From Longimicrobiales bacterium (lineage in GTDB: Bacteria > Gemmatimonadota > Gemmatimonadetes > Longimicrobiales > Gaopeijiaceae), in NCBI GenBank assembly GCA_958295645.1, contig OY282361.1:1-64000 (forward strand): DNA of 64,000 nt, in the 5' to 3' direction. Numbering within the stretch: the stretch's first letter is position 1; every line of letters starts with the position of its first letter. A model generated the notes under the pieces. That model was not told where the DNA came from and searched no databases. It saw only the letters and a list, made by a program, of their open reading frames with translations. Below, piece by piece: positions 1-64,000 of this stretch. A program made the position numbers and the translations under genes.

Positions 1-1049
1 TCGAGTTGTGGGTTGGCGATGACCAGGTTCCCGTTCTGGACCCGCGGGCCGTTGATGTCTTGGAACCGTACCTCACCTGCTACACGATCGTATACGACGG
101 CATCGAGCCGAAGAGTCGACGCGAAAGGAAGCAGTCGTTCAGCCGTCTCAAGGGTATCTGGCAGCTAGGCACTCTAGCGCTCAAGGCACTTGACGACGAG
201 CGACGTGGGCTTGAAAGCAGCGCATCCGACAGTCGGTTTGAGAATACGGTAGCACTGATTCGCTCTGGTCCTCTTATGGTAGTGGAATATATGAAAATGC
301 CGCGTGGCGGCGACCGAAAGTGTGTCGGTGTCTTTCTCGGTCATTCCGATGCCGACGAAGCTCTTCATCTCTCCGAACCGCCGTCGCATGACACGTGGAA
401 TCCCAATTCGCAAAGACTGCGGGATGCCTATCCAGACGATCCAGAAAAGCGCGAGTTGTTGCAGGAAATGGTGCGTAGCATCGTTCGTCGCATCAAGAAC
501 CATTGCAGTGAATTCCTCAAGGAACTCAATCCCAGTAGAGATCCGCCGGTAGCGCCGGGAACCAGGCGACTACAGCAGATTCTAGCAAGTGTTATGAACG
601 CGAAGAAGCTTGACCGTCCTCATCCTCCTCTTCGTCACTCGGATCCGTTTGAGATACGAATTTCGGAAAGGCGCGTCAACTCGGAAGCCACGTCGGTCGT
701 CGAGGCTCGCGTTCGGATTAAGTTGAGGTCGGCGGCTCAGGCAGACCGTGTCAGTGCACTCGTGTCGATCATCCCTGCCGTCGTAGTTGACGACAACATG
801 CGTCGCGAAGTATCCGGTCGCGTGTCTCTGGCGTTCATGAGTGTTGACGGAGAAGATGTTGATCTCTCTGCGAACGAGCAGGGCGTGGCCGTCGACGTCT
901 GCAAGGATCGCGACACAGTGGTAGACATGAGTTCCGAATCTTTCAATCGCGACTATTACGCCCGTCTCGATGTAGTTGTCACGAATCAGTCGAACGAATC
1001 GGCCGCAGACGGCGGTATATCGCGAGAGAACGGGGGGCCCCCGAGTTGA
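1..1049 (+). CDS. GHKL (MORC/Hsp90-like) ATPase, C-terminal part, cut by window edge
   Basis: The frame is open from the first base and reads as mid-protein, so the N-terminus with the ATP-binding GHKL fold probably lies outside the window. What is visible is a transducer-like stretch (about residues 1-175 of the visible part) with the pattern VGVFLGHSDADEALHLSEPP followed by a helical KRELLQEMVRSIVRRIK segment, then a beta-rich C-terminal domain (about residues 215-330). The same order is seen at the end of the intact GHKL ATPase at 31890-33648, and this is why I call it an ATPase; no nucleotide-binding motif is visible here. The stop overlaps the start of the next gene, so it is the first visible gene of an operon ending in a DNA methyltransferase. 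Base composition is more AT-rich than the core genes. A different multidomain protein remains possible. Confidence 0.5.
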   Translation, partial: ELWVGDDQVPVLDPRAVDVLEPYLTCYTIVYDGIEPKSRRERKQSFSRLKGIWQLGTLALKALDDERRGLESSASDSRFENTVALIRSGPLMVVEYMKMPRGGDRKCVGVFLGHSDADEALHLSEPPSHDTWNPNSQRLRDAYPDDPEKRELLQEMVRSIVRRIKNHCSEFLKELNPSRDPPVAPGTRRLQQILASVMNAKKLDRPHPPLRHSDPFEIRISERRVNSEATSVVEARVRIKLRSAAQADRVSALVSIIPAVVVDDNMRREVSGRVSLAFMSVDGEDVDLSANEQGVAVDVCKDRDTVVDMSSESFNRDYYARLDVVVTNQSNESAADGGISRENGGPPS

Positions 1050-2005
1050 ATGCCGCCGTTGGCAGGCATGGGCGCCGACGGACGGAACGGCGGTTGCTTC
1101 CGCCGTTCGGGGACGGGTGCAGCCCGAACAAATTGTCGAATCTTCTTGGCAGTCTCCTTGAGGATTGCCGGTTTTCTCCGTTCCCCAACCAACAGGCCGA
1201 CGATTCACCGTACTATCTTGAGCCAAGCGAGGCGGATCGGGCGATCGAGCCTCGATTCTCCTTCACCGTCAGCAACCTTGACGACGTCCGGAGTCGGCTT
1301 CCTTTGGCCGATGCGCATATGGAACTCGTCGTTTCTGTTCGTAGTAGCCGCTTGAAGCGATACAAGCACCTCGGCCAATGGGCCCTAGCTGACGTGCCAT
1401 CGAACTGGTCGCCAGCGTCGAGAGACATGGACGAAATGCAGGCCGGGGGCGCACTGGAGTTCATTCTCGCCATCCGCGTTGTCGTGGATGCCCCGATCCT
1501 GGCTCAGCACGGCGTCGGCATCGGCAAGGTGCTCTGCAGGCGCGAATTTGCGATCCGGCAGCGCATTGACGCCGTCTCGTTCCCGTTCAGCTGGCGCCAA
1601 TTTGGTGCGGACACGAGTTATCCGTCCGAACTGCTGTGGGCGATCAAGTGGAAAGATGCCACCGGCGAAGAACGGTATCTGCGGCCGATAGGCGATGTGC
1701 TTACGGTGTATATGAACAAGGCTGCCGAAGAACGGCTCAACGCGATGAATGCGGCGGCAGGGAAGGGAGACCTCACATGGAGGATGTTGGCTGCCGAGAT
1801 CATTACCCTAATATGGAGCGAAGTGCTTAGGGGCACGGAAAACGAGCCAGACCCGACCGACACGGATACGCTGGCTGGCCAAGTCTATGAGCGACTTGCA
1901 AACAGAAGCGGTCGCGCATACGCGGATATCCGCGGAATGGTTGAGGAGGAAGGCCTGTTGGAGCTTCGTTCTCACGTCGCTAGGATTGTTGGGGTCGTCG
2001 GGTAG
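1046..2005 (+). CDS. Unassigned 319-aa protein, middle gene of the GHKL ATPase operon
   Basis: I do not recognise a named family. The first 45 residues are basic and of low information, so the TTG start (TTGA overlap with the previous stop) may be too early; a downstream start is possible. The protein has an N-terminal beta-rich half (roughly residues 75-215) and a C-terminal helical half containing LTVYMNKAAEERLNAM and a hydrophobic helix with MLAAEIITLIW, then a final helix rich in Glu and Leu. This order (beta half, VYMN/VVNM-type motif, hydrophobic helix, charged C-terminal helices) is also seen in the 267-aa protein at 31065-31868, which occupies the equivalent place after a GHKL ATPase. 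No signal peptide or catalytic motif is seen. Inferred role: partner of the ATPase in a DNA-modification or defence module. Confidence 0.6.
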   Translation: MNAAVGRHGRRRTERRLLPPFGDGCSPNKLSNLLGSLLEDCRFSPFPNQQADDSPYYLEPSEADRAIEPRFSFTVSNLDDVRSRLPLADAHMELVVSVRSSRLKRYKHLGQWALADVPSNWSPASRDMDEMQAGGALEFILAIRVVVDAPILAQHGVGIGKVLCRREFAIRQRIDAVSFPFSWRQFGADTSYPSELLWAIKWKDATGEERYLRPIGDVLTVYMNKAAEERLNAMNAAAGKGDLTWRMLAAEIITLIWSEVLRGTENEPDPTDTDTLAGQVYERLANRSGRAYADIRGMVEEEGLLELRSHVARIVGVVG

Positions 2006-2028
2006 GCGAAAACCCGAGAGAGTGGATC

Positions 2029-2796
2029 ATGACCAACGACTGCCGTCGAGTTAGAACGCTTTCCGACGAGAAGGCTCGAAGCGCGATTGAGGCACGACGT
2101 GACGGGTTGCCTCTAAAGTTGCTAGCGGGAGATTGCGGTACGATCGAGGGTCTGGGCAGCTGGGATCCGGCGGTCGTGGAAGACGCCTGTTCTGCGGTTC
2201 GTGATCTGCTCGTGAAGTTGCAGGAAGACGGCGTCAAGGTAAACGGCTTCAATTTCGATCGGGTGGCGTGTTCGCTGATTCACAAGAAAACGCAGTTGCC
2301 GTCAAGAGTGGCAGCGTCGGACGGTTTTTGGAAATGGATGGCCGTCGAGAAGTTGCCGGATGTCATTGAGGCTAGACGCCGGAATCCAACGAAGAACCGT
2401 CATGCCCGTTTGGAAAACTACGGCATCGACACTCCAGATATCGGCAAGAATCGCCTTGGGATAATATGGCTTCGGGCCAACATGCTTTTCGATAGAAAAG
2501 CGGACAATCCGTATCACCTTGCGGAGAGGTTCCTGCATACGGATTTTGTTGAATCAGCCATCATTCGACACAGATACGGTTATTGTCGCAACTTGGCCAG
2601 AGTGTTAGTAGAGTTTCAATATCGTCAGCCAACGAGCAAGAAGACCTATCTGCGCAATACTGGTTCTCGTAGCCCCATTCGCGAGTTGTACAAACGGCTT
2701 CGACATTTACACAGTGTCTATGCATTTGAGTTCATGAGCGAACCCGAGCTATGGTCTGTGCTGGAAAGGCATAGCAAGGATCTTCAGCGAGCCTAG
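2029..2796 (+). CDS. Unassigned W-rich helical protein (255 aa), third gene of the module
   Basis: The ATG at 2029 follows the previous stop by 23 bases. The protein is soluble and mostly helical. Its centre has an FWKWMAV motif (about residue 102), followed by an RLGIIWLRANM helix (about residue 143) and a Tyr/Arg-rich C-terminal helical region. An FW motif followed by a tryptophan-containing helix and a helical tail is also present in the 283-aa protein at 30221-31072. From memory this architecture recalls DUF6339-type proteins that accompany GHKL ATPases, but I cannot confirm that without a profile search. It sits between the ATPase-associated protein and the methyltransferase on the same strand, so it is probably co-transcribed with both. 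No enzymatic motif was found. Confidence 0.6.
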   Translation: MTNDCRRVRTLSDEKARSAIEARRDGLPLKLLAGDCGTIEGLGSWDPAVVEDACSAVRDLLVKLQEDGVKVNGFNFDRVACSLIHKKTQLPSRVAASDGFWKWMAVEKLPDVIEARRRNPTKNRHARLENYGIDTPDIGKNRLGIIWLRANMLFDRKADNPYHLAERFLHTDFVESAIIRHRYGYCRNLARVLVEFQYRQPTSKKTYLRNTGSRSPIRELYKRLRHLHSVYAFEFMSEPELWSVLERHSKDLQRA

Positions 2797-2800
2797 CGTC

Positions 2801-4123
2801 ATGATAGAAAAACATCAAGCATCGTTCGACAACGGCGGCGCGATTCGAGAGATGTTCTCCTGCAGCGACTCTCGGATCATCAAGAGCCTGAAAGTGTGTG
2901 ATGCGACGGGGGAGTCGTTTTGTCGCGGACGTGTGTCCGTGGACGAGTTGGAGAAGACGTCGTTGCAGTCTCAGTTCGATCATGCGTTGTTGCGAGGCGA
3001 AGTAGGATACGCACGCCGAGCCAACAAGCGGAGTGTTGCGATTGCCGACGTGTTCTGTGGTGCGGGGGGATTGTCGCACGGTATTCGCGAAGCCGTATTG
3101 GCAGCCGGCATGATGCCCGACTTCGTCTTCGCGGCCGACAACAGCGCGGTCGCGTTGGATGTGTACCGACGCAATTTTGATCCGGCCTGCTGGTCGTCAC
3201 GTAACGTCTGGACGTCGGTGACAACCAACTATTCGTATCGCAATGGCGAGGCCAGGTTCCTGGGAGAACCGATAATATTGGACGAATCGATGCTTCCAGC
3301 GGTTGGCGGCGTGGATATCTTGTTGGGCGGGCCGCCATGCGAGGGACACTCGACCTCCAACAATGTCAGCCGGCGGTCCGATCCGCGTAACATGTACTAT
3401 GTCGCGATGCCGTCCCTGGCCGTCGCATTGGGTGCGAAGGTGGTGATCGTCGAGAATGTGCCCGGGATCAGGCATGACCGCCGCCAGATACTGGATGAAG
3501 CGAGGGCTCTGTTTAGATCGCGAGGGTACTACGTGGCCGAAGCGGTAATTGATGCGACAACTCTTGGATTGCCGCAGACAAGGAAACGGCATATCCTTCT
3601 TGCGTCAATCAATGGAGCCCCGGATCTGTTGGGTGTTGTCGAAGCCGTAGGACGACCGCAACGGGACCTGCGGTGGGTGATTGGGGACCTTCTTCGACGG
3701 GCAGCACGCGATCCCATGGACGTGCCGGCCGAGTTGTCCGACACCAATCGGGCAAGGATAGACTACCTGTTTGATCACGACCTGTTTGACCTGCCCAACA
3801 ATTGGCGGCCGGACTGCCACAAGGACGGTCACACCTACCCATCGATCTATGGCAGACTACGGTGGGACAAGCCGGCGGGAACCATAACGACCGGTTTCAA
3901 TACGCCTGGACGTGGGCGGTACATACATCCCGAAGTCCGAAGAACCATCACTCCCCATGAAGCGGCAAGGATTCAGGGATTTCCCGACACGTTTGAGTTT
4001 AGGATGGTCAGCGGACAGCCCTTGTCGAGGACAAAGGCGTCAAACATGATCGGCGGTGCTGTTCCGCCCCAGATAGGCTACGCGGCTGGCGTTGCGGCGT
4101 TGGTTGCGTTGAGCGGCCGCTAA
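2801..4123 (+). CDS. DNA (cytosine-5-)-methyltransferase
   Basis: The protein should methylate cytosine at C5 in a specific DNA sequence using S-adenosylmethionine. Class motifs appear in order: motif I with FCGAGG near residue 86, motif IV GGPPCEGHS with the catalytic Cys near residue 180, motif VI ENV near residue 216, motif VIII QTRKRH near residue 259, and motif X ending NMIGGAVPPQIG near the C-terminus. At 440 aa it is slightly long for the family because about 78 residues precede motif I. The region between motifs VIII and X that would hold the target-recognition domain is short. The gene starts five bases after the upstream gene and closes the operon with the GHKL ATPase. No restriction endonuclease is visible, so cleavage, if any, would come from the module or from genes left of the window. 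Confidence 0.93.
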   Translation: MIEKHQASFDNGGAIREMFSCSDSRIIKSLKVCDATGESFCRGRVSVDELEKTSLQSQFDHALLRGEVGYARRANKRSVAIADVFCGAGGLSHGIREAVLAAGMMPDFVFAADNSAVALDVYRRNFDPACWSSRNVWTSVTTNYSYRNGEARFLGEPIILDESMLPAVGGVDILLGGPPCEGHSTSNNVSRRSDPRNMYYVAMPSLAVALGAKVVIVENVPGIRHDRRQILDEARALFRSRGYYVAEAVIDATTLGLPQTRKRHILLASINGAPDLLGVVEAVGRPQRDLRWVIGDLLRRAARDPMDVPAELSDTNRARIDYLFDHDLFDLPNNWRPDCHKDGHTYPSIYGRLRWDKPAGTITTGFNTPGRGRYIHPEVRRTITPHEAARIQGFPDTFEFRMVSGQPLSRTKASNMIGGAVPPQIGYAAGVAALVALSGR

Positions 4124-4175
4124 CAATCCACCGCGTCTTTGTCCTGACCGCCGTCGGCGAAGGTTGGTGGTGCGT

Positions 4176-4799
4176 TCACTCGCCCGGGGACCCTTGTTCG
4201 GTTGCGCCGCACCAACGGGAGCGGAGCTCCGTTGCCAGGTCACGCCACAGCTTGTCGAATGAGGAAGCCGATCGCGCGGCCGCCATGTCGAAGGCCGCCG
4301 TGAGCGACGCTTGGTGCAAAGCGGGTCGGTAGGCCCCCTCCGACGCTTGGTGGCGGCTCAGCCATCCCTTGGCGTCCCGGATGCTTTCCGGATCGGCGGG
4401 AGAAGACATGTTCGCTCGCAATCCCTGCCTTCCCGCCAGCGATTCGGCCGCCGCGAGAAACCACGCTTCGTACTCTGCCTTGGCGAGGACGACGCGTGTC
4501 GTCCGGTCTGGCCGGGCTCTCGCGGCACGCCGCGCCAACCGCGGCCCGAGTTCGGCTGGGCAATCCGCATCGGCATCCAGGAGAACCAGAACCAGGCCCG
4601 CGGGAGCGACTCGTCCCGCCACGAAGTCGATGGCATCCTCGAAGTAGGGCCTCTTCACGACCTGTTGCCTCCCCCGCCGGAGCACCGTTATCCTGAGGTG
4701 CAAGCCGGGCGCTACGACACCGGCGATCCTACGCAGCAGCACCGGCACGGCGAGCGTCTCGCCCTTGCCTTCCACGATGACCCCGACGTCGCATGTCAC
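4176..4799 (-). CDS. DUF4276-type (Toprim-like) protein
   Basis: This 207-aa protein has the layout of DUF4276: VIVEGKGE at residues 7-14 supplies the first acidic residue, and VLLDADADC near residue 75 supplies the DxDxD triad, both typical of Toprim folds that bind metal and act on nucleic acids. A helical C-terminal half follows. The GTG start overlaps the stop of the upstream ATPase gene (GTGA), so the two are translationally coupled. Paired ATPase plus Toprim proteins are the basis of OLD-like and PARIS-type defence, where the Toprim protein is the effector. The pair here resembles that logic but I cannot say it is one of those systems. It converges with the methyltransferase gene with a 52-bp gap. 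Confidence 0.75.
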   Translation of the reverse strand: MTCDVGVIVEGKGETLAVPVLLRRIAGVVAPGLHLRITVLRRGRQQVVKRPYFEDAIDFVAGRVAPAGLVLVLLDADADCPAELGPRLARRAARARPDRTTRVVLAKAEYEAWFLAAAESLAGRQGLRANMSSPADPESIRDAKGWLSRHQASEGAYRPALHQASLTAAFDMAAARSASSFDKLWRDLATELRSRWCGATEQGSPGE

Positions 4800-6013
4800 C
4801 GGGAAGTCGCCGGGCCGAACAACGAGACTTGGGACGGTCGCAGACGCGAAGCGTTTTCGTCCGGCAGCAGTTGCTCCGCGCGCATCAGCTCGCCGACTGT
4901 GAAGGTGCCCTTCGCGATGGCCGATCTGCCCACCTCGTCGATGGGGCCGAACCGCCCGCCGCCCTCGCCGGACGCTACTACGATGATGGAGTCCGCCCGA
5001 ATGTCCTTGTGGTCAAGCAGGTCCGCGCTTTGGCTGGAGGCGATCACCTGAGTCCTGTCCGCGCCGTCCGCCAAGATGTCGAGCAGAACATCGAGCGCTC
5101 CGGGATGAAGCGCGGTCTCCGGCTCCTCAATGCCGACTAGGCCGCGGCGAGAACCGTCGTGGCCAGCTCCCTGCAACAACGCCGCCAACATGCCGACGAC
5201 CCTGAGCGTCCCGTCTGACATGTCGCTGGCGAAGAAACGCCTATGCTGCGTTCCTTCGCGAACCATCTTCCTGAACGCGAGCGTCTGTTTGGGACCCATC
5301 GTCAGTCTGTCCACGGCGACCAACTCCGGCACCACCGCCTGCAGGTAGAGGTCGATCCTCTCCTTGGTCGTCGGCGAACGCCGCTTGATGGTGTCCACCA
5401 CGCTGGCCAAGTTGCGCCCATCTTCCCGCAGGGGACCCGCCTCGGCCTCGTGCAGCTCCCGAATGACGGCCGGATCGAGCCGATAGACGCACATCTCCGA
5501 CAACGCCTTGAAGACGGGATGAAACTCGGGCACGGCCGCCAAGCGAATCAAGTACAGATTGTCCGGGGCGACGGGCGGAGGGTGGGAGAACGTGCACTCG
5601 GCCACCCGCCCCTTCTCGACTCGGCAGAAGTGGACTCCCTCCGGCCCCACGCGTCGGCATTCCTCTCGTCGCACGTCGATTCCGCCGTCGCCGTCCAACC
5701 CGACCGCGACAGCGTAGTGGCCCGCAATGTCCCCGAGGCCGTAGTCGAGGCGAATTCCGAAGTACCTTGCACGCCTCGTCGTCCGGCGCACGATCTCTCC
5801 GACGCCTCCGCGCTTGCGAACGGCGTCGGCCAACGAGGATCGGAGAGATTCTCCCACTAAGCCAAGTGCGTCGAGGAAGTTGCTCTTTCCCGAGCCGTTC
5901 GGCCCTACCAGGAACGAGAGCTGGCTCAGCTCCACGTCGCAGGCCGCGATGTTGCGGTAGTTGCGGATTCCGACCCGGGAGACTAGGCGGCGGCTGGAGG
6001 TTGGGGCGTTCAT
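4796..6013 (-). CDS. SMC/OLD-like AAA ATPase (AAA_21 type)
   Basis: This is a 405-aa ABC/SMC-class ATPase. The N-terminus has the typical VGIRNYRNIAACDVEL beta-hairpin, Walker A FLVGPNGSGKSN at about residues 34-45, Walker B with GIEEPETALHPG near residue 293, and a switch segment SSQSADLLDH near residue 322. The coiled-coil insertion is short, as in AAA_21/AAA_15 defence ATPases and not as in RecN or SMC. I chose the ATG at 6013 because the homologous hairpin begins shortly after it; the open frame further upstream runs into the insertion sequence and is not coding for this protein. The start is only 26 bp from the IS left end, so the native promoter may have been separated from the gene. 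The next gene is the Toprim-like partner. Confidence 0.85.
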   Translation of the reverse strand: MNAPTSSRRLVSRVGIRNYRNIAACDVELSQLSFLVGPNGSGKSNFLDALGLVGESLRSSLADAVRKRGGVGEIVRRTTRRARYFGIRLDYGLGDIAGHYAVAVGLDGDGGIDVRREECRRVGPEGVHFCRVEKGRVAECTFSHPPPVAPDNLYLIRLAAVPEFHPVFKALSEMCVYRLDPAVIRELHEAEAGPLREDGRNLASVVDTIKRRSPTTKERIDLYLQAVVPELVAVDRLTMGPKQTLAFRKMVREGTQHRRFFASDMSDGTLRVVGMLAALLQGAGHDGSRRGLVGIEEPETALHPGALDVLLDILADGADRTQVIASSQSADLLDHKDIRADSIIVVASGEGGGRFGPIDEVGRSAIAKGTFTVGELMRAEQLLPDENASRLRPSQVSLFGPATSR

Positions 6014-6038
6014 GGGTAGGTGGGCCAAAGTCGTACTA

Positions 6039-6055
6039 GAACTTATCTCAAAAAC
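6039..6055 (+). repeat. IS left inverted repeat
   Basis: Seventeen bases, GAACTTATCTCAAAAAC, matching the complement of the right end at 16 of 17 positions. Confidence 0.88.
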
Positions 6056-6098
6056 ATGAGAAGGTTGCGGGGGTCGACGAGATGGGGTATGTTCAGGC

Positions 6099-6882
6099 AT
6101 GAAGGAAGTGCTTTTGAGCGACGGGCAGTGGGAGCGTGTGCGTTGCCACTTTCCCGAGGAGGCGAGGCCGAAGGGGAGGCGGGGACGGCCGCCGGCGCCG
6201 ACTCGGCGTGTGCTGGAAGCGGTGCTGTGGATTCTGCACACGGGGGCGCAGTGGCGGTTTCTGCCGCAGTGCTACCCGAACCACAAGACGGTGCACCGGC
6301 GGTTTCAAGCGTGGGTCCGGGCGGGTGTGCTCGAGCGAGTGCTGGAGGACTTGGCGGGGGAAGCGAAGCAGCGGGGCCTCTTCGACGGAACGGAAGCGTA
6401 CGTGGACGCGTCGTTCGCGCGAGGCAAAGGGCGGGGGTGCGGACGTGGGAGTCGCGAAGGCGGGCAAGGGCGTGAAGATCATGGCGATCGTGGACCGTTG
6501 CGGGCTTCCGCTGTCGTTGAGCACGCATCCGGCCAACCCGCACGAATCGAAGCTGGTGCAGTTGTCGTTGGACTTGGCGTTCGCGCAGGAGGCGCCGGCG
6601 AACCTGATCGGAGACAAGGCGTACGACAGCGACGCTCTGGACGCGGCGTTGCGGGAGCGGGGTGTGGAGATGATCGCGCCGCACCGTCGCAACCGGAGAC
6701 GGCGCACGCAGGACGGTCGCCGTCTGCGCCGGGCGAAGCGGCGGTGGATCGTGGAGCGGTTCTTCGGCTGGATGCAGTGGAAGCGCAGGCTTCTGATCCG
6801 CTGGGAGCATCATCCGGAGAACTTTCTGGGCTTCGTGCAGTTGTCGGCGATCTGCATCTTCTTCAAGCATCTCGGTTTTTGA
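6099..6882 (+). pseudogene. IS5-family transposase in two frames
   Basis: The first part, from the ATG at 6099, carries the N-terminal DUF4096-like domain (LSDGQWERV, then a GRPP segment) and runs to the first catalytic block, YVDASFARGKG. The protein then continues in another frame as KGGGADVGVAKAGKG through the DDE core with LIGDKAYDSDAL and the C-terminal RWIVERFFGWMQWKRR (the Y/R-x-x-x-E-x-x-x-K/R signature region). The shift lies near 6421-6430 and is +1 (or -2). Some IS427-like elements use frameshifting to make transposase from two reading frames, but a -1 slip at this site would not restore the frame. I therefore favour a mutation or sequencing error, with programmed frameshifting as the alternative. 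Confidence 0.78.
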
Positions 6883-6891
6883 GATAGGTTC
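6875..6891 (-). repeat. IS right inverted repeat
   Basis: On the minus strand it reads GAACCTATCTCAAAAAC, one mismatch from the left repeat. It contains the TGA stop of the transposase. Confidence 0.88.
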
Positions 6892-7015
6892 TAAACAGAA
6901 TGTTTCTGCGATCGGTCGCAAGGTCACACTTGACGACGATGTCCTGTGATCAAGCCATCGCGACACTGGCGAGGTTGTTGCCATATCTTGTTGTGCCGAC
7001 TGGATTATCGTCTCA

Positions 7016-7762
7016 TCATGTCGTCTTGCCGCTAGGTACGTGAAAAGCCACAGGCGATTGCTCTATCGTCATTGAGTTCGCTGTGGTTGTGACAATGCAT
7101 TCGCGACTAATGCCACCATCAACAGATACGACGACGTCACCATCCCTGGTGAAAGCAACGACCGCATCTCCGAATGTCGAGCGAGCAGGCGGTAGCTGCA
7201 ACCCTCCCCACTGTGAGCTTCCCTTGTCGACGGCGTGTCCCACAATCACTGCTGATCCAGGGAGAACACGATGTGGTCCGGGCGTGAACTCAATACCGGC
7301 AAGCGATATTTCCGCGTTGACACCAACTTGAGCCATCACATCGCCTGCTGTCGTCTTCAAGAGCGCGGCGCCGTAATTGGTCAATCCATGCACAACGATG
7401 GACCCACCGTTGATGTCTGCTCTGATGTAATCCCACTTGGACAGTTTTCCGACGACTGATCTGAACTTGTCATTGGCCATATCCAGTCCAATGTCGTGTG
7501 GCCTGCAGACGGGATGCTGCTCCGGGGGCGTGGCCGCTAGACATGCCAAGAGCTTTAGGTAGTCGTTCCTTTGCAGTATCTTACGCTTGTCTGCGGCCGC
7601 AGCCATGGCCTGCGCGGATTGGCCATTAGTTGATGACACAGAATCTCCGGATGTCGTCCGCTTGCGCAAATGGCCCTTCACCTTCCTGACCAGCGTTACA
7701 CCCGCTCGCCACACAACGTCTACACGTGCTGCCGTATCGATAATGAGCAGTGGATCGATCAT
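7016..7762 (-). CDS. Unassigned 248-aa protein with a possible winged-helix segment
   Basis: I do not recognise the family. Residues 1-60 include a hydrophobic start and a Ser/Thr/Gly-rich linker. Residues about 63-130 look like a helix-turn-helix or winged-helix unit: several helices followed by KLSKWDYIRADINGGSIVV, which would form the wing, and a closing helix with TNYGAALLK. The remainder is beta-rich with no catalytic signature. The ATG lies four bases after the stop of the XRE-type gene on the same strand, so they are probably co-transcribed. A role as a DNA-binding accessory protein is a guess from this shape. It is bounded by the insertion sequence on the downstream side. Confidence 0.5.
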   Translation of the reverse strand: MIDPLLIIDTAARVDVVWRAGVTLVRKVKGHLRKRTTSGDSVSSTNGQSAQAMAAAADKRKILQRNDYLKLLACLAATPPEQHPVCRPHDIGLDMANDKFRSVVGKLSKWDYIRADINGGSIVVHGLTNYGAALLKTTAGDVMAQVGVNAEISLAGIEFTPGPHRVLPGSAVIVGHAVDKGSSQWGGLQLPPARSTFGDAVVAFTRDGDVVVSVDGGISRECIVTTTANSMTIEQSPVAFHVPSGKTT

Positions 7763-7765
7763 CTC

Positions 7766-8353
7766 TTAATCATCTTCTCTGTCTGGTGTGGATGGTTTAC
7801 AGCCTGTCTCGCCATGATCACTGGTGACTTCGCGTCGGTCGCGGTCACGCAGTCCAGCGCAACGTGTGGAAAAAGCCGCGAAGTAGCGTGGGTCGTTGAA
7901 GCCGCGCTGCCCCAACTTTTTGGTGGTTACCGCTGAACCCTGCTCCGACGCTTCCCACGGCGATCCGGGCGGCGCGTGAGAATACGCGGGAAGCGCGGTT
8001 CGCCCGCGACCAAGCCTCCTCTCGAGGTTGGCCGTCTCATGCCCCAGGGCCGCGGAACGGCGTAGAGGCTCCAGTGCGCAATCGCTGAGACGGACGTTGG
8101 CGTGCCGACGGAAGAGAGCGGCGATGGCAGCGGTTGGCTCGTAGTCCTCGTCTAGGAAGTCGGCCATGTCGCGGCCGTAGAGGTACGCGAGCCGATGCAG
8201 CTCCAGCCCGGACACGCCCCTGCGACCCGCTTTCATCTCCGAGACGGCGGACCGAGGAAGGTGAAGGGCCTTGGCCACCTCGGCTTGGCTGAGCTTCCAG
8301 GCTTTGCGGGCCAGCCGGAGCCGACGGCCGATCTCAGCTTCGATAGCGGTCAT
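7766..8353 (-). pseudogene. XRE-type HTH regulator, N-terminal half of an XRE-ImmA protein
   Basis: Residues 1-65 form a canonical XRE helix-turn-helix (WKLSQAEVAKALHLPRSAVS). Residues 66-140 continue as in longer XRE-ImmA/IrrE proteins, with ELHRLAYLYGRDMADFL and a conserved-looking SPWEASEQG segment that normally leads into the metallopeptidase domain. After that the similarity I can recall ends and a tail of about 55 residues without family character follows. The matching C-terminal half lies on the opposite strand at about 8500-9045. The truncated HTH protein could still bind DNA and be expressed with the downstream 248-aa gene, so a functional short regulator is the alternative to a pseudogene. 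Confidence 0.65.
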
Positions 8354-8439
8354 GGATCGTAAGGTCGGAAATCACGAAGTTTCACGGCAGATCACGCCAT
8401 ATCATGTGGCATACACCAACGTAACACGTCTTTGGTCGG

Positions 8440-9045
8440 ATGGGAAGAGTCGGGTGGCGGGGGGCCTGTTGTGCCAAAGTAGAAATGTCGTCTTTCGGAT
8501 CATGTTCGGTCGGAGGCCGAACGCGATCCGGGAGAGGAGCGAGAGCGAACGCGTTCGCCGCCTCTTTCTTGATGCCGACCGACGCGGTCCGCGCCTTCGT
8601 CGCCGACCTCGCGAAGGGCCATCCCAGCCGCAGGCGGATGGACATCTACGACGAGAACGCGCCGGTTCGGGTAAGCGCCAGGTCGAAGCCCGAGAGCCAG
8701 AGGCTCCAAATGCACGACGTCGTACTTCTCGCGCATCACTTCGTCGTCAGCTGTCCTGCCGTTCTCTACCGGCTGGCCTCGTTGCGCTTGATCGCCGACG
8801 AAGAGCGCAAGGCGTTGGCCGACCAACACGCCGATGGCGCCAGCCACCGTCTCAGGCTGCTCTTCGGCCTCCCTGAACCCGACGAAGCCGGCGAGCGCGA
8901 GCAGTCCCGAGCCCGCTTTCTGCATCTTGCGCTGGAAGCATTCCGCCGGGAAGAGATCACGCGGCGCAAGCTGATGGAGCTGGTTCAACTCGCAGGCGCG
9001 GACGAGAGCGGCGACCTGTCTGGGATACTTGAGCGACCATCTTGA
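8440..9045 (+). pseudogene. ImmA/IrrE-type C-terminal half of an XRE-ImmA protein
   Basis: From about residue 35 the sequence reads as the end of an ImmA/IrrE (DUF955) metallopeptidase: RANAFAASFLMPTDAVRAFV, then MHDVVLLAHHFVVSCPAVLYR, then a helical C-terminus with LALEAFRREEITRRKLMEL. The HExxH zinc motif that should precede this is absent, so it cannot be an active peptidase. The ATG at 8440 is arbitrary, since the first 35 residues look like unrelated sequence read into the frame; an ATG at 8485 is as likely. It is divergent from the HTH half, with about 90 bp between the two starts. Confidence 0.68.
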
Positions 9046-9130
9046 CACTGGTTGCCTCCAACGACATACTCCATGAACGCCGTGTTTCTCACCGCGCGTT
9101 CACCGCTCCACATCAAGAACGGTTCCACAA

Positions 9131-10222
9131 ATGAGACGACGTCGCATCGCAGACTGGTTGAGCATCCTTCTTCTGACGTTCGGCTTGCCGACTGTCGCAT
9201 TCGCCCAAAGCCAGATCAGCGAACAGGCGGCTGTGACTATCGACGGCGACGCCCTTCAGTGGTCAACTGTGGTGGCAACGGACGCCAACGATTCCCTACT
9301 AGCTGTTATGACTGAAACGGCTCCAGTGTTGCATCTCTTTGCAATCAAAGATGGGCGACATGTTGCTAGCTGGGGCAGAGAGGGGGAGGGTCCCGGAGAG
9401 TTCGAATCATCCGCTGGCGTGGCTTTGGTCGGGCAACGGATTTACGCTCTTGATACGACTCTGCGGCGTCTCACAATCTTCGATCTGGCAGGAGTCGTAA
9501 TTGAATCCATATTGATCAATGACATGCCTTTCCCATACGCGGACAGGTTGCACCGGGCCAGAGGAGATACCGTGTTGATTGGTGCATTCGAGCCAATGGG
9601 CACTGGACGGTCGGTGGTCGCTTGGACGTCGGACGGACTTGCCAAAGAAATACTCGCATATCACGCAGCAGATGACCTCACACGTCTCGAGGCGCCAGAC
9701 GCGCCAAGCCTGACGCTTCCGAGCCCGTTTCGCGCGAGCCCCCGTTGGTCGGTCGATCAGGTCTCCGGCAACCTCTTGTTTTGGCCTGGCTGGGGAGACG
9801 TTCAGGTCATCGGTCTTGACGGAAGCGTTTATGATCCGATTTCTTTGCCGGTTGACGATTTGTTGGAAGTTACGTCAGATGACCAGGAGCATTGGATTCA
9901 GACAGGCATCCCCAGTGAATTCATGGGTCGTCGGGCCTTCGAGCCCCTAAGACGTGTTGCGCGGGACATAGTTGAGTTTCCGGAGTACCATCCTCTCCTT
10001 TATCAGATAATAAGCGGACCGGACGACACTATGTGGCTCCGCCGCACTCCTAATGGAGGCCGTCAGGTTGTTTGGGACGTTGTGACTTCCCGCGGTACGA
10101 GTAGGATCTTGTTGCCCGGAGGTCACAAGTTGCTACGTCTGCATAGCGGCTACGCCGTTGTTTTGACGACCGACGACCTTGACCAAGAAGCTGTTGAGTT
10201 TCGGCTCGTTGAGGAAGATCCC
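9131..10222 (+). CDS. Exported 6-bladed beta-propeller protein, no own stop codon
   Basis: The ATG at 9131 opens a signal peptide (basic RRRR start, hydrophobic core, cleavage after VAFA). The body has repeated propeller blades; a diagnostic piece is SWGREGEGPGEFESSAGVAL, typical of NHL/6-bladed propellers abundant in Gemmatimonadota. The homologous part seems to end around FRLVEEDP (about 10215). No stop codon follows there: the frame stays open to 11026 across the antisense strand of ilvA, and the extra 270 residues are Ser/Thr/Pro-rich antisense translation. I end the gene where it meets ilvA. Base composition changes at the same point, so the 3' end was probably lost in a rearrangement. 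Function unknown; likely periplasmic or surface-exposed. Confidence 0.65.
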
Positions 10223-10224
10223 CC

Positions 10225-11442
10225 CTACAACTCCTCGTCCACCTCGTACCCCAGCGACCGCAGCTGCGCCGCGATCTCGGCCCCGTGGTCGCGGCCGCGG
10301 GTCTCGACCAGCAGCCCGATGTCCACGTCGCCGACCGAGATGTCGCCGAAGCCCCGCACGTGTTCGACCTCGAGGACGTTGGCGCCGGCCTTGGCCACCA
10401 CGGCGGTCAGCTTGTTGAGGAAGCCGGGGCGGTCGCGGGCGGAGACACGGAAGCGGGCGACGCGGCCGTCGGCCCACAGGCCCCGGTCGATGAGACGCGA
10501 GATGATGTTGACGTCGATGTTGCCGCCGGACAGGACGCAGGCGGCGGTCTCGTCGTCCGCGAGAGGCGCCTTGCCGGCGAGGAGCGCGGCCACGCCCACG
10601 GCCCCCGCTCCTTCCACCACCATCTTTTCGCGCTCCAGCAGGAAGAAGACGGCCGCCGCGATCTCGGCCTCGTCCACGAGCACGACATCGTCCACCAGGG
10701 CCTGCACGATCGGGAACGTCAGGTCGCCGATGCGCTTGACCGCGATGCCGTCGGCCAGCGTGTCGGCCGACTCCACGTGCGCAGGCTCGCCCTCTTCGAG
10801 CGACTGGAAGGCCGCAGGCGCGGCCGCCGCCTCGACTCCCACGACCCGCGCTCCCGGCCTCAGAGCCTTCACCGCCGAGGCGATTCCCGAGATCATTCCG
10901 CCGCCCCCGACCGGCACGACGAACACGGTCGCGTCGGGCGCCTGCTCGAGCATCTCCAGCGCCATCGTCCCCTGTCCGGCGATCACGTCCAAGTCGTCGA
11001 AGGCGTGGACGGGCGTGCTTCCGTAGCGGTGGGCCAGCCGCTCCACCTCGTCGATCCCGTCCGACAGCGTCTGTCCCATCTCCACGACGTGGGCGCCGTA
11101 CCGCTTGGTGTTGGCCACTTTGACGAGCGGAGCGGCCTCGGGCATCACGATGGAGCAGGCGACGCCCAACCGGGCCGCGTGGAAGGCGAGCGCCTGGGCA
11201 TGGTTCCCCGCGCTGGCCGCGACGACCCCTCGCCCCCGCGCCGCCTCGCCCATGACGAGCAGCTTGTTGAGCGCGCCCCGGTCCTTGAACGATCCCGTCC
11301 GTTGCTGGAACTCGGCCTTGAGCGCGACCCGAACGCCGCCGCCCAAGCTCTCCTCCAAGGCGAACGAGCGCCTGCACCCAGTCTCCACGATTCCGCCCTG
11401 CAATCGCTCTCGGGCGGCCCGGAGTTCGTCGAGCGGGATCAC
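10225..11442 (-). CDS. ilvA: Threonine ammonia-lyase (threonine dehydratase)
   Basis: This PLP enzyme deaminates threonine to 2-oxobutanoate, the first step towards isoleucine. The Schiff-base lysine lies in QQRTGSFKDRGALNK near residue 57, the phosphate-binding glycine loop is PVGGGGMISG near residue 178, and a serine/glycine motif SGGNIDVN follows near residue 310. A C-terminal ACT-like regulatory domain begins near RFRVSARDRPGFLNK. At 405 aa it matches the shorter TdcB/IlvA class with a single ACT domain. I chose the GTG at 11442 because family similarity starts there (IPLDELRAARERL); the frame extends further upstream without homology. The propeller gene converges on its 3' end. Confidence 0.9.
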   Translation of the reverse strand: MIPLDELRAARERLQGGIVETGCRRSFALEESLGGGVRVALKAEFQQRTGSFKDRGALNKLLVMGEAARGRGVVAASAGNHAQALAFHAARLGVACSIVMPEAAPLVKVANTKRYGAHVVEMGQTLSDGIDEVERLAHRYGSTPVHAFDDLDVIAGQGTMALEMLEQAPDATVFVVPVGGGGMISGIASAVKALRPGARVVGVEAAAAPAAFQSLEEGEPAHVESADTLADGIAVKRIGDLTFPIVQALVDDVVLVDEAEIAAAVFFLLEREKMVVEGAGAVGVAALLAGKAPLADDETAACVLSGGNIDVNIISRLIDRGLWADGRVARFRVSARDRPGFLNKLTAVVAKAGANVLEVEHVRGFGDISVGDVDIGLLVETRGRDHGAEIAAQLRSLGYEVDEEL

Positions 11443-11497
11443 TGAAGCAGGTCGGATGCGTCCCCAGCCGCCGCCGAAGTCGGCGACGCGGCTAGCC

Positions 11498-11917
11498 TCA
11501 GTCGCCGCCTTGTGCGCCCTGCGCGAAGACGCCCACGCGCAACGACGGCTCCACCCACCAATGGAACTGGAACTGGTTGTCGTCCTCGTCGTGGACTCCC
11601 TCGCGCCGCTCGCGGGTCTTGGGCCAGTCGCTTCGGTCGTTGAGGACCACGAGCACTTGGCCTTCCGCCAGCTTTCCATCCTCGTCGAGCAGCGCCTGTT
11701 CCAAGCGGGCCAGCAACGCGTCTTCGGCCTTGCGCTGGACTTCGCCGTTGGCGTCGGCGGACAGCTCCCGAACGGCAACCCGCGCGTACGACTCGTCGAA
11801 CTCCGCCGCGGCCACGGAGAATGCGTGGTTGCGCCGGAAGCCGATCTCGGTGAGGGCCGCGGGCTCGAATACGGGATCGACGCTGTGGTAGGCGGATCCG
11901 TAGCGGCGAAGGATCAT
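11498..11917 (-). CDS. Conserved-looking hypothetical protein (139 aa)
   Basis: A small, acidic, soluble protein with no signal peptide or membrane segment. It starts MILRRYGSAYHSVDPVFEP and contains a mixed alpha/beta core followed by an NQFQFHWWVEP motif near the C-terminus. I cannot name a family. It has clear codon-position composition for this genome and fits neatly between ilvA and rhlE on the same strand, so I regard it as real. Confidence 0.6.
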   Translation of the reverse strand: MILRRYGSAYHSVDPVFEPAALTEIGFRRNHAFSVAAAEFDESYARVAVRELSADANGEVQRKAEDALLARLEQALLDEDGKLAEGQVLVVLNDRSDWPKTRERREGVHDEDDNQFQFHWWVEPSLRVGVFAQGAQGGD

Positions 11918-11996
11918 GCGGTAGCGTCTCCGACGACAGTGGGTCCGTGCGACGTGGCGCCCGGCAGGTTGCGGGGCGTGGCCGGCAAGCCGCTCT

Positions 11997-13268
11997 TCAT
12001 GCCGCGTCTCCGGGCTCGTCGTGGCTCAGCAACGCCGCCAGTTCCTCGGGCGCCAGGGTCACGCCTGCCTTGCTGCCCGACCCGCCCTTGTGCCGCCGCT
12101 TGCGAGAGGGAGGATCGCCTCCCTCGCGAACCGCGGAGCCGGCGAAGTCGAAGTCGGGATGGTGGATGCGCTCCAGCTTGCGGCCCAGTTCGTACTCGAG
12201 CGCGCGAAAGGCGCCCAGATCGGCGGCGGCCACGAAGGTGATCGCCTCTCCGGTGGCGCCCGCCCGACCTGTCCGGCCGATGCGGTGGACGTAGTCGTCG
12301 GGGTCCATCGGGACGTCGTAGTTGACGACGTGGGAGATGCCCTCGATGTCCAGTCCCCGCTGGGCGATGTCGGTGGCGACCAGAACGCGCACGGCGCCCT
12401 TCGTGAAGCGCTCGACGGCTCGCGTCCGCTCGTGCATCTGCCGGTTCGAGTGGATCACGTCGCAGGACACGCCCGCGGTGCGGAGCCGGGTCTGCAACAT
12501 GTCCGCGCCCACCTTGGTCCGCGTGAAGACCAGCACCTGCTGCCACTCCGGCTGCTCCAGCAGGTGGGCCAGCAGGTCGGGCTTCTTCTCGGGCCGTACC
12601 GAGTACGCGATTTCGGTGATGCCTTGAGCCTTGGTGCCCGAAGGCGTCACTTCGGTCCAGACCGGGTCGCGCGTCATGCGAAGCGCCAGGTCGTGGACGG
12701 CGTTCGGCATGGTGGCGGAGAACATCAGCGTCTGGGGCCGGCGTCCCAAGCCCCGGACGACATCCTCGATCTGGGGGCGAAAGCCCATGTCGAGCATCCG
12801 GTCCGCTTCGTCCAGAATGAGCGTGCGGACGCCCTTCAGCTTGGCGGTTCCGCGCTTCTGCAGGTCGATCAGGCGTCCGGGCGTCGCGACGATCACTTCG
12901 TCGCCCCGCGCCAGAGCGTCGGTCTGGGGACCGTAGGCGACGCCGCCGTGGACGATCGCGCAGCGCACGTCCGAGCCGATGGCGAAGGCCTTCGTGTCGT
13001 CCGCGACTTGGCGGGCGAGTTCCCGCGTGGGGCACAGCACGAGCACCTGAAGGCCGCCGCCGGGCTCGATCGCGTCCAGAGCGGGGAGCATGAAAGCGCC
13101 CGTCTTGCCGGTGCCGGTGCGGGCGATCCCCACCAAGTCGCGGCCGGCCAGCAGAGAGGGAATCGCCTGGGCTTGAATGGGGGTTGGCTCGGTCCAGCCC
13201 AAGGTCTCCACGGCGGCGAGTCGCTGTGCGGAGAGCCCAAGGCCCGAGAACGCGATGGCTTCGGTCAA
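11997..13268 (-). CDS. rhlE: DEAD-box ATP-dependent RNA helicase, RhlE type
   Basis: A 423-aa RNA helicase. The motifs run in order: Q-motif (FSGLGLSAQRL, then TEPTPIQAQAIP), motif I ARTGTGKTGAF near residue 47, PTRELARQ, TPGRLIDLQ, DEADRMLDMGF, SATMP, and in the second RecA domain ATDIAQRGLDI and HRIGRTGRAG. The tail is short and basic (SRKRRHKGG) and would bind RNA. Likely roles are ribosome assembly or RNA turnover. I place the start at the TTG at 13268, a few residues before the Q-motif; no clear ribosome-binding site is visible, and the frame stays open far upstream without homology. Confidence 0.9.
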   Translation of the reverse strand: MTEAIAFSGLGLSAQRLAAVETLGWTEPTPIQAQAIPSLLAGRDLVGIARTGTGKTGAFMLPALDAIEPGGGLQVLVLCPTRELARQVADDTKAFAIGSDVRCAIVHGGVAYGPQTDALARGDEVIVATPGRLIDLQKRGTAKLKGVRTLILDEADRMLDMGFRPQIEDVVRGLGRRPQTLMFSATMPNAVHDLALRMTRDPVWTEVTPSGTKAQGITEIAYSVRPEKKPDLLAHLLEQPEWQQVLVFTRTKVGADMLQTRLRTAGVSCDVIHSNRQMHERTRAVERFTKGAVRVLVATDIAQRGLDIEGISHVVNYDVPMDPDDYVHRIGRTGRAGATGEAITFVAAADLGAFRALEYELGRKLERIHHPDFDFAGSAVREGGDPPSRKRRHKGGSGSKAGVTLAPEELAALLSHDEPGDAA

Positions 13269-13406
13269 ATGGAATCCAGGAAAATGGCGTTGGCGGGAGG
13301 CCGAACCGGCGCGGCGTGCGATCCGTGGCGCCAACGTCGCCGGACGGTGAGCGTCGCCGCGCGGGGGGTCTCCCCAGTCCAGTAAATCTATTGCAGGCGA
13401 GCCGAA

Positions 13407-13781
13407 TTGTGGAAGGGCAGAGGACCGCGTGCAAGCGCGTCGCCCTGCCAGCCCCCGGGCGGCGTCCGGCTCGGCCAACTCCCGCGCCCGCCGCGCCTCC
13501 GAGGTGTCTGGTATGGACCCTTCTGGGTCTTGGTCGAACGCGTGACGTCGAGCGGAGACGTGCGTCTGCGGTTGTCGGACGGGCCGCAAAGGGTATATCG
13601 TTTCCGCGTGGATGTCGTCGATCCGTCGGCTTGCAGGGTGGTGGCGTCGCAATGGCTCGACCACACCGACACCTTTGGCGAGTTCGTGGCGGGCGGCGAC
13701 GGCATCGCAGTGTCGGAACTCGTGCATGGCGAAGCAGGCGACCCGCTGGTGAACATATGGAGCATGGTGCTGGCCCGGTGA
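13407..13781 (+). CDS. Small hypothetical protein (up to 124 aa)
   Basis: I do not recognise a family. The first 35 or so residues are Pro/Arg-rich and probably untranslated; the likely protein begins near the LVERVTSSGDVRLRLSDGPQ segment and is a compact beta-rich domain of 75-90 residues. The stop overlaps a possible GTG start of the phosphatase gene, which supports translation and co-expression with it. The true start is uncertain. Confidence 0.45.
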   Translation: MWKGRGPRASASPCQPPGGVRLGQLPRPPRLRGVWYGPFWVLVERVTSSGDVRLRLSDGPQRVYRFRVDVVDPSACRVVASQWLDHTDTFGEFVAGGDGIAVSELVHGEAGDPLVNIWSMVLAR

Positions 13782-13783
13782 AC

Positions 13784-14278
13784 ATGACGCCGTCGAAAGC
13801 CGTCACGCCCGTTCTGTTCGTCTGCCTGGGCAACATCTGCCGCTCGCCGCTGGCCGAAGGCGTGTTCGCGCACCTCGCCGCCCAGCGCGGGATGGCGGAT
13901 CGCTTCGCCGTCGATTCCGCGGGAACGGCCGGCTACCACGTGGGCGAAGGGGTCGATCGGCGTTCCCGCGCCGTGGCCGCCGCCCACGGCATCCGCCTCG
14001 AGGGGGCCGCGCGGCAGGTGAGCGCCGCCGACGTGGACCGGCCGGGCGTCGTCGTCGCGATGGACGCCAGCAACCTGCGCTTCTTGAAGGGCTTGGCGAG
14101 CAAGCGCAGCCGGGCCGAGATCGTGCTGATGCGCGACTACGACGCCGTGGAGCCCGGCGCGGGCGTGCCGGACCCGTACTACGGCGGACCGGGCGGATTC
14201 GAGGAGGTCTACGAGATAATCGAGCGTTCCTGCCGCGCCCTCTTGGACGAGTTGGCGAAGCGCACGGGCGCCGAGTGA
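13784..14278 (+). CDS. Low-molecular-weight protein-tyrosine phosphatase
   Basis: A 164-aa phosphatase. The P-loop VCLGNICRSP near residues 13-22 contains the CX5R catalytic signature with the nucleophilic Cys, and the general acid Asp is in VPDPYYGGPGGFEEVY near residue 131. Length matches the family. Targets are usually phosphotyrosine on kinases of polysaccharide export, but nothing nearby indicates the partner. A GTG at 13778 overlapping the upstream stop is an alternative start two codons earlier. Confidence 0.92.
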   Translation: MTPSKAVTPVLFVCLGNICRSPLAEGVFAHLAAQRGMADRFAVDSAGTAGYHVGEGVDRRSRAVAAAHGIRLEGAARQVSAADVDRPGVVVAMDASNLRFLKGLASKRSRAEIVLMRDYDAVEPGAGVPDPYYGGPGGFEEVYEIIERSCRALLDELAKRTGAE

Positions 14279-14312
14279 GGAGGCGGCCGCCGACAAAGCG
14301 CGCGGACGCTGT

Positions 14313-15230
14313 GTGAGCGCATCCGTGGTCGAGGCCGCCCTCCGAGCGGCAGGCGTCCAGAGGAGCGATCTCGCCAGCGTCGAACCGGTCGGCGGAGGTT
14401 GCGTCAGCGCGAACGCCTGCCTGCGCACTCGCGCCGGAAGCTTCTTTCTGAAGTGGAACCGGGAGGCGGACGAGGCGTTCTTCGAGGTCGAAGCCGAGGG
14501 GCTGGCGGCGCTGGCCGCCACGCAGGCCGTGCGCACGCCCCGGGTAGTGGCCCGAAGCGAGGAGGGCGAGAACGTCCACTGGCTGCTGCTGGCATGGATC
14601 GAGCCGGGCCGAGCCGCCCGCCCGGACTGGGCCCGGCTGGGGCGCGAGCTGGCGGCCCTGCACGCCCACAAGGACGCGAAGTCCTCCGCCGGGCCGGAGG
14701 CGAAATACGGCTGGCGACGGAGCAACTTGATCGGCCCGCTTCCGCAACCCAACCCTCCGGCCTCCGACTGGGCGCGTTTCTGGGCCTGCCAGCGCATCCG
14801 CCCGTTGGCCGGAGAGCTGCTCGCGTCCGGCAAGTGCTCGAGGCGCGAAGCCGGGGTCCTCGAGCGGGCCGCCGACGCGATGCCCGCGCTGCTCCGGACG
14901 GCGGCAGAGGAGGGCCCCTCGCTCCTCCACGGCGACCTGTGGTCCGGCAACGTGCTCTTCGCCGCCGCCGGCGAGCCCGTCCTGATCGATCCAGCGGTCT
15001 ACCGGGGCCACCGCGAAGTCGATCTCGCGATGGCCTCCCTCTTCGGGGGATTCGCCTCCGCCTTCTACGACGCCTACCGCGAGTCCTGGCCGCTCGCGCT
15101 CGGCCACGAAGAACGGCGTTCGGCCTACCAGCTCTATCCGTTGCTGGTGCACGCGCGTCTCTTCGGAGGCGGCTACTTGGCCCAGGCGGTCGCCATGGCG
15201 GAGCGGGTGCAGGCGGTCGTCCGGTCGTAG
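14313..15230 (+). CDS. Fructosamine/ketosamine-3-kinase family protein
   Basis: A 305-aa protein of the FN3K branch of the aminoglycoside-kinase-like fold. Visible signatures are the ATP-binding lysine in SFFLKWN near residue 46, the catalytic loop LLHGDLWSGNVLF near residue 208, and the metal-binding LIDPAVYRGHREVDLAM near residue 227. Family members phosphorylate sugar-amine adducts and start deglycation of proteins; the actual substrate here is unproven. It starts at a GTG 34 bp after the phosphatase stop. Pairing of a low-molecular-weight phosphatase with an FN3K-like kinase is a recurrent arrangement, as I recall it. Confidence 0.85.
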   Translation: MSASVVEAALRAAGVQRSDLASVEPVGGGCVSANACLRTRAGSFFLKWNREADEAFFEVEAEGLAALAATQAVRTPRVVARSEEGENVHWLLLAWIEPGRAARPDWARLGRELAALHAHKDAKSSAGPEAKYGWRRSNLIGPLPQPNPPASDWARFWACQRIRPLAGELLASGKCSRREAGVLERAADAMPALLRTAAEEGPSLLHGDLWSGNVLFAAAGEPVLIDPAVYRGHREVDLAMASLFGGFASAFYDAYRESWPLALGHEERRSAYQLYPLLVHARLFGGGYLAQAVAMAERVQAVVRS

Positions 15231-15252
15231 CCCGCGAGTTACCTTCTCGGCG

Positions 15253-15276
15253 TTGCCGGCCGGCCGCGTCCGGCAA
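15253..15276 (+). terminator. GC-rich hairpin after the FN3K-like gene
   Basis: TTGCCGG and CCGGCAA pair across a 10-base loop. There is no U tract, so this is at most a weak or factor-assisted terminator or a structural element before the next gene. Confidence 0.3.
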
Positions 15277-15312
15277 TGGAAGCGCATTGTGAGGAATTCA
15301 GGAGGGTGGACG

Positions 15313-15588
15313 GTGACCGACTGCGTTGTTTTTCTCGAACGGTATTCCGACTACCGGGACTGCCGGATGAACCCGGCCGACCACGCCGCCATGAGAGCGC
15401 ACGTCGCCGACTGCGAAGACTGTCGGCACCACGACGAGGCGGTCGTCCGCGGGGTCGATCTCCTTCGGCAGGGGGAGATCGAGCCGTCGGCCGGCGAACT
15501 CGACATGGCGGCGTTGCGAGCCCGCGCCCGAGAGGGAGGCGACGACAACGGGGACGAGCCCTGGCGTCCCGGGCCGGCGGCAGCCTAG
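15313..15588 (+). CDS. Small zinc-finger-like protein, anti-sigma type
   Basis: A 91-aa acidic protein with the pattern H-x3-C-x2-C (MRAHVADCEDCRHHDEA), typical of the zinc-binding anti-sigma domain (zf-HC2). The GTG at 15313 is preceded by AGGAGGG at a proper distance, which decides the start. There is no transmembrane segment, so it would act in the cytoplasm. No sigma factor gene is adjacent, which makes an anti-sigma role a guess; it directly precedes holA. Confidence 0.7.
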   Translation: MTDCVVFLERYSDYRDCRMNPADHAAMRAHVADCEDCRHHDEAVVRGVDLLRQGEIEPSAGELDMAALRARAREGGDDNGDEPWRPGPAAA

Positions 15589-15595
15589 CGCCGGC

Positions 15596-16618
15596 GTGCT
15601 CCTGCCCAAGGCCATTTCCGGCGCATCCGGCGGCGGCGTCTTCTTCCTGCACGGCGAAGACGAGTATCGCAAGGCGCAGGCGGCCCAGGCGCTGGTGGAC
15701 CGGTTCCTGGACCCTGCGACGCGCGAATTCAATCTCGACCGCTTGGAAGGCGCCGAGACCCCCGTCGACCGGCTCGCCTCGGTGGTCGCCACGCCGCCGA
15801 TGATGGCCGATTGGAGGGTCGTGCATCTGAAGGAGGCGGAGGCCTTCGCGGCCAGCCCGCGAGCCCGCGCCGTCATCCTCGAAGCCGCCAAGAAGCCGCC
15901 CCCGGGTCTCGTCCTGATCGTGCAGGCGCGAGTTCCGGCCCGCTCGAAGGCGCGCTTCTACAAGGACTTGGCCAGGCTGGCCGTCACCGCCGAGCTGAAG
16001 GCCGTTCCCGAACACGAGACGCCCGCCTGGATCGTCGCCTGGGCTCGCGACGAGCTGAGGGCGGAAGTCCGGCTCGAGGCGGCGCGGGCGATCGTCGCGG
16101 CGCTGGGCTCGAACCTCGGGCTCCTGGTCAACGAGGTGCGCAAGCTTGCGGAGATGGTGGGCGACGGCGCGGCGGTGGACGTCGAGGCGGTTCGCAAGGG
16201 AGGGTACGAGATCCTGCGCCAGGATCGGTGGGCTTGGTTCGACTTGGTGGGGGGGCGGCGCATGGCGGATGCGGTCGACGCGGTGCCGGCGCTGGTTCGG
16301 CAGGGCGAGACTGCGGTGGGACTCGTGAACGGGCTGTCCGTGCATCTCCTGCGGATCGGCGTGGCCGTCGAGGGGGGCCAGCGGGCGCTGGAAGCGGTGT
16401 TGCCGCCCTATCAGCGCTTCCTCGCCCGTCGCTTGGCGGGGCAGGCCCGGCAGTGGGACCGGGAGGGCATCGCGGCGGCGGTGAGGGGGCTCCGGCGGCT
16501 GGACCAGCTGCTCAAGGCGAGTTCGCTCCCGGGCCACGGACTCTTGGAGGAATGGCTCCAGGGGCTGGCGCTCTCGGGGGGGACGGGGCCGCGCTCGCGA
16601 CCCCCCGCAACGCCGTGA
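15596..16618 (+). CDS. holA: DNA polymerase III subunit delta
   Basis: Delta is the clamp-loader subunit that opens the sliding clamp. The 340-aa protein has the typical opening [19 protein letters not shown] (a degenerate ATPase fold), the NLDRLEGAE segment, and a C-terminal collar domain with [13 protein letters not shown] and [12 protein letters not shown]. Length fits the family. It starts at a GTG eight bases after the small zinc-finger gene, and its stop overlaps the start of the copper ATPase. Confidence 0.88.
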
Positions 16619-18894
16619 GCGCCGCAACGCCGCGCCCGGAAGTCCTGCTGCGCATTTCCGGGATGCACTGCGCAAGCTGCGTCTCCTCCGTGGAGCGCGC
16701 GTTGAGGGACGTCGCGGGCGTCGCCGAGGCGCAAGTCCATCTGGTCGAGGAGACCGCGAGAGTTCGCGTCGGCGCGGACGGCGGCGCCGGGGCCGGGCAG
16801 GCCGCTGGGGCCGCGGGCGACGCCATGGTGCGGGCGGTCGAGGACGCCGGGTACGGCGCCTACGTCTTGGCCGGCGCGCAGGCCGCCGACGAAGCCGCGC
16901 GGGCCAGGGACGCGGAACGCGAGGCCGAGGCGCGAGACCTCTTGCGGCGCTTCCGGATCGGCGCCCTGTTCGGCTTCCCCGTCGTCCTCCTGGGCCACTG
17001 GGACCTCCTCCCCGGCCTTCCGCCGATGAGCGAGGCCGCGCGGCAACTGGCTTGGCAGGCGTCGGCGCTCCTCACGTTGCCCGTGATCGCCTACGCGGGC
17101 AGGGGATTCTTCGTCGGCGCATGGTCCGCCGGGCGCCGCGGGCGCTTCACCATGGACTCGCTGGTCGCCCTGGGAACGGGCGCCGCCTGGCTGTACTCGA
17201 TGACCGTCGTCTTGGCCCCGGGGGTCCTGCCCGGCCGCCTGGGCCACCCGTTCTTCGAGGCCGTCGCCGCCGTAATTGCGCTGGTGCTGCTGGGCCAGGC
17301 CATCGAAGCCCGCGCCAAGGGCCGAACCGCGAAGGCCCTGCGCGCGCTCTTCGCCCTCGCTCCGGAGACCGCCGAGCGGCTGACGGGCGGAGGCGCCGAA
17401 ACCGTGCCGGTCGCGGAGGTGCGCCCCGGCGACGTGTTGCGGGTGCGCCCCGGCGGCCGCCTGCCCCTGGACGGCCTTGTGCGCTCCGGGGAGAGCGAAG
17501 TGGACGAGTCCATGCTCACCGGCGAGAGCCTGCCTGTCGCCAAGGCGGCGGGGGACGCCGTCACCGGGGGGTCGGTGAACGGGGCGGGGGCGCTCGTCGT
17601 GGAGGTGTCGCGCGTGGGCGCGGACACCGTGCTGGCGCGCATCGTGGACATGGTGCAGCGGGCGCAGGCCGAGAAGCCGCCGATCCAGCGGGCGGTGGAC
17701 ACGGTGGCGGGATACTTCGTGCCGGCGGTCGTGGTGGTCGCCGCGGTCACGTTCGCCGCGTGGGCGGCGGCGGGTCCCGAGCCGCGCCTCAGCTTCGCCG
17801 TGGCGACCGCGGTGTCGGTCCTGGTCGTGGCCTGCCCGTGCGCCATGGGGCTCGCCACGCCTCTCTCGGTCATGATCGCAATCGGGCAGGCCGCTCGCCG
17901 CGGCGTGCTGATCCGCGACGGCGCGGCCCTTCAGCGAGCGCGTCGCGTCGATACGGTTCTGCTGGACAAGACGGGCACGCTCACCGAAGGCCGACCCGTT
18001 GTCGCCGCCGTGCACCCTGCGCCGGGATTCGGCGAGTCCGAGCTGCTGAAGCTGGCGGCGAGCGTGGAGGCGCCGTCGGAACACCCCGTCGCGAAGGCGA
18101 TCGTCCAGTTCGCCGGGGAGCGGGGAGCGGAGCCCAGCGGGGCCGAGCGCTTCGCGGCGCACCCGGGGCGCGGGGTCTCTGCGGTGGTGGACGGGCGGCG
18201 CCTGCTGGCGGGGTCGCCCGCGTTCCTGGGCGGCGCGGGGGTCGCGACGACGGACTTGGACGGCGCCTTGGCCGACTTGGCGGAGGCCGGACAGACGCCG
18301 GTGCTGGTGGCCGTGGACGGGGTGCTGGCGGGCGCGCTGGGGTTGGCCGACGAAGTGCGCTCCGGGGCGCGCGAATCGGTGCAGCGCCTGAGGGACCGCG
18401 GCATCGAAGCGCTGATGCTCACCGGCGACGAGGAGGCCCCGGCCCACCGCGTCGCCGCGGTCTTGGGAATCGGCGAGGTCGTGGCCCGGGCCTCCCCGCA
18501 GGACAAGGCGGCGGTCGTGGCCGAGAAGCGCAGGGCAGGGCGGGTCGTGGCCATGATCGGCGACGGCATCAACGACGGTCCCGCGCTGGCCGAGGCGGAC
18601 GTGGGCATCGCCATGGGCAGCGGAACCGACATTGCGCGCGAAGCCGGCGACGTCGTCCTGCTGGGCAACTCGCTGCGGGGCGCCGAGACGCTGTTCGACA
18701 TGTCGCGGGCCACCACGCGAAACATCGCCCAGAACTTGGTCGGCGCCTTCGGCTACAACGTCGTCGCCATTCCGGTGGCGGCCGGCCTCCTCTATCCGTG
18801 GACCGGCCTGCTCCTCTCGCCGGCGCTCGCGGGCGCGGCCATGGCGTTGAGTTCGATCACCGTCGTGGCCAACGCCAACCGACTGCGCCGCTAG
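16615..18894 (+). CDS. copA: Copper-translocating P1B-type ATPase
   Basis: A 759-aa heavy-metal pump. An N-terminal HMA domain has GMHCASC at residues 16-22; the transmembrane metal site is CPC in [13 protein letters not shown] near residue 407; the phosphorylation motif DKTGTLTEG is near residue 450; SEHPVAKAI (the HP motif of P1B pumps) and [10 protein letters not shown] near residue 648 complete the set. CPC with one CxxC domain indicates Cu(I)/Ag(I) export from the cytoplasm. The GTG start overlaps the holA stop. The frame is open far upstream, but that is out-of-frame translation of holA. No copper regulator or chaperone gene is nearby. Confidence 0.94.
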
Positions 18895-18901
18895 GCCCGA
18901 A

Positions 18902-19462
18902 TCAGCCGCCCGGCAGGTACTTCGCCGGGATGGCCTCCCCCGAGCCCCCTTCGCCCTGCCAGTAGATGGTGACGATCCACCAGCGCGACCCGTCGTGGAA
19001 GGCCTGGATGGAGTTGATTCCGCGGTCGAACGGCTCCTCCTCCGGCGTCCAGCGGGACTCGTAGGTGGAAAACATGTGGGCCACGGCGCCGTACCGATCG
19101 GTCGTTCTGTGCAGCTCCGTCTCGAAGAATCCCCGCTCCTCGAGAAAGGCGCCCGCCTCGGTCACGTAGTCGTCCGGCGTCATGACGTTCGTCGCTCCCT
19201 GCCCCTGCGCGTTCCGCCCCGTCGGGATCAGGCGCGCGCCGTCCCTGAAGAGAGACCGTAGGCGATCCCAGTTCCGAGGCTCTCCCGCGGGTCCGGAGAT
19301 CACGTCGTAGAGCGCGGCCACGATCGCATCCAGCGATTCCACGTCTTCGGGGGCGGCCGCCGGGCTGTTCTGCGCCGATCCCGGGTTCGGCACGGCCAGG
19401 GCGGCCACGGCGGCAACGAGCATCCACGACGACGCAGGTGCGCATGTTCTCTTGGCGAGCAT
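18902..19462 (-). CDS. Exported NTF2-like/SnoaL-like protein
   Basis: A 186-aa protein with a signal peptide (MLAKRTCAPASS followed by a hydrophobic run, cleavage near GSAQ). The mature part resembles the NTF2-like/SnoaL fold: helices around ESLDAIVAALYDVISGP, RLRSLFRDGARLIP, and the beta segments SIQAFHDGSRWWIVTIYW. Members are often small-molecule-binding or orphan enzymes; no function can be given. It converges on copA with seven bases between the stops and is divergent from mutS. Confidence 0.72.
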   Translation of the reverse strand: MLAKRTCAPASSWMLVAAVAALAVPNPGSAQNSPAAAPEDVESLDAIVAALYDVISGPAGEPRNWDRLRSLFRDGARLIPTGRNAQGQGATNVMTPDDYVTEAGAFLEERGFFETELHRTTDRYGAVAHMFSTYESRWTPEEEPFDRGINSIQAFHDGSRWWIVTIYWQGEGGSGEAIPAKYLPGG

Positions 19463-19654
19463 TGCGAGACTCCTTGTCTCTGTTTGGTGAACCGTCCGCG
19501 CAGGGCCCGAATCGGCGCAGAGCGAACGGCGAATAGCAGTTGCGAAGGTCGCAACGGGCCTAAAGCACGCCTTCAATCTTCGTCGCCGTCGCCGCGATGT
19601 TCAAGCGTCGTCGGCTGGCGTCGGCGGCCTCTCGGACGTATCCTGCTCGGTACC

Positions 19655-22255
19655 ATGCTTCCGGCCGCCAACGACACGCCGCTGATGCGGCAATGGCGCG
19701 AGGTCAAGGCGCACCACATGGACGCGCTTGTGCTCTTCCGCGTGGGCGACTTCTACGAACTCTTCTTCGGAGATGCGCAGGAAGGGGCCAAGCTGCTCGG
19801 CCTGACGCTCACCTCGAGGAACAACGGCGGCGCGGGGCGCGTCCCTCTCGCAGGCGTCCCGGCGAAGGCCCTCGACGAGTACTTGGCCCGGCTCGTCCGG
19901 CTCGGCAAGCGGGTTGCCGTCTGCGAACAGATGGAAGACCCCGCCGAGGCCAAGGGGCTGGTGCGGCGCGAAGTGGTGGAGACCGTCACCCCGGGCACCG
20001 TCGTCTCGGATGCGCTGCTCGAGGCCAAGCGCAACAACTTCATCGCGGCTCTGGTGCCGGGCGAACGCGCCACGGGCGTTGCCGCGCTCGACGTCTCGAC
20101 GGGCGAAATGGTCCTGCTGGAGGCGGCCCGGGAGGAGCTGGAAGCCGAGATCGACCGCCTCGAGCCCAAGGAAGTGCTGGTCCCGGCCTCCGCGGACGAT
20201 CTGCTGGCCAACCCCGAGAAGGCGGTGCGCACCCTCCGCCCCGACTGGACCTTCGACCTCGAGAGCGCACGCGAAGAACTCGTGCGCCGCTTCCGCGTCC
20301 AGTCGCTGCACGGCTTCGGACTCGAGGAGGGCGACGAACTGCTCGTGCGCGCGGCCGGCGCCCTGGTCGCCTACGTCGAAGAGATCCGCCCGGGGGCGGC
20401 CAAGCACATGCAGGCGCCCCGCATTCAGCGCTCGGGCGCGGTCATGACGCTGGACTCGATGACCCGCCGAAACCTGGAGCTGGTCGAGCCGCTGCGCCCC
20501 TACGACGGCGACGAGTGCCTCCTGTCGGTGCTGGACGCCACCGCGACCCCGATGGGCGGCCGCCTGCTGCGGACTTGGCTGCTCCGCCCCCTCCTCGACG
20601 CGGGCGAGATCGTGAGGCGCCACGCCGCGGTGGCCGAGCTGCACGAATCTCCCGACGCCTGCGCCCAGCTGCGGTCCTGCATGTCCGGCATCCGCGATCT
20701 CGACCGGCTCTGCGCCAGGATCGGATCGCCCCGGGTGGCCCCCCGGGAGGTGTGGTCGATGGGCCTGTCGATGCAGCAGCTGCCCCGCCTGCGCGAAGCG
20801 GGCGCCCTGCTGGAGAGCGACTTGTCGGCGCAACTGATCGAAGAGATGGACCTGCTGGAGGACTTGGCGGCGCTCGTGGCGGAGTCCATCTCGGAGGACG
20901 CTCCCGCGTCGTTGTCGGACGGCGGCGTGATCCGCCAGGGCTTCGACGCGGAGCTGGACGAGATGCGGGTTGTGCGCGACGGCGCGCGCGACTTCATCGC
21001 CGGCTTGCAGGCCCGCGAACGAGAGAGAACCGGCATCGGCTCCTTGAAGGTCGGCTACAACAAGGTGTTCGGCTACTTCCTGGAGGTGACCAAGCCCAAC
21101 CTGCCGCGCGTCCCCGAGCGCTACTCCCGGAGACAGACGCTTACCAACGCGGAACGCTTCTTCACTCCCGAGCTGAAGGAGTGGGAAGAGAAGGTCTTCG
21201 GCGCGGAAGACAGCATCGCCCGGATGGAGAAGGCGCTGTTCTCGCAGGTTCGGGAGAAGCTGTCCGCCGCGAGTTCCCGCATTCGGAGCGCGAGCCGTGC
21301 GGTCGCCGCGCTGGACGTGTTGGCCGCCTTCGCGGACGTGGCCCGGCGGCGCGTGTACGTGCGCCCGGAGATCACGAGCGACTTCGGTCTGGACATTGCC
21401 GCGGGACGCCATCCGGTCGTGGAGACCATGATGCGCCGCGAAGACTTCATCCCGAACGACTTGCGCCTCGACGAAGAGGCGCGCATCGCGGTGCTGACGG
21501 GTCCCAACATGGCGGGCAAGAGCACGGTGCTGCGGCAGGTCGGCCTGATTCAGGTCATGGCGCAGACGGGTTCGTTCGTGCCGGCGGAAAGGGCGCGGCT
21601 CGGCATCTGCGACAGAGTGTTCACCCGCGTCGGCGCTTCGGACAACTTGGTGCGCGGCCAGTCCACGTTCATGGTCGAGATGAACGAGACGGCCGCCATC
21701 ATCCACGGCGCGACGAAGAAGAGTCTCGTGCTCCTGGACGAGATCGGGCGCGGCACGTCCACCTACGACGGCGTGTCGATCGCCTGGGCCGTCACGGAAC
21801 ATCTGCACGACCGCGTGGGCGCCAAGGCCATCTTCGCGACCCACTACCACGAGCTGACGCAGCTGGCGGACCTGCTCCCGGGCGTGAAGAACCTCAACGT
21901 GGCCGTCCGGGAGTGCGGCGACGGAATCCTCTTCCTGCGGCGCTTGGAGGCGGGCGGGGCGGATCGTTCCTACGGCATCCAGGTGGCGCGCTTGGCCGGC
22001 TTCCCGCCCCATCTGATCGACCGCGCCAAGACGCTGCTCGCGGAGCTGGAAGGCGCCCTGGCGGGCTCCGGCGGCGGCTTGGGCCGGGGCGAGGGAGCGC
22101 CGAGCTCGCAGACGGGGCGCGACCAGCTGTCGCTGTTCCTGGCCGCGGAACATCCGGCCGTGGCCAAGTTGCGAGCGCTGATTCCCGACGAGGTCACTCC
22201 GCTGGAGGCCCTGAACTTGCTCCACGCCCTCTGTCGGCTCGCCAAGGAGGAGTAG
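19655..22255 (+). CDS. mutS: DNA mismatch repair protein MutS
   Basis: An 866-aa mismatch-recognition ATPase. The N-terminal mismatch-binding motif is present as RVGDFYELFFGDA (Phe and Glu that insert at the mismatch). Lever and clamp domains follow, then the ATPase: Walker A TGPNMAGKS near residue 616, Walker B LVLLDEIGRGTSTYDG near residue 693 and the His switch ATHYHEL near residue 729. A C-terminal helical tail ends the protein. The ATG at 19655 precedes the family-conserved start (TPLMRQWREVKAHH). mutL is not in the window. Confidence 0.97.
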   Translation: MLPAANDTPLMRQWREVKAHHMDALVLFRVGDFYELFFGDAQEGAKLLGLTLTSRNNGGAGRVPLAGVPAKALDEYLARLVRLGKRVAVCEQMEDPAEAKGLVRREVVETVTPGTVVSDALLEAKRNNFIAALVPGERATGVAALDVSTGEMVLLEAAREELEAEIDRLEPKEVLVPASADDLLANPEKAVRTLRPDWTFDLESAREELVRRFRVQSLHGFGLEEGDELLVRAAGALVAYVEEIRPGAAKHMQAPRIQRSGAVMTLDSMTRRNLELVEPLRPYDGDECLLSVLDATATPMGGRLLRTWLLRPLLDAGEIVRRHAAVAELHESPDACAQLRSCMSGIRDLDRLCARIGSPRVAPREVWSMGLSMQQLPRLREAGALLESDLSAQLIEEMDLLEDLAALVAESISEDAPASLSDGGVIRQGFDAELDEMRVVRDGARDFIAGLQARERERTGIGSLKVGYNKVFGYFLEVTKPNLPRVPERYSRRQTLTNAERFFTPELKEWEEKVFGAEDSIARMEKALFSQVREKLSAASSRIRSASRAVAALDVLAAFADVARRRVYVRPEITSDFGLDIAAGRHPVVETMMRREDFIPNDLRLDEEARIAVLTGPNMAGKSTVLRQVGLIQVMAQTGSFVPAERARLGICDRVFTRVGASDNLVRGQSTFMVEMNETAAIIHGATKKSLVLLDEIGRGTSTYDGVSIAWAVTEHLHDRVGAKAIFATHYHELTQLADLLPGVKNLNVAVRECGDGILFLRRLEAGGADRSYGIQVARLAGFPPHLIDRAKTLLAELEGALAGSGGGLGRGEGAPSSQTGRDQLSLFLAAEHPAVAKLRALIPDEVTPLEALNLLHALCRLAKEE

Positions 22256-22330
22256 GGCGGCGCGCGGGGGGTAGAGGCGCGGGCGGGAGTAAAGGCGCAC
22301 GCGGGAGAGTCGGGGGCGGGGGAAGAAGGC

Positions 22331-22370
22331 CCGGGACGCTTAGGGCTCGCCCGGGACGCTTAGGGCTCGC
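22331..22370 (+). repeat. Perfect 20-bp tandem duplication
   Basis: Two back-to-back copies of CCGGGACGCTTAGGGCTCGC lie in the 177-bp gap after mutS. The preceding 70 bp also show two imperfect copies of a GAGGCGCGGGCGGGAGT-like unit. No gene or clear terminator is seen in the gap. Confidence 0.85.
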
Positions 22371-22432
22371 CAACGAACGAACGGAGGCGCGCCGGGGACT
22401 GCGCGGGCGTCGCGTTGCCTTAGGATTCTAGG

Positions 22433-22885
22433 ATGAACGGCATGGGGCGAAGGCAGGACGAGGGTGGTCGCGCACATCGAGTTCGGGGCGCCGGGGACCT
22501 CCTGCGCGACGGAGGCCGCCGCCGTGCCTGCGAGCGCCGTCGCGGTTGGCGACGCGTGTTGGCCTGCTTGGCAGTGGGAACGGCTTCGGCGGCCGCCTGC
22601 GGCTCGGAGCGCGTCGAGCAGCCTGTTCCGCTCGTTGCGGAGAGTTCGGTGGAGTATCCTCCTGCACTCTACGGCCAGGACGCCGAGGGGACGACGACCT
22701 TGCGCGTGCTTGTGAACGAGAGCGGCGGCGTGGACAGCGTCGCGATAGCCGAGGGAAGCGGACACCCCGGCCTCGATTCCGCCGCCGTGGAAGGCGCCCG
22801 GGCGATGGCCTTCGAGCCCGCGCTCAAGGACGGCGAGCCGGTGAGGGCCTGGGTGGACTTGCCCGTCCGCTTCTCGAAGCCGTGA
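22433..22885 (+). CDS. TonB C-terminal-domain protein
   Basis: Up to 150 aa. After an Arg-rich stretch comes a hydrophobic segment ending in AAACGS, which could be a membrane anchor or a lipoprotein signal (Cys at about residue 56). The C-terminal 85 residues are a TonB-like domain: VEYPPALYGQDAEGTTTLRV, then GLDSAAVEGARAMAFEPA. Such short proteins may link to outer-membrane transporters or be stand-alone periplasmic domains. The start is uncertain (ATG at 22433 or 22442), and the Arg-rich beginning may be untranslated. Its stop overlaps the start of the PLP enzyme. Confidence 0.7.
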   Translation: MNGMGRRQDEGGRAHRVRGAGDLLRDGGRRRACERRRGWRRVLACLAVGTASAAACGSERVEQPVPLVAESSVEYPPALYGQDAEGTTTLRVLVNESGGVDSVAIAEGSGHPGLDSAAVEGARAMAFEPALKDGEPVRAWVDLPVRFSKP

Positions 22886-24294
22886 GCGGTTCCGGGCGCA
22901 GCGCGCGGGAGCCCCGTCACCGCCGGCCCTACGGCAGCGTCTTGGAGATGGTGGGCTGGACGCCGCTCGTCCGGCTCAACCGGGTGGCGGAGGGAACCCG
23001 CACGCCCGTGTACGGCAAGGCCGAGTTCATGAATCCCGGCGGCTCGGTGAAGGACCGCGTCGGCATCGCCATGATCGAGGCCGCTGAAGAGGCCGGCCTC
23101 CTTCGCCCGGGCGGCGTCATCGTGGAGGCGACCTCCGGCAACACCGGCCTGGCGCTCGCGATGGCCGCGTCCATCAAGGGCTACAAGTGCGTCTTCACCA
23201 TGCCCGACAAGATGAGCATCGAGAAGGTGAAGCTGCTGCGCGCGTTCGGCGCCGAAGTCGTCGTCACCCCGACCGCCGTCCCTCCCGAACATCCGGATCA
23301 CTACGCCAACCGAGCCCAGGCAATAGCCGACTCCACCCCGAACGCCTTCCTGGCCGACCAGTTCTACAACCGCACCAATCCGGAGGCCCACTACCGCACC
23401 ACCGGGCCGGAGCTGTGGGAGCAGACGGGCGGCGCCATCACCCACTTCTTTGCGGGCGCCGGCACCGGCGGGACCATCTCGGGCGCCGGCAAGTACCTCA
23501 AGGAGCGCAATCCCGCGGTGCGCGTCACCGGCGTGGACCCCGTGGGTTCGGTGATCTCCGAGTTTCACGCCACCGGCGCGGTCGGCGCCTCCGAGCCCTA
23601 CAAGGTGGAGGGGTTGGGCAACGACAAGATTCCGGGTGCGCTGGACCTCGAATACGTGGACGACTACGTGACCGTCACCGACGGCGCCGCCTTCCGCATG
23701 GCCCGCCGCCTGGCCACCGAAGAGGGCCTCTTCCTAGGCGGATCCAGCGGCCTCATCGTGCACGCCGCGCTCGAACTCGCCCGCCGCATCGACGACCCGG
23801 AGGCCTGCGTCGTGGCCGTCCTCTGCGACTGGGGCGAGCGCTACCTGACCAAGCAGTACGACGACGAGTGGATGCGCAACAACGGCTTTCTGGAGCCGAG
23901 CCGCTCCACGGTCTCCGAGATGCTCGCGTCCAAGCTGGAGAGGCTCCCGGGCCTGCACGCGACGACTCCTTCCGCGTCCGTGCGAACCGCCATTTCCACC
24001 ATGTCCAGCCACAACGTGTCGCAGTTGCCGGTCGTCGTGGAAGGCGAGTGCGTGGGCAGCGTGAGCGAGCGCGAGCTGATGACGGCGGTGCTTGCCGACC
24101 AGGCCGTCCTGGACGCGCCCGTGGAATCGGAGATGGAGGAGCCGTTCCCGGTGCTGGACGAACGGACGGACTCCCAGGAGGCCAAGCGCTTGCTCACTCG
24201 CGGCGCGCAGGCGGTTCTCGTGCGCTCGGACGGCGAGCTGGACGGCATCCTGACGCGCTACGACCTCGTGCGGCTGCTGGCGGTGGTGCCGTGA
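22882..24294 (+). CDS. Cystathionine beta-synthase-type PLP enzyme with CBS pair
   Basis: A 470-aa enzyme. The PLP lysine lies in NPGGSVKDRVG near residue 54, the substrate loop is EATSGNTGLA, and the phosphate loop GAGTGGTISG is near residue 194; the sequence GGSSGLIVHAAL follows. Residues about 345-470 form two CBS motifs (SASVRTAISTMSSHNVSQLP and the DGILTRYDLVRLL end). Catalytic plus CBS domains is the layout of cystathionine beta-synthase (homocysteine plus serine), although bacterial proteins of this kind may also act as cysteine synthases. The GTG start overlaps the previous stop and the gene is coupled to ddl. Confidence 0.88.
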   Translation: MSGSGRSAREPRHRRPYGSVLEMVGWTPLVRLNRVAEGTRTPVYGKAEFMNPGGSVKDRVGIAMIEAAEEAGLLRPGGVIVEATSGNTGLALAMAASIKGYKCVFTMPDKMSIEKVKLLRAFGAEVVVTPTAVPPEHPDHYANRAQAIADSTPNAFLADQFYNRTNPEAHYRTTGPELWEQTGGAITHFFAGAGTGGTISGAGKYLKERNPAVRVTGVDPVGSVISEFHATGAVGASEPYKVEGLGNDKIPGALDLEYVDDYVTVTDGAAFRMARRLATEEGLFLGGSSGLIVHAALELARRIDDPEACVVAVLCDWGERYLTKQYDDEWMRNNGFLEPSRSTVSEMLASKLERLPGLHATTPSASVRTAISTMSSHNVSQLPVVVEGECVGSVSERELMTAVLADQAVLDAPVESEMEEPFPVLDERTDSQEAKRLLTRGAQAVLVRSDGELDGILTRYDLVRLLAVVP

Positions 24295-25415
24295 GCGAAG
24301 GGCCGCCGTTGCGCGTCGCCGTGCTGATGGGCGGCGAGTCGGAGGAACGCGGCGTCTCGTTGTCGAGCGGCTGCCAAGTCGCGGCCGCGTTGCGCGAACT
24401 GGGACACCAGGTTACGTGCGTGGACCCGGTGGCGGGGGTCGTCCCGCGCGAAGAGGAGGCGCGCATTCTGGCGGCGGGCATCGCGCCTGCGGAGCGCGGC
24501 GTCGGCTTGATCGCGGGCCTGCGCTCGGCGGAACCGGTGCTCCGCGAGGCGGACGTGGCGTTCCTGGCGTTGCACGGCGGCGCAGGCGAAGACGGAACCG
24601 TCCAGGCCGTGTTGCAGGCGTCCGGCATCCCCTACGCGGGAAGCGGGCCTGCGGGATGTGCTCTGGCCATGGACAAGGATCTCTCCAAGCGCCTGTTTCG
24701 GGATGCGGGCGTGGCCACGCCGGACTGGGTGAGGGGTGCGGCGATGGCTCAGGGCGCGCACACGGCCGAAGACGCGCACACGGCCGAAGACGCGCGCACG
24801 GCCGAAGACGCGGGAACGGTCCGCGACGGGTCGCGCACCATCGCGACGCTGGGCCGAAACGCGGCGACGGCCCAGAACGCAGTGAAGCGGCTGGGATTGC
24901 CGCTGGTGGTCAAGCCGGTGGCCGGCGGCTCGTCTGTGCGCTTGGCGGTGGTCGCCTCCGCGGACGAGGCCCGCGAGGCCGCCGCGGTGGCAGGGGCGGG
25001 AGGCGAGGCGATGTACGAATCCTACGTCCGGGGACGGGAGTTCACGGTTGGCGTCCTGGACGCCGAGCCTCTCCCTGTCGTGGAGATCGAGCCCGTCCAC
25101 GACTTCTTCGACTTCCAATGCAAGTATGAAAAGGGCATGGCGGTGGAAACCGCGCCGGCTCGCATCCCCCCCGAACTCGCGGAGGCGCTCCAGACGACGG
25201 CGATGCAAGTGCACCGGCTGCTCCGGCTGGATCATTTTTCCCGCGTGGACTTCCTCGTGGACACGTCCGGCAAGCCTTGGTGCCTCGAAGCCAACGCCCT
25301 GCCCGGCCTCACCGGCAACAGCCTGTTGCCGAGAGCCGCCCGCGCCGCGGGGATTGAATTTCCCGCCCTCTGCGACAGAATATGCAGGCTCGGCATGGCC
25401 GCCGGCGCACGCTAG
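24291..25415 (+). CDS. ddl: D-alanine--D-alanine ligase
   Basis: This ATP-grasp enzyme makes the D-Ala-D-Ala dipeptide for peptidoglycan. Seen are the N-terminal VLMGGESEERGVSLSSG, LHGGAGEDGTVQAVL, the ATP-binding LPLVVKPVAGGSSVRL, and the active-site end CLEANALPGLTGNSLLP. At 374 aa it is longer than usual because about 40 residues are inserted at residues 150-195, made largely of three to four copies of a six-residue repeat (AHTAED). The insertion sits between the dipeptide-binding lid and the central domain. The GTG start overlaps the previous stop. Confidence 0.93.
   Translation: MSEGPPLRVAVLMGGESEERGVSLSSGCQVAAALRELGHQVTCVDPVAGVVPREEEARILAAGIAPAERGVGLIAGLRSAEPVLREADVAFLALHGGAGEDGTVQAVLQASGIPYAGSGPAGCALAMDKDLSKRLFRDAGVATPDWVRGAAMAQGAHTAEDAHTAEDARTAEDAGTVRDGSRTIATLGRNAATAQNAVKRLGLPLVVKPVAGGSSVRLAVVASADEAREAAAVAGAGGEAMYESYVRGREFTVGVLDAEPLPVVEIEPVHDFFDFQCKYEKGMAVETAPARIPPELAEALQTTAMQVHRLLRLDHFSRVDFLVDTSGKPWCLEANALPGLTGNSLLPRAARAAGIEFPALCDRICRLGMAAGAR
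24756..24827 (+). repeat. 18-bp in-frame tandem repeat inside ddl
   Basis: Two identical units GCGCACACGGCCGAAGAC, a third with one base change, and a diverged fourth. Each unit encodes six residues, so changes in copy number would keep the frame. Confidence 0.88.
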
Positions 25416-25451
25416 CCCGCACTCGCCCCTACCCGGAGAGAATCAGCCCCC

Positions 25452-26543
25452 ATGCGATACACGAGCGGACCGTCCTTCGGTACAGCCGGCGGCGGCTTCC
25501 GGGCAACTCCTTGGGTCAAGCGTCTTCTCCTCGCCAACGCCGTCGTCTTCCTGGTCACGGTGGCAGTCGGCCTGCAGGACATGGCCGACTGGTTCGCCTT
25601 CTCGCCCGGGCGCTTGTTCGAGCGTCCGTGGGGAATGCTCACGTACATGTTCGTGCACGCGGGCCTCTGGCATCTTCTCATGAACTTGCTGGTGCTGTTC
25701 TTCTTCGGCCCGCCGCTGGAATCCCGCTGGGGATCGGACTTCTTCCTCAAGTTCTACCTCATCTGCGGCCTGGGCGGCGTGTTGATGAGCTTCTTTTTCG
25801 CCGACGTGCCGATCGTCGGGGCCTCGGCCGCCTGCTACGGCGTCATGCTGGCCTTCGCCATGACGTGGCCCAACGCGCCCATCCACATTTGGGGCGTGGT
25901 CCCGGTGCGAGCGAAGTGGGTCGTCGGCTTCCTGGCGGCGCTGAGCCTGGTGAGCGCGCTCGGCCCCAGCCGCGACGGCGTGGCGCACTTGGCGCACCTG
26001 GGCGGCGTCGTCACGGGATTCCTGTTGATGAAGAGCGGCTGGGCGCCAGTGCTGTGGGGCGACCTGGGGACGGCGGGACGGACGGCTGGACGGGCGGCGG
26101 GCCGGACGGCTGGCGGGCCGGACGGCTGGCGGGTGATGTCGGCTCGATTGGCGGCGTTCTGGGAGGGGATGAAGAGGCGCGGCGCGGACTTGAGGCGGGA
26201 TGCGGAGCAAGGTTCAAGTCCTGGTGCGCGTTCGGATCGGGACGCGACCGTTGGTTCCCGTCCTGCGTCTGCGACCCGGACCCGTCCCGCGCCTGGGACC
26301 CGAACCCGTCCTGCGTCGCCGACCCGGACTCCTCCTGCGTCGCCGACCCGGCCCAGGAAGGTTCGGGCAATTCCGATGCCTCCGGTTCGAGAGCCTCGCC
26401 GCCGCGACCTCGCCGAGGAGCGCGCGGAGCTCGACGCGCTGGACGCCGTGCTCGACAAGATCTCCGAGAGCGGCATGGGTTCGCTCACGAAGGCCGAGCG
26501 GGCGCTGCTGGACCGGGTGTCTCGGCGGGAGAGGACGAATTGA
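25452..26543 (+). CDS. Rhomboid family intramembrane serine protease
   Basis: A 363-aa membrane protein. About six transmembrane segments occupy residues 20-200. The catalytic serine is in GASAACYG near residue 125, and the histidine is in HLAHLGGVVTGF near residue 182; WHLLMNLLVLFFFG supplies the conserved HxxxN oxyanion region. The remaining 150 residues are a cytoplasmic tail with Gly/Ala/Arg/Thr repeats and a Pro/Thr/Arg repeat region, ending in a conserved helical piece (AELDALDAVLDKISESGMGS). That last motif is common in rhomboids of this type. Substrates are unknown. Confidence 0.9.
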   Translation: MRYTSGPSFGTAGGGFRATPWVKRLLLANAVVFLVTVAVGLQDMADWFAFSPGRLFERPWGMLTYMFVHAGLWHLLMNLLVLFFFGPPLESRWGSDFFLKFYLICGLGGVLMSFFFADVPIVGASAACYGVMLAFAMTWPNAPIHIWGVVPVRAKWVVGFLAALSLVSALGPSRDGVAHLAHLGGVVTGFLLMKSGWAPVLWGDLGTAGRTAGRAAGRTAGGPDGWRVMSARLAAFWEGMKRRGADLRRDAEQGSSPGARSDRDATVGSRPASATRTRPAPGTRTRPASPTRTPPASPTRPRKVRAIPMPPVREPRRRDLAEERAELDALDAVLDKISESGMGSLTKAERALLDRVSRRERTN

Positions 26544-26572
26544 AGAAGACCGCTTCAAAGGAATCGCGAGCC

Positions 26573-27625
26573 ATGGACCGACGAGAAGACTGCATCATGC
26601 TGCGAACCTCCGACATGATGCGCCGCCTGGGGCGCCCAGCGCGGCTCGCCGCCGTGGCATTGCCGGCGCTCGTCGTCGCCGCCTGCGGTCCGCCCGGCGA
26701 TTCCGGCGACGACACGCCGGCCTCCGACCCGTTTGCCGGCGTCCCTGCCGACGGGCCTCCTCCCGAGATCGGCCCCGCTCCGCCCGGCTACGTGCCCACG
26801 GCGGCAAGCGCACCGTCCACCGACATCTGGATCGGCCGCCTCGAACGCACCTCGGAGGCGTTGGCCCTGCGCGACCTCGCCAACGCGACCGACCGGCCCG
26901 GCTACGACAACCAGCCCAGCTTCGCCCCCGACGGCTCCGCGCTCTACTTCGTGCGCGCCGTGGACTCGACGCAGACGGACGTCTTCCGCTACCTGCCAGC
27001 CACGGCGGCGACCGAGCGCGTGACGCGCACAGAAACGGCCAGCGAGTTCTCGCCCACCTTCATTCCCGGCCAGGAGGCCTTCTCCGCGATTCGCGAGGCC
27101 CGGGGCCGCCAGCATCTGTGGCGCTACGGCCCGGACGGCCAGGACATGGGCGCGGTCTTCGCGACGGTCGAGCCGGTCGGCTACCACGCCTGGGCGGACG
27201 CCCGCACTGCCGTCATGTTCGTCCTGGGAGACCCGCCCAGCCTCTGGACCGGCGATGCGCCGGCCGGAACCGCCCAGGCCGTCGCCGACCATCCGGGCCG
27301 CTCCATCCACCGCATTCCCGGAACCGCCTCCGTATCGTTCGTGCGCAAGCCGCCCGACGCCGAATGGTGGATCGAGCGGCTCGACCCGGCTTCGGGTGCC
27401 ACCGAACGAATCGCCAGAGCCCTGCCCAACCGCGAAGACTACGCCTGGACCCCCGACGGCACGATTCTCATGGCCGACGGCCCCGCATTGTTCGCCTGGA
27501 TGCCGGAGGCCGGCGACTGGCGCCTCGTGGCCGATCTGGCGGAAGACGGCCGCGGAGACATCTCGCGCATCGCGGTGTCGCCGGACGGGGAGCGGATCGC
27601 GCTGGTGAGGGAGCGGGCGGGGTAG
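26573..27625 (+). CDS. TolB-like propeller lipoprotein
   Basis: A 350-aa protein with a lipobox near residue 39 (LPALVVAAC), so probably an exported lipoprotein. After a Pro-rich linker come WD40-like PD40 beta-propeller repeats, such as NQPSFAPDGSALYFVR, SEFSPTFIPGQ, YAWTPDGTILM and IAVSPDGERIALVR. Such proteins usually bind other proteins or peptides; no enzymatic site is seen. An ATG at 26597 is an alternative start. It is 29 bp after the rhomboid gene on the same strand. Confidence 0.8.
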   Translation: MDRREDCIMLRTSDMMRRLGRPARLAAVALPALVVAACGPPGDSGDDTPASDPFAGVPADGPPPEIGPAPPGYVPTAASAPSTDIWIGRLERTSEALALRDLANATDRPGYDNQPSFAPDGSALYFVRAVDSTQTDVFRYLPATAATERVTRTETASEFSPTFIPGQEAFSAIREARGRQHLWRYGPDGQDMGAVFATVEPVGYHAWADARTAVMFVLGDPPSLWTGDAPAGTAQAVADHPGRSIHRIPGTASVSFVRKPPDAEWWIERLDPASGATERIARALPNREDYAWTPDGTILMADGPALFAWMPEAGDWRLVADLAEDGRGDISRIAVSPDGERIALVRERAG

Positions 27626-27833
27626 GCTCTCGCCGCGGAGCCGTCTCGCGAGGCGTGGTGCTCGTTCGCGTTGCGTCGAACAGGCTGTCAAATAACATGT
27701 CGTGATAACGTCTATTCATGACGTAAACGCTTGTCAAAACTCTGGTTACGTCGTCAAGAACATCGTCAAATAGCGATCCAGCGATATCCCATCAAGCCAT
27801 TCCCCTGTCCTGGCCGATCCGCGACGATAGGGG

Positions 27834-28627
27834 ATGGACCACGACGCCGCCTACAAACGCCTCTTCGTCCACCGCCGCATGGTGCGCAGCTTCCTCGAGA
27901 CGTTCGTCCCCGAGGCCGCCGCCCGCCGGACCACGGCATGGTCGAGCGCATGGAGGTCTACAAGGCACTCTGCCTAGCGGCCGCGGCCTCGCATCCGTGG
28001 GGACGGGACATGGACCGGATGGGCCTCGTGCCGGTGGTGGTCTACAACGGATCGCGCCGATGGAAGGCCTCCGTGAACGCGCCCCCGGCATGGATCGGCG
28101 ACGCGGAGACGAAGTCCCGGCCGAGCTACCGGCTGGTTGACTTCGGGGCCCTGGGAGAGTACGATCTGGCGGCCGCCGACGTAGCGGGTGCTTTGGCGCG
28201 GCTGGAGCGCGCAAAGACGGCCGCCGAGTTCCAGGCGGAGGCGGAAGCGCTGACCCGGCTACTGGCGGTACCGAAGGACGCGGGGTTGCGGCGAGCGTTT
28301 TCGTTGTGGATCGCGGCGTTGATGCAGGAGCGCGGACTTCGCGCGGAGCAGCTGGAGACGACCCAACTTCTGGCAGGAGGAGAGCCAATGATCGCCGAGA
28401 CGATGGACCGCTGGACGCAGGAGTGGTTCCAACAGGGCCGTCGCGAAGGCGTCCAGGAACAGAAAGCCCTGCTTCGGCAGCAGGCGGAGCGGAAGTTCGG
28501 GCCAGAGGCGGCGGACGAGCTGGCTCGGTTGCTGGAGCACGAAGCGGATCCGGCTCGTATGCTGGCCGTTGCGGTGTTGATCGTGGACTGCGAGACCGGC
28601 GACAAGTTTCTGGACCGGGTGAGGTAG
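27834..28627 (+). pseudogene. Rpn/YhgA-like (PD-(D/E)XK) nuclease remnant
   Basis: The opening MDHDAAYKRLFVHRRMVRSFL at 27834 (a 21-residue run, here described by its start and the FLETFVPEA piece) is typical of the YhgA-like transposase/Rpn family. After residue 29 the frame breaks: the rest continues in another frame from about 27915 as MVERMEVYKALCL, GLVPVVVYNGSRRW and a C-terminal DUF4351-like tail (QAERKFGPEAADEL). Compared with what I recall of the family, roughly 60 residues holding the nuclease core are missing between the two parts. The product cannot be an active nuclease. It stands alone between the TolB-like gene and another damaged gene. Confidence 0.72.
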
Positions 28628-28805
28628 GGGAGTTCTGGCGGCGGAGAAGCCGAGGCATGACGAGATGATGTTGGCGGGAAGCAATCTTCCGGTTCGATCC
28701 TGCGAACCGGTGCCGCCCGAGAACACGGGGTCGCATTTGTTGCACCTCTGGAATCGTTCCGCCACATTCCGCGTTGGCCAGACGATCAGACAGGCGAGTG
28801 AGAAC

Positions 28806-29297
28806 ATGGGAGCCATTCACGTCGATGTTACGATCCGCAACCCCGCGGATCGAGCCAGAAGTTGAACCGCCCCCTTCCTGGTCGACACGGGCGCGACCGA
28901 TTCCGTAGTGCCGAGGAAGTGCATGGAGGGCATCGGACTGAGGCCCGTCGAGCAAATGGTGTATGAACTGGCGGACGGGACGCGGATCGCGATGGACATC
29001 GGTGTCGCCCAGATCGAGTTGTTGGGGAAGCGCATTGGAGGAACGGTCGTGTTCGGCGACGCCGATGCGGAACCGCTTCTCGGCGTGACCGTGCTCGAGT
29101 CCATTGGCGCAGTCGTCGACCCCCGCAACCAGCGACTGAAGAAGCTGCCGGCGATCAGATTGAAGGCGGCGGCAGTGGCATCTCGGGTTGCAGGCTCCGG
29201 CCGAGTGGACTTGCCCCAGTCGGCGACAAAGGCCGTCTTCCAAGCCGTAGTCAACGTCGCCGTGTACGGCCAAGCTCGAGCGATGATGGCATTATGA
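28806..29297 (+). pseudogene. Clan AA (retropepsin-like) aspartyl protease with in-frame TGA
   Basis: From the ATG at 28806 the frame reads IHVDVTIRNPADRARS, then TGA at 28863-28865, then directly TAPFLVDTGATDSVVP, which carries the DTGA catalytic motif. The body continues with VEQMVYELADGTRIAMDIGV and GDADAEPLLGVTVLESIG to a basic end near 29160; the open tail to 29297 has no family character. In intact members the position of the TGA would be a sense codon, plausibly Trp. Single-domain bacterial proteases of this type would act as dimers. Translation could restart downstream but would then lack the first strand. Confidence 0.68.
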
Positions 29298-29368
29298 TTC
29301 CGTAGCTATATTGACTAGCGAATGGGCCGTTGCGACATTTCCAACCCAAGAAGGAATGAGAAGCCAAG

Positions 29369-29968
29369 ATGAATTGGATGACGAGCGAAGCTATTGCGAT
29401 GCTGACCTTCTTGTTGCCCGGGTTTCTTGCGAGCAAGACATTCCGAGCCCTGACCCTGCATTCCAAGCCCGATATATTCGGTTGATTGGTGGAGGCATTG
29501 GCCTTTACCGCGGTAATCCAGACAATCATATTTGCGATACCAGGGTCTACGAATTCTTATCAATATCTTTATGTTGCTATCATTTTGGCATTGTTGATGG
29601 GTATTGGATTAGCATGGCTGATTCATCGCGATTACCTGCTCGCAGTCTTAAGGCGGTTAAGAGTCACGGCCGAGACATCGCACCCATCTTCGTGGTATTC
29701 GGCGTTTTGGAATAACATGGATTGCTATGTAGTCTTGCATTTCATGGACAGCCGTCGCATGTTTGGATGGCCTCTAGAATGGCCTGGACATTCCGAGAGC
29801 GGACATTTTCTGATGCGGGAGGCTGAGTGGCTAGCCGACGACAAGCGGATTCCGCTAGAAGATGTTGAGGCCGTATTGGTACCCGCAGAGGACGTCAGGA
29901 TCGTAGAGTTCGTGCAAGCGAGTAAGACGTCCGGCTCGACGGATTTGGGCCACCGCCAGACCCAGTAA
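29369..29968 (+). pseudogene. DUF6338-like membrane protein with in-frame TGA
   Basis: The ATG at 29369 opens a first hydrophobic segment (AIAMLTFLLPGFLASKTFRAL), typical of DUF6338 beginnings. The frame meets TGA at 29483-29485 and continues at once with LVEALAFTAVIQTIIFAIP, a second membrane segment, a third (YVAIILALLMGIGLAWLI), then a soluble C-terminus with SRRMFGWPLEW and FLMREAEWL. A TTG immediately follows the TGA and could allow a restart. The gene is the most AT-rich in the window, suggesting foreign origin. Function of the family is unknown. The TGA could be a nonsense mutation or sequencing error. Confidence 0.62.
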
Positions 29969-29999
29969 TCGTAGCACGATAGTAGCCAAGGAGAGATTC

Positions 30000-30176
30000 A
30001 TGTCGAACGGAGACGAAGCAAGGAAGCCAAGGCCTCCACGGAGAGTGCCGGGCCGCCGCATACGGGGACGGACGCCCAAGCCGCCGAACCTGACGAAGCC
30101 GGACTATCGGCCGCCCGCGCCACCGCCGCCACCAAGTCAGCAGCAGTCAAAAGGATTGACGCCGTCGTCGGGCTAG
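30000..30176 (+). CDS. Small basic proline-rich protein (58 aa)
   Basis: The ATG at 30000 is preceded by AAGGAGAG at a suitable distance. The product is rich in Arg, Lys and Pro, with repeated RR/RP pairs, an LTKPDYRPPAPPPPP stretch and a Gln/Ser end. It has no membrane segment. It follows the DUF6338-like gene by 31 bp and could be co-expressed with it; the strong ribosome-binding site is the main reason to accept it. Confidence 0.5.
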   Translation: MSNGDEARKPRPPRRVPGRRIRGRTPKPPNLTKPDYRPPAPPPPPSQQQSKGLTPSSG

Positions 30177-30220
30177 GCGGGCGATTCGGCGACTAGCTGG
30201 TTTGGACTCACCCGAGGACT

Positions 30221-31072
30221 CTACGCCACGAGCCTTTGCCACGGCGTATGTTCCGGCGACTGGCGAAGCCCCAGGCGAGCCAAGTCGGTTGCCACGCTCT
30301 GAACGTCTTTCGAGCCCAGACGACCGTTCTCGCGCAAAAGCGATTTCAAGCGGCGGACCACGGCGGCACGGGCAGTGCGTTGGGAGATGACTGTTACGCT
30401 CCTGAGCCCCAGCCGCGCCAGCGTCTCCCACGCCTGTCTGTTCGCGTGAAGTACCTCATGGGCCTCGTCGGCGGACATGCCCGCGTGCGGGACCGCCGCC
30501 ACCTGCTCGGCCACATGGACTCGCCACCAAGCGCGAGCAAGAGGACAATCGGAGAAGACGGAGGTCTTGCCTCTCTCGTGGGGAATTCCGCCGGTGCGCC
30601 GGAGGAAGTTTCGGGTCTTCGCCTCCAGATCCTTGCCCCCGCCAACGAGCGCGGCTTCCAGGCGGTGACCAGCTTGGTCGAAGCGGCCCTGTTCGATCCA
30701 CTCGACGTGACAGAGCAGCCAGAACACCGGCTGGGACGCGAGCCGAGGTCTTACTCCGGGCCAAGCCGCCCACAGTTCGCGTTCTAGTTCGACCGGAGGC
30801 GTCCGGAACTCGTCTGAAGTGAGCTGATCTCGCGGGAACCCGGGAGCATCGATCTTCTCGTCGCCAATGTGCAATGCCCCTCGCAGGTAGGCCCCGAGGC
30901 TTGCGTGACCGGCCTTGATGGCCGACTGAAGCGCTTCCTGCCGTTCGCGAATGGGCTCCCAGACACGCCGGTTCTGCTCGTTGGGCTCCCCGTGACGGCC
31001 CTTGTCGAAGACGATCTCTTTTTGCCACCGGCTGAACTTCGTGCCGGCGGCATCCAGCAACGGGCTATTCAC
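30221..31072 (-). CDS. Unassigned W-rich helical protein (283 aa), last gene of the second module
   Basis: The GTG at 31072 overlaps the stop of the upstream gene (GTGAATAG) and follows GGGGAGAG, which decides the start; the open frame upstream of it is antisense-like sequence. The protein is soluble and helical. It has an FWLLCHVEWIEQGRF motif near residue 112, an LARAWWRVHVAEQV helix near residue 185, and a C-terminal helical region (RAAVVRRLKSLL). An FW motif, then a tryptophan helix, then helices is the same order as in the 255-aa protein at 2029-2796. From memory it recalls DUF6339 proteins; unverified. It is the third gene after the GHKL ATPase in both loci. Confidence 0.62.
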   Translation of the reverse strand: MNSPLLDAAGTKFSRWQKEIVFDKGRHGEPNEQNRRVWEPIRERQEALQSAIKAGHASLGAYLRGALHIGDEKIDAPGFPRDQLTSDEFRTPPVELERELWAAWPGVRPRLASQPVFWLLCHVEWIEQGRFDQAGHRLEAALVGGGKDLEAKTRNFLRRTGGIPHERGKTSVFSDCPLARAWWRVHVAEQVAAVPHAGMSADEAHEVLHANRQAWETLARLGLRSVTVISQRTARAAVVRRLKSLLRENGRLGSKDVQSVATDLARLGLRQSPEHTPWQRLVA

Positions 31073-31868
31073 TGTCGCTCTCTCCCCTGACCGGGGCTGG
31101 CCGGAAGGGTTCAAGAAGCGTCGCGACCATGGCTGGATCGTAGGTAGCCGGATCTTCCCACAACGTGATCCCGGGGCGGATGCTCTCCAAGCGCTCGCGA
31201 AGTTCGCGTACCAGCGGCAGCTCGTCGTCGTCGTCTCCGCTTCGGAAGGCATGTGGAAACTGCGCGCACGCTCCAACCAGCGCGGCAATCTGCACGCTCC
31301 GGTCGTAGCGAGCTTGCTCGTAAGCATCGGGGGCCATGTTGACGACAAACCGCAGGTTCCCGCTGCCGTGGTCAGACGCCACTTCCATGCGGCCCTTCTT
31401 CAAGCCCTTGTCGAGACGAAAACTGAGGAGCGACTCCAACAGCGTACTGGCCCGGCAAGTGTATCCCCGCGCCAGCCAGTATCCCTGCGGAACGTGAAGA
31501 TCGCCGATGTCTTGGTACAGCGAAGTGAGGTCGGACGCGTCCAAACGAAGGTCTTCTCGTGCCAGGAGCCCGGGCATGATGAAGATGTCGCCGTCCACGT
31601 CGTCGGCATCCCATTTCACGACATGGCGAGCCTCTGCGGACGATTCGATCTTCGCCATGAGAGTCTTCGGACAACGGATCTCGACGGCCCAGGCGGCGCT
31701 CCGACTGTCGATGAGATGTTCAAGCACGGGGGCGTTCGACAAGCGGTGGGTCACGGTGGCTTGGCCGGCGCCTGCTCGGATGTCGGCCGTGTACTGGGCG
31801 TCGGTCCAGTCCATCCGAGAGCCGTCCTCGAGAAGCAATGGGAGGGAGTCCGTGGCGCGATCAGTCAT
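31065..31868 (-). CDS. Unassigned beta-rich protein (267 aa), middle gene of the second module
   Basis: I cannot name a family. The N-terminal 135 residues look like a beta-sandwich-type region (AWAVEIRCPKTLMAK, IFIMPGLLA); the segment GYWLARGYTCRASTLLESLL leads into LRFVVNMAPDAYEQARYD, then a helix with VQIAALVGACAQF and a charged helical end (LVRELRERLESIRPGI). This order matches the 319-aa protein at 1046-2005. The ATG at 31868 lies 21 bp after the stop of the ATPase gene, and the 3' end overlaps the start of the next gene. Likely a structural or specificity partner of the ATPase; this is inference from position. Confidence 0.65.
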   Translation of the reverse strand: MTDRATDSLPLLLEDGSRMDWTDAQYTADIRAGAGQATVTHRLSNAPVLEHLIDSRSAAWAVEIRCPKTLMAKIESSAEARHVVKWDADDVDGDIFIMPGLLAREDLRLDASDLTSLYQDIGDLHVPQGYWLARGYTCRASTLLESLLSFRLDKGLKKGRMEVASDHGSGNLRFVVNMAPDAYEQARYDRSVQIAALVGACAQFPHAFRSGDDDDELPLVRELRERLESIRPGITLWEDPATYDPAMVATLLEPFRPAPVRGESDSE

Positions 31869-32325
31869 TTGGCAGTTGCGGTGGAGGCGTCAGTTCGCGG
31901 CGGAGCCATTGGGACGATCGGACGGCGGCTCGAGAGGCCGACGCCGCACCAAGTCGATTTCAATGGCATTGGGGTCGGTCGCGGGCTCGGCAAGGACGAC
32001 GGTGAAGGTGCGGCAACCGCTGGGCAGTTGAGCTTCGTAGCCGTCCTCGCCTGGACGGGCAACGCCGCCCGAGAATCGAACGCTCTCGATCGGAAGCCAC
32101 TTCGGGGCCAACGGGGCCTCGCAGGTCTCGTCGGAACCGGAGGGCACGCGAACCCTGACCCCGAGCATGTCCTTCGCGTGCAGGCCGCCGTCGCGCAGTT
32201 GCCATGCTACGCGTATCGCGTGTATCCGCCCTTCGTCGCCGGACACGGCAACCCAAGAGGAGCGAGCGGACACGCCCCGGCCCGGCTTGGGCGCCGCGCC
32301 CGCCCGCGTCTTTCGCTTCTTGCCC

Positions 32326-32332
32326 TTTTTTT
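32326..32332 (-). repeat. A7 tract at the ATPase frameshift
   Basis: On the coding strand AG is followed by seven A and GGG. Six A would keep the N-terminal frame continuous with the C-terminal domain. Confidence 0.8.
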
Positions 32333-33309
32333 CTGGGGGATTGATCGGCGATATGTTGCAGGAGGGCGAGAAGCTTCTTGCTGTCCGGGGGTTCAAGCCG
32401 TTGGCGGTCCAGTCCACGGTGCTCGGGTCCCTCGGCCCCACGCACCAAGCGCGCCAATCCTCCGGACTCGACCATGATCACCGCGGCGAAGGGCTTGTTG
32501 CTCCGAAAGCGGCGGGGCTCCAGTGCGTCGGCGTCGTTGGTGATCCACATGCCGCTGCGAAACACCTGCACCCGCGGCAACGGTCTTGCCTCGTGTTGGC
32601 CCAACGGCAGAACGTATGCGTCGGCGCCTGCGCCGAGCATGAATCGCTCTCCTTGCTCGAGCGTTTCCCATGCTTGGTAAGCCTGTGCGCCCGGAAGCCA
32701 TCCTCCCTTTTGTTCGCCTAGCTTCCTTGCCTTGTCTCGTTCGAGGATCGTCCCCAAGGTTTCGTGGTCGACAACGGTCTCGCGGTCGTCCTCGTCACGA
32801 ATCGTCACGGTCATCTTCTTGTTCCAGATGGCCACGAGAAAATTCTTCGCGGCCACGCGCGCGATGGCCGCCGCGGGATCGGCTTTGTCCGACCGGAAAT
32901 TGTTGAACCCCGTGATGCACACGACGCTGCCGGTGTCGCCGAGGCAATCGAGTTCGCGCAGCAGCAGGGGCGGCGCCTTGTCGGGATAGAGTGGATCGAA
33001 GAGATCGGGGGGTCTGCTCGAGTCCGTGCGGGCCAGCCAATAGCCGTGGCCGCCATGCTTGTACTTCTTGCAAGATGCCAGGATGGCGTGACCGCTGGCC
33101 ATGTCCTTCGTGTTCCCGGCCGGATCTCTTGATCGCCCAGCGTAGAGCACGTAGCGCAGATCCGAAGCGGCGAAAGCCGTCAGATGACCGATTCCAAAGG
33201 CCCCTGCGCCCGACTGTCCCTTGGCCGTATTGCCTTGGGTCAGGATCCTCTCGATGTTGCCGGAATCAAGTCCTACGCCGTTGTCCCGGCAAAACAAGAG
33301 GCGCACCGA

Positions 33310-33330
33310 CCCCCCCCCCCCCCCCCCCCC
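33310..33330 (-). repeat. 21-bp mononucleotide G tract (C on plus strand) inside the ATPase gene
   Basis: Twenty-one identical bases in frame, coding seven glycines between the N and G1 boxes. One-base slippage would abolish the ATPase. In the read given here the length is a multiple of three. Confidence 0.9.
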
Positions 33331-33658
33331 GAGAATTTGGCGAATCCTCTTGATCACCTGCTTCTCGGAAACGCCCTGCGTGCCCATCTCGCGCTCGGCA
33401 ACTGCCTGTTCGAAGTGTTCGCGATAGGCTTCGATGCCGGGTATGTCGGCCAACGGCACTTCCTTGATCGAAAACGACACTTCGCTTTTCGTGCGGCCAG
33501 CTTCGTCAGCGGCGTCCAAACAGTTCTGCAGGAGTTCGCGAACGACGGGCTCCGGATTGCCCGTCCATTGGGTCATCGCGAGAGTCGAAAAGCCTTGCGG
33601 CTCGCCCGGGGGAAAACAGAGGTCGTCGGGCAGTTCGTGCTTCGTCATGGCAAGAGTT

Positions 33659-34969
33659 CTAATCCGTGCAGTCGCAGGCCAGTGCGCCCGTCGCGTAGCG
33701 TCCGAGGTCGGGTGCGCTCCCCCGGGCGATTTCGGAGAACGTGGGGCCGGTCACCCCGAGGAAGCCGAACCGTGTCATGCCCTCGCCGTTTCGCGCGGCC
33801 ACCTGGCGCTGGTAGCGTTCTTCCATCTCGACCCACCACCCGATGTCCGACGGCGTCTCGGTACGGCGCTGGGGATCGGCGGCACAGGCGGCCTTGGCCA
33901 GGAACCGTGTGCCCTTCATGAAGCAGAAGACGCAGTTGCCCCCGTGCTCCGGCCCGCCGAGGTCGAAGTCGCGCCCGCGCCAGAAGTTGCGGACGGCGTC
34001 GGCGTCGAATCCCCAGTCCGCCAGCGGAAAGCACGGATGCTCGCCCGGCGGCTGCGTGTGAATGGAACAGGACTTGCTGGCGCCTTCCGCGAAGAACGAC
34101 CGCGAGTTGATCTTGGCGATGCGCTTGCCTTCGTCTGTCCGCAAGCCCAGCACGGTGACGTGTTCGGCGGCGTCGGCTCCCCACATCGGGGCTGGGCCAA
34201 GCGTCGGGGCTGGGCTGGGCATTGACGCACGGCCGGACGTCTGCGTGGGGCCAGAACGCCGCTCCCGGCTGGGGACCGGGGCGTTCGTGTAGTCGCGCCA
34301 ACGCTGGGCGGGTCTGGCCGCAGGCTGTTCCGTCATGAACTTCACGCGCTCTCGGTAGGCCGTGGCGGAGGCCGCGCCGCGGTTCCGGCGGTACTGGACC
34401 AGCGCGGAGTCGGGCGTCACGTAGCGTCGGTCGCTGTAGTGTCCGGCATGTGCGGGACCGGTCGTGGCGCCCAGCCACTCGGCGAGCAGTTCGTGCGACG
34501 GGTAGAGCTTGAGCTTGGCCGTGCAGGAGCGGCTGTGGGGATTGGGCAACATGCCCTGGTAGGACAGCATCTCCTCGAAGACTTCGCCGCTGGACCGAAA
34601 GCCGTTCGGGTTGCTCTCCACCGGCTCGGGAAGCACCAAGCGGTACGACGGACGCCGGGCGTAGAATCCCCGCGAGGCGTCTTCCACGGTGCAGAACTCG
34701 AACCAGAAGAACGGGATGCCGAAGTCGTTCTCGAGGCGACGCTTGCACTCGCGGGCGAACTCGTAGGTCGCCGGATGCTCCGCGGACGTGTTGGCGAACA
34801 GGATCGCGTCGCCGCGCTCGGCGTCGAGCAGGCCCTCCTCCGCCAGAACGAACGCCAGCGCGGCCGAAGAGCGTCCGCCGGAGAACTTCACCACATGCGG
34901 AAGCGACTCGTGCTCCGCGGCGCGAGAGGGGATCGCCTTGGCGCGGCGAGCGGGCGCGGGCTGGATCAA
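33659..34969 (-). CDS. PAPS-reductase/DndC-like PP-loop protein
   Basis: A 436-aa member of the adenylyl-PP-loop superfamily. The PP-loop is HVVKFSGGRSSAALAF at about residues 25-40; FANTSAEHPATYEFA follows as in PAPS reductase-like proteins. Cysteine motifs RSCTAKLKLYP near residue 147 and GNCVFCFMKG near residue 345 could hold an iron-sulfur cluster, as in DndC. A Pro/Ala/Gly-rich low-complexity insertion occupies about residues 235-260. Family members activate a target by adenylation and transfer sulfur or reduce sulfate; DndC-type proteins help replace DNA backbone oxygen by sulfur. No other dnd genes are visible. The stop lies 10 bp before the ATPase start, so it is the first gene of that operon. 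Confidence 0.8.
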   Translation of the reverse strand: MIQPAPARRAKAIPSRAAEHESLPHVVKFSGGRSSAALAFVLAEEGLLDAERGDAILFANTSAEHPATYEFARECKRRLENDFGIPFFWFEFCTVEDASRGFYARRPSYRLVLPEPVESNPNGFRSSGEVFEEMLSYQGMLPNPHSRSCTAKLKLYPSHELLAEWLGATTGPAHAGHYSDRRYVTPDSALVQYRRNRGAASATAYRERVKFMTEQPAARPAQRWRDYTNAPVPSRERRSGPTQTSGRASMPSPAPTLGPAPMWGADAAEHVTVLGLRTDEGKRIAKINSRSFFAEGASKSCSIHTQPPGEHPCFPLADWGFDADAVRNFWRGRDFDLGGPEHGGNCVFCFMKGTRFLAKAACAADPQRRTETPSDIGWWVEMEERYQRQVAARNGEGMTRFGFLGVTGPTFSEIARGSAPDLGRYATGALACDCTD

Positions 34970-35060
34970 CTGACGAAGTCTTGACGAAACATGGACTCTA
35001 TTTTAATGGCGGCCGACGACATGCGCTAGAGCGCCGAACCGCTCTAAATGGCCGGCCCGC

Positions 35061-36845
35061 CTACTCGGACTTGGCAACAGCGGCGTAGTCGAACACGCAG
35101 GACGCGCCGATCACCTCTCGAAACCAGACAGTGACCGTACTGCCAAAGGCGTCGGTCAGCTTGAGAGGCTCGTTCAGCTGGAAGTGGACGGGTTGAATGG
35201 CTCCGTCGTCGATGGCGACGTTGTCGGCGTAGACGTAGAGGCGGTCGAGATTGTCGCGGATGGGGTTGAGTCTGCCGCGAATGCCGGGCGCGTGCCCCGT
35301 TTGGTTCGGGATGACCACGGAGCCGCCGACGGGGACGGGTTGCATTCGCACCGCCAGAGTGCCGCCGGGCTCGCCGTCCGGCCGGTAGTCGGACACGACC
35401 CGGGCCGCAAATCCGGGCGAGGCGCAACACACTGTCATGGGCAAAATTGCGTACAGTTCGAAGTCGGCGTGGCCGAAGGTGTCGGTCCGGGCCTCGAGAT
35501 AGGTGTTGTTGGGGTAGACCAAAAGGACATGCACGTCGCGGAGGGGCTTGCCAGTGTCGTCGTGGACGACCTCGATCCGAGCCTCGACGCCCTCGGGCGA
35601 CGGCGGGCTCGCCACGGGCAGAATCACCTTGAGTTCGCGGTCGCTGACGAAGAGAGGCTTGCGACCGGCCAGCGCAAACGTCTCGTCCTCGATGGTTCCA
35701 ACGCCCTCGCCCCGCCGCTCGATGAAGTACTGCCGCCCGCCGGCTCCCGCCGTCTCGCCCACGGGGCACTGCCCAAGCCGCGACGCCAGCAGTTCGTTGC
35801 GGGTGAACTGGCTGGTGCGCATGTCGTCCACGGTCATGGAGTTGCCCAGGCCGCCCGGAGAGTGGAGTTCCAGCCGGTCGTCGAACATGAACAGACGTAT
35901 CTTGGCGCCGGAGACGGAGTAGTCGCGGTGGACCACGGCGTTGACCACGGCCTCGAAGACGGCGCGCTCGCTGTACTGCGGCACGTCGCGACGGGCCGGT
36001 TCCTTGCGGGCGGCGACCCGGCGGTTGCGCAGGACGAACCGCACTGCCTCTCGAATCTGCTGGTCGATCGGCCCCGTGATGTCCATGGCGTCCAGCTGGC
36101 GGTTGCCGTCGCGGCGGTCGCCGCGGTAGCAGACGGCCTGGATGAAGGCGTTCGGCAACCATTCGCGGGGGTCCTGGCTGGCCAGAAGCACGCCTCCCAC
36201 GGTCGCGCGGAGCGTGCCGTGGACGTCTTCCTTGACGAACTTGAGCTTGCCCAACGCGATCGCGCGCGAGTCGCCGGCACGCGAGCTGGCGTACCGCCGC
36301 CAAAGCTCCGGGTCCAAGCTGCCCACGGTCGTGCCCGCGACGACCTGCGCGTCGACGGATTCCGCGTCGGATTGGCCGCGCGCCTGGAGGAGCCGCCGGA
36401 TCTCGGTTGGTTCCATGAGCCGCTTGCTGTTCCCGCGCCGCCGGAAGAATCCGCCCGGCGAGCGGTGCACGTCCTTTCCCATCGGGACTTCCACTGCCAG
36501 CACTCCGCAGTCCGGTTGCATGCCGGTCTTCGGTGCGTCGCGTATCGGAACTCGGTAAAGGCGAAAATCGAGAGGCGGCTTGATGCTGTCGGTGCAGAGT
36601 TCCGTCACGAAGTCGGCAACCGCGTCCAGCGCATCCGGAGCCAGCGGTTGCGGCTCGCGCTGGTCGGTGACGCCGAAGACGAGGCGGCCGCCGGTTGAAT
36701 TGGCGAAGGCCGCCAGCTCGTCGGCCACGGCCTTCCGCGTCGGCGACGACACTCGGCCTCCCTTGACCTCGACCTCCTTGAACTCAAGCTCCGAGTCCTC
36801 GCCAAGCCGCACTTGACGCCAGAACCGAGTCTCGTCAATGGGCAT
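35061..36845 (-). CDS. AlbA_2/Schlafen-type DNA-binding protein with ATPase-like and carboxypeptidase-regulatory-like domains
   Basis: A 594-aa protein. Residues about 1-150 are an AlbA_2/SLFN domain: SELEFKEVEVKGGRV, AFANSTGGRLVFGVTD, FFRRRGNSKRLM. Residues about 250-400 carry the HATPase_c_4-like region usual in COG2865 proteins, with FEAVVNAVVHRDYS and LELHSPGGLGNSMT. Instead of the usual winged helix, residues about 430-500 show a carboxypeptidase-regulatory-like beta domain (GKPLRDVHVLLVYPNNTYLE, TDTFGHADFEL), followed by a further beta region. COG2865 proteins occur in regulation and phage-defence contexts. It lies 91 bp upstream of the PAPS-reductase-like gene on the same strand and might belong to that cluster. 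Confidence 0.82.
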   Translation of the reverse strand: MPIDETRFWRQVRLGEDSELEFKEVEVKGGRVSSPTRKAVADELAAFANSTGGRLVFGVTDQREPQPLAPDALDAVADFVTELCTDSIKPPLDFRLYRVPIRDAPKTGMQPDCGVLAVEVPMGKDVHRSPGGFFRRRGNSKRLMEPTEIRRLLQARGQSDAESVDAQVVAGTTVGSLDPELWRRYASSRAGDSRAIALGKLKFVKEDVHGTLRATVGGVLLASQDPREWLPNAFIQAVCYRGDRRDGNRQLDAMDITGPIDQQIREAVRFVLRNRRVAARKEPARRDVPQYSERAVFEAVVNAVVHRDYSVSGAKIRLFMFDDRLELHSPGGLGNSMTVDDMRTSQFTRNELLASRLGQCPVGETAGAGGRQYFIERRGEGVGTIEDETFALAGRKPLFVSDRELKVILPVASPPSPEGVEARIEVVHDDTGKPLRDVHVLLVYPNNTYLEARTDTFGHADFELYAILPMTVCCASPGFAARVVSDYRPDGEPGGTLAVRMQPVPVGGSVVIPNQTGHAPGIRGRLNPIRDNLDRLYVYADNVAIDDGAIQPVHFQLNEPLKLTDAFGSTVTVWFREVIGASCVFDYAAVAKSE

Positions 36846-37040
36846 GTGGCTCTTCCCCGACTTGGGTTCGTATGAAGCTGACGTGTTTCCTCAAGAATAT
36901 GCCCGATTCAAGGACGCTCGCCACCCAGGCGCGGGTGTGGCGTCCTTGCCCGTCCCCATCGCGCGTCCGTAGAATCTTGGCTCCTCGCCCCTGACGCCGC
37001 ACGGCTCGGGCGAGCCAACTCAAACGCAAAAGGAGACTTG

Positions 37041-39131
37041 ATGGCCGCGGCCAAGTCGTTCAAGACGGAGCAGATTCGCAACGTGGTGGTGCTGGGGCAC
37101 GGGGGGTCGGGGAAGACGACGTTGATCGACGCCGCGTGCTTCGTTTCGGGGACTTCGGCGCGGCGCGGGCGGGTGGACGACGGCAACGCGCTCACGATGA
37201 CCACGCCGGAAGAGACCGCGCACGGGATGTCCATGCAGCTGACGGTGGCGCACGCGGTCTGGGAGGGGACGAAGGTCAACTTCCTGGACACGCCGGGGTA
37301 CATGGACTTCGCGGGCGACGCGGTGGCGGCGGTTCGGGCGGCCGACGCGGCGGTGGTCGCGATAGCGGGTGCCTCGGGCGTCGAGGTCGGGACGGAGATG
37401 GTGTGGGAGCTTTGCGAGCAGCGGAATCTGCCGCGCATCGTCTTCGTCTCGATGATGGACAAGAAGCACGCCGACTTCGCCAAGGCGCTCCGCGAGCTCA
37501 AGGAGGTCCTGGGGGCGGACGCCCTGCCCGTGCAGCTGCCCGTCGGGGCGGGGGACGGTTTTCGCGGGGTCGTGGATCTGCTCACGGGCAAGGCGCACAT
37601 CGCCAAGTCCGGCGCGGACAAGGGCGAATACGAGGAGGCGGAGGTGCCCGCCGACATGGCGTCCGAGGCCGAGGACTGGGGGACCGAGCTGATGGAGACG
37701 CTCGCAACGACCGACGAGGACCTCATGGAACGCTACCTGGAGGGCGAGGAAATAGCGCAGGAGGAAGTCGTCTCGGCGATGGCGGCCGCGGTGGCGAGCG
37801 GCGAGATCGTGCCGGTCTTCTGCGGCTCGGCGGAGCAGGCCACGGGCGTGCGCGAGCTGCTCGGCAAGATGATCGGCGTCCTGCCCCATCCCGGGCAGTG
37901 CGGGGCGGTCGAGGCCACTGACGAGAGGGGTGAAGCCGTGCAACTTCGCCCGGCCGACGACGAGACCACGAGCGCTCTCGTCTTCAAGACCAGCGCGGAA
38001 CCTCACGTGGGCGAGCTGTCGATCTTCCGCGTGTTCTCGGGGATGGTGGCCAACGGCACGGACCTCAAGAACGTGGAACGCAACGCCGGCGAGCGCCTCA
38101 ATCACCTGGCCATCCCCATGGCGAAGGAGCGGGTCGAGGTGGATGCGCTTCACGCGGGCGACATCGGCGTGGTGGCCAAGCTCAAGTCCACCCACACGAA
38201 CGACACGCTCTCCTCGCCCGCCAATCCGGTGACGCTGCCCGGGGTGGCGTTCCCCAAGCCGGACATCTCGGTGGCCGTCCGGGGCGCGGCAAGGGCGGAC
38301 GAGGACAAGCTGGGCGAGGCGCTCAACCGGCTTCACGAGGAGGACCCCACCTTCGTGGCCGAGTTCAACCCGGAGTTGCGCCAGACCATCGCGCGCGGGC
38401 TTGGCGAGCTGCACCTGGACGTGCAGTTCGAGCGCATGAAGCGCAAGTACGGGGTCGCGGTCGAGACGGAGCGGCCCAGAATCGCCTACCGGGAGACGAT
38501 TTCGGTTCAAGCCAAGGGGCAGGGCCGGTTCAAGAAGCAGACGGGGGGGCGCGGGCAGTTCGGGGACTGCTGGGTGCGGCTGCGGCCGCTCGGCCGAGGC
38601 GAGGGCTACGAGTTCGTGAGCGCGATCAAGGGCGGCGTGATTCCAACGAAGTACGTACCTTCGGTGGACCGGGGCATTCAGGAGGCCGCCGCCAAGGGCG
38701 TGGTGGCCGGCTATCCGCTGGTCGACTTCGCGGCCGAGTGCTACGACGGCTCCTACCATTCGGTTGACTCGTCCGACATCGCGTTCAAGGTGGCGGGGTC
38801 GGTGGCGTTCAGGAACGTGGCCGAGAAGGCGCGTCCGGTGCTGCTGGAGCCGATCGTCGAGCTGGCGGTCACCGCGCCCGACGAGTACGTGGGCGACATC
38901 ATGGGCGACCTGAACGGCCGGTCCGCCCGGGTGCTGGGCATGGAGCCCGCCAGCGGACGCACGACTGTCCGCGCCGAAGTCGCGCAGGCCGAACTCTACA
39001 AGTACGCCTCCGCGCTGCGTTCGATCACGCAGGGGAGGGGCTACCACAGGCGGAAGTTCCTGGGCTACGACGTGGTGCCGCCCGTCCGCGCAGCCAAGAT
39101 CAAGGCCGAGGCGCAGGAAGGGGAGGGCTGA
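37041..39131 (+). CDS. Elongation factor G paralogue
   Basis: A 696-aa translational GTPase with all five EF-G domains. G1 is GHGGSGKTTL, G3 is DTPGYMDF, and the domain IV region has GRGQFGDCWVRLRP and the C-terminal SITQGRGYHRRKF. Two motifs are atypical: the switch I end reads AHGMSM instead of RGITI, and the G4 base-recognition motif reads SMMD where EF-G has NKMD. Such variants mark EF-G2-like paralogues, not the main factor. The ATG at 37041 follows AAAAGGAG with good spacing. It stands alone, without rpsL/rpsG/tuf neighbours, which also argues against the housekeeping copy. Confidence 0.9.
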   Translation: MAAAKSFKTEQIRNVVVLGHGGSGKTTLIDAACFVSGTSARRGRVDDGNALTMTTPEETAHGMSMQLTVAHAVWEGTKVNFLDTPGYMDFAGDAVAAVRAADAAVVAIAGASGVEVGTEMVWELCEQRNLPRIVFVSMMDKKHADFAKALRELKEVLGADALPVQLPVGAGDGFRGVVDLLTGKAHIAKSGADKGEYEEAEVPADMASEAEDWGTELMETLATTDEDLMERYLEGEEIAQEEVVSAMAAAVASGEIVPVFCGSAEQATGVRELLGKMIGVLPHPGQCGAVEATDERGEAVQLRPADDETTSALVFKTSAEPHVGELSIFRVFSGMVANGTDLKNVERNAGERLNHLAIPMAKERVEVDALHAGDIGVVAKLKSTHTNDTLSSPANPVTLPGVAFPKPDISVAVRGAARADEDKLGEALNRLHEEDPTFVAEFNPELRQTIARGLGELHLDVQFERMKRKYGVAVETERPRIAYRETISVQAKGQGRFKKQTGGRGQFGDCWVRLRPLGRGEGYEFVSAIKGGVIPTKYVPSVDRGIQEAAAKGVVAGYPLVDFAAECYDGSYHSVDSSDIAFKVAGSVAFRNVAEKARPVLLEPIVELAVTAPDEYVGDIMGDLNGRSARVLGMEPASGRTTVRAEVAQAELYKYASALRSITQGRGYHRRKFLGYDVVPPVRAAKIKAEAQEGEG

Positions 39132-39222
39132 CCGGCAGGATCGTGCCGCCCGCGCTCCTCCGGCGCGTCCAGCAAGTCGCGCTCGTCCGGGAGGCGGCGC
39201 CCCGGTCTTTGTCTGGCGCGGG

Positions 39223-40632
39223 CTAGCGCGTGTAGATCAGCAGGACCCCGTTGACGGCCCGGTCGCCGTAGAGGATGCTGGCCTCCATCGGCGGGATGAG
39301 CTGGATGCGGCGGATGTTTCGCGGGTTCAGTTCGACCAGGAAGAAGGCGGGTTCCGGCACTGGGCCCTCGTTGATCCGCACCTCCACCATGTTGCAGGTG
39401 TTGGGCATTGCGGCCGTGCGCCCTCGCACCAGCTCGATGCAGAGTCCCATCTGAGGCTGGCCGAACGCGTTGGGCAAGTACGTCTCGCGGATCGACAGGC
39501 CGGGGACGCGCACTTGCCGCACCAGCCCGGCCATGTCGATCACGCGGGGCGCGATGGAATCGACCTGGGCCTCGGTCAGGCCGACGAAGCGAATGCCGGT
39601 CGTGGTGAAGATGTTCTCGTTTCGGCGTCCCGTGACGACGATGGGATCCAGGGCGATGGCCTCGGTGGCGAGGACGATCTCCAGTCCCAGCGCCTCGTTG
39701 CTGAACACGGTCAGCGAGTCCACCCTCGTCGCGTAGCCCAGGTGGCTGGTCTCGATGGTCTGCCTGCCAGGCGGCAAGCCCGAGAGTCCGAACTTCCCGG
39801 CGGAGTCCGTCAGCGTGGAGAAGTCGGTGCCCAGGAGCTGGACCCGCGCGCTATGCAGGGGTTCCTGGCTGGCGTAGTCCACGACGGAGCCGGTAATGGT
39901 CACGGGCTCCGATATGGGGATCGAGAGGTCCAGAACCTGCGGCCCGTTCGCCGCGATCTGCCGCGGCAGGTTCTCGCTGGTCCCGAACTCCACCTGCACG
40001 AGCATCCCCGCGGCCCCGGGCAGATTGCAGATCAGGTATCCCCCGTCGCTTTCCGTGCGCGCTTCGGCCAGCACGGGCCGCGACCGCAGTGCGCCTTGCC
40101 GGTCGCCCAGCACCTTGACCACCGCCCGAGGCAGCGGCACGCCGGTGAGCGCGTCGGTGATCACGCCGCCGATGGACACTGGTCCAGCACCCGGTTCCGC
40201 CGAGCACCAGGCGCCCATGATCGTCTCGCGCGACGGAACCGCGAGATACGCGTCCGAGATCCTCCCGGCGAACACCGCGACCCGCTGCGGCGCCCCGTTG
40301 ACCCCCAGCACCCCCAAACGCGGATGAAAGAACGCGACGTCGTACTCGCCGGCGGGGATGCCGTCCAGCCGAAACTGCCCGTCTTCGCCCGATTCTCCAA
40401 CTTGGTCCGTCCCCATCAAAGCGACGCGGGCGCCTGCCAAGGGAGCGCTCGCCGTGCTGTCGTACACCAGTCCGACGACCGTTCCCGTCGAAGACTCGTC
40501 CGCCTGGCCCGACAACGGCGCAACGGCCATGGACACGGAGAGGCCGGCGACCGCGAGCATGGCGGCAGTCCGCCCGAGAACGCCAGCAGGCCGCCGGCGC
40601 GGAGCGCAAGGGAGAACGGCGGAAGAACTCAT
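39223..40632 (-). CDS. Exported carboxypeptidase-regulatory-like protein with TonB-plug-like end
   Basis: A 469-aa exported protein (signal peptide ending near PLSGQA). Three beta domains of the carboxypeptidase-regulatory type follow: VVGLVYDSTASAPLAGARVA, GGVITDALTGVPLPRAVV and GSVVDYASQEPLHSARV. The C-terminal 130 residues (LDPIVVTGRRNE, then ASILYGDRAVNGVLLIYTR) resemble the plug domain of TonB-dependent receptors, with no beta-barrel after it. Such receptor-like stubs are frequent in Gemmatimonadota and Bacteroidota. Its role is unknown; it probably acts at the outer membrane. It is convergent with the EF-G paralogue. Confidence 0.78.
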   Translation of the reverse strand: MSSSAVLPCAPRRRPAGVLGRTAAMLAVAGLSVSMAVAPLSGQADESSTGTVVGLVYDSTASAPLAGARVALMGTDQVGESGEDGQFRLDGIPAGEYDVAFFHPRLGVLGVNGAPQRVAVFAGRISDAYLAVPSRETIMGAWCSAEPGAGPVSIGGVITDALTGVPLPRAVVKVLGDRQGALRSRPVLAEARTESDGGYLICNLPGAAGMLVQVEFGTSENLPRQIAANGPQVLDLSIPISEPVTITGSVVDYASQEPLHSARVQLLGTDFSTLTDSAGKFGLSGLPPGRQTIETSHLGYATRVDSLTVFSNEALGLEIVLATEAIALDPIVVTGRRNENIFTTTGIRFVGLTEAQVDSIAPRVIDMAGLVRQVRVPGLSIRETYLPNAFGQPQMGLCIELVRGRTAAMPNTCNMVEVRINEGPVPEPAFFLVELNPRNIRRIQLIPPMEASILYGDRAVNGVLLIYTR

Positions 40633-41106
40633 TCCTTATCATAATAGGACTGGTTCTGGTCGTCCTGCGCCGGTCGGCGGGCCGCGTTCCCAAGGCCTGC
40701 TGCCCGTGTCGCCGCCCCGACGGCGATTGGCTTGCCTGCGGACCAAGTCGGCCGAGTCTTCGACGGCCGACTTGCCGGCCAAGGATGTTGCCCGGTTGAC
40801 ATCTCGCCCTCGTCGTCGCGGCACTTCTGTTGCCAACAATATCGTTGCCAACATTCTTGTTGGCGGATGTACAACATCTATCGTCTGATTCGCGGAAACG
40901 CCGATTCGAGACGTCTTGTCGGAGCTTTCGTCGAATTCATGACGGCATGTTGTTCGATCCCCAGTCTCGATGTCGGAAGTCCTGCCTTGGAAGCGGAGGC
41001 ATACGCGGGACCCGTCCACGCTTCCCTCTGCCTATATTTGGCGCTGGAGAGACGCCCCAGGAGGGCCGCAGGGCAAACTGCGCCGCGAGCCGCGAGGAGG
41101 TCGCCG
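40633..41106. other. 474-bp intergenic region before yebC
   Basis: I see no convincing gene. Short open frames lack ribosome-binding sites and family resemblance. The stretch around 40830-40870 contains repeated TTGCCAAC words and a small hairpin. It must contain the promoters for the divergent genes at 40632 and 41107; CCTATATTTGG at about 41032-41042 is a possible -10 region for yebC. Confidence 0.5.
40847..40864 (+). other. Small perfect hairpin
   Basis: GCCAACA and TGTTGGC pair across the four-base loop TTCT. A related TTGCCAACA word lies just upstream at about 40830. It could be an operator-like inverted repeat; it has no U tract typical of terminators. Confidence 0.35.
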
Positions 41107-41853
41107 TTGGCTGGACACAGCAAGTGGGCGCAGATCAAGCGGAAGAAGGCCGTCACCGATCAGAAGCGCGGCCAGCGGTTCACCAAGCTCATCCGCGAGT
41201 TGACCGTCGCGGCTCGGGAGGCCGGTGGCGATCCCGCCTTCAATCCCCGGCTCAGGTTGGCCGTGGACACCGCGAAGAGCGCCAACATGCCGCAGGAGAA
41301 CATCGACCGCGCGATCAAGCGGGGCACGGGCGAGCTGGCCGGCGTCACCTACGAGGAGGTCGTCTACGAGGGGTACGGGCCCGGCGGCGTGGCGCTCTAC
41401 ATCGAGACGCTGACCGACAATCAGAAGCGCACGGTCGCGGGAGTGCGCCACATCCTCGACAAGCACGGGGGCAATCTGGGCACGCCGGGATCGGTTGCGT
41501 GGCAGTTCACGCGCAAGGGGGCGATCTTCGTGGACGGAGCCCAGGCCAGCGAGGACACGGTCTTCGAGGCGGCGGTGGAAGCGGGCGCCGAGGACGTGAG
41601 CGCCTCCGGCGGCGACTTGGTGGTCACGACCGGGCCCGCGGAACTTCACGACGTTGGGCGCGCGCTGGCGGAGGCGGGGATTGCCGTCGCCTCGTCCCAG
41701 TGGATCATGGTCGCGAACAGCGAGGTCGGGGTGGGAGGGAAGGACGGCAAGCGTCTGCTGAAGCTGCTCGATCTCCTCGACGAGAACGACGACGTCCAGC
41801 AGGTCCATTCGAACGCCGCACTGGACGCGGAGTTGCTGGCCCAGGCGCTGTGA
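41107..41853 (+). CDS. yebC: YebC/PmpR family protein
   Basis: A 248-aa member of the TACO1/YebC family. It begins with the hallmark AGHSKWAQIKRKKAVTDQKR, followed by AIKRGTGELAGVTYEEVVYE and YEGYGPGGVALYIETLTDN. YebC proteins act as transcriptional regulators or help ribosomes through difficult peptide stretches; the sequence does not tell which. The TTG start is fixed by the family N-terminus. It is followed at once by ruvC, the usual neighbour. Confidence 0.95.
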   Translation: MAGHSKWAQIKRKKAVTDQKRGQRFTKLIRELTVAAREAGGDPAFNPRLRLAVDTAKSANMPQENIDRAIKRGTGELAGVTYEEVVYEGYGPGGVALYIETLTDNQKRTVAGVRHILDKHGGNLGTPGSVAWQFTRKGAIFVDGAQASEDTVFEAAVEAGAEDVSASGGDLVVTTGPAELHDVGRALAEAGIAVASSQWIMVANSEVGVGGKDGKRLLKLLDLLDENDDVQQVHSNAALDAELLAQAL

Positions 41854-42353
41854 GCCGAACGGGCCGCCTGTTCCTCGGGATCGATCCGGGCACGGCCGTG
41901 ACCGGCTTCGGCGTGGTGCGCGTGGACGACCGGCGACGGGCCGAGCTGGTGGAGTGCGGCGTGGTGCGGACATCGCCGCGGGCGGCGCTGGCGGTCCGGC
42001 TCCGGGAAATCCACGAGGCGGTGGCGGCGCTGGTCGCCGAGTTCTCGCCGGCGGCCGTGGCCGTGGAGGACGTGTTCCAGGGCAAGAACGTGCGCAGCGC
42101 CCTGACGCTGGGCCACGCGCGCGGGGTGATTCTGCTGGCCGCGGCGCTGGGCGACGTGGACGTAGCGGAGTACACGGCCGCCGAAATCAAGTCGGCGGTG
42201 GCGGGAAGGGGCGCCGCCTCGAAGGAGCAGGTCGCCTACATGGTGCAGCAGCACTTGCGTTTGGAGTCGCCGCCGCGGCCCAGCGACGCCGCCGACGGCG
42301 TGGCCGCGGCCCTCTGCCACGGCTTGCGAGTTCGCTTGCCCGCGGCGGTCTAG
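41850..42353 (+). CDS. ruvC: Holliday junction endonuclease RuvC
   Basis: RuvC resolves Holliday junctions after branch migration by RuvAB. The 167-aa protein carries the acidic residues of the RNase H-like active site: Asp in FLGIDPGTAVTGFG, Glu in VAVEDVFQGKN, and the C-terminal pair in PSDAADGVAAALCH. The GTG start overlaps the yebC stop. ruvA and ruvB follow on the same strand, so all three act as one resolvasome operon. Confidence 0.95.
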   Translation: MSRTGRLFLGIDPGTAVTGFGVVRVDDRRRAELVECGVVRTSPRAALAVRLREIHEAVAALVAEFSPAAVAVEDVFQGKNVRSALTLGHARGVILLAAALGDVDVAEYTAAEIKSAVAGRGAASKEQVAYMVQQHLRLESPPRPSDAADGVAAALCHGLRVRLPAAV

Positions 42354-42354
42354 T

Positions 42355-42391
42355 CGTGGCCGCCTGCACGCTAACCGTGGCCGCCTGCACG
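42355..42391 (+). repeat. Two 16-bp direct repeats between ruvC and ruvA
   Basis: CGTGGCCGCCTGCACG occurs at 42355-42370 and again at 42376-42391, with 5 bp between. The 106-bp gap between ruvC and ruvA has no recognisable gene. Confidence 0.7.
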
Positions 42392-42459
42392 ACGGAAACC
42401 GTTCGGTTGCACGGCTGGCAGGCCCGGTTGTCCGTCCGAACGGCCTTCCCCCCGGCGAC

Positions 42460-43056
42460 GTGATCAGCCGCATCCGAGGCGAAGTCCTCAGCCGCGAACC
42501 CTCGCGGGTGGAGGTGCTGACGGGGGCGGGCGTCGTCTACGAGATCCACATCCCGCTCTCGGTCTTCCAGCGGTTGCCGCGGGAGGGCGAGCCGACGGAG
42601 CTGCTGACGGTCTTCAACGTGCGCGACGACGCTCATGCGCTGTACGGGTTCCTGGAGGAACGCGAACGGACGTTGTTCACGCGCTTGACGTCGGTGCAGA
42701 AGGTGGGAGCGCGGCTGGGGCTTGCCATGATGAGCATGTACCACGCCGGGCGGCTGGTGCGCATCCTGGCCGAGAAGGACGTGCGGGCGCTCGTGCAGGT
42801 CGGCGGCGTGGGGAAGAAGACGGGCGAGAGGATCGTGCTCGAGCTCAGCGACAAGGTTCAGGACTTGGCCGCGGCGGCCGACTTCGAGGGCCCCGAAGCC
42901 AAGCGGGCGGCCGGGGCGACGTCCGCCCTGGTCGGGCTGGGCTACACGTTCCGGGACGCGGACGCGGCGGTTCGCGAGGCGATTGCGGCAGGCGGCGTGG
43001 ACAGTGTGGAAGACGTCGTGCGGCAGGTTCTGGCTGGGCGCTCCGGTGACGGTTGA
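42460..43056 (+). CDS. ruvA: Holliday junction branch-migration protein RuvA
   Basis: A 198-aa protein with the three RuvA domains: the N-terminal OB fold ([19 protein letters not shown]), two helix-hairpin-helix motifs ([14 protein letters not shown] and [16 protein letters not shown]), and the C-terminal UBA-like domain that binds RuvB ([19 protein letters not shown]). It tetramerises on the four-way junction. The GTG start is fixed by homology. RuvB follows 16 bp later. Confidence 0.94.
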
Positions 43057-43072
43057 GCGCACCGGCGGGCGC

Positions 43073-46839
<3,767 letters not shown>

Positions 46840-46843
<4 letters not shown>

Positions 46844-47358
46844 CCGTTCGCGCCGTCGCGACGCTCGGCGCTCCAGTTCTGCGCGAGGAGGCGGCTCCGG
46901 TCGGCGAAATCGACGACGAGGTGCATCGCCTCGTGGAGGACTTGTTCGACACCATGTACGCGGCGCGGGGCGTCGGGCTCGCGGCTCCCCAAGTCGGCGT
47001 CTCCCGTCGCGTTCTGGTGGTGGACGTGTCGAGCGAAGAGGAAGGCGGGGAAGCCCACGCTCTGATCAATCCCGAAGTGACCGCCGCGAGCCGCAGGACA
47101 GTCAAGGAAGTGGAGGGCTGCCTGAGCATTCCCGGCATCGAGGACACGGTTGCGAGGCCCCTGCGCGTGGCAGTCACGGGACGCGCGCCCAGCGGCGAAC
47201 CGGTGCGGATCGAGGCGGAGGGACTCCTGGCGCGCGCTCTCCAGCACGAGATCGACCACCTGGACGGCATCCTGTTCATCGATCACCTCTCCGCCTTCAA
47301 GCGCGGCCTGTTGCTCAAGAAATGGCGAAGGAAGCAAGCGGAGGATGCCGAGCCGTGA
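46840..47358 (+). CDS. def: Peptide deformylase
   Basis: Removes the formyl group from nascent proteins. The 172-aa protein has the three metallopeptidase motifs: GVGLAAPQVG near residue 46, EGCLSIPG near residue 93 with the metal Cys, and QHEIDHLDG near residue 135. The GTG overlaps the yajC stop. fmt, which adds the formyl group to initiator tRNA, follows. Confidence 0.95.
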
Positions 47359-47394
47359 GCCGGGGACGCCGGTCGCCGCCGTCGGCGGCTTGCC

Positions 47395-48342
47395 GTGACG
47401 CCGCGCGTTAGGGCGCTCTTCTGGGGCACGCCGGACTTCGCGTTGCCTTCTTTGCGGGCGCTCCTCCCGGACGCCGGCGGCGAGGTCGGCCTGATCGGGG
47501 TCGTGACGCGCCCGCCTCGCCCCCGAGGCCGCGGAAGGAAGACGAGCCGATCGCCCGTGGCCGAATGCGCGGCTTCGGCCGGCCTGCCCGTCCTGGAGCC
47601 CGAGAGGCCGAATGCGCCTGCCTTCGTGCGCGCGATCGAGGAGTTGGCGCCCGACTTGTCGGTCGTCGTGGCGTACGGGCGCTTCCTCTCCCGCCGGATG
47701 CTCGACGTGCCGCGCTTGGGCTCCTTCAACCTGCATCCTTCCCTGTTGCCGACTCTGCGGGGCGCTGCGCCGGTCCCCTGGGCCATCGCGCGAGGGTTTT
47801 CCGAGACGGGCGTGACGGTCATGCGCATTGTCGAGGAGATGGACGCCGGGCCGGTCTTGGCGCAGGAGCAGATGGCGATCCGCGAGACGGACACGGGTTC
47901 GACGCTGGCCGCGAGGCTTGCGGAGGCGGGGGCCCGGCTGCTGGCGCGGACGGTCGCGCAAGTCGGAGCGGGACAGGCGGCCGAGACCGAGCAGGACCAC
48001 GAGGCCGCCACGTTCGCGCCGTTGCTCAGGCGCGGATCGGCGCGAGTCGACTGGAAGCGCGAGGCCGGAGACGTGGCCAACCTGGTGCGGGCCATGGACG
48101 CGGCGCCTGGAGCGTGGACGCTCTTGGCCGGCGTGCCCCTCAAGGTGTTTCGGCCCGTCGTGGAGGAGGGCGGAGGCGAACCCGGCCTCGTGACGAGCGC
48201 GGATCCGCGGCGCGGCCTGGTGGTCGCCGCCGGGGCCGGGGCCGTCCGGATCGGCGAAGTCCAGCCGCCCGGCAAGCGCCGGATGCCCGCAACGGCCTGG
48301 ATCGCCGGCCGGTCCCTCCGCGAAGGCGACCGCTTCGAGTAG
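47395..48342 (+). CDS. fmt: Methionyl-tRNA formyltransferase
   Basis: Uses 10-formyl-tetrahydrofolate to formylate Met-tRNAfMet. The 315-aa protein begins RALFWGTPDFALPSLRALL; the active-site region is FNLHPSLLPTLRGAAPVPWA near residue 112 (Asn, His), with the catalytic Asp in VEEMDAGPVL. The C-terminal OB-like domain ends GKRRMPATAWIAG. Start is a GTG 37 bp after def. Confidence 0.94.
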   Translation: MTPRVRALFWGTPDFALPSLRALLPDAGGEVGLIGVVTRPPRPRGRGRKTSRSPVAECAASAGLPVLEPERPNAPAFVRAIEELAPDLSVVVAYGRFLSRRMLDVPRLGSFNLHPSLLPTLRGAAPVPWAIARGFSETGVTVMRIVEEMDAGPVLAQEQMAIRETDTGSTLAARLAEAGARLLARTVAQVGAGQAAETEQDHEAATFAPLLRRGSARVDWKREAGDVANLVRAMDAAPGAWTLLAGVPLKVFRPVVEEGGGEPGLVTSADPRRGLVVAAGAGAVRIGEVQPPGKRRMPATAWIAGRSLREGDRFE

Positions 48343-48355
48343 GGCCGGCTAGATC

Positions 48356-49087
48356 GTGCTTCGCTCGACCGAACCCCCTCTTCCGCGCCTCCACTTCGTC
48401 GCGGCAGACGAAGTCGTGGGAGCCGCCGACTTCCGCGAACGCGTCCTGTCGCTGGCGGAAGCCGGCGGCGCCTCCCTGGCGATCCAAATCCGCATCCGCG
48501 ACGCCCCGGCCCGGCGCACGTACGAGGTGGCGCGCTGGCTGGTGGACGTTGCGACGGAGGCGGGCGCGACGATCATCGTGAGCGACCGGCTGGACGTCGC
48601 CCTCGCAACCGGGGCGAACGGCGTGCATCTCCGGGAGGACTCCATGCCGGTGCCCGTGGCGCGGACGGTCGCGCGGACGGTTCGTCGAGAGGTTGCCGGT
48701 TCGCTGGTGGTCGGACGTTCCATCCACGCGCCCTCGCAGGCGGCGGAGCCATGGGCCGCCGAGGCGGACTACTTGATCTTCGGGTCGGTGTGGGCCACGG
48801 GGTCGCATCCGGGCTGTGCCCCAGCAGGGCCGGAGGCGTTGGCGGAGGCCGCGGGCCGCACCCGTACGCCGGTGCTGGCCATCGGCGGGGTGACGCCGGA
48901 GACGACCGCGGCCGCCGTCTCGTCGGGCGCCTACGGCATCGTGGTTCGAAGCGGCATTTGGGCGGCGGCGCGTCCGGCCGAAGCGGTGACCCGCTATCTT
49001 GAGGCGTTGGCAGCGGCGCATTCGGTCGCACGCGCCGACTCGCCGGTCTCGCGGCGCAACCCGGCCGGCAACGGGGGCGAGGAATGA
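48356..49087 (+). CDS. ThiE/TenI family protein, probably TenI-like thiazole tautomerase
   Basis: A 243-aa TIM-barrel protein. ANGVHLREDSMPVP near residue 83 and FGSVWATGSHPGC near residue 141, then VLAIGGVTPETTAAA, place it in the thiamine phosphate synthase/TenI family. The HLRE element is what I recall for TenI instead of ThiE; TenI converts the thiazole tautomer made by ThiG. Adjacent thiS and thiG support that role, but ThiE cannot be excluded. The last 20 residues look like extension. Start is a GTG 14 bp after fmt. Confidence 0.8.
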   Translation: MLRSTEPPLPRLHFVAADEVVGAADFRERVLSLAEAGGASLAIQIRIRDAPARRTYEVARWLVDVATEAGATIIVSDRLDVALATGANGVHLREDSMPVPVARTVARTVRREVAGSLVVGRSIHAPSQAAEPWAAEADYLIFGSVWATGSHPGCAPAGPEALAEAAGRTRTPVLAIGGVTPETTAAAVSSGAYGIVVRSGIWAAARPAEAVTRYLEALAAAHSVARADSPVSRRNPAGNGGEE

Positions 49088-49311
49088 CGAACGACCCAGG
49101 ACGAGGCCCCGTCTCCATCGTTCTCAACGGCGACCGCCACTCCGTTCGGGCCGGAGCCAGCGTGGCCGACCTGCTTGCGGATCTGTCGCTGGTCCCGGGA
49201 GCGGTCGTCGTCGAACGCAACCGGGAAATCCTGGTGCGCGGGGCCCTGGCCGCCACCCCGGTCGAAGAGGGAGACCGGATCGAGCTGGTCCACTTCGTGG
49301 GAGGCGGATAA
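49084..49311 (+). CDS. thiS: Sulfur carrier protein ThiS
   Basis: A 75-aa ubiquitin-fold protein ending in Gly-Gly(-Gly), the C-terminus that is thiocarboxylated and donates sulfur to the thiazole ring. The body shows VSIVLNGDRHSVRAGASVAD and RIELVHFVGGG. The start overlaps the previous stop (ATGA) and the stop overlaps the ThiG start (TAATG). The adenylating enzyme ThiF is not in the window. Confidence 0.92.
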   Translation: MTNDPGRGPVSIVLNGDRHSVRAGASVADLLADLSLVPGAVVVERNREILVRGALAATPVEEGDRIELVHFVGGG

Positions 49312-50102
49312 TGGCCGAGAGCGACAAGCTGGAGATCGGAGGCAAGTCGTTCGGCTCTCGCCTCATCCTGGGCACCGGCAAGTACCAGACGGGCGAGCAG
49401 ATGGTGGATGCGGTGCGGGCGAGCGGCACGGAAATGGTCACGGTGGCGGTGCGGCGTGTCGACCTTCGCGCCGGGCGCGAGGAGGGCATCCTTCGCCACC
49501 TCGACCCGGAGGAGTTCTTCCTGCTGCCCAACACGGCCGGCTGCTACACCGCCGCCGACGCGATCCGCTACGCCCGCCTGGGCCGGGCTGCCGGGCTCTC
49601 CAGCTGGGTCAAGCTGGAGGTCATCGGCGACGAGCGCACGCTCCTGCCCGACGTCGCGGCGACCTTGGAAGCCGCTCGAGAACTCGCAGCCGACGGATTT
49701 CACGTTCTCGCCTACACGAACGACGATCTCGTCACCGCGCTCCGCATGGAAGAGGCCGGTTGCATCGCGGTCATGCCGCTGGCCAGCCCCATCGGAAGCG
49801 GCCTCGGGCTGGTCAACCCCTACTACATCCGCGAGATCAAGCGCCGCCTTTCCGTTCCCGTGGTCGTGGACGCGGGCGTCGGCACCGCTTCGGACGCTTG
49901 CATCACCATGGAGCAGGGCGTGGACGCCGTCCTCATGAACACCGCCGTCGCGGCCGCCTCGGATCCGGTGCGCATGGCCAGCGCGATGAAATGGGCGGTT
50001 CGGGCAGGCAGGTCGGCGTACTTGGCCGGACGCATGGAGACCGCCGAGATCGCAGTGCCTTCTTCGCCTTTGAGGGGGATGCTGGACGCAGAGGAGGGAT
50101 GA
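49311..50102 (+). CDS. thiG: Thiazole synthase ThiG
   Basis: A 263-aa TIM-barrel enzyme that builds the thiazole of thiamine from deoxyxylulose phosphate, dehydroglycine and ThiS-borne sulfur. It has LILGTGKYQTGEQMVDAV, VAVRRVDL, the Schiff-base lysine in WVKLEVIGDERTLLPD near residue 101, and the phosphate loops LASPIGSGLGLVNP and VVDAGVGTASDACI. Length is typical. The glycine or tyrosine oxidase (ThiO/ThiH) needed upstream is not seen here. Confidence 0.95.
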   Translation: MAESDKLEIGGKSFGSRLILGTGKYQTGEQMVDAVRASGTEMVTVAVRRVDLRAGREEGILRHLDPEEFFLLPNTAGCYTAADAIRYARLGRAAGLSSWVKLEVIGDERTLLPDVAATLEAARELAADGFHVLAYTNDDLVTALRMEEAGCIAVMPLASPIGSGLGLVNPYYIREIKRRLSVPVVVDAGVGTASDACITMEQGVDAVLMNTAVAAASDPVRMASAMKWAVRAGRSAYLAGRMETAEIAVPSSPLRGMLDAEEG

Positions 50103-51412
50103 CCGGGCAGAGCCGGGCGCTTGCGGCGTCGGTCTTGGCGGGCGTGGAAGCGGGCCGCCGACTGGACGTGGCCTGGGAGGCGGCCGGGGCCTCGGCGTCC
50201 AGGCACCGGGCCTGGGTGCGGACGCTGGTCTACGGCGTCGTGCGCCTGCGGGGCAGACTCGACTACGTGCTTGGCCAGGTCTCGGGGCGCGACCCCGAAG
50301 GGCTGGATCCGCCGGTCCGCTTGGCGTTGCGCACGGGCGCGTACGAAATCCTGGAGATGAAGAGCGTTCCCGCGTACGCCGCCGTGTCCGAGGCGGTCAA
50401 GGCGGTCAAGGCGGGACGCGGCCGGCCCGCGGCCGGCTTGGTCAACGCGGTCCTGCGCAAGCTCGCCGCCGCGGTGCCCGGCAGGATATCGTTTCCTCGT
50501 CCTGAAGCGGACTTGGAGGGCTGGCTGGCAACCTGGGGGTCGCATCCGCGGTGGCTGGTGCGGCGGTGGATACGCCACTTCGGGCCGAAAGCGGCAAGAG
50601 AGCTGGTGGAGGCCAACAACGAGGAGCCGGCCACGTATCTGCGTCCGGTCGCGGGGTCGGGCGCCGAAGCGGTCCAGCGGCTGGCGCAGGCGGGCATCGC
50701 GGCGGTGGCGGCCGGGCCGGGCGCCTCGGTGCGCATCGAGGCGGGGACCGATCCGGCGGCGGCGTTGGCGGTCGTGCCGAGCGTCGTGCAGGATCCGGCG
50801 GCTTCGCGGGTGGTCGAGTACGCCGCTCCCGAGCCGGGTGCGCTGGTGGCGGATCTTTGCGCGGCGCCCGGAGGCAAGGCTCTGGCGCTGAGCGGGGCAG
50901 CGGGGGCGGTCGTGGCGGCCGACGTGTCGCCCCGGCGGCTGGCGCTTGTGGCCGAGGGGGCGGAGCGGTTGCGGCGGACTGGAAGGGGAGCGAAGGTTTG
51001 GCCGGTCGCGGCGGACGCGCGGTTCCCCGCGGTGCAGGGCGCGGCGATGGTGCTGCTGGACGCGCCCTGCAGCGCCACCGGGGTGATCAGGCGGCGGCCG
51101 GACGTGCGTTGGCGGCTTGCGGAGGACGGGTTGCGGAGACTGGTGCGGACCCAACGCGCACTGCTCGAGGGCGCGGCTGCCGCGGTTCCTTCCGGTGGCC
51201 TGTTGGTTTACGCTACATGTGCACTGGAGCCGGAGGAGAACAGGGGCCAAGTGGAGGATTTCTTGAGTCGTCACCCGGAGTTCCGCCTGGAGCCGGGACC
51301 CGCCCCGGCCCGCCTCTTGGACGCCGCGGGTTGCTTGGCGGCGCTTCCGGCGCGCGAACCGGGCGGCCAGGACGGCGCCTTCGCCGCGCGAATGAGAAAG
51401 ACGGCCGGCTGA
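50099..51412 (+). CDS. rsmB: 16S rRNA cytosine-967 C5-methyltransferase
   Basis: A 437-aa RNA methyltransferase. The N-terminal NusB-like domain (SRALAASVLAGVEAGRRLDV) is followed by a SAM-binding fold with DLCAAPGGKALAL near residue 255, and two catalytic cysteines in DAPCSATGVIRRRPD near residue 321 and YATCALEPEEN near residue 373. This is the RsmB (Sun) layout. It starts by overlap with thiG. In many genomes it directly follows fmt; here the thiazole genes lie between. Confidence 0.92.
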   Translation: MTGQSRALAASVLAGVEAGRRLDVAWEAAGASASRHRAWVRTLVYGVVRLRGRLDYVLGQVSGRDPEGLDPPVRLALRTGAYEILEMKSVPAYAAVSEAVKAVKAGRGRPAAGLVNAVLRKLAAAVPGRISFPRPEADLEGWLATWGSHPRWLVRRWIRHFGPKAARELVEANNEEPATYLRPVAGSGAEAVQRLAQAGIAAVAAGPGASVRIEAGTDPAAALAVVPSVVQDPAASRVVEYAAPEPGALVADLCAAPGGKALALSGAAGAVVAADVSPRRLALVAEGAERLRRTGRGAKVWPVAADARFPAVQGAAMVLLDAPCSATGVIRRRPDVRWRLAEDGLRRLVRTQRALLEGAAAAVPSGGLLVYATCALEPEENRGQVEDFLSRHPEFRLEPGPAPARLLDAAGCLAALPAREPGGQDGAFAARMRKTAG

Positions 51413-52353
51413 TGGGACTCGGAAGCTCCATCAGCCGCCGCAGGAACCGGCCGCCTCCCGAATCGGAGCCAGGCGGCCCGAGGCAAGCGGCCAACGAAGA
51501 GAGCGCCGCCCGCCTGGGCAGCGGAAGCCGCCGAAGGAAGAGACGCGGCGGGGGTGCCCGCGGGTCTGCTGGGGCTCGGAATGGGGCGGCGCCTCGGGGG
51601 CCCGCAGGCGCCCGGCGTCCATCGGGCCGTCGGGCCGGAATCGCGCTCTTGGTGGCAGTGGCCGGGGCCTTCGCGGGGTACCACGTCTCCACGGGCTTCT
51701 TCTTTCCTGCGGCGGAGCCCCCTACGGCCTTGCAGGGCGTGCCCGACGTGCGGGGCGTGACGATGGCGGAGGCGTTGCAGTCGCTGGCCGACTCCGGGCT
51801 CGGCTTGGGCGGGGTCGATTCGGTTCGCCACCCGGAGGCGCCGCTGGGCACGGTGATCGGACAGCGTCCGTTGCCGGGCCGAACCGCGTTGCCCGGGGCT
51901 GACGTGACGCTGGCGGTGTCGGCGGGTCCGGCGGTTCGAGCCATCCCCGACGTGACGCGAATGCCCGGCGAGCGCGCCGCCGCGGTGCTCGCCGCGGCGG
52001 GACTCGCGGTGCTGGTGGACACCGTCGACTCGGACCTCCCCGCCGGCCAAGTGATCGCGATTGAGCCGCCGCCCGGCGATTCGCTGCCGGTGCTCGGCTC
52101 GCTCCGCATCCTGATCAGCAACGGTCCGCCGACCTTCGCGATGCCCGACTTGGCGGGATTGACCGAGGGACGGGCGGCCGTGTTGCTGCGTTCCCTAGGC
52201 TTGGCCGTGGGCAGCGTGGAGCGGCGCTTCAGCCTCCTCAACCAGGGCGCGGTGTTCGGACAGAGGCCGGCGCCGGAGGTCTTGGTGGAGCACGACCGCG
52301 CCGTCGATCTGATCGTGGGCGTGGCTCCCCAGCCCAGGGTGCGGCGAAGATGA
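51412..52353 (+). CDS. Membrane-anchored PASTA-domain protein
   Basis: A 313-aa protein. The first 70 residues are Arg/Pro/Gly-rich and cytoplasmic, one transmembrane helix spans about residues 75-95 (IALLVAVAGAFAGYHVS), and three PASTA repeats follow: VPDVRGVTMAEALQSLADSG, IPDVTRMPGERAAAVLAAAG and MPDLAGLTEGRAAVLLRSLG. There is no kinase domain. PASTA domains bind peptidoglycan fragments; a kinase-less PASTA protein after rsmB is known in other bacteria and may sense or scaffold cell wall. ATG overlaps the rsmB stop. Confidence 0.88.
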   Translation: MGLGSSISRRRNRPPPESEPGGPRQAANEESAARLGSGSRRRKRRGGGARGSAGARNGAAPRGPAGARRPSGRRAGIALLVAVAGAFAGYHVSTGFFFPAAEPPTALQGVPDVRGVTMAEALQSLADSGLGLGGVDSVRHPEAPLGTVIGQRPLPGRTALPGADVTLAVSAGPAVRAIPDVTRMPGERAAAVLAAAGLAVLVDTVDSDLPAGQVIAIEPPPGDSLPVLGSLRILISNGPPTFAMPDLAGLTEGRAAVLLRSLGLAVGSVERRFSLLNQGAVFGQRPAPEVLVEHDRAVDLIVGVAPQPRVRRR

Positions 52354-52378
52354 GCCGCGCGGACGGTCGGCGGAGGGC

Positions 52379-52981
52379 TTGGTGCAGACGGTCTCCCCGC
52401 CCCGGCGTCAGCGAGCGCCCCCAGTGAATCGCGCGGGTCGGCGAACCTGCCTCTGGGCCGCGCTGGCGGCCGTTGCCGTCGTCGCCTTGGCCTGGGCGGG
52501 CCGCGACAGGACTTCTCCGGTTGTGGCCGGAACGCCGGCGCCGGACTTCGAGGCGCTCGACCCGGAGGGCGCCCCGGTGACCCTCGCCACCTTCGCGGGC
52601 AAGGTCGTCCTTCTCAACATCTGGGCCACCTGGTGCGAACCCTGCAAGGAGGAGATGCCTTCCATGCAGCGGCTGTACGAGATGTTCCCCCGCGACCGCT
52701 TCGAGATCGCGGCCGTGAGCGTGGACCCGCCGCCGGGCGTGTTCGACGTCTTCGGCAACGCGGGCGGCGACCCGGTGGCCTTCGCCCGCGAACTGAAGTT
52801 GACGTTCCCGATCCTGCTGGACCCGTCCGGCGAAATCCAGCGGACCTATCGCACTTCGGGAGTCCCCGAGTCGTTCCTGATCGGCGCCGACGGCATCGTC
52901 TACAAGAAGATGGCCGGGGTGGCGGAGTGGGACTCCGAGGCCAACGCCGGACTCGTGCGCCGCCTCGCCGAGCGCAGGTAG
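52379..52981 (+). CDS. TlpA-like thiol-disulfide protein
   Basis: About 200 aa. An N-terminal membrane anchor (LWAALAAVAVVALAWAG) leads to a periplasmic thioredoxin fold with the redox motif WATWCEPCKEEMPS near residue 82, the family EIAAVSVD strand and the cis-proline region SGVPESFLIGADG. It probably reduces disulfides in exported proteins, for example in cytochrome maturation. Start is TTG at 52379 or GTG at 52382, both after GGCGGAGGG. Confidence 0.9.
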   Translation: MVQTVSPPRRQRAPPVNRAGRRTCLWAALAAVAVVALAWAGRDRTSPVVAGTPAPDFEALDPEGAPVTLATFAGKVVLLNIWATWCEPCKEEMPSMQRLYEMFPRDRFEIAAVSVDPPPGVFDVFGNAGGDPVAFARELKLTFPILLDPSGEIQRTYRTSGVPESFLIGADGIVYKKMAGVAEWDSEANAGLVRRLAERR

Positions 52982-52989
52982 GAGGCGCC

Positions 52990-54105
52990 GTGTCCTTCCG
53001 GCTCTTTCTCCTGCGCAACTGGCGCTTGAAGGCGGCCGCCCTGGCACTGGCGGTTCTGCTCTGGGCGACGATTCGCCTGCGCGACGACGAGCCGCTGAAC
53101 CTGGACGTTCACGACGTCGCGGTGCAGGTCTCGGAGGGCCTGGACGCGGGCTGGGCCCTGGTCGGCCCTCCCTCGCCGGCGGCCGTGCGGATCACCCTGA
53201 CGGGTTCGCAAGGGGACCTCTTCCGCGCGGGCATGGCCCGTCCCGTCATTGTGGTGCCCGCCGACTCGGTGCCGGGAGAGGACTGGGTGCCGGAGCTGAA
53301 CCCGGACTGGGTGCGGAACATCGACCGCAGCCGCGTCGCGGTCGGCGACATAGTCCCCAGCACGGTGCGCCTGCGCTTCGAGCGCAACGCATCGCAGTGG
53401 ATTCCCGTCTCGGTGCGCTATTTCGGCGCCCTGCCGGACGGAATCGCCCTGGCGGGGGACCCGGACGCAAGCCCGTTGCTAGTGCGCGTGCACGGGCGGG
53501 CCTCCGCGGTCGACACGTTGCAGGCCGTGTTCACCGAACCCTTCGACCTTGGCCTAGTCGAGGCGTCCGGCGAGTTCACGGTTGCCTTGGACACGATCGG
53601 ACTCCTCGGCCTGTCGATTGCGCCCGCTACCGCCACCCTCGCAGTCGGCGCCGGCGCCAGGGAGCAGCGCGTGCTGGGCCCGGTGGCCGTCGACATGCCG
53701 GTGGCCGGGCTGGTCGCCGAACCGGGCGAAGTGTCGGTGACCCTGTACGGCGAGGCCGGGATGCTGGAGGCGCTCGATCCCGCCTCCTTGCGCCTGCGCA
53801 TCTCCATGGATCCGGCGGTGATGCGCGCGCAGGCAGGCAGGGGCCCAGTGCGTCTCCCGGTCGAGCTGAGCGGGCTGCCGAGGTGGGTGGAGGCCGAGAT
53901 GGACGCCGACTCGGTGACGGTCCGGGAGACGGACAGCGTCGAGAGGACGGACGCCCGGGCGCAGACCAACTCCGGGCATGAGGCCCGCTCCGGGGAGGGG
54001 GCCGGCGTCCAGCACCGGACGAACCTCGGGCGGGAGACCAGCTCAGGGGAAGACGCCGGCGTCCAGCAGCGGACGAACTCCGGGCGGGAGACCGGCCCCG
54101 GGTGA
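52990..54105 (+). CDS. YbbR-domain protein (CdaR-like)
   Basis: A 371-aa protein with the YbbR/CdaR beginning: FLLRNWRLKAAALALAVLLW is a membrane anchor, followed by extracytoplasmic YbbR beta repeats (for example VSVRYFGALPDGIAL and GPVAVDMPVAGLVAEPGEVSVTL split over two strands). CdaR controls the c-di-AMP cyclase CdaA in other bacteria, but no cdaA or glmM is adjacent, so that role is not supported here. The last 47 residues are an 18-residue repeat rich in Thr, Ser, Gly and Glu. Start GTG is eight bases after the thioredoxin-like stop. Confidence 0.8.
   Translation: MSFRLFLLRNWRLKAAALALAVLLWATIRLRDDEPLNLDVHDVAVQVSEGLDAGWALVGPPSPAAVRITLTGSQGDLFRAGMARPVIVVPADSVPGEDWVPELNPDWVRNIDRSRVAVGDIVPSTVRLRFERNASQWIPVSVRYFGALPDGIALAGDPDASPLLVRVHGRASAVDTLQAVFTEPFDLGLVEASGEFTVALDTIGLLGLSIAPATATLAVGAGAREQRVLGPVAVDMPVAGLVAEPGEVSVTLYGEAGMLEALDPASLRLRISMDPAVMRAQAGRGPVRLPVELSGLPRWVEAEMDADSVTVRETDSVERTDARAQTNSGHEARSGEGAGVQHRTNLGRETSSGEDAGVQQRTNSGRETGPG
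53965..54102 (+). repeat. 54-bp tandem repeat in the YbbR tail
   Basis: About 2.6 copies of an 18-codon unit (TNSGRETSSGEDAGVQQR in one copy). It encodes the hydrophilic C-terminus and ends at the overlap with tsaD. Confidence 0.82.
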
Positions 54106-55160
54106 CCGGTCCCGTCCTGGGAATCGAGACCACCTGCGACGAGACGTCCGCAGCGGTGCTGGACGACCGCGGCCGCATCACGAGTCTGGTCGTGCACTCG
54201 CAAGACGTGCATCAGCTCTACGGCGGCGTGGTGCCGGAACTGGCCGCGCGCGACCACCTTCGGCGCATCGAACCGGTAGCCGCCCAAGCGCTGAAGGAGG
54301 CGGGCGTCGCCCGACGGGAGTTGGAGGCCGTGGCCGCCGCCGCCGCTCCCGGTTTGATCGGCGCCCTGCTCGTAGGGGTGTCCTGGTCCCGCGCGACCGC
54401 CTTTGCGCTGGGAGTTCCCTTCGTGCCCGTGCACCACATCGAGGGTCATCTGTTCGGCCCGGTGCTCGAAGACCCCGAAGCCGTCCCCCCCTTCGTGGCC
54501 CTGATCGCCTCGGGCGGACACACGCTGCTCCTCTGGGCGCCGGAATGGGGCCGCTACTTCCTGCTGGGGCAGACTCGCGACGACGCGGCGGGCGAGGCCT
54601 TCGACAAGGTGGCCAAGTTGCTGGACATGGGCTACCCGGGCGGACCCGCCATCGAAGGCAAGGCGGCGGGCGCCGATGCGAGCCGCTACGCGCTGCCGCG
54701 CCCGCTCCTGCGTCCCCTGAAGGCCGCGCCCGCCCCCGGCGACTTCGACTTCTCGTTTTCGGGGCTCAAGACGGCCGTTGCCCGGACCGCGGAGGAGCTG
54801 GAGGCGAAGGGCTCGCTGGCAGACGAAGCGCCGCACCTCGCGGCCTCGTTCCAGGAGGCGGCCGTCGACGTGCTGGCCACCAAGACCATCCGAGCGGCTC
54901 GGGCAGTGCGCTGTCCCCGCGTGCTCCTCGGGGGCGGCGTCTCCGCGAACGCGGCCCTGCGCCAGCGCGTTCATGCCGGGATTGGTCCGCAAGGACGCAT
55001 GTTCGCGGGCTCGCCCCGGGTGTCGCTGGACAACGGAGCGATGATCGCGAGGGCGGGCCAGTTTCGGCTCGAGCACGGCTCCTTCGGCGGAATGGGCGAG
55101 GCCTCCGCCTCCGCCCCGCTGCCGGGTCTCCAGCCCTGGGATCCTCATGCCCATGCGTGA
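54102..55160 (+). CDS. tsaD: tRNA N6-adenosine threonylcarbamoyltransferase
   Basis: Transfers threonylcarbamoyl to A37 of ANN-decoding tRNAs with TsaB, TsaC and TsaE. The 352-aa protein has the ASKHA fold: VLGIETTCDETSAAVLD, the metal histidines in HHIEGHLFGP near residue 110, the phosphate loop LIASGGHTLLL and LGGGVSANAALR near residue 283. The C-terminal 20 residues after PLPGLQ are ordinary extension. GTG overlaps the previous stop. Confidence 0.95.
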   Translation: MTGPVLGIETTCDETSAAVLDDRGRITSLVVHSQDVHQLYGGVVPELAARDHLRRIEPVAAQALKEAGVARRELEAVAAAAAPGLIGALLVGVSWSRATAFALGVPFVPVHHIEGHLFGPVLEDPEAVPPFVALIASGGHTLLLWAPEWGRYFLLGQTRDDAAGEAFDKVAKLLDMGYPGGPAIEGKAAGADASRYALPRPLLRPLKAAPAPGDFDFSFSGLKTAVARTAEELEAKGSLADEAPHLAASFQEAAVDVLATKTIRAARAVRCPRVLLGGGVSANAALRQRVHAGIGPQGRMFAGSPRVSLDNGAMIARAGQFRLEHGSFGGMGEASASAPLPGLQPWDPHAHA

Positions 55161-55257
55161 GGAGTTCATGGCGCGGACGCCCGCGCACCGGCCTTTGGCC
55201 TAACTTCTAGGACGTTCGCAACGCTCGTTCCGATGTCCCCCGCATTCGGGAGGCTGG

Positions 55258-56115
55258 TTGGCCGTGTATCCGATTCTCTTCAGGCTGCCGGAGTGGCTGC
55301 CCCTGGCCGGGGGAGCGCCCATCACCTCGTTCGGCGTCATGATGCTCCTGGCGTTCGTCACGGCCGGCCACGTGCTGCGTGCGGAGATGCGCGGCAAGGG
55401 GCTGAACGGCGAATGGGCCTGGGACCTCGTCTTCATGGCGGTGCTGGGCGGCGTGATCGGCGCCAAGGTCTACTACGTCTTCCTCGACTTGCCGCGGCTC
55501 GCCGACGATCCCTTGGGCGCGATCTTCTCGCGGGGCGGGATGGTTTGGTACGGGGGATTCCTTCTCGCTACGGCGCTCGTGGTCTACCGGATACGACGCC
55601 TCGGCCTGCCGCTGGGCAGGGTCGCGGACGCCGCGGCGCCCGCCCTGGCGATTTCGTACGCCGTGGGCCGGGTGGGGTGCTTTCTCGTGGGCGACGACTA
55701 CGGGCGGCCAACCGATTCCTGGGTGGGCGTCGCCTTTCCGAACGGCGCTCCGCCGAGCCGCGCGGCCGTCCTGGAGCACCAGTTCGGGCTCTCGGTGGAC
55801 CCGGCCCTGATCGAGAAGTACGGCGACGTCCTGCCCGTGCATCCCACGCAGCTCTACGAGATCGGCCTCTCGACGCTGATCTTCGTGGCGCTTCGGACGA
55901 TGCGAGGGCACCGCCACGGGGCGGGCTGGCTGTTCATGGCTTGGCTGGCGATGGCCGGGGCCGAGCGCTTCCTGGTGGAGTTCTTTCGGGCCAAGGACGA
56001 CCGCTTCTTCGGCGTTCTGACGCTGGCGCAGATGATTTCGCTGGGACTGGCGGGCGTGGGTCTCGTCTGGGCGGCGAAGCTGAGAAGGCCGAGGGGCGCC
56101 GCCGCTTCGGCGTGA
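55258..56115 (+). CDS. lgt: Prolipoprotein diacylglyceryl transferase
   Basis: Inner-membrane enzyme that adds diacylglycerol to lipobox cysteines, serving lipoproteins such as the one at 26573. The 285-aa protein has about seven membrane helices, VWYGGFLLATALVVYRIRR near residue 98, the signature GRVGCFLVGDDYGRPT near residue 137, and HPTQLYEIGLS near residue 198. I list the TTG start; a GTG two codons later is equally likely. Confidence 0.94.
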   Translation: MAVYPILFRLPEWLPLAGGAPITSFGVMMLLAFVTAGHVLRAEMRGKGLNGEWAWDLVFMAVLGGVIGAKVYYVFLDLPRLADDPLGAIFSRGGMVWYGGFLLATALVVYRIRRLGLPLGRVADAAAPALAISYAVGRVGCFLVGDDYGRPTDSWVGVAFPNGAPPSRAAVLEHQFGLSVDPALIEKYGDVLPVHPTQLYEIGLSTLIFVALRTMRGHRHGAGWLFMAWLAMAGAERFLVEFFRAKDDRFFGVLTLAQMISLGLAGVGLVWAAKLRRPRGAAASA

Positions 56116-56939
56116 TCGTCCTCCACCTCTCGGACACTCACTTCGGCAAGCCCCACCGCCCCGTCGTCGTCGTCGCCGCCGCCGCTCTCGCGGAGCAAGC
56201 CGACGCACGCGCGGTGGTCGTCTCCGGCGACCTGACCCAGCGTGCCAAAGCCGCCGAGTTCCGGAAGGCGCGCGCTTTTCTGGAAGAGTTGTCGCCCTGC
56301 CCCGTGGTAGTCGTGCCCGGCAACCACGACGTCCCCCTCTACCGCCTCTGGGAAAGAGCCGCCGCCCCGTGGAGCAAGTACCGGGCGGCCATGGGCGGCT
56401 TCTTGGCGGGAGGCCGTTCGCTCGACGCGGTCCGCGACGTCTCGGGTGCGAGCGGCTCGCCCACCGTTCGCTTCGTGGCGCTCAACTCGGCTCGCCCTCG
56501 CACCGCCGTCGTCAACGGCAGGGTTTCCCGCGCCCAAGTCCGTTTCGCCGCCCGGGCGTTTGCGGCCGCACCCGAGGACGCCTGCCGCGTCCTGGTGATT
56601 CACCACAACCTTGTTCGCGCCGGCAGCCAGGGCCCTCCGCCTCTGCGATTCGCGCACCGCATCCTGTCCCGCCTGGACGAATGGCGCGCCGATCTCGTGC
56701 TCTCGGGCCACGTCCACCGCACTTGGTTCGCGACCAGCGCCGACGAAGCGGGCGTCCCCCTCGTCCACGCCGGCACCGCCTCGTCGAGCCGCGGCCGCCC
56801 GCCCGAGGCAGGCGCCAACTCGCTGAACCTGATCCGCTTCGGCAAGCAGGACATCGAAGTGACGCCTTATCTTTTTTCCGGGAAGCACGGACGGTTCTTG
56901 CCGGCCGAGACCCGTCGCTACCGACGGCGCCTCCGTTAG
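56112..56939 (+). CDS. Calcineurin-like metallophosphoesterase
   Basis: A 275-aa protein with all motifs of the fold: LSDTHFGKPHR near residue 6, VVVSGDLTQRAK near residue 35, VVVPGNHDVPLYR near residue 62, VIHHNLV near residue 163 and LVLSGHVHRTW near residue 197. The pattern with D-x-H, GD, GNHD and GHxH suits cyclic nucleotide or lipid (UDP-diacylglucosamine) phosphoesterases; the substrate cannot be told. The GTG start overlaps the lgt stop. Confidence 0.88.
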   Translation: MIVLHLSDTHFGKPHRPVVVVAAAALAEQADARAVVVSGDLTQRAKAAEFRKARAFLEELSPCPVVVVPGNHDVPLYRLWERAAAPWSKYRAAMGGFLAGGRSLDAVRDVSGASGSPTVRFVALNSARPRTAVVNGRVSRAQVRFAARAFAAAPEDACRVLVIHHNLVRAGSQGPPPLRFAHRILSRLDEWRADLVLSGHVHRTWFATSADEAGVPLVHAGTASSSRGRPPEAGANSLNLIRFGKQDIEVTPYLFSGKHGRFLPAETRRYRRRLR

Positions 56940-57046
56940 AACCGCCCATCTGCGCGGCCCCTGGGCGACTTGAGACACGTGGAAGGGTCGGCGGCTCGCT
57001 CCTCGCTTGCCCGCGGCCGTCCGCGCGACAGGGAAGGGTTGCCGTG

Positions 57047-59377
57047 ATGCATTTCTACGAGGCTGAGCGGGGTTGCTCGAGGCGGGAGCCGCCGCCGCGA
57101 CGCCTGGGATCGGTATGCGCCCGCCGCCGGGCTGGGAAGGGACGCGGGTGGCTCCTGGGGGCGGTCGCGGTCGCACTCGCAGCGTCCACCCCCGCCGAGG
57201 CTCAGTCCGAGCGCGAGGAAGTCGCCTCCGTCGAGTTCGCCGGCAACGTAGCGTTCTCGGACGCGGAACTCGGACGCGCCGTCTTCACGGTGGCCTCGCA
57301 GTGTCCGTTGATCCTCGCCGTCACCACCTGCGCGGTCGGCATCGATTGGGGACGCGACCGCTCGTTCCACAACCCCCGGGTCGTCGAGGAGGACGTCGAG
57401 CGGTTGAAGCTCCTGTACCGCGGCCACGGTTTTCGCGGCGTGGAGGTGGAGGCGACGGTGGAGCCGAAGGAGGACGGCGCGGTGGCGGTGGAGTTTCGCA
57501 TCGACGAAGGCGAACCCTTCCGGATCGGGTCCATCAACTTCGCCGGCGATTCGCTTCCGCTCGCCTTGGGCGCTGGGACGAATCTCGTGGTGAAGCCCGG
57601 CGACCCGCTGAGCTTCCTCCTGCTGAACGAGACGACGGACACGCTCACGCGCCGGTTGCGCAACTCGGGGTACGCGTCGGCCGTGGTGCTGCGGCGGTAC
57701 CTGCTGCCGGCGGGAAGCGACACGGCGACGGTCACCTACGACGTCGAACTCGGCCCTCTGTCCACGTTCGGCCCGGTGGAAGTGGCCGGCAACCGCCTGC
57801 TGGACGACCGGACCATTCTGGACCGCCTGCCGTTTCGCGAGGGAGAACGGTACCGGGAGGACTTGATCCAAGAAGGACTGCACAGCCTGCACGAGCTGGA
57901 CGTGGTCGCTCGCGCCGCCGTGGAACTGGACTCCGCCCGCGTGCAGTCGGATTCGATCGTCCCGATGCGCGTTTTGATCGAAGAGGGCGACCTGAGGCGC
58001 GTGCGCGCAGGCGCCGGATTCAACAACGCGGAATGCCTCAATGTCGAAGGGCGGTGGGCGAGCCGGAGCTTCTTCGGCGGCGGCCGCATCCTCCAGACGC
58101 AGGCGGTGGTGTCCAACTTGCTCGCCGAGCCGCTGCGGGCCACGTGGCTTTGTTCGGAGGCCGGCACGGGCGCGTTCGGCCGCACCAACTGGCTGTTGCG
58201 GGCCGACTTCAACCAGCCTTCCTTCCTCTCGCGGCGCATGAGCTTGGCCGCCGGATTCTTCGCGGAGCGGCGGTCGCGAAAGAACTTGTTCGTCCGCGAC
58301 GCCGTCGGACTGGATCTGGGCGTAGTCCGCCGGGTCCGCCGAAACGCCTTTCTCAACGTGCGGCTGAGGCCGGAGATCAACCGCTTGAACGCCGCCGAAG
58401 TCATCCTCTGCGCGGCGTTCCTGGCTTGCAGTCCGACCGACGTCGAGGCCTTGTCCAGCAACAACCTGCTGTCTCCAGCGGCGATTTCGTTCAGCCAGGA
58501 CGAGACGGACCACCTGTTCAATCCGACGGGGGGGTTCCGAACCGCCTTCGATCTGGAGTTGGCGGGTCGGCTAACCGGATCGGACTACGCGTATCTGCGC
58601 GCCTTCGCGGACGGCAGCCTCTACAGCCGGATCGACAGCCGCACCGTGCTCGCTCTGCGCCTGCGCGCGGGCGGCATCCGTTCGGGCGGCTTTCGGGGGC
58701 CGCTGTCCTTCGGGGGCGTGCGATCCGAGGTTGTGCCTGCGCAGAAGCGCTTCTACGGGGGCGGCGCCACCAGCGTTCGAGGGTTCGCGCAAAGCACGCT
58801 GGGTCCGCGAAGTCTGTCCGTCAGCGTCGAGGAGCTGCTTCGCCGCCGCGACGGCCTGCCGACCTGCCCCCCGGCGGCGGTGCGCGACCTGACCTGCGAC
58901 GGCTCGCCCCTGGCGGACGCGGGCGTCTACGAGGTGCGGCCGGTGGGCGGCCTGGCGATTCTCGAGGCCAGCGCGGAGCTCCGCTTCGGGACGGAAGGCC
59001 CGCTGAGCGGCGCGGCGTTTCTTGATCTGGGACAGGTGTGGCCGCGCCGCATGACGTTGGCGGACTTGGAGTTCGCGCCCGGCTTCGGACTTCGCTACAA
59101 CACGTTGATCGGGCCGGTTCGGCTGGACGTCGCCTATTCGTTTCGGGGGAGGGAACCCCTGCAGGTGGTGACCTCGCAGATCCGGCCGTACGACCCGTCC
59201 GCGGACAGCGAGGCCGACCGAATCGACATCGCGGAGGCCGGCGAGCCGTCGGAGTACGTCGACTGGGTCGTGTCGCAGAACCTCGCCGTGCTGTCGCCGC
59301 GCGTGCTCTTCGGCGGGGACGCCGGGTTTTCTCTGCGCCGCTTCCAGGTGCACTTCTCCATCGGACAGGCGTTCTGA
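57047..59377 (+). CDS. Omp85-family outer-membrane protein (BamA/TamA type)
   Basis: A 776-aa protein. After an Arg-rich lead comes a signal peptide (WLLGAVAVALAASTPAEAQ), then POTRA domains (VASVEFAGNVAFSDAELGRA; FRIGSINFAGDSLPLALG; FGPVEVAGNRLLDDRTILD), then a beta-barrel whose L6 loop motif is seen as GGATSVRGFAQSTLG near residue 577 and which ends in Phe (FSIGQAF), as outer-membrane barrels do. The TamB-like gene follows three bases later, so this is more likely a TamA-like partner than the essential BamA. RBS GGGAAGGG lies upstream; a GTG one codon earlier is an alternative start. Confidence 0.88.
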   Translation: MHFYEAERGCSRREPPPRRLGSVCARRRAGKGRGWLLGAVAVALAASTPAEAQSEREEVASVEFAGNVAFSDAELGRAVFTVASQCPLILAVTTCAVGIDWGRDRSFHNPRVVEEDVERLKLLYRGHGFRGVEVEATVEPKEDGAVAVEFRIDEGEPFRIGSINFAGDSLPLALGAGTNLVVKPGDPLSFLLLNETTDTLTRRLRNSGYASAVVLRRYLLPAGSDTATVTYDVELGPLSTFGPVEVAGNRLLDDRTILDRLPFREGERYREDLIQEGLHSLHELDVVARAAVELDSARVQSDSIVPMRVLIEEGDLRRVRAGAGFNNAECLNVEGRWASRSFFGGGRILQTQAVVSNLLAEPLRATWLCSEAGTGAFGRTNWLLRADFNQPSFLSRRMSLAAGFFAERRSRKNLFVRDAVGLDLGVVRRVRRNAFLNVRLRPEINRLNAAEVILCAAFLACSPTDVEALSSNNLLSPAAISFSQDETDHLFNPTGGFRTAFDLELAGRLTGSDYAYLRAFADGSLYSRIDSRTVLALRLRAGGIRSGGFRGPLSFGGVRSEVVPAQKRFYGGGATSVRGFAQSTLGPRSLSVSVEELLRRRDGLPTCPPAAVRDLTCDGSPLADAGVYEVRPVGGLAILEASAELRFGTEGPLSGAAFLDLGQVWPRRMTLADLEFAPGFGLRYNTLIGPVRLDVAYSFRGREPLQVVTSQIRPYDPSADSEADRIDIAEAGEPSEYVDWVVSQNLAVLSPRVLFGGDAGFSLRRFQVHFSIGQAF

Positions 59378-59379
59378 CC

Positions 59380-62300
59380 GTGGGCGGGGCGCGCGTTTCC
59401 GGAGCGGCCCGGCGAGGGAGATCGCGGACGTGGTTGTGGCGTCTCCTGGTCGGGGGAATCGGGGCTGCGGCCCTCGCGGTCGCCGGGGGCGTGTTCGCAA
59501 GCGTCCTGATCAGCCGCACCGCGATGGGCCGGCAGGCGGCGCTGGAATGGGCGCTCGCGGCCGCCCGGCCCCACGTCAACGGCGTCGTGACCATGGAGTC
59601 GGTCGGTCCCGGCGGCTTGTTCGGGGGCGCCACGTTGCGGGGAGTTCGCGTCGAAGACGATCAGGGCCGAACGGTCTTCACGGCGGACTCGATGCGGGCG
59701 CGCTACTCTCTGCTCGACCTTCTGGGCGGCGGCCCCGTCATCGCGGATCTGCGCCTGTGGTCGCCGGTGGCCACGATCCGCCCCGGCATCGAGGACATCG
59801 TAGTGCGCGGGAGGGGGGATGCGCCCGGGGCCGGCGAGTCCGAAGCGGGACAGGCCTCCGGCGCCGCGGCCGCTGCGTCCGTGGAGCGCAGGAGCCCGTT
59901 GTTGCGCATCCGCGGCGCCCGCGTGCACGACGGCGTGGTACTGCTGGAAGGGGCCGCCGCCGCCCGGCGAGTCGACGGCATCGGGGCCGTGTTCTCGAGA
60001 CTGGACCTGTCGCCTGGGGGAGGCGTCCACGTAGCCGCGGAGCTGTCGCATGCGGCGCTGTCCTACCCGGCCGGGAGGGGCCGAATCGGCTTGGCCGGCT
60101 ATCAGGGCGCCGTGGTGGTGAGCCGCGACGGCGTGACCCTTTCCTCGGACGGCTTCCGGCTCGCGGACTCGGAGGGCGAGGGGCGCGTCTTCGCCGAACG
60201 AGCCGGGCAGAGCTGGCGCATTGCGCTGGAGGCCGACTTCGCCAAGCTGTCCCTGGCCGACTTGGCGTGGATCGACCCACGCCTGGACCACGGCAGCGCA
60301 ACGGGCTCTCTCCGTGTGGTCTCGGAGCCCGGCCGCTTGTCCGTCGCCGCGGCGCAGGGGCTTCGGGTCGACTTGGGCGAAGGCGGGCGGGCCACCGTCT
60401 CCGGCGAAGTGGTTCGGGCGGACTCCACGTGGTTGCGGGAGGTGCGCCTGTCGGCCCTCTCGCTGGCCTCCGGCGAGGTCGAGCGGTGGCTGGCGCAGCC
60501 GCTTCCGGTGGCGGGCTCCCTTTCCGGCGATCTTGGCCTGGACGGTTCGCGGAGGCGTCTGGCCCTGGCGGGCACGGTAGTTCTGGCCGACGGCCTCACG
60601 GGAGACACGCTGGCCGCCGCGACGGGTTCGGGCGTCGTCTTGGGCCGCCGCGCCTTCGAGGCCGTCGACCTGCGTCTGGCGCCCTTCGACTACGCCTTGC
60701 TGGACGCGTTGGCCCCGGCCGTCCCCTGGAGTGGAAGCGGCAGGCTGCACGTCCGCGCGGACGGCAACCTGCCCGAGGGCGTCGTGGTTCGCCTGGCGGC
60801 CTTCCATCGCGCGGCCTCGACCGGCGACAGCAGCTCCGTTCTCGTGTCCGGCTCCATCTTCGGCGACACGGCGGTCTCGATCGTGGACCTCGACGCGACG
60901 CTCGCTCCGCTGTCGTTGGCCGCGGTTCGGGACGCCCACCCGGCATGCCGCTCTCCGGCCTCCGCGGCCTGCCCGGCGGCGCTCTCGCTGCCCGGCGTCG
61001 TCGACGGCGTCCTGTCGGCGACGGGGCCGCTGGAACGGCTCGGCCTGGCAGCGGAACTCGAGACGCCCGGCGGCGCCCTCTCCGCCGAGGGCTCGGCCAA
61101 CGTCCTCGACCTCGCCGGGGGCTACGAGTTCGAGACCGCGCTGGAGGACTTCCAGCTGTCGGAGCTGCTGCCGTCGCTGCCCCGGCCCACGGTCGCGACG
61201 GGCTCGGTGCGCTTCTCGGGGCGGGGCCTGGACGCCGCTTCGCTGCAAGGCGCCCTGGCGATTCGCCTGCGGCCGTCCTCCGCTGGGCCGCTGCGCCTGG
61301 ACTCGGCCGAGGCCTCGGTCTGGGTCGAGGACGGCGTCCTCCACGTCGAGTCGGTGCGGCTGGAGGCGAACGGCGTGTCGGTGGAGGGCAACGGCACTCT
61401 GGGCCTGGGCACGGGCGAGCAGGGGACGGGACTGGCGCTGGATGTGGCGGCGCCGTCGATTCGGCCCCTGCGGCCCCTGTTCATGGGCGAAAACTTGGCC
61501 GCGCGCGACGAGTTGACCCAGCTGCAACGCAACTTGTACGAGATGGACGGCGCCGACCCCGACACTTTCCCCACGGCCCGGCAGATTCGCATGGAAGGCG
61601 CGGTGGAGGGGCGCATCAAGCTGAAGGGCGGGCTGGACGAGCTCTCCGCCGCAGTGTCCGCGTCGTTCGAGGGACTGGCCTACCGCTTCCATTCGGCCGG
61701 CTCGGGAACTGCCGACGCGACCGTCCGCGGAATCCGGTTGCTGCGCTTTGGCGCCGCCGGCCCGGACACGTCCACGGGCATCCTGCTCGCGGGAACGGTC
61801 GAGGCCGACTCGCTCGTGCTGGGCGGGCGTTCGTTCGAGACGGCCCGGATCGAGGGCCTCTACGACTTGGGGGACGCCGGCCAAGCGGACGTCTTGCTGA
61901 CGCGAGGCGGGGGAGACCGCTACGAGGCGGCGGTGTCGGTCGCGCTCGCGGGGCCGGAACGCCGCGCGGAGGTCGGCCGCCTGGAACTCGACCTGGGCGA
62001 CGACCGCTGGGCGCTGCGCAGGCCCGCCGCCCTGGCCTGGGGTCCCGCGGGCCTGCGTCTCGACGACTTCGCTCTGGCCGGAGACGGCGGCGGACTGGCC
62101 GTTCGCGCCCACGGCCGAATCGCGGCCGGCGAGGGCGAGTCCGATCTGGACGTCCACGTCGAGGGGCTTGATCTCGGCGCGCTGGGCAGGCTCGCGCAGG
62201 TGCAGGACTGGCCCGCGGGCCTAGTCTCGGCCAGCGCCCAGTTGCGCGGCTCAGCGGAGAGTCCGCGTTGGACCGGCCAGATCCGGGGGGCGAACGCGAG

Positions 62301-63912
62301 CTACGGCACGCTGGCCTTCGACGAGGTCTCGGCGGACGTGGAGTACGACGGCCAAGCGGTCGCCGGACGGCTAGAGTTCTCGACCGCTGGCCGCCCGGCC
62401 CTGGTGGTAGACGGGTCGTTGCCGGCGGACTTCGCGCTCGGCTCCGGCGGACCCCGGATCCCCGACGGCCCTCTGGCGCTCGACATCGCCGCGGATTCGT
62501 TGCCCGCTGAAATGATCCTCGGCGTCGTCGAGTCGCTCGACGAAATCGGCGGAGTCCTGGACGGCCGCCTGCGCGTTGGCGGCCGCCTGTCCAGCCCAAC
62601 CCCCTCCGGCGCCCTCCGCCTGGCGGACGGGACCGCATGGCTGGCGTCCCTCGGCGTTCGTTTCTCGGACCTGGATCTGGACTTCGGCCTCACCTCCGAC
62701 GGCGTCGTGGCCGTGACCGGGTCGGGTCGTTCGGGGGGATCGGTGCGCATCCAGGGGACGATCGACGTCAGCCGTCCCGCCGACCCCGTCTTCGATCTGG
62801 CCTTCTGGCCGCAGGGGTTGCAGGTGGTGGACCGTAGAGACATGGAGGCGGCGGTGAGCGGCGATTCGATCACGCTGACCGGATCCTTCAACTATCCCCT
62901 TGTCCAAGGCGCGCTTGCCGTGGACGGCGGCACCGTCTTCGTCGAGGAGCTCCGCCGCTCGTCGGAAGTGGTGAACTTCTACGATCACGCGCTCTCCGAC
63001 GCCGCTCGCACAGTGGCCCGCGTGGCGGGCAGCGGCGAGGAAGCCGAAATCAAGCTGAGTCCCTTCCTGTCCAACTTGCGCGTGCTCGTGGACATGGACA
63101 TCGGCCGGGGCAGCTGGCTCCGCTCGCGCGACCTCAACGTGGAGACCGAGGGCCATCTCGTGATCACGTTCGACCGCGAGAACAACCAGCTCATCCTTCA
63201 GGGCGACATGGGCGTCGTGCGCGGCACCTACAGCCGCCTGCAACGAACGCTCAACATCACGCAGGGCCTGTTTCGCTTCGTGGGCCGCACCTCCGACTTC
63301 AATCCCGAAATCGCGATCACCGCCGAGACCCGGCTGCGTACGCGGGACGGTCAGCCGCTCACCATCACCGCCGGCATCGCGGGCAGCCTCGTGGCTCCCC
63401 AAGTCACCCTCTCCAGCGACGCCGAATCAGCCATTTCGGAGGCCGACCTCTACAGCTACCTCTTCTTGGGACAGCCCACCTCGGCCCTCCTGGGACAGAC
63501 CCGCACAACCTCCGTGGGCGCGGGCACCAATCTGCTCCTGGGCCACGTCTTCAACCAACTGGGCTACCTGCTGGCGCTTCGCCTCGACGTGGACCACCTG
63601 TCCGTGTCCCAGGCCGAGCAGACCCAGGCGAACGCCGCCTTCGGGGCCTCGTCGCTTCAGATCGAAGTGGGCCGCTACGTCCTGGACAACGTGTTCCTGA
63701 CGGGCGTCTACCAGCGCGGCATCTGCGCCGACCCGAAGTTGCCCGTCAACAGCGTCGGGCTTCGCCTGGAGGTCGCCATGCCCTTTGACGTCACGCTGGA
63801 GGGCTTCCTGGAAGACCGCTGCCCCAGAGAAGGCTTCCGCGGCCTGGGAGACCTCTCGCTGGAACGTGCGCAGATATGGGGATTTGCGTTCTACCGGGAT
63901 TGGGGGTACTAG
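59380..63912 (+). CDS. tamB: TamB/AsmA-like translocation and assembly protein (DUF490)
   Basis: A 1510-aa protein. One N-terminal membrane anchor (LLVGGIGAAALAVAGGVFA) is followed by a very long beta-rich periplasmic rod, and the C-terminus is the conserved TamB/DUF490 domain with VVRGTYSRLQRTLNIT, GLFRFVGRTSDFNPEI and ADLYSYLFLGQPTSALL. TamB bridges the two membranes and moves lipids or helps barrel proteins with TamA. The GTG at 59380 lies three bases after the Omp85 stop, so the pair is co-translated. It ends with an aromatic residue after FAFYRDWG. Confidence 0.92.
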   Translation: MGGARVSGAARRGRSRTWLWRLLVGGIGAAALAVAGGVFASVLISRTAMGRQAALEWALAAARPHVNGVVTMESVGPGGLFGGATLRGVRVEDDQGRTVFTADSMRARYSLLDLLGGGPVIADLRLWSPVATIRPGIEDIVVRGRGDAPGAGESEAGQASGAAAAASVERRSPLLRIRGARVHDGVVLLEGAAAARRVDGIGAVFSRLDLSPGGGVHVAAELSHAALSYPAGRGRIGLAGYQGAVVVSRDGVTLSSDGFRLADSEGEGRVFAERAGQSWRIALEADFAKLSLADLAWIDPRLDHGSATGSLRVVSEPGRLSVAAAQGLRVDLGEGGRATVSGEVVRADSTWLREVRLSALSLASGEVERWLAQPLPVAGSLSGDLGLDGSRRRLALAGTVVLADGLTGDTLAAATGSGVVLGRRAFEAVDLRLAPFDYALLDALAPAVPWSGSGRLHVRADGNLPEGVVVRLAAFHRAASTGDSSSVLVSGSIFGDTAVSIVDLDATLAPLSLAAVRDAHPACRSPASAACPAALSLPGVVDGVLSATGPLERLGLAAELETPGGALSAEGSANVLDLAGGYEFETALEDFQLSELLPSLPRPTVATGSVRFSGRGLDAASLQGALAIRLRPSSAGPLRLDSAEASVWVEDGVLHVESVRLEANGVSVEGNGTLGLGTGEQGTGLALDVAAPSIRPLRPLFMGENLAARDELTQLQRNLYEMDGADPDTFPTARQIRMEGAVEGRIKLKGGLDELSAAVSASFEGLAYRFHSAGSGTADATVRGIRLLRFGAAGPDTSTGILLAGTVEADSLVLGGRSFETARIEGLYDLGDAGQADVLLTRGGGDRYEAAVSVALAGPERRAEVGRLELDLGDDRWALRRPAALAWGPAGLRLDDFALAGDGGGLAVRAHGRIAAGEGESDLDVHVEGLDLGALGRLAQVQDWPAGLVSASAQLRGSAESPRWTGQIRGANASYGTLAFDEVSADVEYDGQAVAGRLEFSTAGRPALVVDGSLPADFALGSGGPRIPDGPLALDIAADSLPAEMILGVVESLDEIGGVLDGRLRVGGRLSSPTPSGALRLADGTAWLASLGVRFSDLDLDFGLTSDGVVAVTGSGRSGGSVRIQGTIDVSRPADPVFDLAFWPQGLQVVDRRDMEAAVSGDSITLTGSFNYPLVQGALAVDGGTVFVEELRRSSEVVNFYDHALSDAARTVARVAGSGEEAEIKLSPFLSNLRVLVDMDIGRGSWLRSRDLNVETEGHLVITFDRENNQLILQGDMGVVRGTYSRLQRTLNITQGLFRFVGRTSDFNPEIAITAETRLRTRDGQPLTITAGIAGSLVAPQVTLSSDAESAISEADLYSYLFLGQPTSALLGQTRTTSVGAGTNLLLGHVFNQLGYLLALRLDVDHLSVSQAEQTQANAAFGASSLQIEVGRYVLDNVFLTGVYQRGICADPKLPVNSVGLRLEVAMPFDVTLEGFLEDRCPREGFRGLGDLSLERAQIWGFAFYRDWGY

Positions 63913-63937
63913 GAGGGCCGCCGAACCTCGCCGCGGA

Positions 63938-63965
63938 TTGTCGGGCGGCCCGGGCGGCCTATCTT
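63938..63965 (+). promoter_or_regulatory. Candidate sigma70-type promoter after tamB
   Basis: TTGTCG and TATCTT are separated by 16 bp. It would serve a gene beyond the right edge. The match is only approximate. Confidence 0.3.
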
Positions 63966-64000
63966 TCGGGGTCGGCCACAGACCGTCGCAGACAAAGGGG

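Follow-up and report, generated by a model that had tools for sequence, protein, structure and literature searches.

Why would a single bacterial genome hold what appears to be the same three-gene module more than once, in one place beside a DNA methyltransferase and in another beside an enzyme of the phosphorothioation type? The question arises from the window analyzed here, i.e., a stretch of 64,000 nucleotides that starts at base 1 of a single 2.886-Mb Longimicrobiales contig. A first-pass annotation had proposed that a GHKL ATPase (hereafter A), a beta-rich protein (B), and a W-rich helical protein (C) form a constant core with exchangeable modifying enzymes.

A common core with two kinds of enzyme

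The order of genes is as first described at both loci. Copy 2 lies on the minus strand and opens with the SspD/DndC-like PP-loop enzyme of the PAPS-reductase family (33659..34969, 436 aa; SspD E = 7e-10, phrog_424 PAPS reductase 1.4e-32). Ten bp past this gene begins core A, an HSP90/MutL/MORC-like GHKL ATPase (31960..33648; PDC-M33A E = 4e-25) that also matches the sacsin/HSP90-like N-terminal ATP-binding domain (3e-6) and has conserved N-box RE..QN..D, D.G.GL, and GAGAFGIGH motifs. Core B is a beta-rich protein of 267 aa (31065..31868; PDC-M33B E = 3e-6), and core C, overlapping it by 8 bp, is a W-rich, all-helical DUF6339 relative of 283 aa (30221..31072). Copy 1 lies on the plus strand: the C-terminal half of its core A (1..1049) is joined in frame, over the contig ends, to an N-terminal half at G000:C1:2884624-2885659, giving an ATPase of ~690 aa in total (the A-family HMM matches the N-terminal half at E = 9e-12), and is followed by a core B of up to 319 aa (1046..2005), a DUF6339 core C of 255 aa (2029..2796; PF19866 E = 9.9e-11, PDC-M33C 6e-4), and, 4 bp past core C, a C5-cytosine DNA methyltransferase of 440 aa (2801..4123; PF00145 E = 4.8e-33, DruM/MTase_II models ~1e-84).

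The one-to-one correspondence of B and C between the two loci, originally drawn by eye, was borne out by profile-profile comparison of independently built families: copy 2-type B matched methylase-type B (93% probability, E = 4e-7, 165 columns) and copy 2-type C matched DUF6339-type C (91%, E = 9e-7, 165 columns), while crossed controls of B against C stayed below 0.1%. A generic GHKL similarity as the sole link between the copies was thereby ruled out, and at the level of sequence copies 1 and 2 are confirmed to carry one common A-B-C core. Genome-wide, this core occurs four times, with a C5-methyltransferase in copies 1 and 3, with the SspD/DndC-like enzyme in copy 2, and alone in copy 4, whose type of B and C is not detectably related to those of the others (hhalign).

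A GHKL ATPase is present in both copies, as the first-pass annotation had it, but the beta-rich end that the two were said to share is out of frame in copy 2. Its true C-terminal frame (31890..32333 on the minus strand, within the ORF 31890–32441) has been shifted relative to the catalytic part by a 179-bp deletion at ~32348, as judged against the sister locus L037, and the copy 2 ATPase may be inactive. Programmed frameshifting at an A7 run was ruled out, since the deletion (2 mod 3) in the L037 alignment explains the shift. Structure predictions were obtained for core B (pLDDT 82, pTM 0.54), for which weak matches to an Ig/FN3-like fold (E ~3e-3, TM ~0.25) were set aside, and for core C (pLDDT 88, pTM 0.86), which is all-helical and matched no PDB structure. 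Neither protein has a functional annotation or a convincing fold match, and the enzyme and ATPase profiles returned nothing useful from PDB sequences. The copy 2 operon itself encodes no nuclease, and no nuclease motif was recognized in A, B, or C.

The SspD/DndC-like enzyme

Across 25 homologues, the PP-loop SGGR and cysteines C149, C346, and C349 are invariant, and C301, C432, and C434 nearly so. The match to SspD is partial. Since the Pfam PAPS_reduct score falls below threshold (17.5 vs. a cut-off of 22.5 bits) and the DndC model does not match, the chemistry of the copy 2 enzyme could be different. One relative (L041) shows a fusion of a core-C/DUF6339 domain with an SspD-like domain (SspD 8e-16, phrog_424 9e-43). 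An SspA/DndA-like cysteine desulfurase, a call in which DndA and IscS are inseparable by the scores used, adjoins the enzyme in four loci (L028, L065, L077, and L078) and is not found beside copy 2. A profile scan of IMG/VR detected no such enzyme, and a search of plasmids and phages yielded one weak match, on a Bosea plasmid from the sponge Callyspongia, together with distant phage PAPS reductases.

Distribution and ATPase phylogeny

Wherever enough flanking sequence is available, the SspD-like enzyme adjoins A-B-C in all loci but one (L063). These loci span at least six phyla and two gene orders, mostly in MAGs with sponge-survey names, so that the sulfur type is likely carried for the most part by sponge symbionts or other sponge-associated bacteria; about one-third of them have an adjacent GmrSD_N/DUF262 gene. 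The same core also occurs with a C5-methyltransferase, Vsr, and a type II restriction endonuclease in restriction-modification (R-M) loci on plasmids of cultured bacteria, among them Priestia and Planococcus: neighboring C5-methyltransferase and/or Vsr genes were found at copies 1 and 3, at L027, and on four plasmids, and not in SspD-like loci. Cores with no enzyme were seen at copy 4, L036, and L038–L040. The neighborhood survey that the first-pass annotation had called for thus recovered core homologues with either enzyme, co-occurring across many genomes. Of the two outcomes that the annotation had named as fatal to its idea, a lack of profile or structural match between the paired proteins and homologues that never co-occur, neither was observed.

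In the ATPase tree, the DndC-like type forms one well-supported clade and the methylase type one main clade, with copy 1 and L035 unplaced on long branches. Neither enzyme type strays outside one ATPase subfamily, so that enzymes are fixed per subfamily and swapping was ancient rather than promiscuous; free exchange among close relatives was ruled out. The notion of a constant core with exchangeable enzymes therefore holds over deep evolution but not as frequent swapping, and some cores stand alone. The two further copies, the likely sponge-symbiont distribution, the poly-G tract, with the phase variation it implies, and the correspondence to PDC-M33 (both below) had not featured in the original annotation.

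Poly-G/C tracts in the sulfur-type operon

A G21 homopolymer (33310..33330, minus strand) lies immediately ahead of the DNGVGL motif inside the ATPase gene of copy 2, and it is in frame here and encodes seven glycines; in the sister genome (L037/L042), a tract at the identical site is out of frame. Poly-G/C tracts of 9–21 nt were found across the sulfur-type loci inside the enzyme gene, just past its start codon, or inside the ATPase gene. Tracts of ≥9 nt numbered 12 within or ≤300 bp before the operon compared to 1 outside (p = 3e-6), with 4 of the 12 in frame and 8 out. They recur at an identical protein position in 7 Actinomycetota MAGs, just past the ATG in 3 others, and in 2 Gemmatimonadota within the ATPase gene, with homologous sequence flanking both sides. 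In addition, a Campylobacter MAG has a G8 tract in its ATPase gene, where 0.05 would be expected in that locus.

Because ~11 runs that reach 9 nt or more would be expected across all loci from a first-order model alone, the case for these tracts rests on their position, their length, and the inside/outside contrast. A compositional tail was ruled out, as runs of 6–8 nt are rarer inside operons than outside while runs of ≥12 nt are in excess (8 observed vs. 0.27 expected under the first-order model). All lengths were taken from assemblies rather than reads, and artefact-like poly-G runs at contig ends (L033/L056 and L066) were left out of the counts. Homopolymers in a gene or at its start, with in- and out-of-frame alleles among relatives, are the pattern by which contingency loci are recognized, and this pattern indicates a phase-variable sulfur-type operon in which slippage would occur at poly-G/C. 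In several genomes, e.g., L047, L067, and L069, the tract puts only the enzyme gene out of frame and A-B-C is apparently intact. The literature searched yielded no report of phase variation in an SspD/DndC-like gene. Separately, the source genome has poly-G tracts just past the start of tandem, glycosyltransferase-like membrane-protein genes.

Relation to known systems

The closest counterpart is PDC-M33, an unnamed PADLOC candidate with the same A, B, C order, whose C is Pfam DUF6339. Its models match all three proteins of copy 3 (A 1e-99, B 1e-39, C 4e-36), A and B of copy 2, and C of copy 1. They include neither an SspD-like enzyme nor phase variation, and they miss core C of copy 2, which is linked by profile-profile comparison only (E = 9e-7). 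No paper on DUF6339 or PDC-M33 was found in the literature searched.

The sulfur-type locus resembles Dnd/Ssp systems (DndA-E, SspA-D, SspE) in its PP-loop/PAPS-reductase-like enzyme with conserved cysteines, in the DndA- or IscS-like desulfurase of some loci, an activity that Dnd/Ssp systems may receive in trans, and in its GmrSD_N neighbor, a domain that the SspE N-terminus weakly resembles. It differs in having a GHKL ATPase with B and C, and its PADLOC match is to SspD only, and partial. A, B, and C matched none of the DndB/D/E and SspB/SspC models; a search for DndE in the source genome also returned no match, with its positive controls equally silent and the search hence uninformative. 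Type-4 BREX (PMC12839542) likewise has a defense core in which a PAPS reductase replaces the methyltransferase, but that core is unrelated: no BREX model (including PglZ, BrxC, and BrxL) matched A, B, C, or the scanned neighbors. In the DndDE/CxC-ABC cores (PMC10853773), one DNA-scanning ATPase core is paired with either phosphorothioation or cytosine methylation, the core being an ABC ATPase with the RHH protein DndE rather than a GHKL ATPase with B and C; neither GHKL nor MORC appears in that paper.

The methylase-type loci recall the MORC/paraMORC R-M operons (PMC2292703), with an intact-motif GHKL ATPase beside a C5-methyltransferase and Vsr; the nucleotide-binding motifs RE..QN..D, D..G, and G.G are invariant in core A. 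A superfamily II helicase is present in ~70% of MORC/paraMORC operons; in the loci read, the A-B-C core contains none. The present core is further set apart by its fixed partners B and C, and the sections consulted of PMC2292703 do not describe an SspD-like variant. Finally, in Pgl (PMC4365076) phage defense is switched by a run of G's within the modification gene, although Pgl has other proteins and another chemistry, and the tracts described here occupy three sites in two genes across phyla.

A proposed mechanism and its alternatives

The core probably has a role in bacterial virus defense, and the enzyme likely modifies DNA with sulfur. We propose that copy 2 is a phase-variable, GHKL-ATPase-centered relative of R-M/phosphorothioation defense, and regard the chances of the following scheme as evenly balanced. 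A cysteine desulfurase (host IscS or, in some relatives, one encoded at the locus) would pass sulfur to the SspD/DndC-like PP-loop enzyme, which would activate a DNA group with ATP and then insert the sulfur. The A-B-C core, taking the place of DndD-DndE, SspB-SspC, or BREX proteins, would act as an ATP-driven platform that binds or clamps DNA, directs the enzyme to its target, and links the mark to an effector, for which the GmrSD_N/DUF262 product, encoded next door in many relatives, is a candidate. In copies 1 and 3 and on plasmids, the homologous core would instead serve a C5-methyltransferase, accompanied by Vsr and type II endonucleases. The sulfur version would be switched on and off by slippage at poly-G/C in the enzyme or ATPase gene. 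Core homology, the operon association, the enzyme's conserved motifs, and enriched tracts that recur in position with alleles in and out of frame are observed; its defense role, DNA as substrate, sulfur as mark, effector coupling, and within-population switching are what we infer from these comparisons.

A different division of labor has a modest chance of being correct: A-B-C and the enzyme may form one complex in which the enzyme is needed for restriction whatever the mark, as Mod is for type III Res and PglX for Pgl/BREX, making loss of the enzyme a harmless shutdown. This would account for phase variation of the enzyme or the ATPase alone, and has precedents in the phase-variable G tract of pglX (PMC4365076) and in the PAPS reductase that replaces the methylase in type-4 BREX (PMC12839542); it is, however, compatible with the scheme above rather than exclusive of it. 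A classic R-M reading, in line with the framing of the first-pass annotation, would have an enzyme that marks self DNA and an A-B-C core that by itself attacks unmarked DNA. MORC/paraMORC ATPases are indeed known from R-M operons (PMC2292703), and methyltransferase-type cores sit among Vsr and type II endonucleases, but we consider this reading unlikely: an autonomous attacker would kill cells such as those of L047, L067, and L069, and A, B, and C show no recognized nuclease motif. As worded, the annotation's inference that the module reads modification status while the enzyme marks self is likewise not supported. Because the enzyme alone is out of frame beside an intact core in several genomes, the pattern of alleles argues that the core alone does not attack unmarked self DNA.

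It also seems quite improbable that the SspD-like enzyme is an effector or a metabolic enzyme (a PP-loop ATP pyrophosphatase with nucleotides or tRNA as substrate) rather than a DNA modifier. Among broad families it comes nearest to phrog_424, the PAPS-reductase auxiliary genes of phages, for which no substrates are established, and it escapes the DndC model; nevertheless, it is paired almost obligatorily with a core that otherwise accompanies DNA methyltransferases, and its neighbors include a cysteine desulfurase and GmrSD_N. That the tracts arose as errors of sequencing or assembly, or are neutral repeats, is very hard to credit, error-prone homopolymer lengths and artefact-like contig ends notwithstanding, given internal tracts that recur at matching sites and the G8 tract in Campylobacter.

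Beyond the scheme proposed for copy 2, we suggest tentatively, and with the balance slightly against it, that these loci may represent a further route by which DNA is modified with sulfur. The Dnd/Ssp/BREX machinery would here be replaced by a GHKL ATPase together with two uncharacterized proteins, and poly-G phase variation and horizontal spread among unrelated, mostly sponge-associated bacteria would yield a sulfur-based, phasevarion-like defense. If this is true, a GHKL-based core would join BREX and DndDE/CxC in the small group of defense cores that accept methylation or a PAPS-reductase enzyme as partner, suggesting a general design rule of a DNA-scanning motor with plug-in chemistry. The phase-variable SspD/DndC-like gene would provide a direct test of the core's need for its enzyme, while DUF6339 and PDC-M33 would gain partners and a testable role. 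Uncultured, apparently sponge-associated bacteria would, in turn, be a source of switchable defense systems.

The three-gene core and its homology

The window spans the initial 64 kb of a single contig of 2,885,659 bp. It holds two copies of a core of GHKL ATPase (A), beta-rich protein (B) and W-rich helical protein of the DUF6339 family (C). On the minus strand, copy 2 forms a compact operon led by an SspD/DndC-like PP-loop enzyme (33659-34969), after which come A (start 33648), B (31868-31065) and C (31072-30221). Copy 1 lies on the plus strand, with a C5-methyltransferase (2801-4123) after A, B (1046-2005) and C (2029-2796); each gene begins at most ~25 bp from the previous stop or overlaps it. 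Its ATPase reading frame stays open from the contig end (G000:C1:2884624-2885659) through the join and on to base 1049 of the window, which suggests a circular chromosome. A genome search followed by reading of the loci added two copies: at ~2.70 Mb, copy 3 (L006), in the order C5-methyltransferase, A, B, C, and at ~2.415 Mb, copy 4 (L007), an A-B-C core that adjoins no enzyme.

Directly downstream of copy 1 lies a HEC-01A/HEC-01B pair, an OLD-like ATPase and its partner (4176-4799 and 4796-6013, minus; E=1e-128 and 1e-65), which makes this window end a small defence island; a split IS5-like transposase in two overlapping frames sits beside it (6099-6887, plus). Immediately upstream of copy 2 is an AlbA_2/Schlafen protein with a RecG-C-like ATPase part (35061-36845, minus).

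The first-pass annotation had matched the core proteins of copies 1 and 2 one to one by eye, and this correspondence is real. When profiles of DndC-type and methylase-type proteins were made independently and compared with hhalign, C matched C (165 columns, E=9e-7, probability 91%) and B matched B (165 columns, E=4e-7, probability 93%), with crossed B versus C controls below 0.1%; the ATPases are alignable over their length and retain the N-box, D-G and G-G motifs. Matches to the PADLOC candidate system PDC-M33 were strong for copy 3 (1e-99, 1e-39 and 4e-36 for models A, B and C), and were 4e-25 (A) and 3e-6 (B) for copy 2 and 6e-4 for the copy 1 C protein, which matched Pfam DUF6339 at 1e-10. 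The copy 4 ATPase falls inside the A family, and its B and C showed no hhalign tie to the other copies with profiles built from three sequences only.

Enzyme partners across genomes

We searched 298 genomes of the phylum and the window's own genome for PDC-M33A and DUF6339 and read the resulting loci. An SspD-like enzyme adjoined the core in copy 2, L028-L034 and L037, a C5-methyltransferase in copies 1 and 3, L027 (with Vsr) and L035, and neither in copy 4, L036 and L038-L040; no core in these genomes had both. Scanning 84,980 species genomes from the enzyme side gave 37 loci. Only four lack an adjoining A, and since a contig end truncates three of them (L064, L073, L077), L063 is the single true exception. 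B and C are present wherever the contig extends, apart from a few incomplete loci (for instance L045, a B fragment only; L044, neither found). Gene order was enzyme-A-B-C, or A-B-C-enzyme in L065, L072 and L078, and the loci span Gemmatimonadota, Acidobacteriota, Chloroflexota, Actinomycetota, Pseudomonadota and Campylobacterota. Plasmids from cultured Deinococcus, Priestia, Planococcus and Arthrobacter carry methylase-type cores together with a C5-methyltransferase and with Vsr and/or type II endonucleases, and A-B-C is also present in Lactococcus and Ligilactobacillus. In five of six plasmid cores (L079, L080, L081, L083, L085), an ORF of ~76-80 aa immediately precedes the ATPase gene and possibly encodes a controller protein.

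In the ATPase tree, every enzyme-linked core falls in one clade (support 100/99), most methylase-linked cores in a separate one (100/98) and solo cores in a third, with copy 1 and L035 left as unplaced long branches. The alternation of enzymes on a constant core, as proposed earlier, therefore stands, as an ancient one and not as frequent exchange. Different phyla are intermingled in the enzyme clade (e.g., L034 from Gemmatimonadota and L045 from Acidobacteriota), pointing to horizontal transfer.

Most enzyme-type loci come from metagenome-assembled genomes (MAGs) with sponge-project-like isolate names (RHO, CAR, COS, APA, Cymbastela), and a weak plasmid relative of the enzyme comes from a Callyspongia isolate. 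Robbins et al. sampled the sponges Rhopaloeides, Carteriospongia, Coscinoderma and Aplysina (PMC8163846). Judging from the names, most enzyme-type loci would be sponge-associated.

The SspD-like enzyme and its neighbors

The copy 2 enzyme matched SspD (7e-10) and the phage PAPS-reductase family phrog_424 (1.4e-32), fell below the cut-off for Pfam PAPS_reduct and had no match among DndC models. Across 25 homologues the SGGR PP-loop is kept, as are Cys 149, 346 and 349, and Cys 301, 432 and 434 are nearly invariant, a pattern that, by analogy with DndC-type enzymes, is compatible with a bound Fe-S cluster. In L028, L065, L077 and L078 the enzyme has an adjoining cysteine desulfurase (SspA/DndA/IscS family), and about one-third of enzyme loci have a GmrSD_N (DUF262) gene close by; L065 has the complete run A-B-C-enzyme-desulfurase-GmrSD_N. 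The fuller operons are L028, L065 and L078, which combine core, enzyme and desulfurase and have a GmrSD_N match, or a fragment of one, in the vicinity. An independent link between C and this enzyme class comes from a 448-aa protein (L041:7216-8559, minus) joining DUF6339 to an SspD-like/phage-type domain of a different PAPS-reductase lineage.

Homopolymer tracts

The copy 2 ATPase gene contains an in-frame G21 run (33310-33330) encoding seven glycines, at the site of a short loop in most relatives. The sister-genome locus (L037/L042) has G21 at the same site, with flanks that shift the remaining part of the gene out of frame. Actinomycetota enzyme genes share a common G-tract site, in frame in L053 (G12) and L058 (G10) and out of frame in L067 (G15), L068 (G11), L069 (G10), L070 (G15) and L071 (G12); contigs starting within ~20 bp (L074, L075) or ~55 bp (L076) of it are as expected of an assembly break at the tract. 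Directly after the enzyme ATG, a C tract is in frame in L050 (C10) and out of frame in L047 (C15); in L057 (C9) the ATG is out of frame, and a downstream TTG could serve as start. Four of 12 tracts are in frame, close to the one-third expected for random lengths.

Excluding contig ends, runs of at least 9 nt numbered 12 inside operons or within 300 bp before them versus 1 elsewhere (62 vs 2 per Mb, p=3e-6), with no enrichment of 6-8 nt runs inside operons. Since a first-order model alone predicts ~11 runs of at least 9 nt over all loci, the case for phase variation is borne by position, length (8 runs of at least 12 nt observed vs 0.27 expected) and the inside/outside contrast. In a Campylobacter MAG (L072), the ATPase gene contains an in-frame G8, against 0.05 expected for that locus.

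Elsewhere in the window's genome, three tandem, similar membrane-protein genes (L100, G000:C1:1883000-1895000) carry G20, G26 and G11 within their first codons; glycosyltransferase-like in look, they are probably phase-variable surface genes. A type IIG/ISP-like restriction-methyltransferase gene (L096:2790-6047, G000:C1 ~329 kb) with C18 at 5245-5262 is a candidate phase-variable defence gene. These further long tracts fit an organism using such switches.

Relative to L037, the copy 2 ATPase linker lacks 179 bp (junction ~32348), which puts its beta-rich C-terminal domain out of frame. If the deletion is real, copy 2 may currently be truncated or non-functional.

Proposed working and relation to known systems

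Taking as established the conserved core, the conserved operonic partner, the sulfur-enzyme family traits and the switch-like tracts, we infer that the enzyme, with a cysteine desulfurase, would insert sulfur into DNA, that A-B-C would position it and couple the mark to restriction, and that tract slippage would toggle the system on and off. In some genomes (e.g., L047, L067, L069) only the enzyme gene is out of frame and the core genes look intact, so A-B-C by itself probably does not destroy unmarked self DNA. This is the main departure from the first-pass annotation, in which the module reads modification status and the enzyme marks self. The core might instead depend on the enzyme for its action, as in Pgl/BREX or type III restriction-modification, or might act on the mark itself, as SspE acts on the DNA mark.

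The closest known systems are PDC-M33, for which the literature searched yielded no publication, MORC/paraMORC restriction-modification operons, Dnd/Ssp, type-4 BREX and DndDE/CxC cores, the last of which pair with cytosine methylases. None of them, as described in the literature searched, joins a GHKL core to an SspD-like enzyme, and the same literature yielded no SspD/DndC-type system under phase variation. We tentatively suggest, at somewhat less than even odds, that copy 2-type systems could represent new machinery for DNA sulfur modification.
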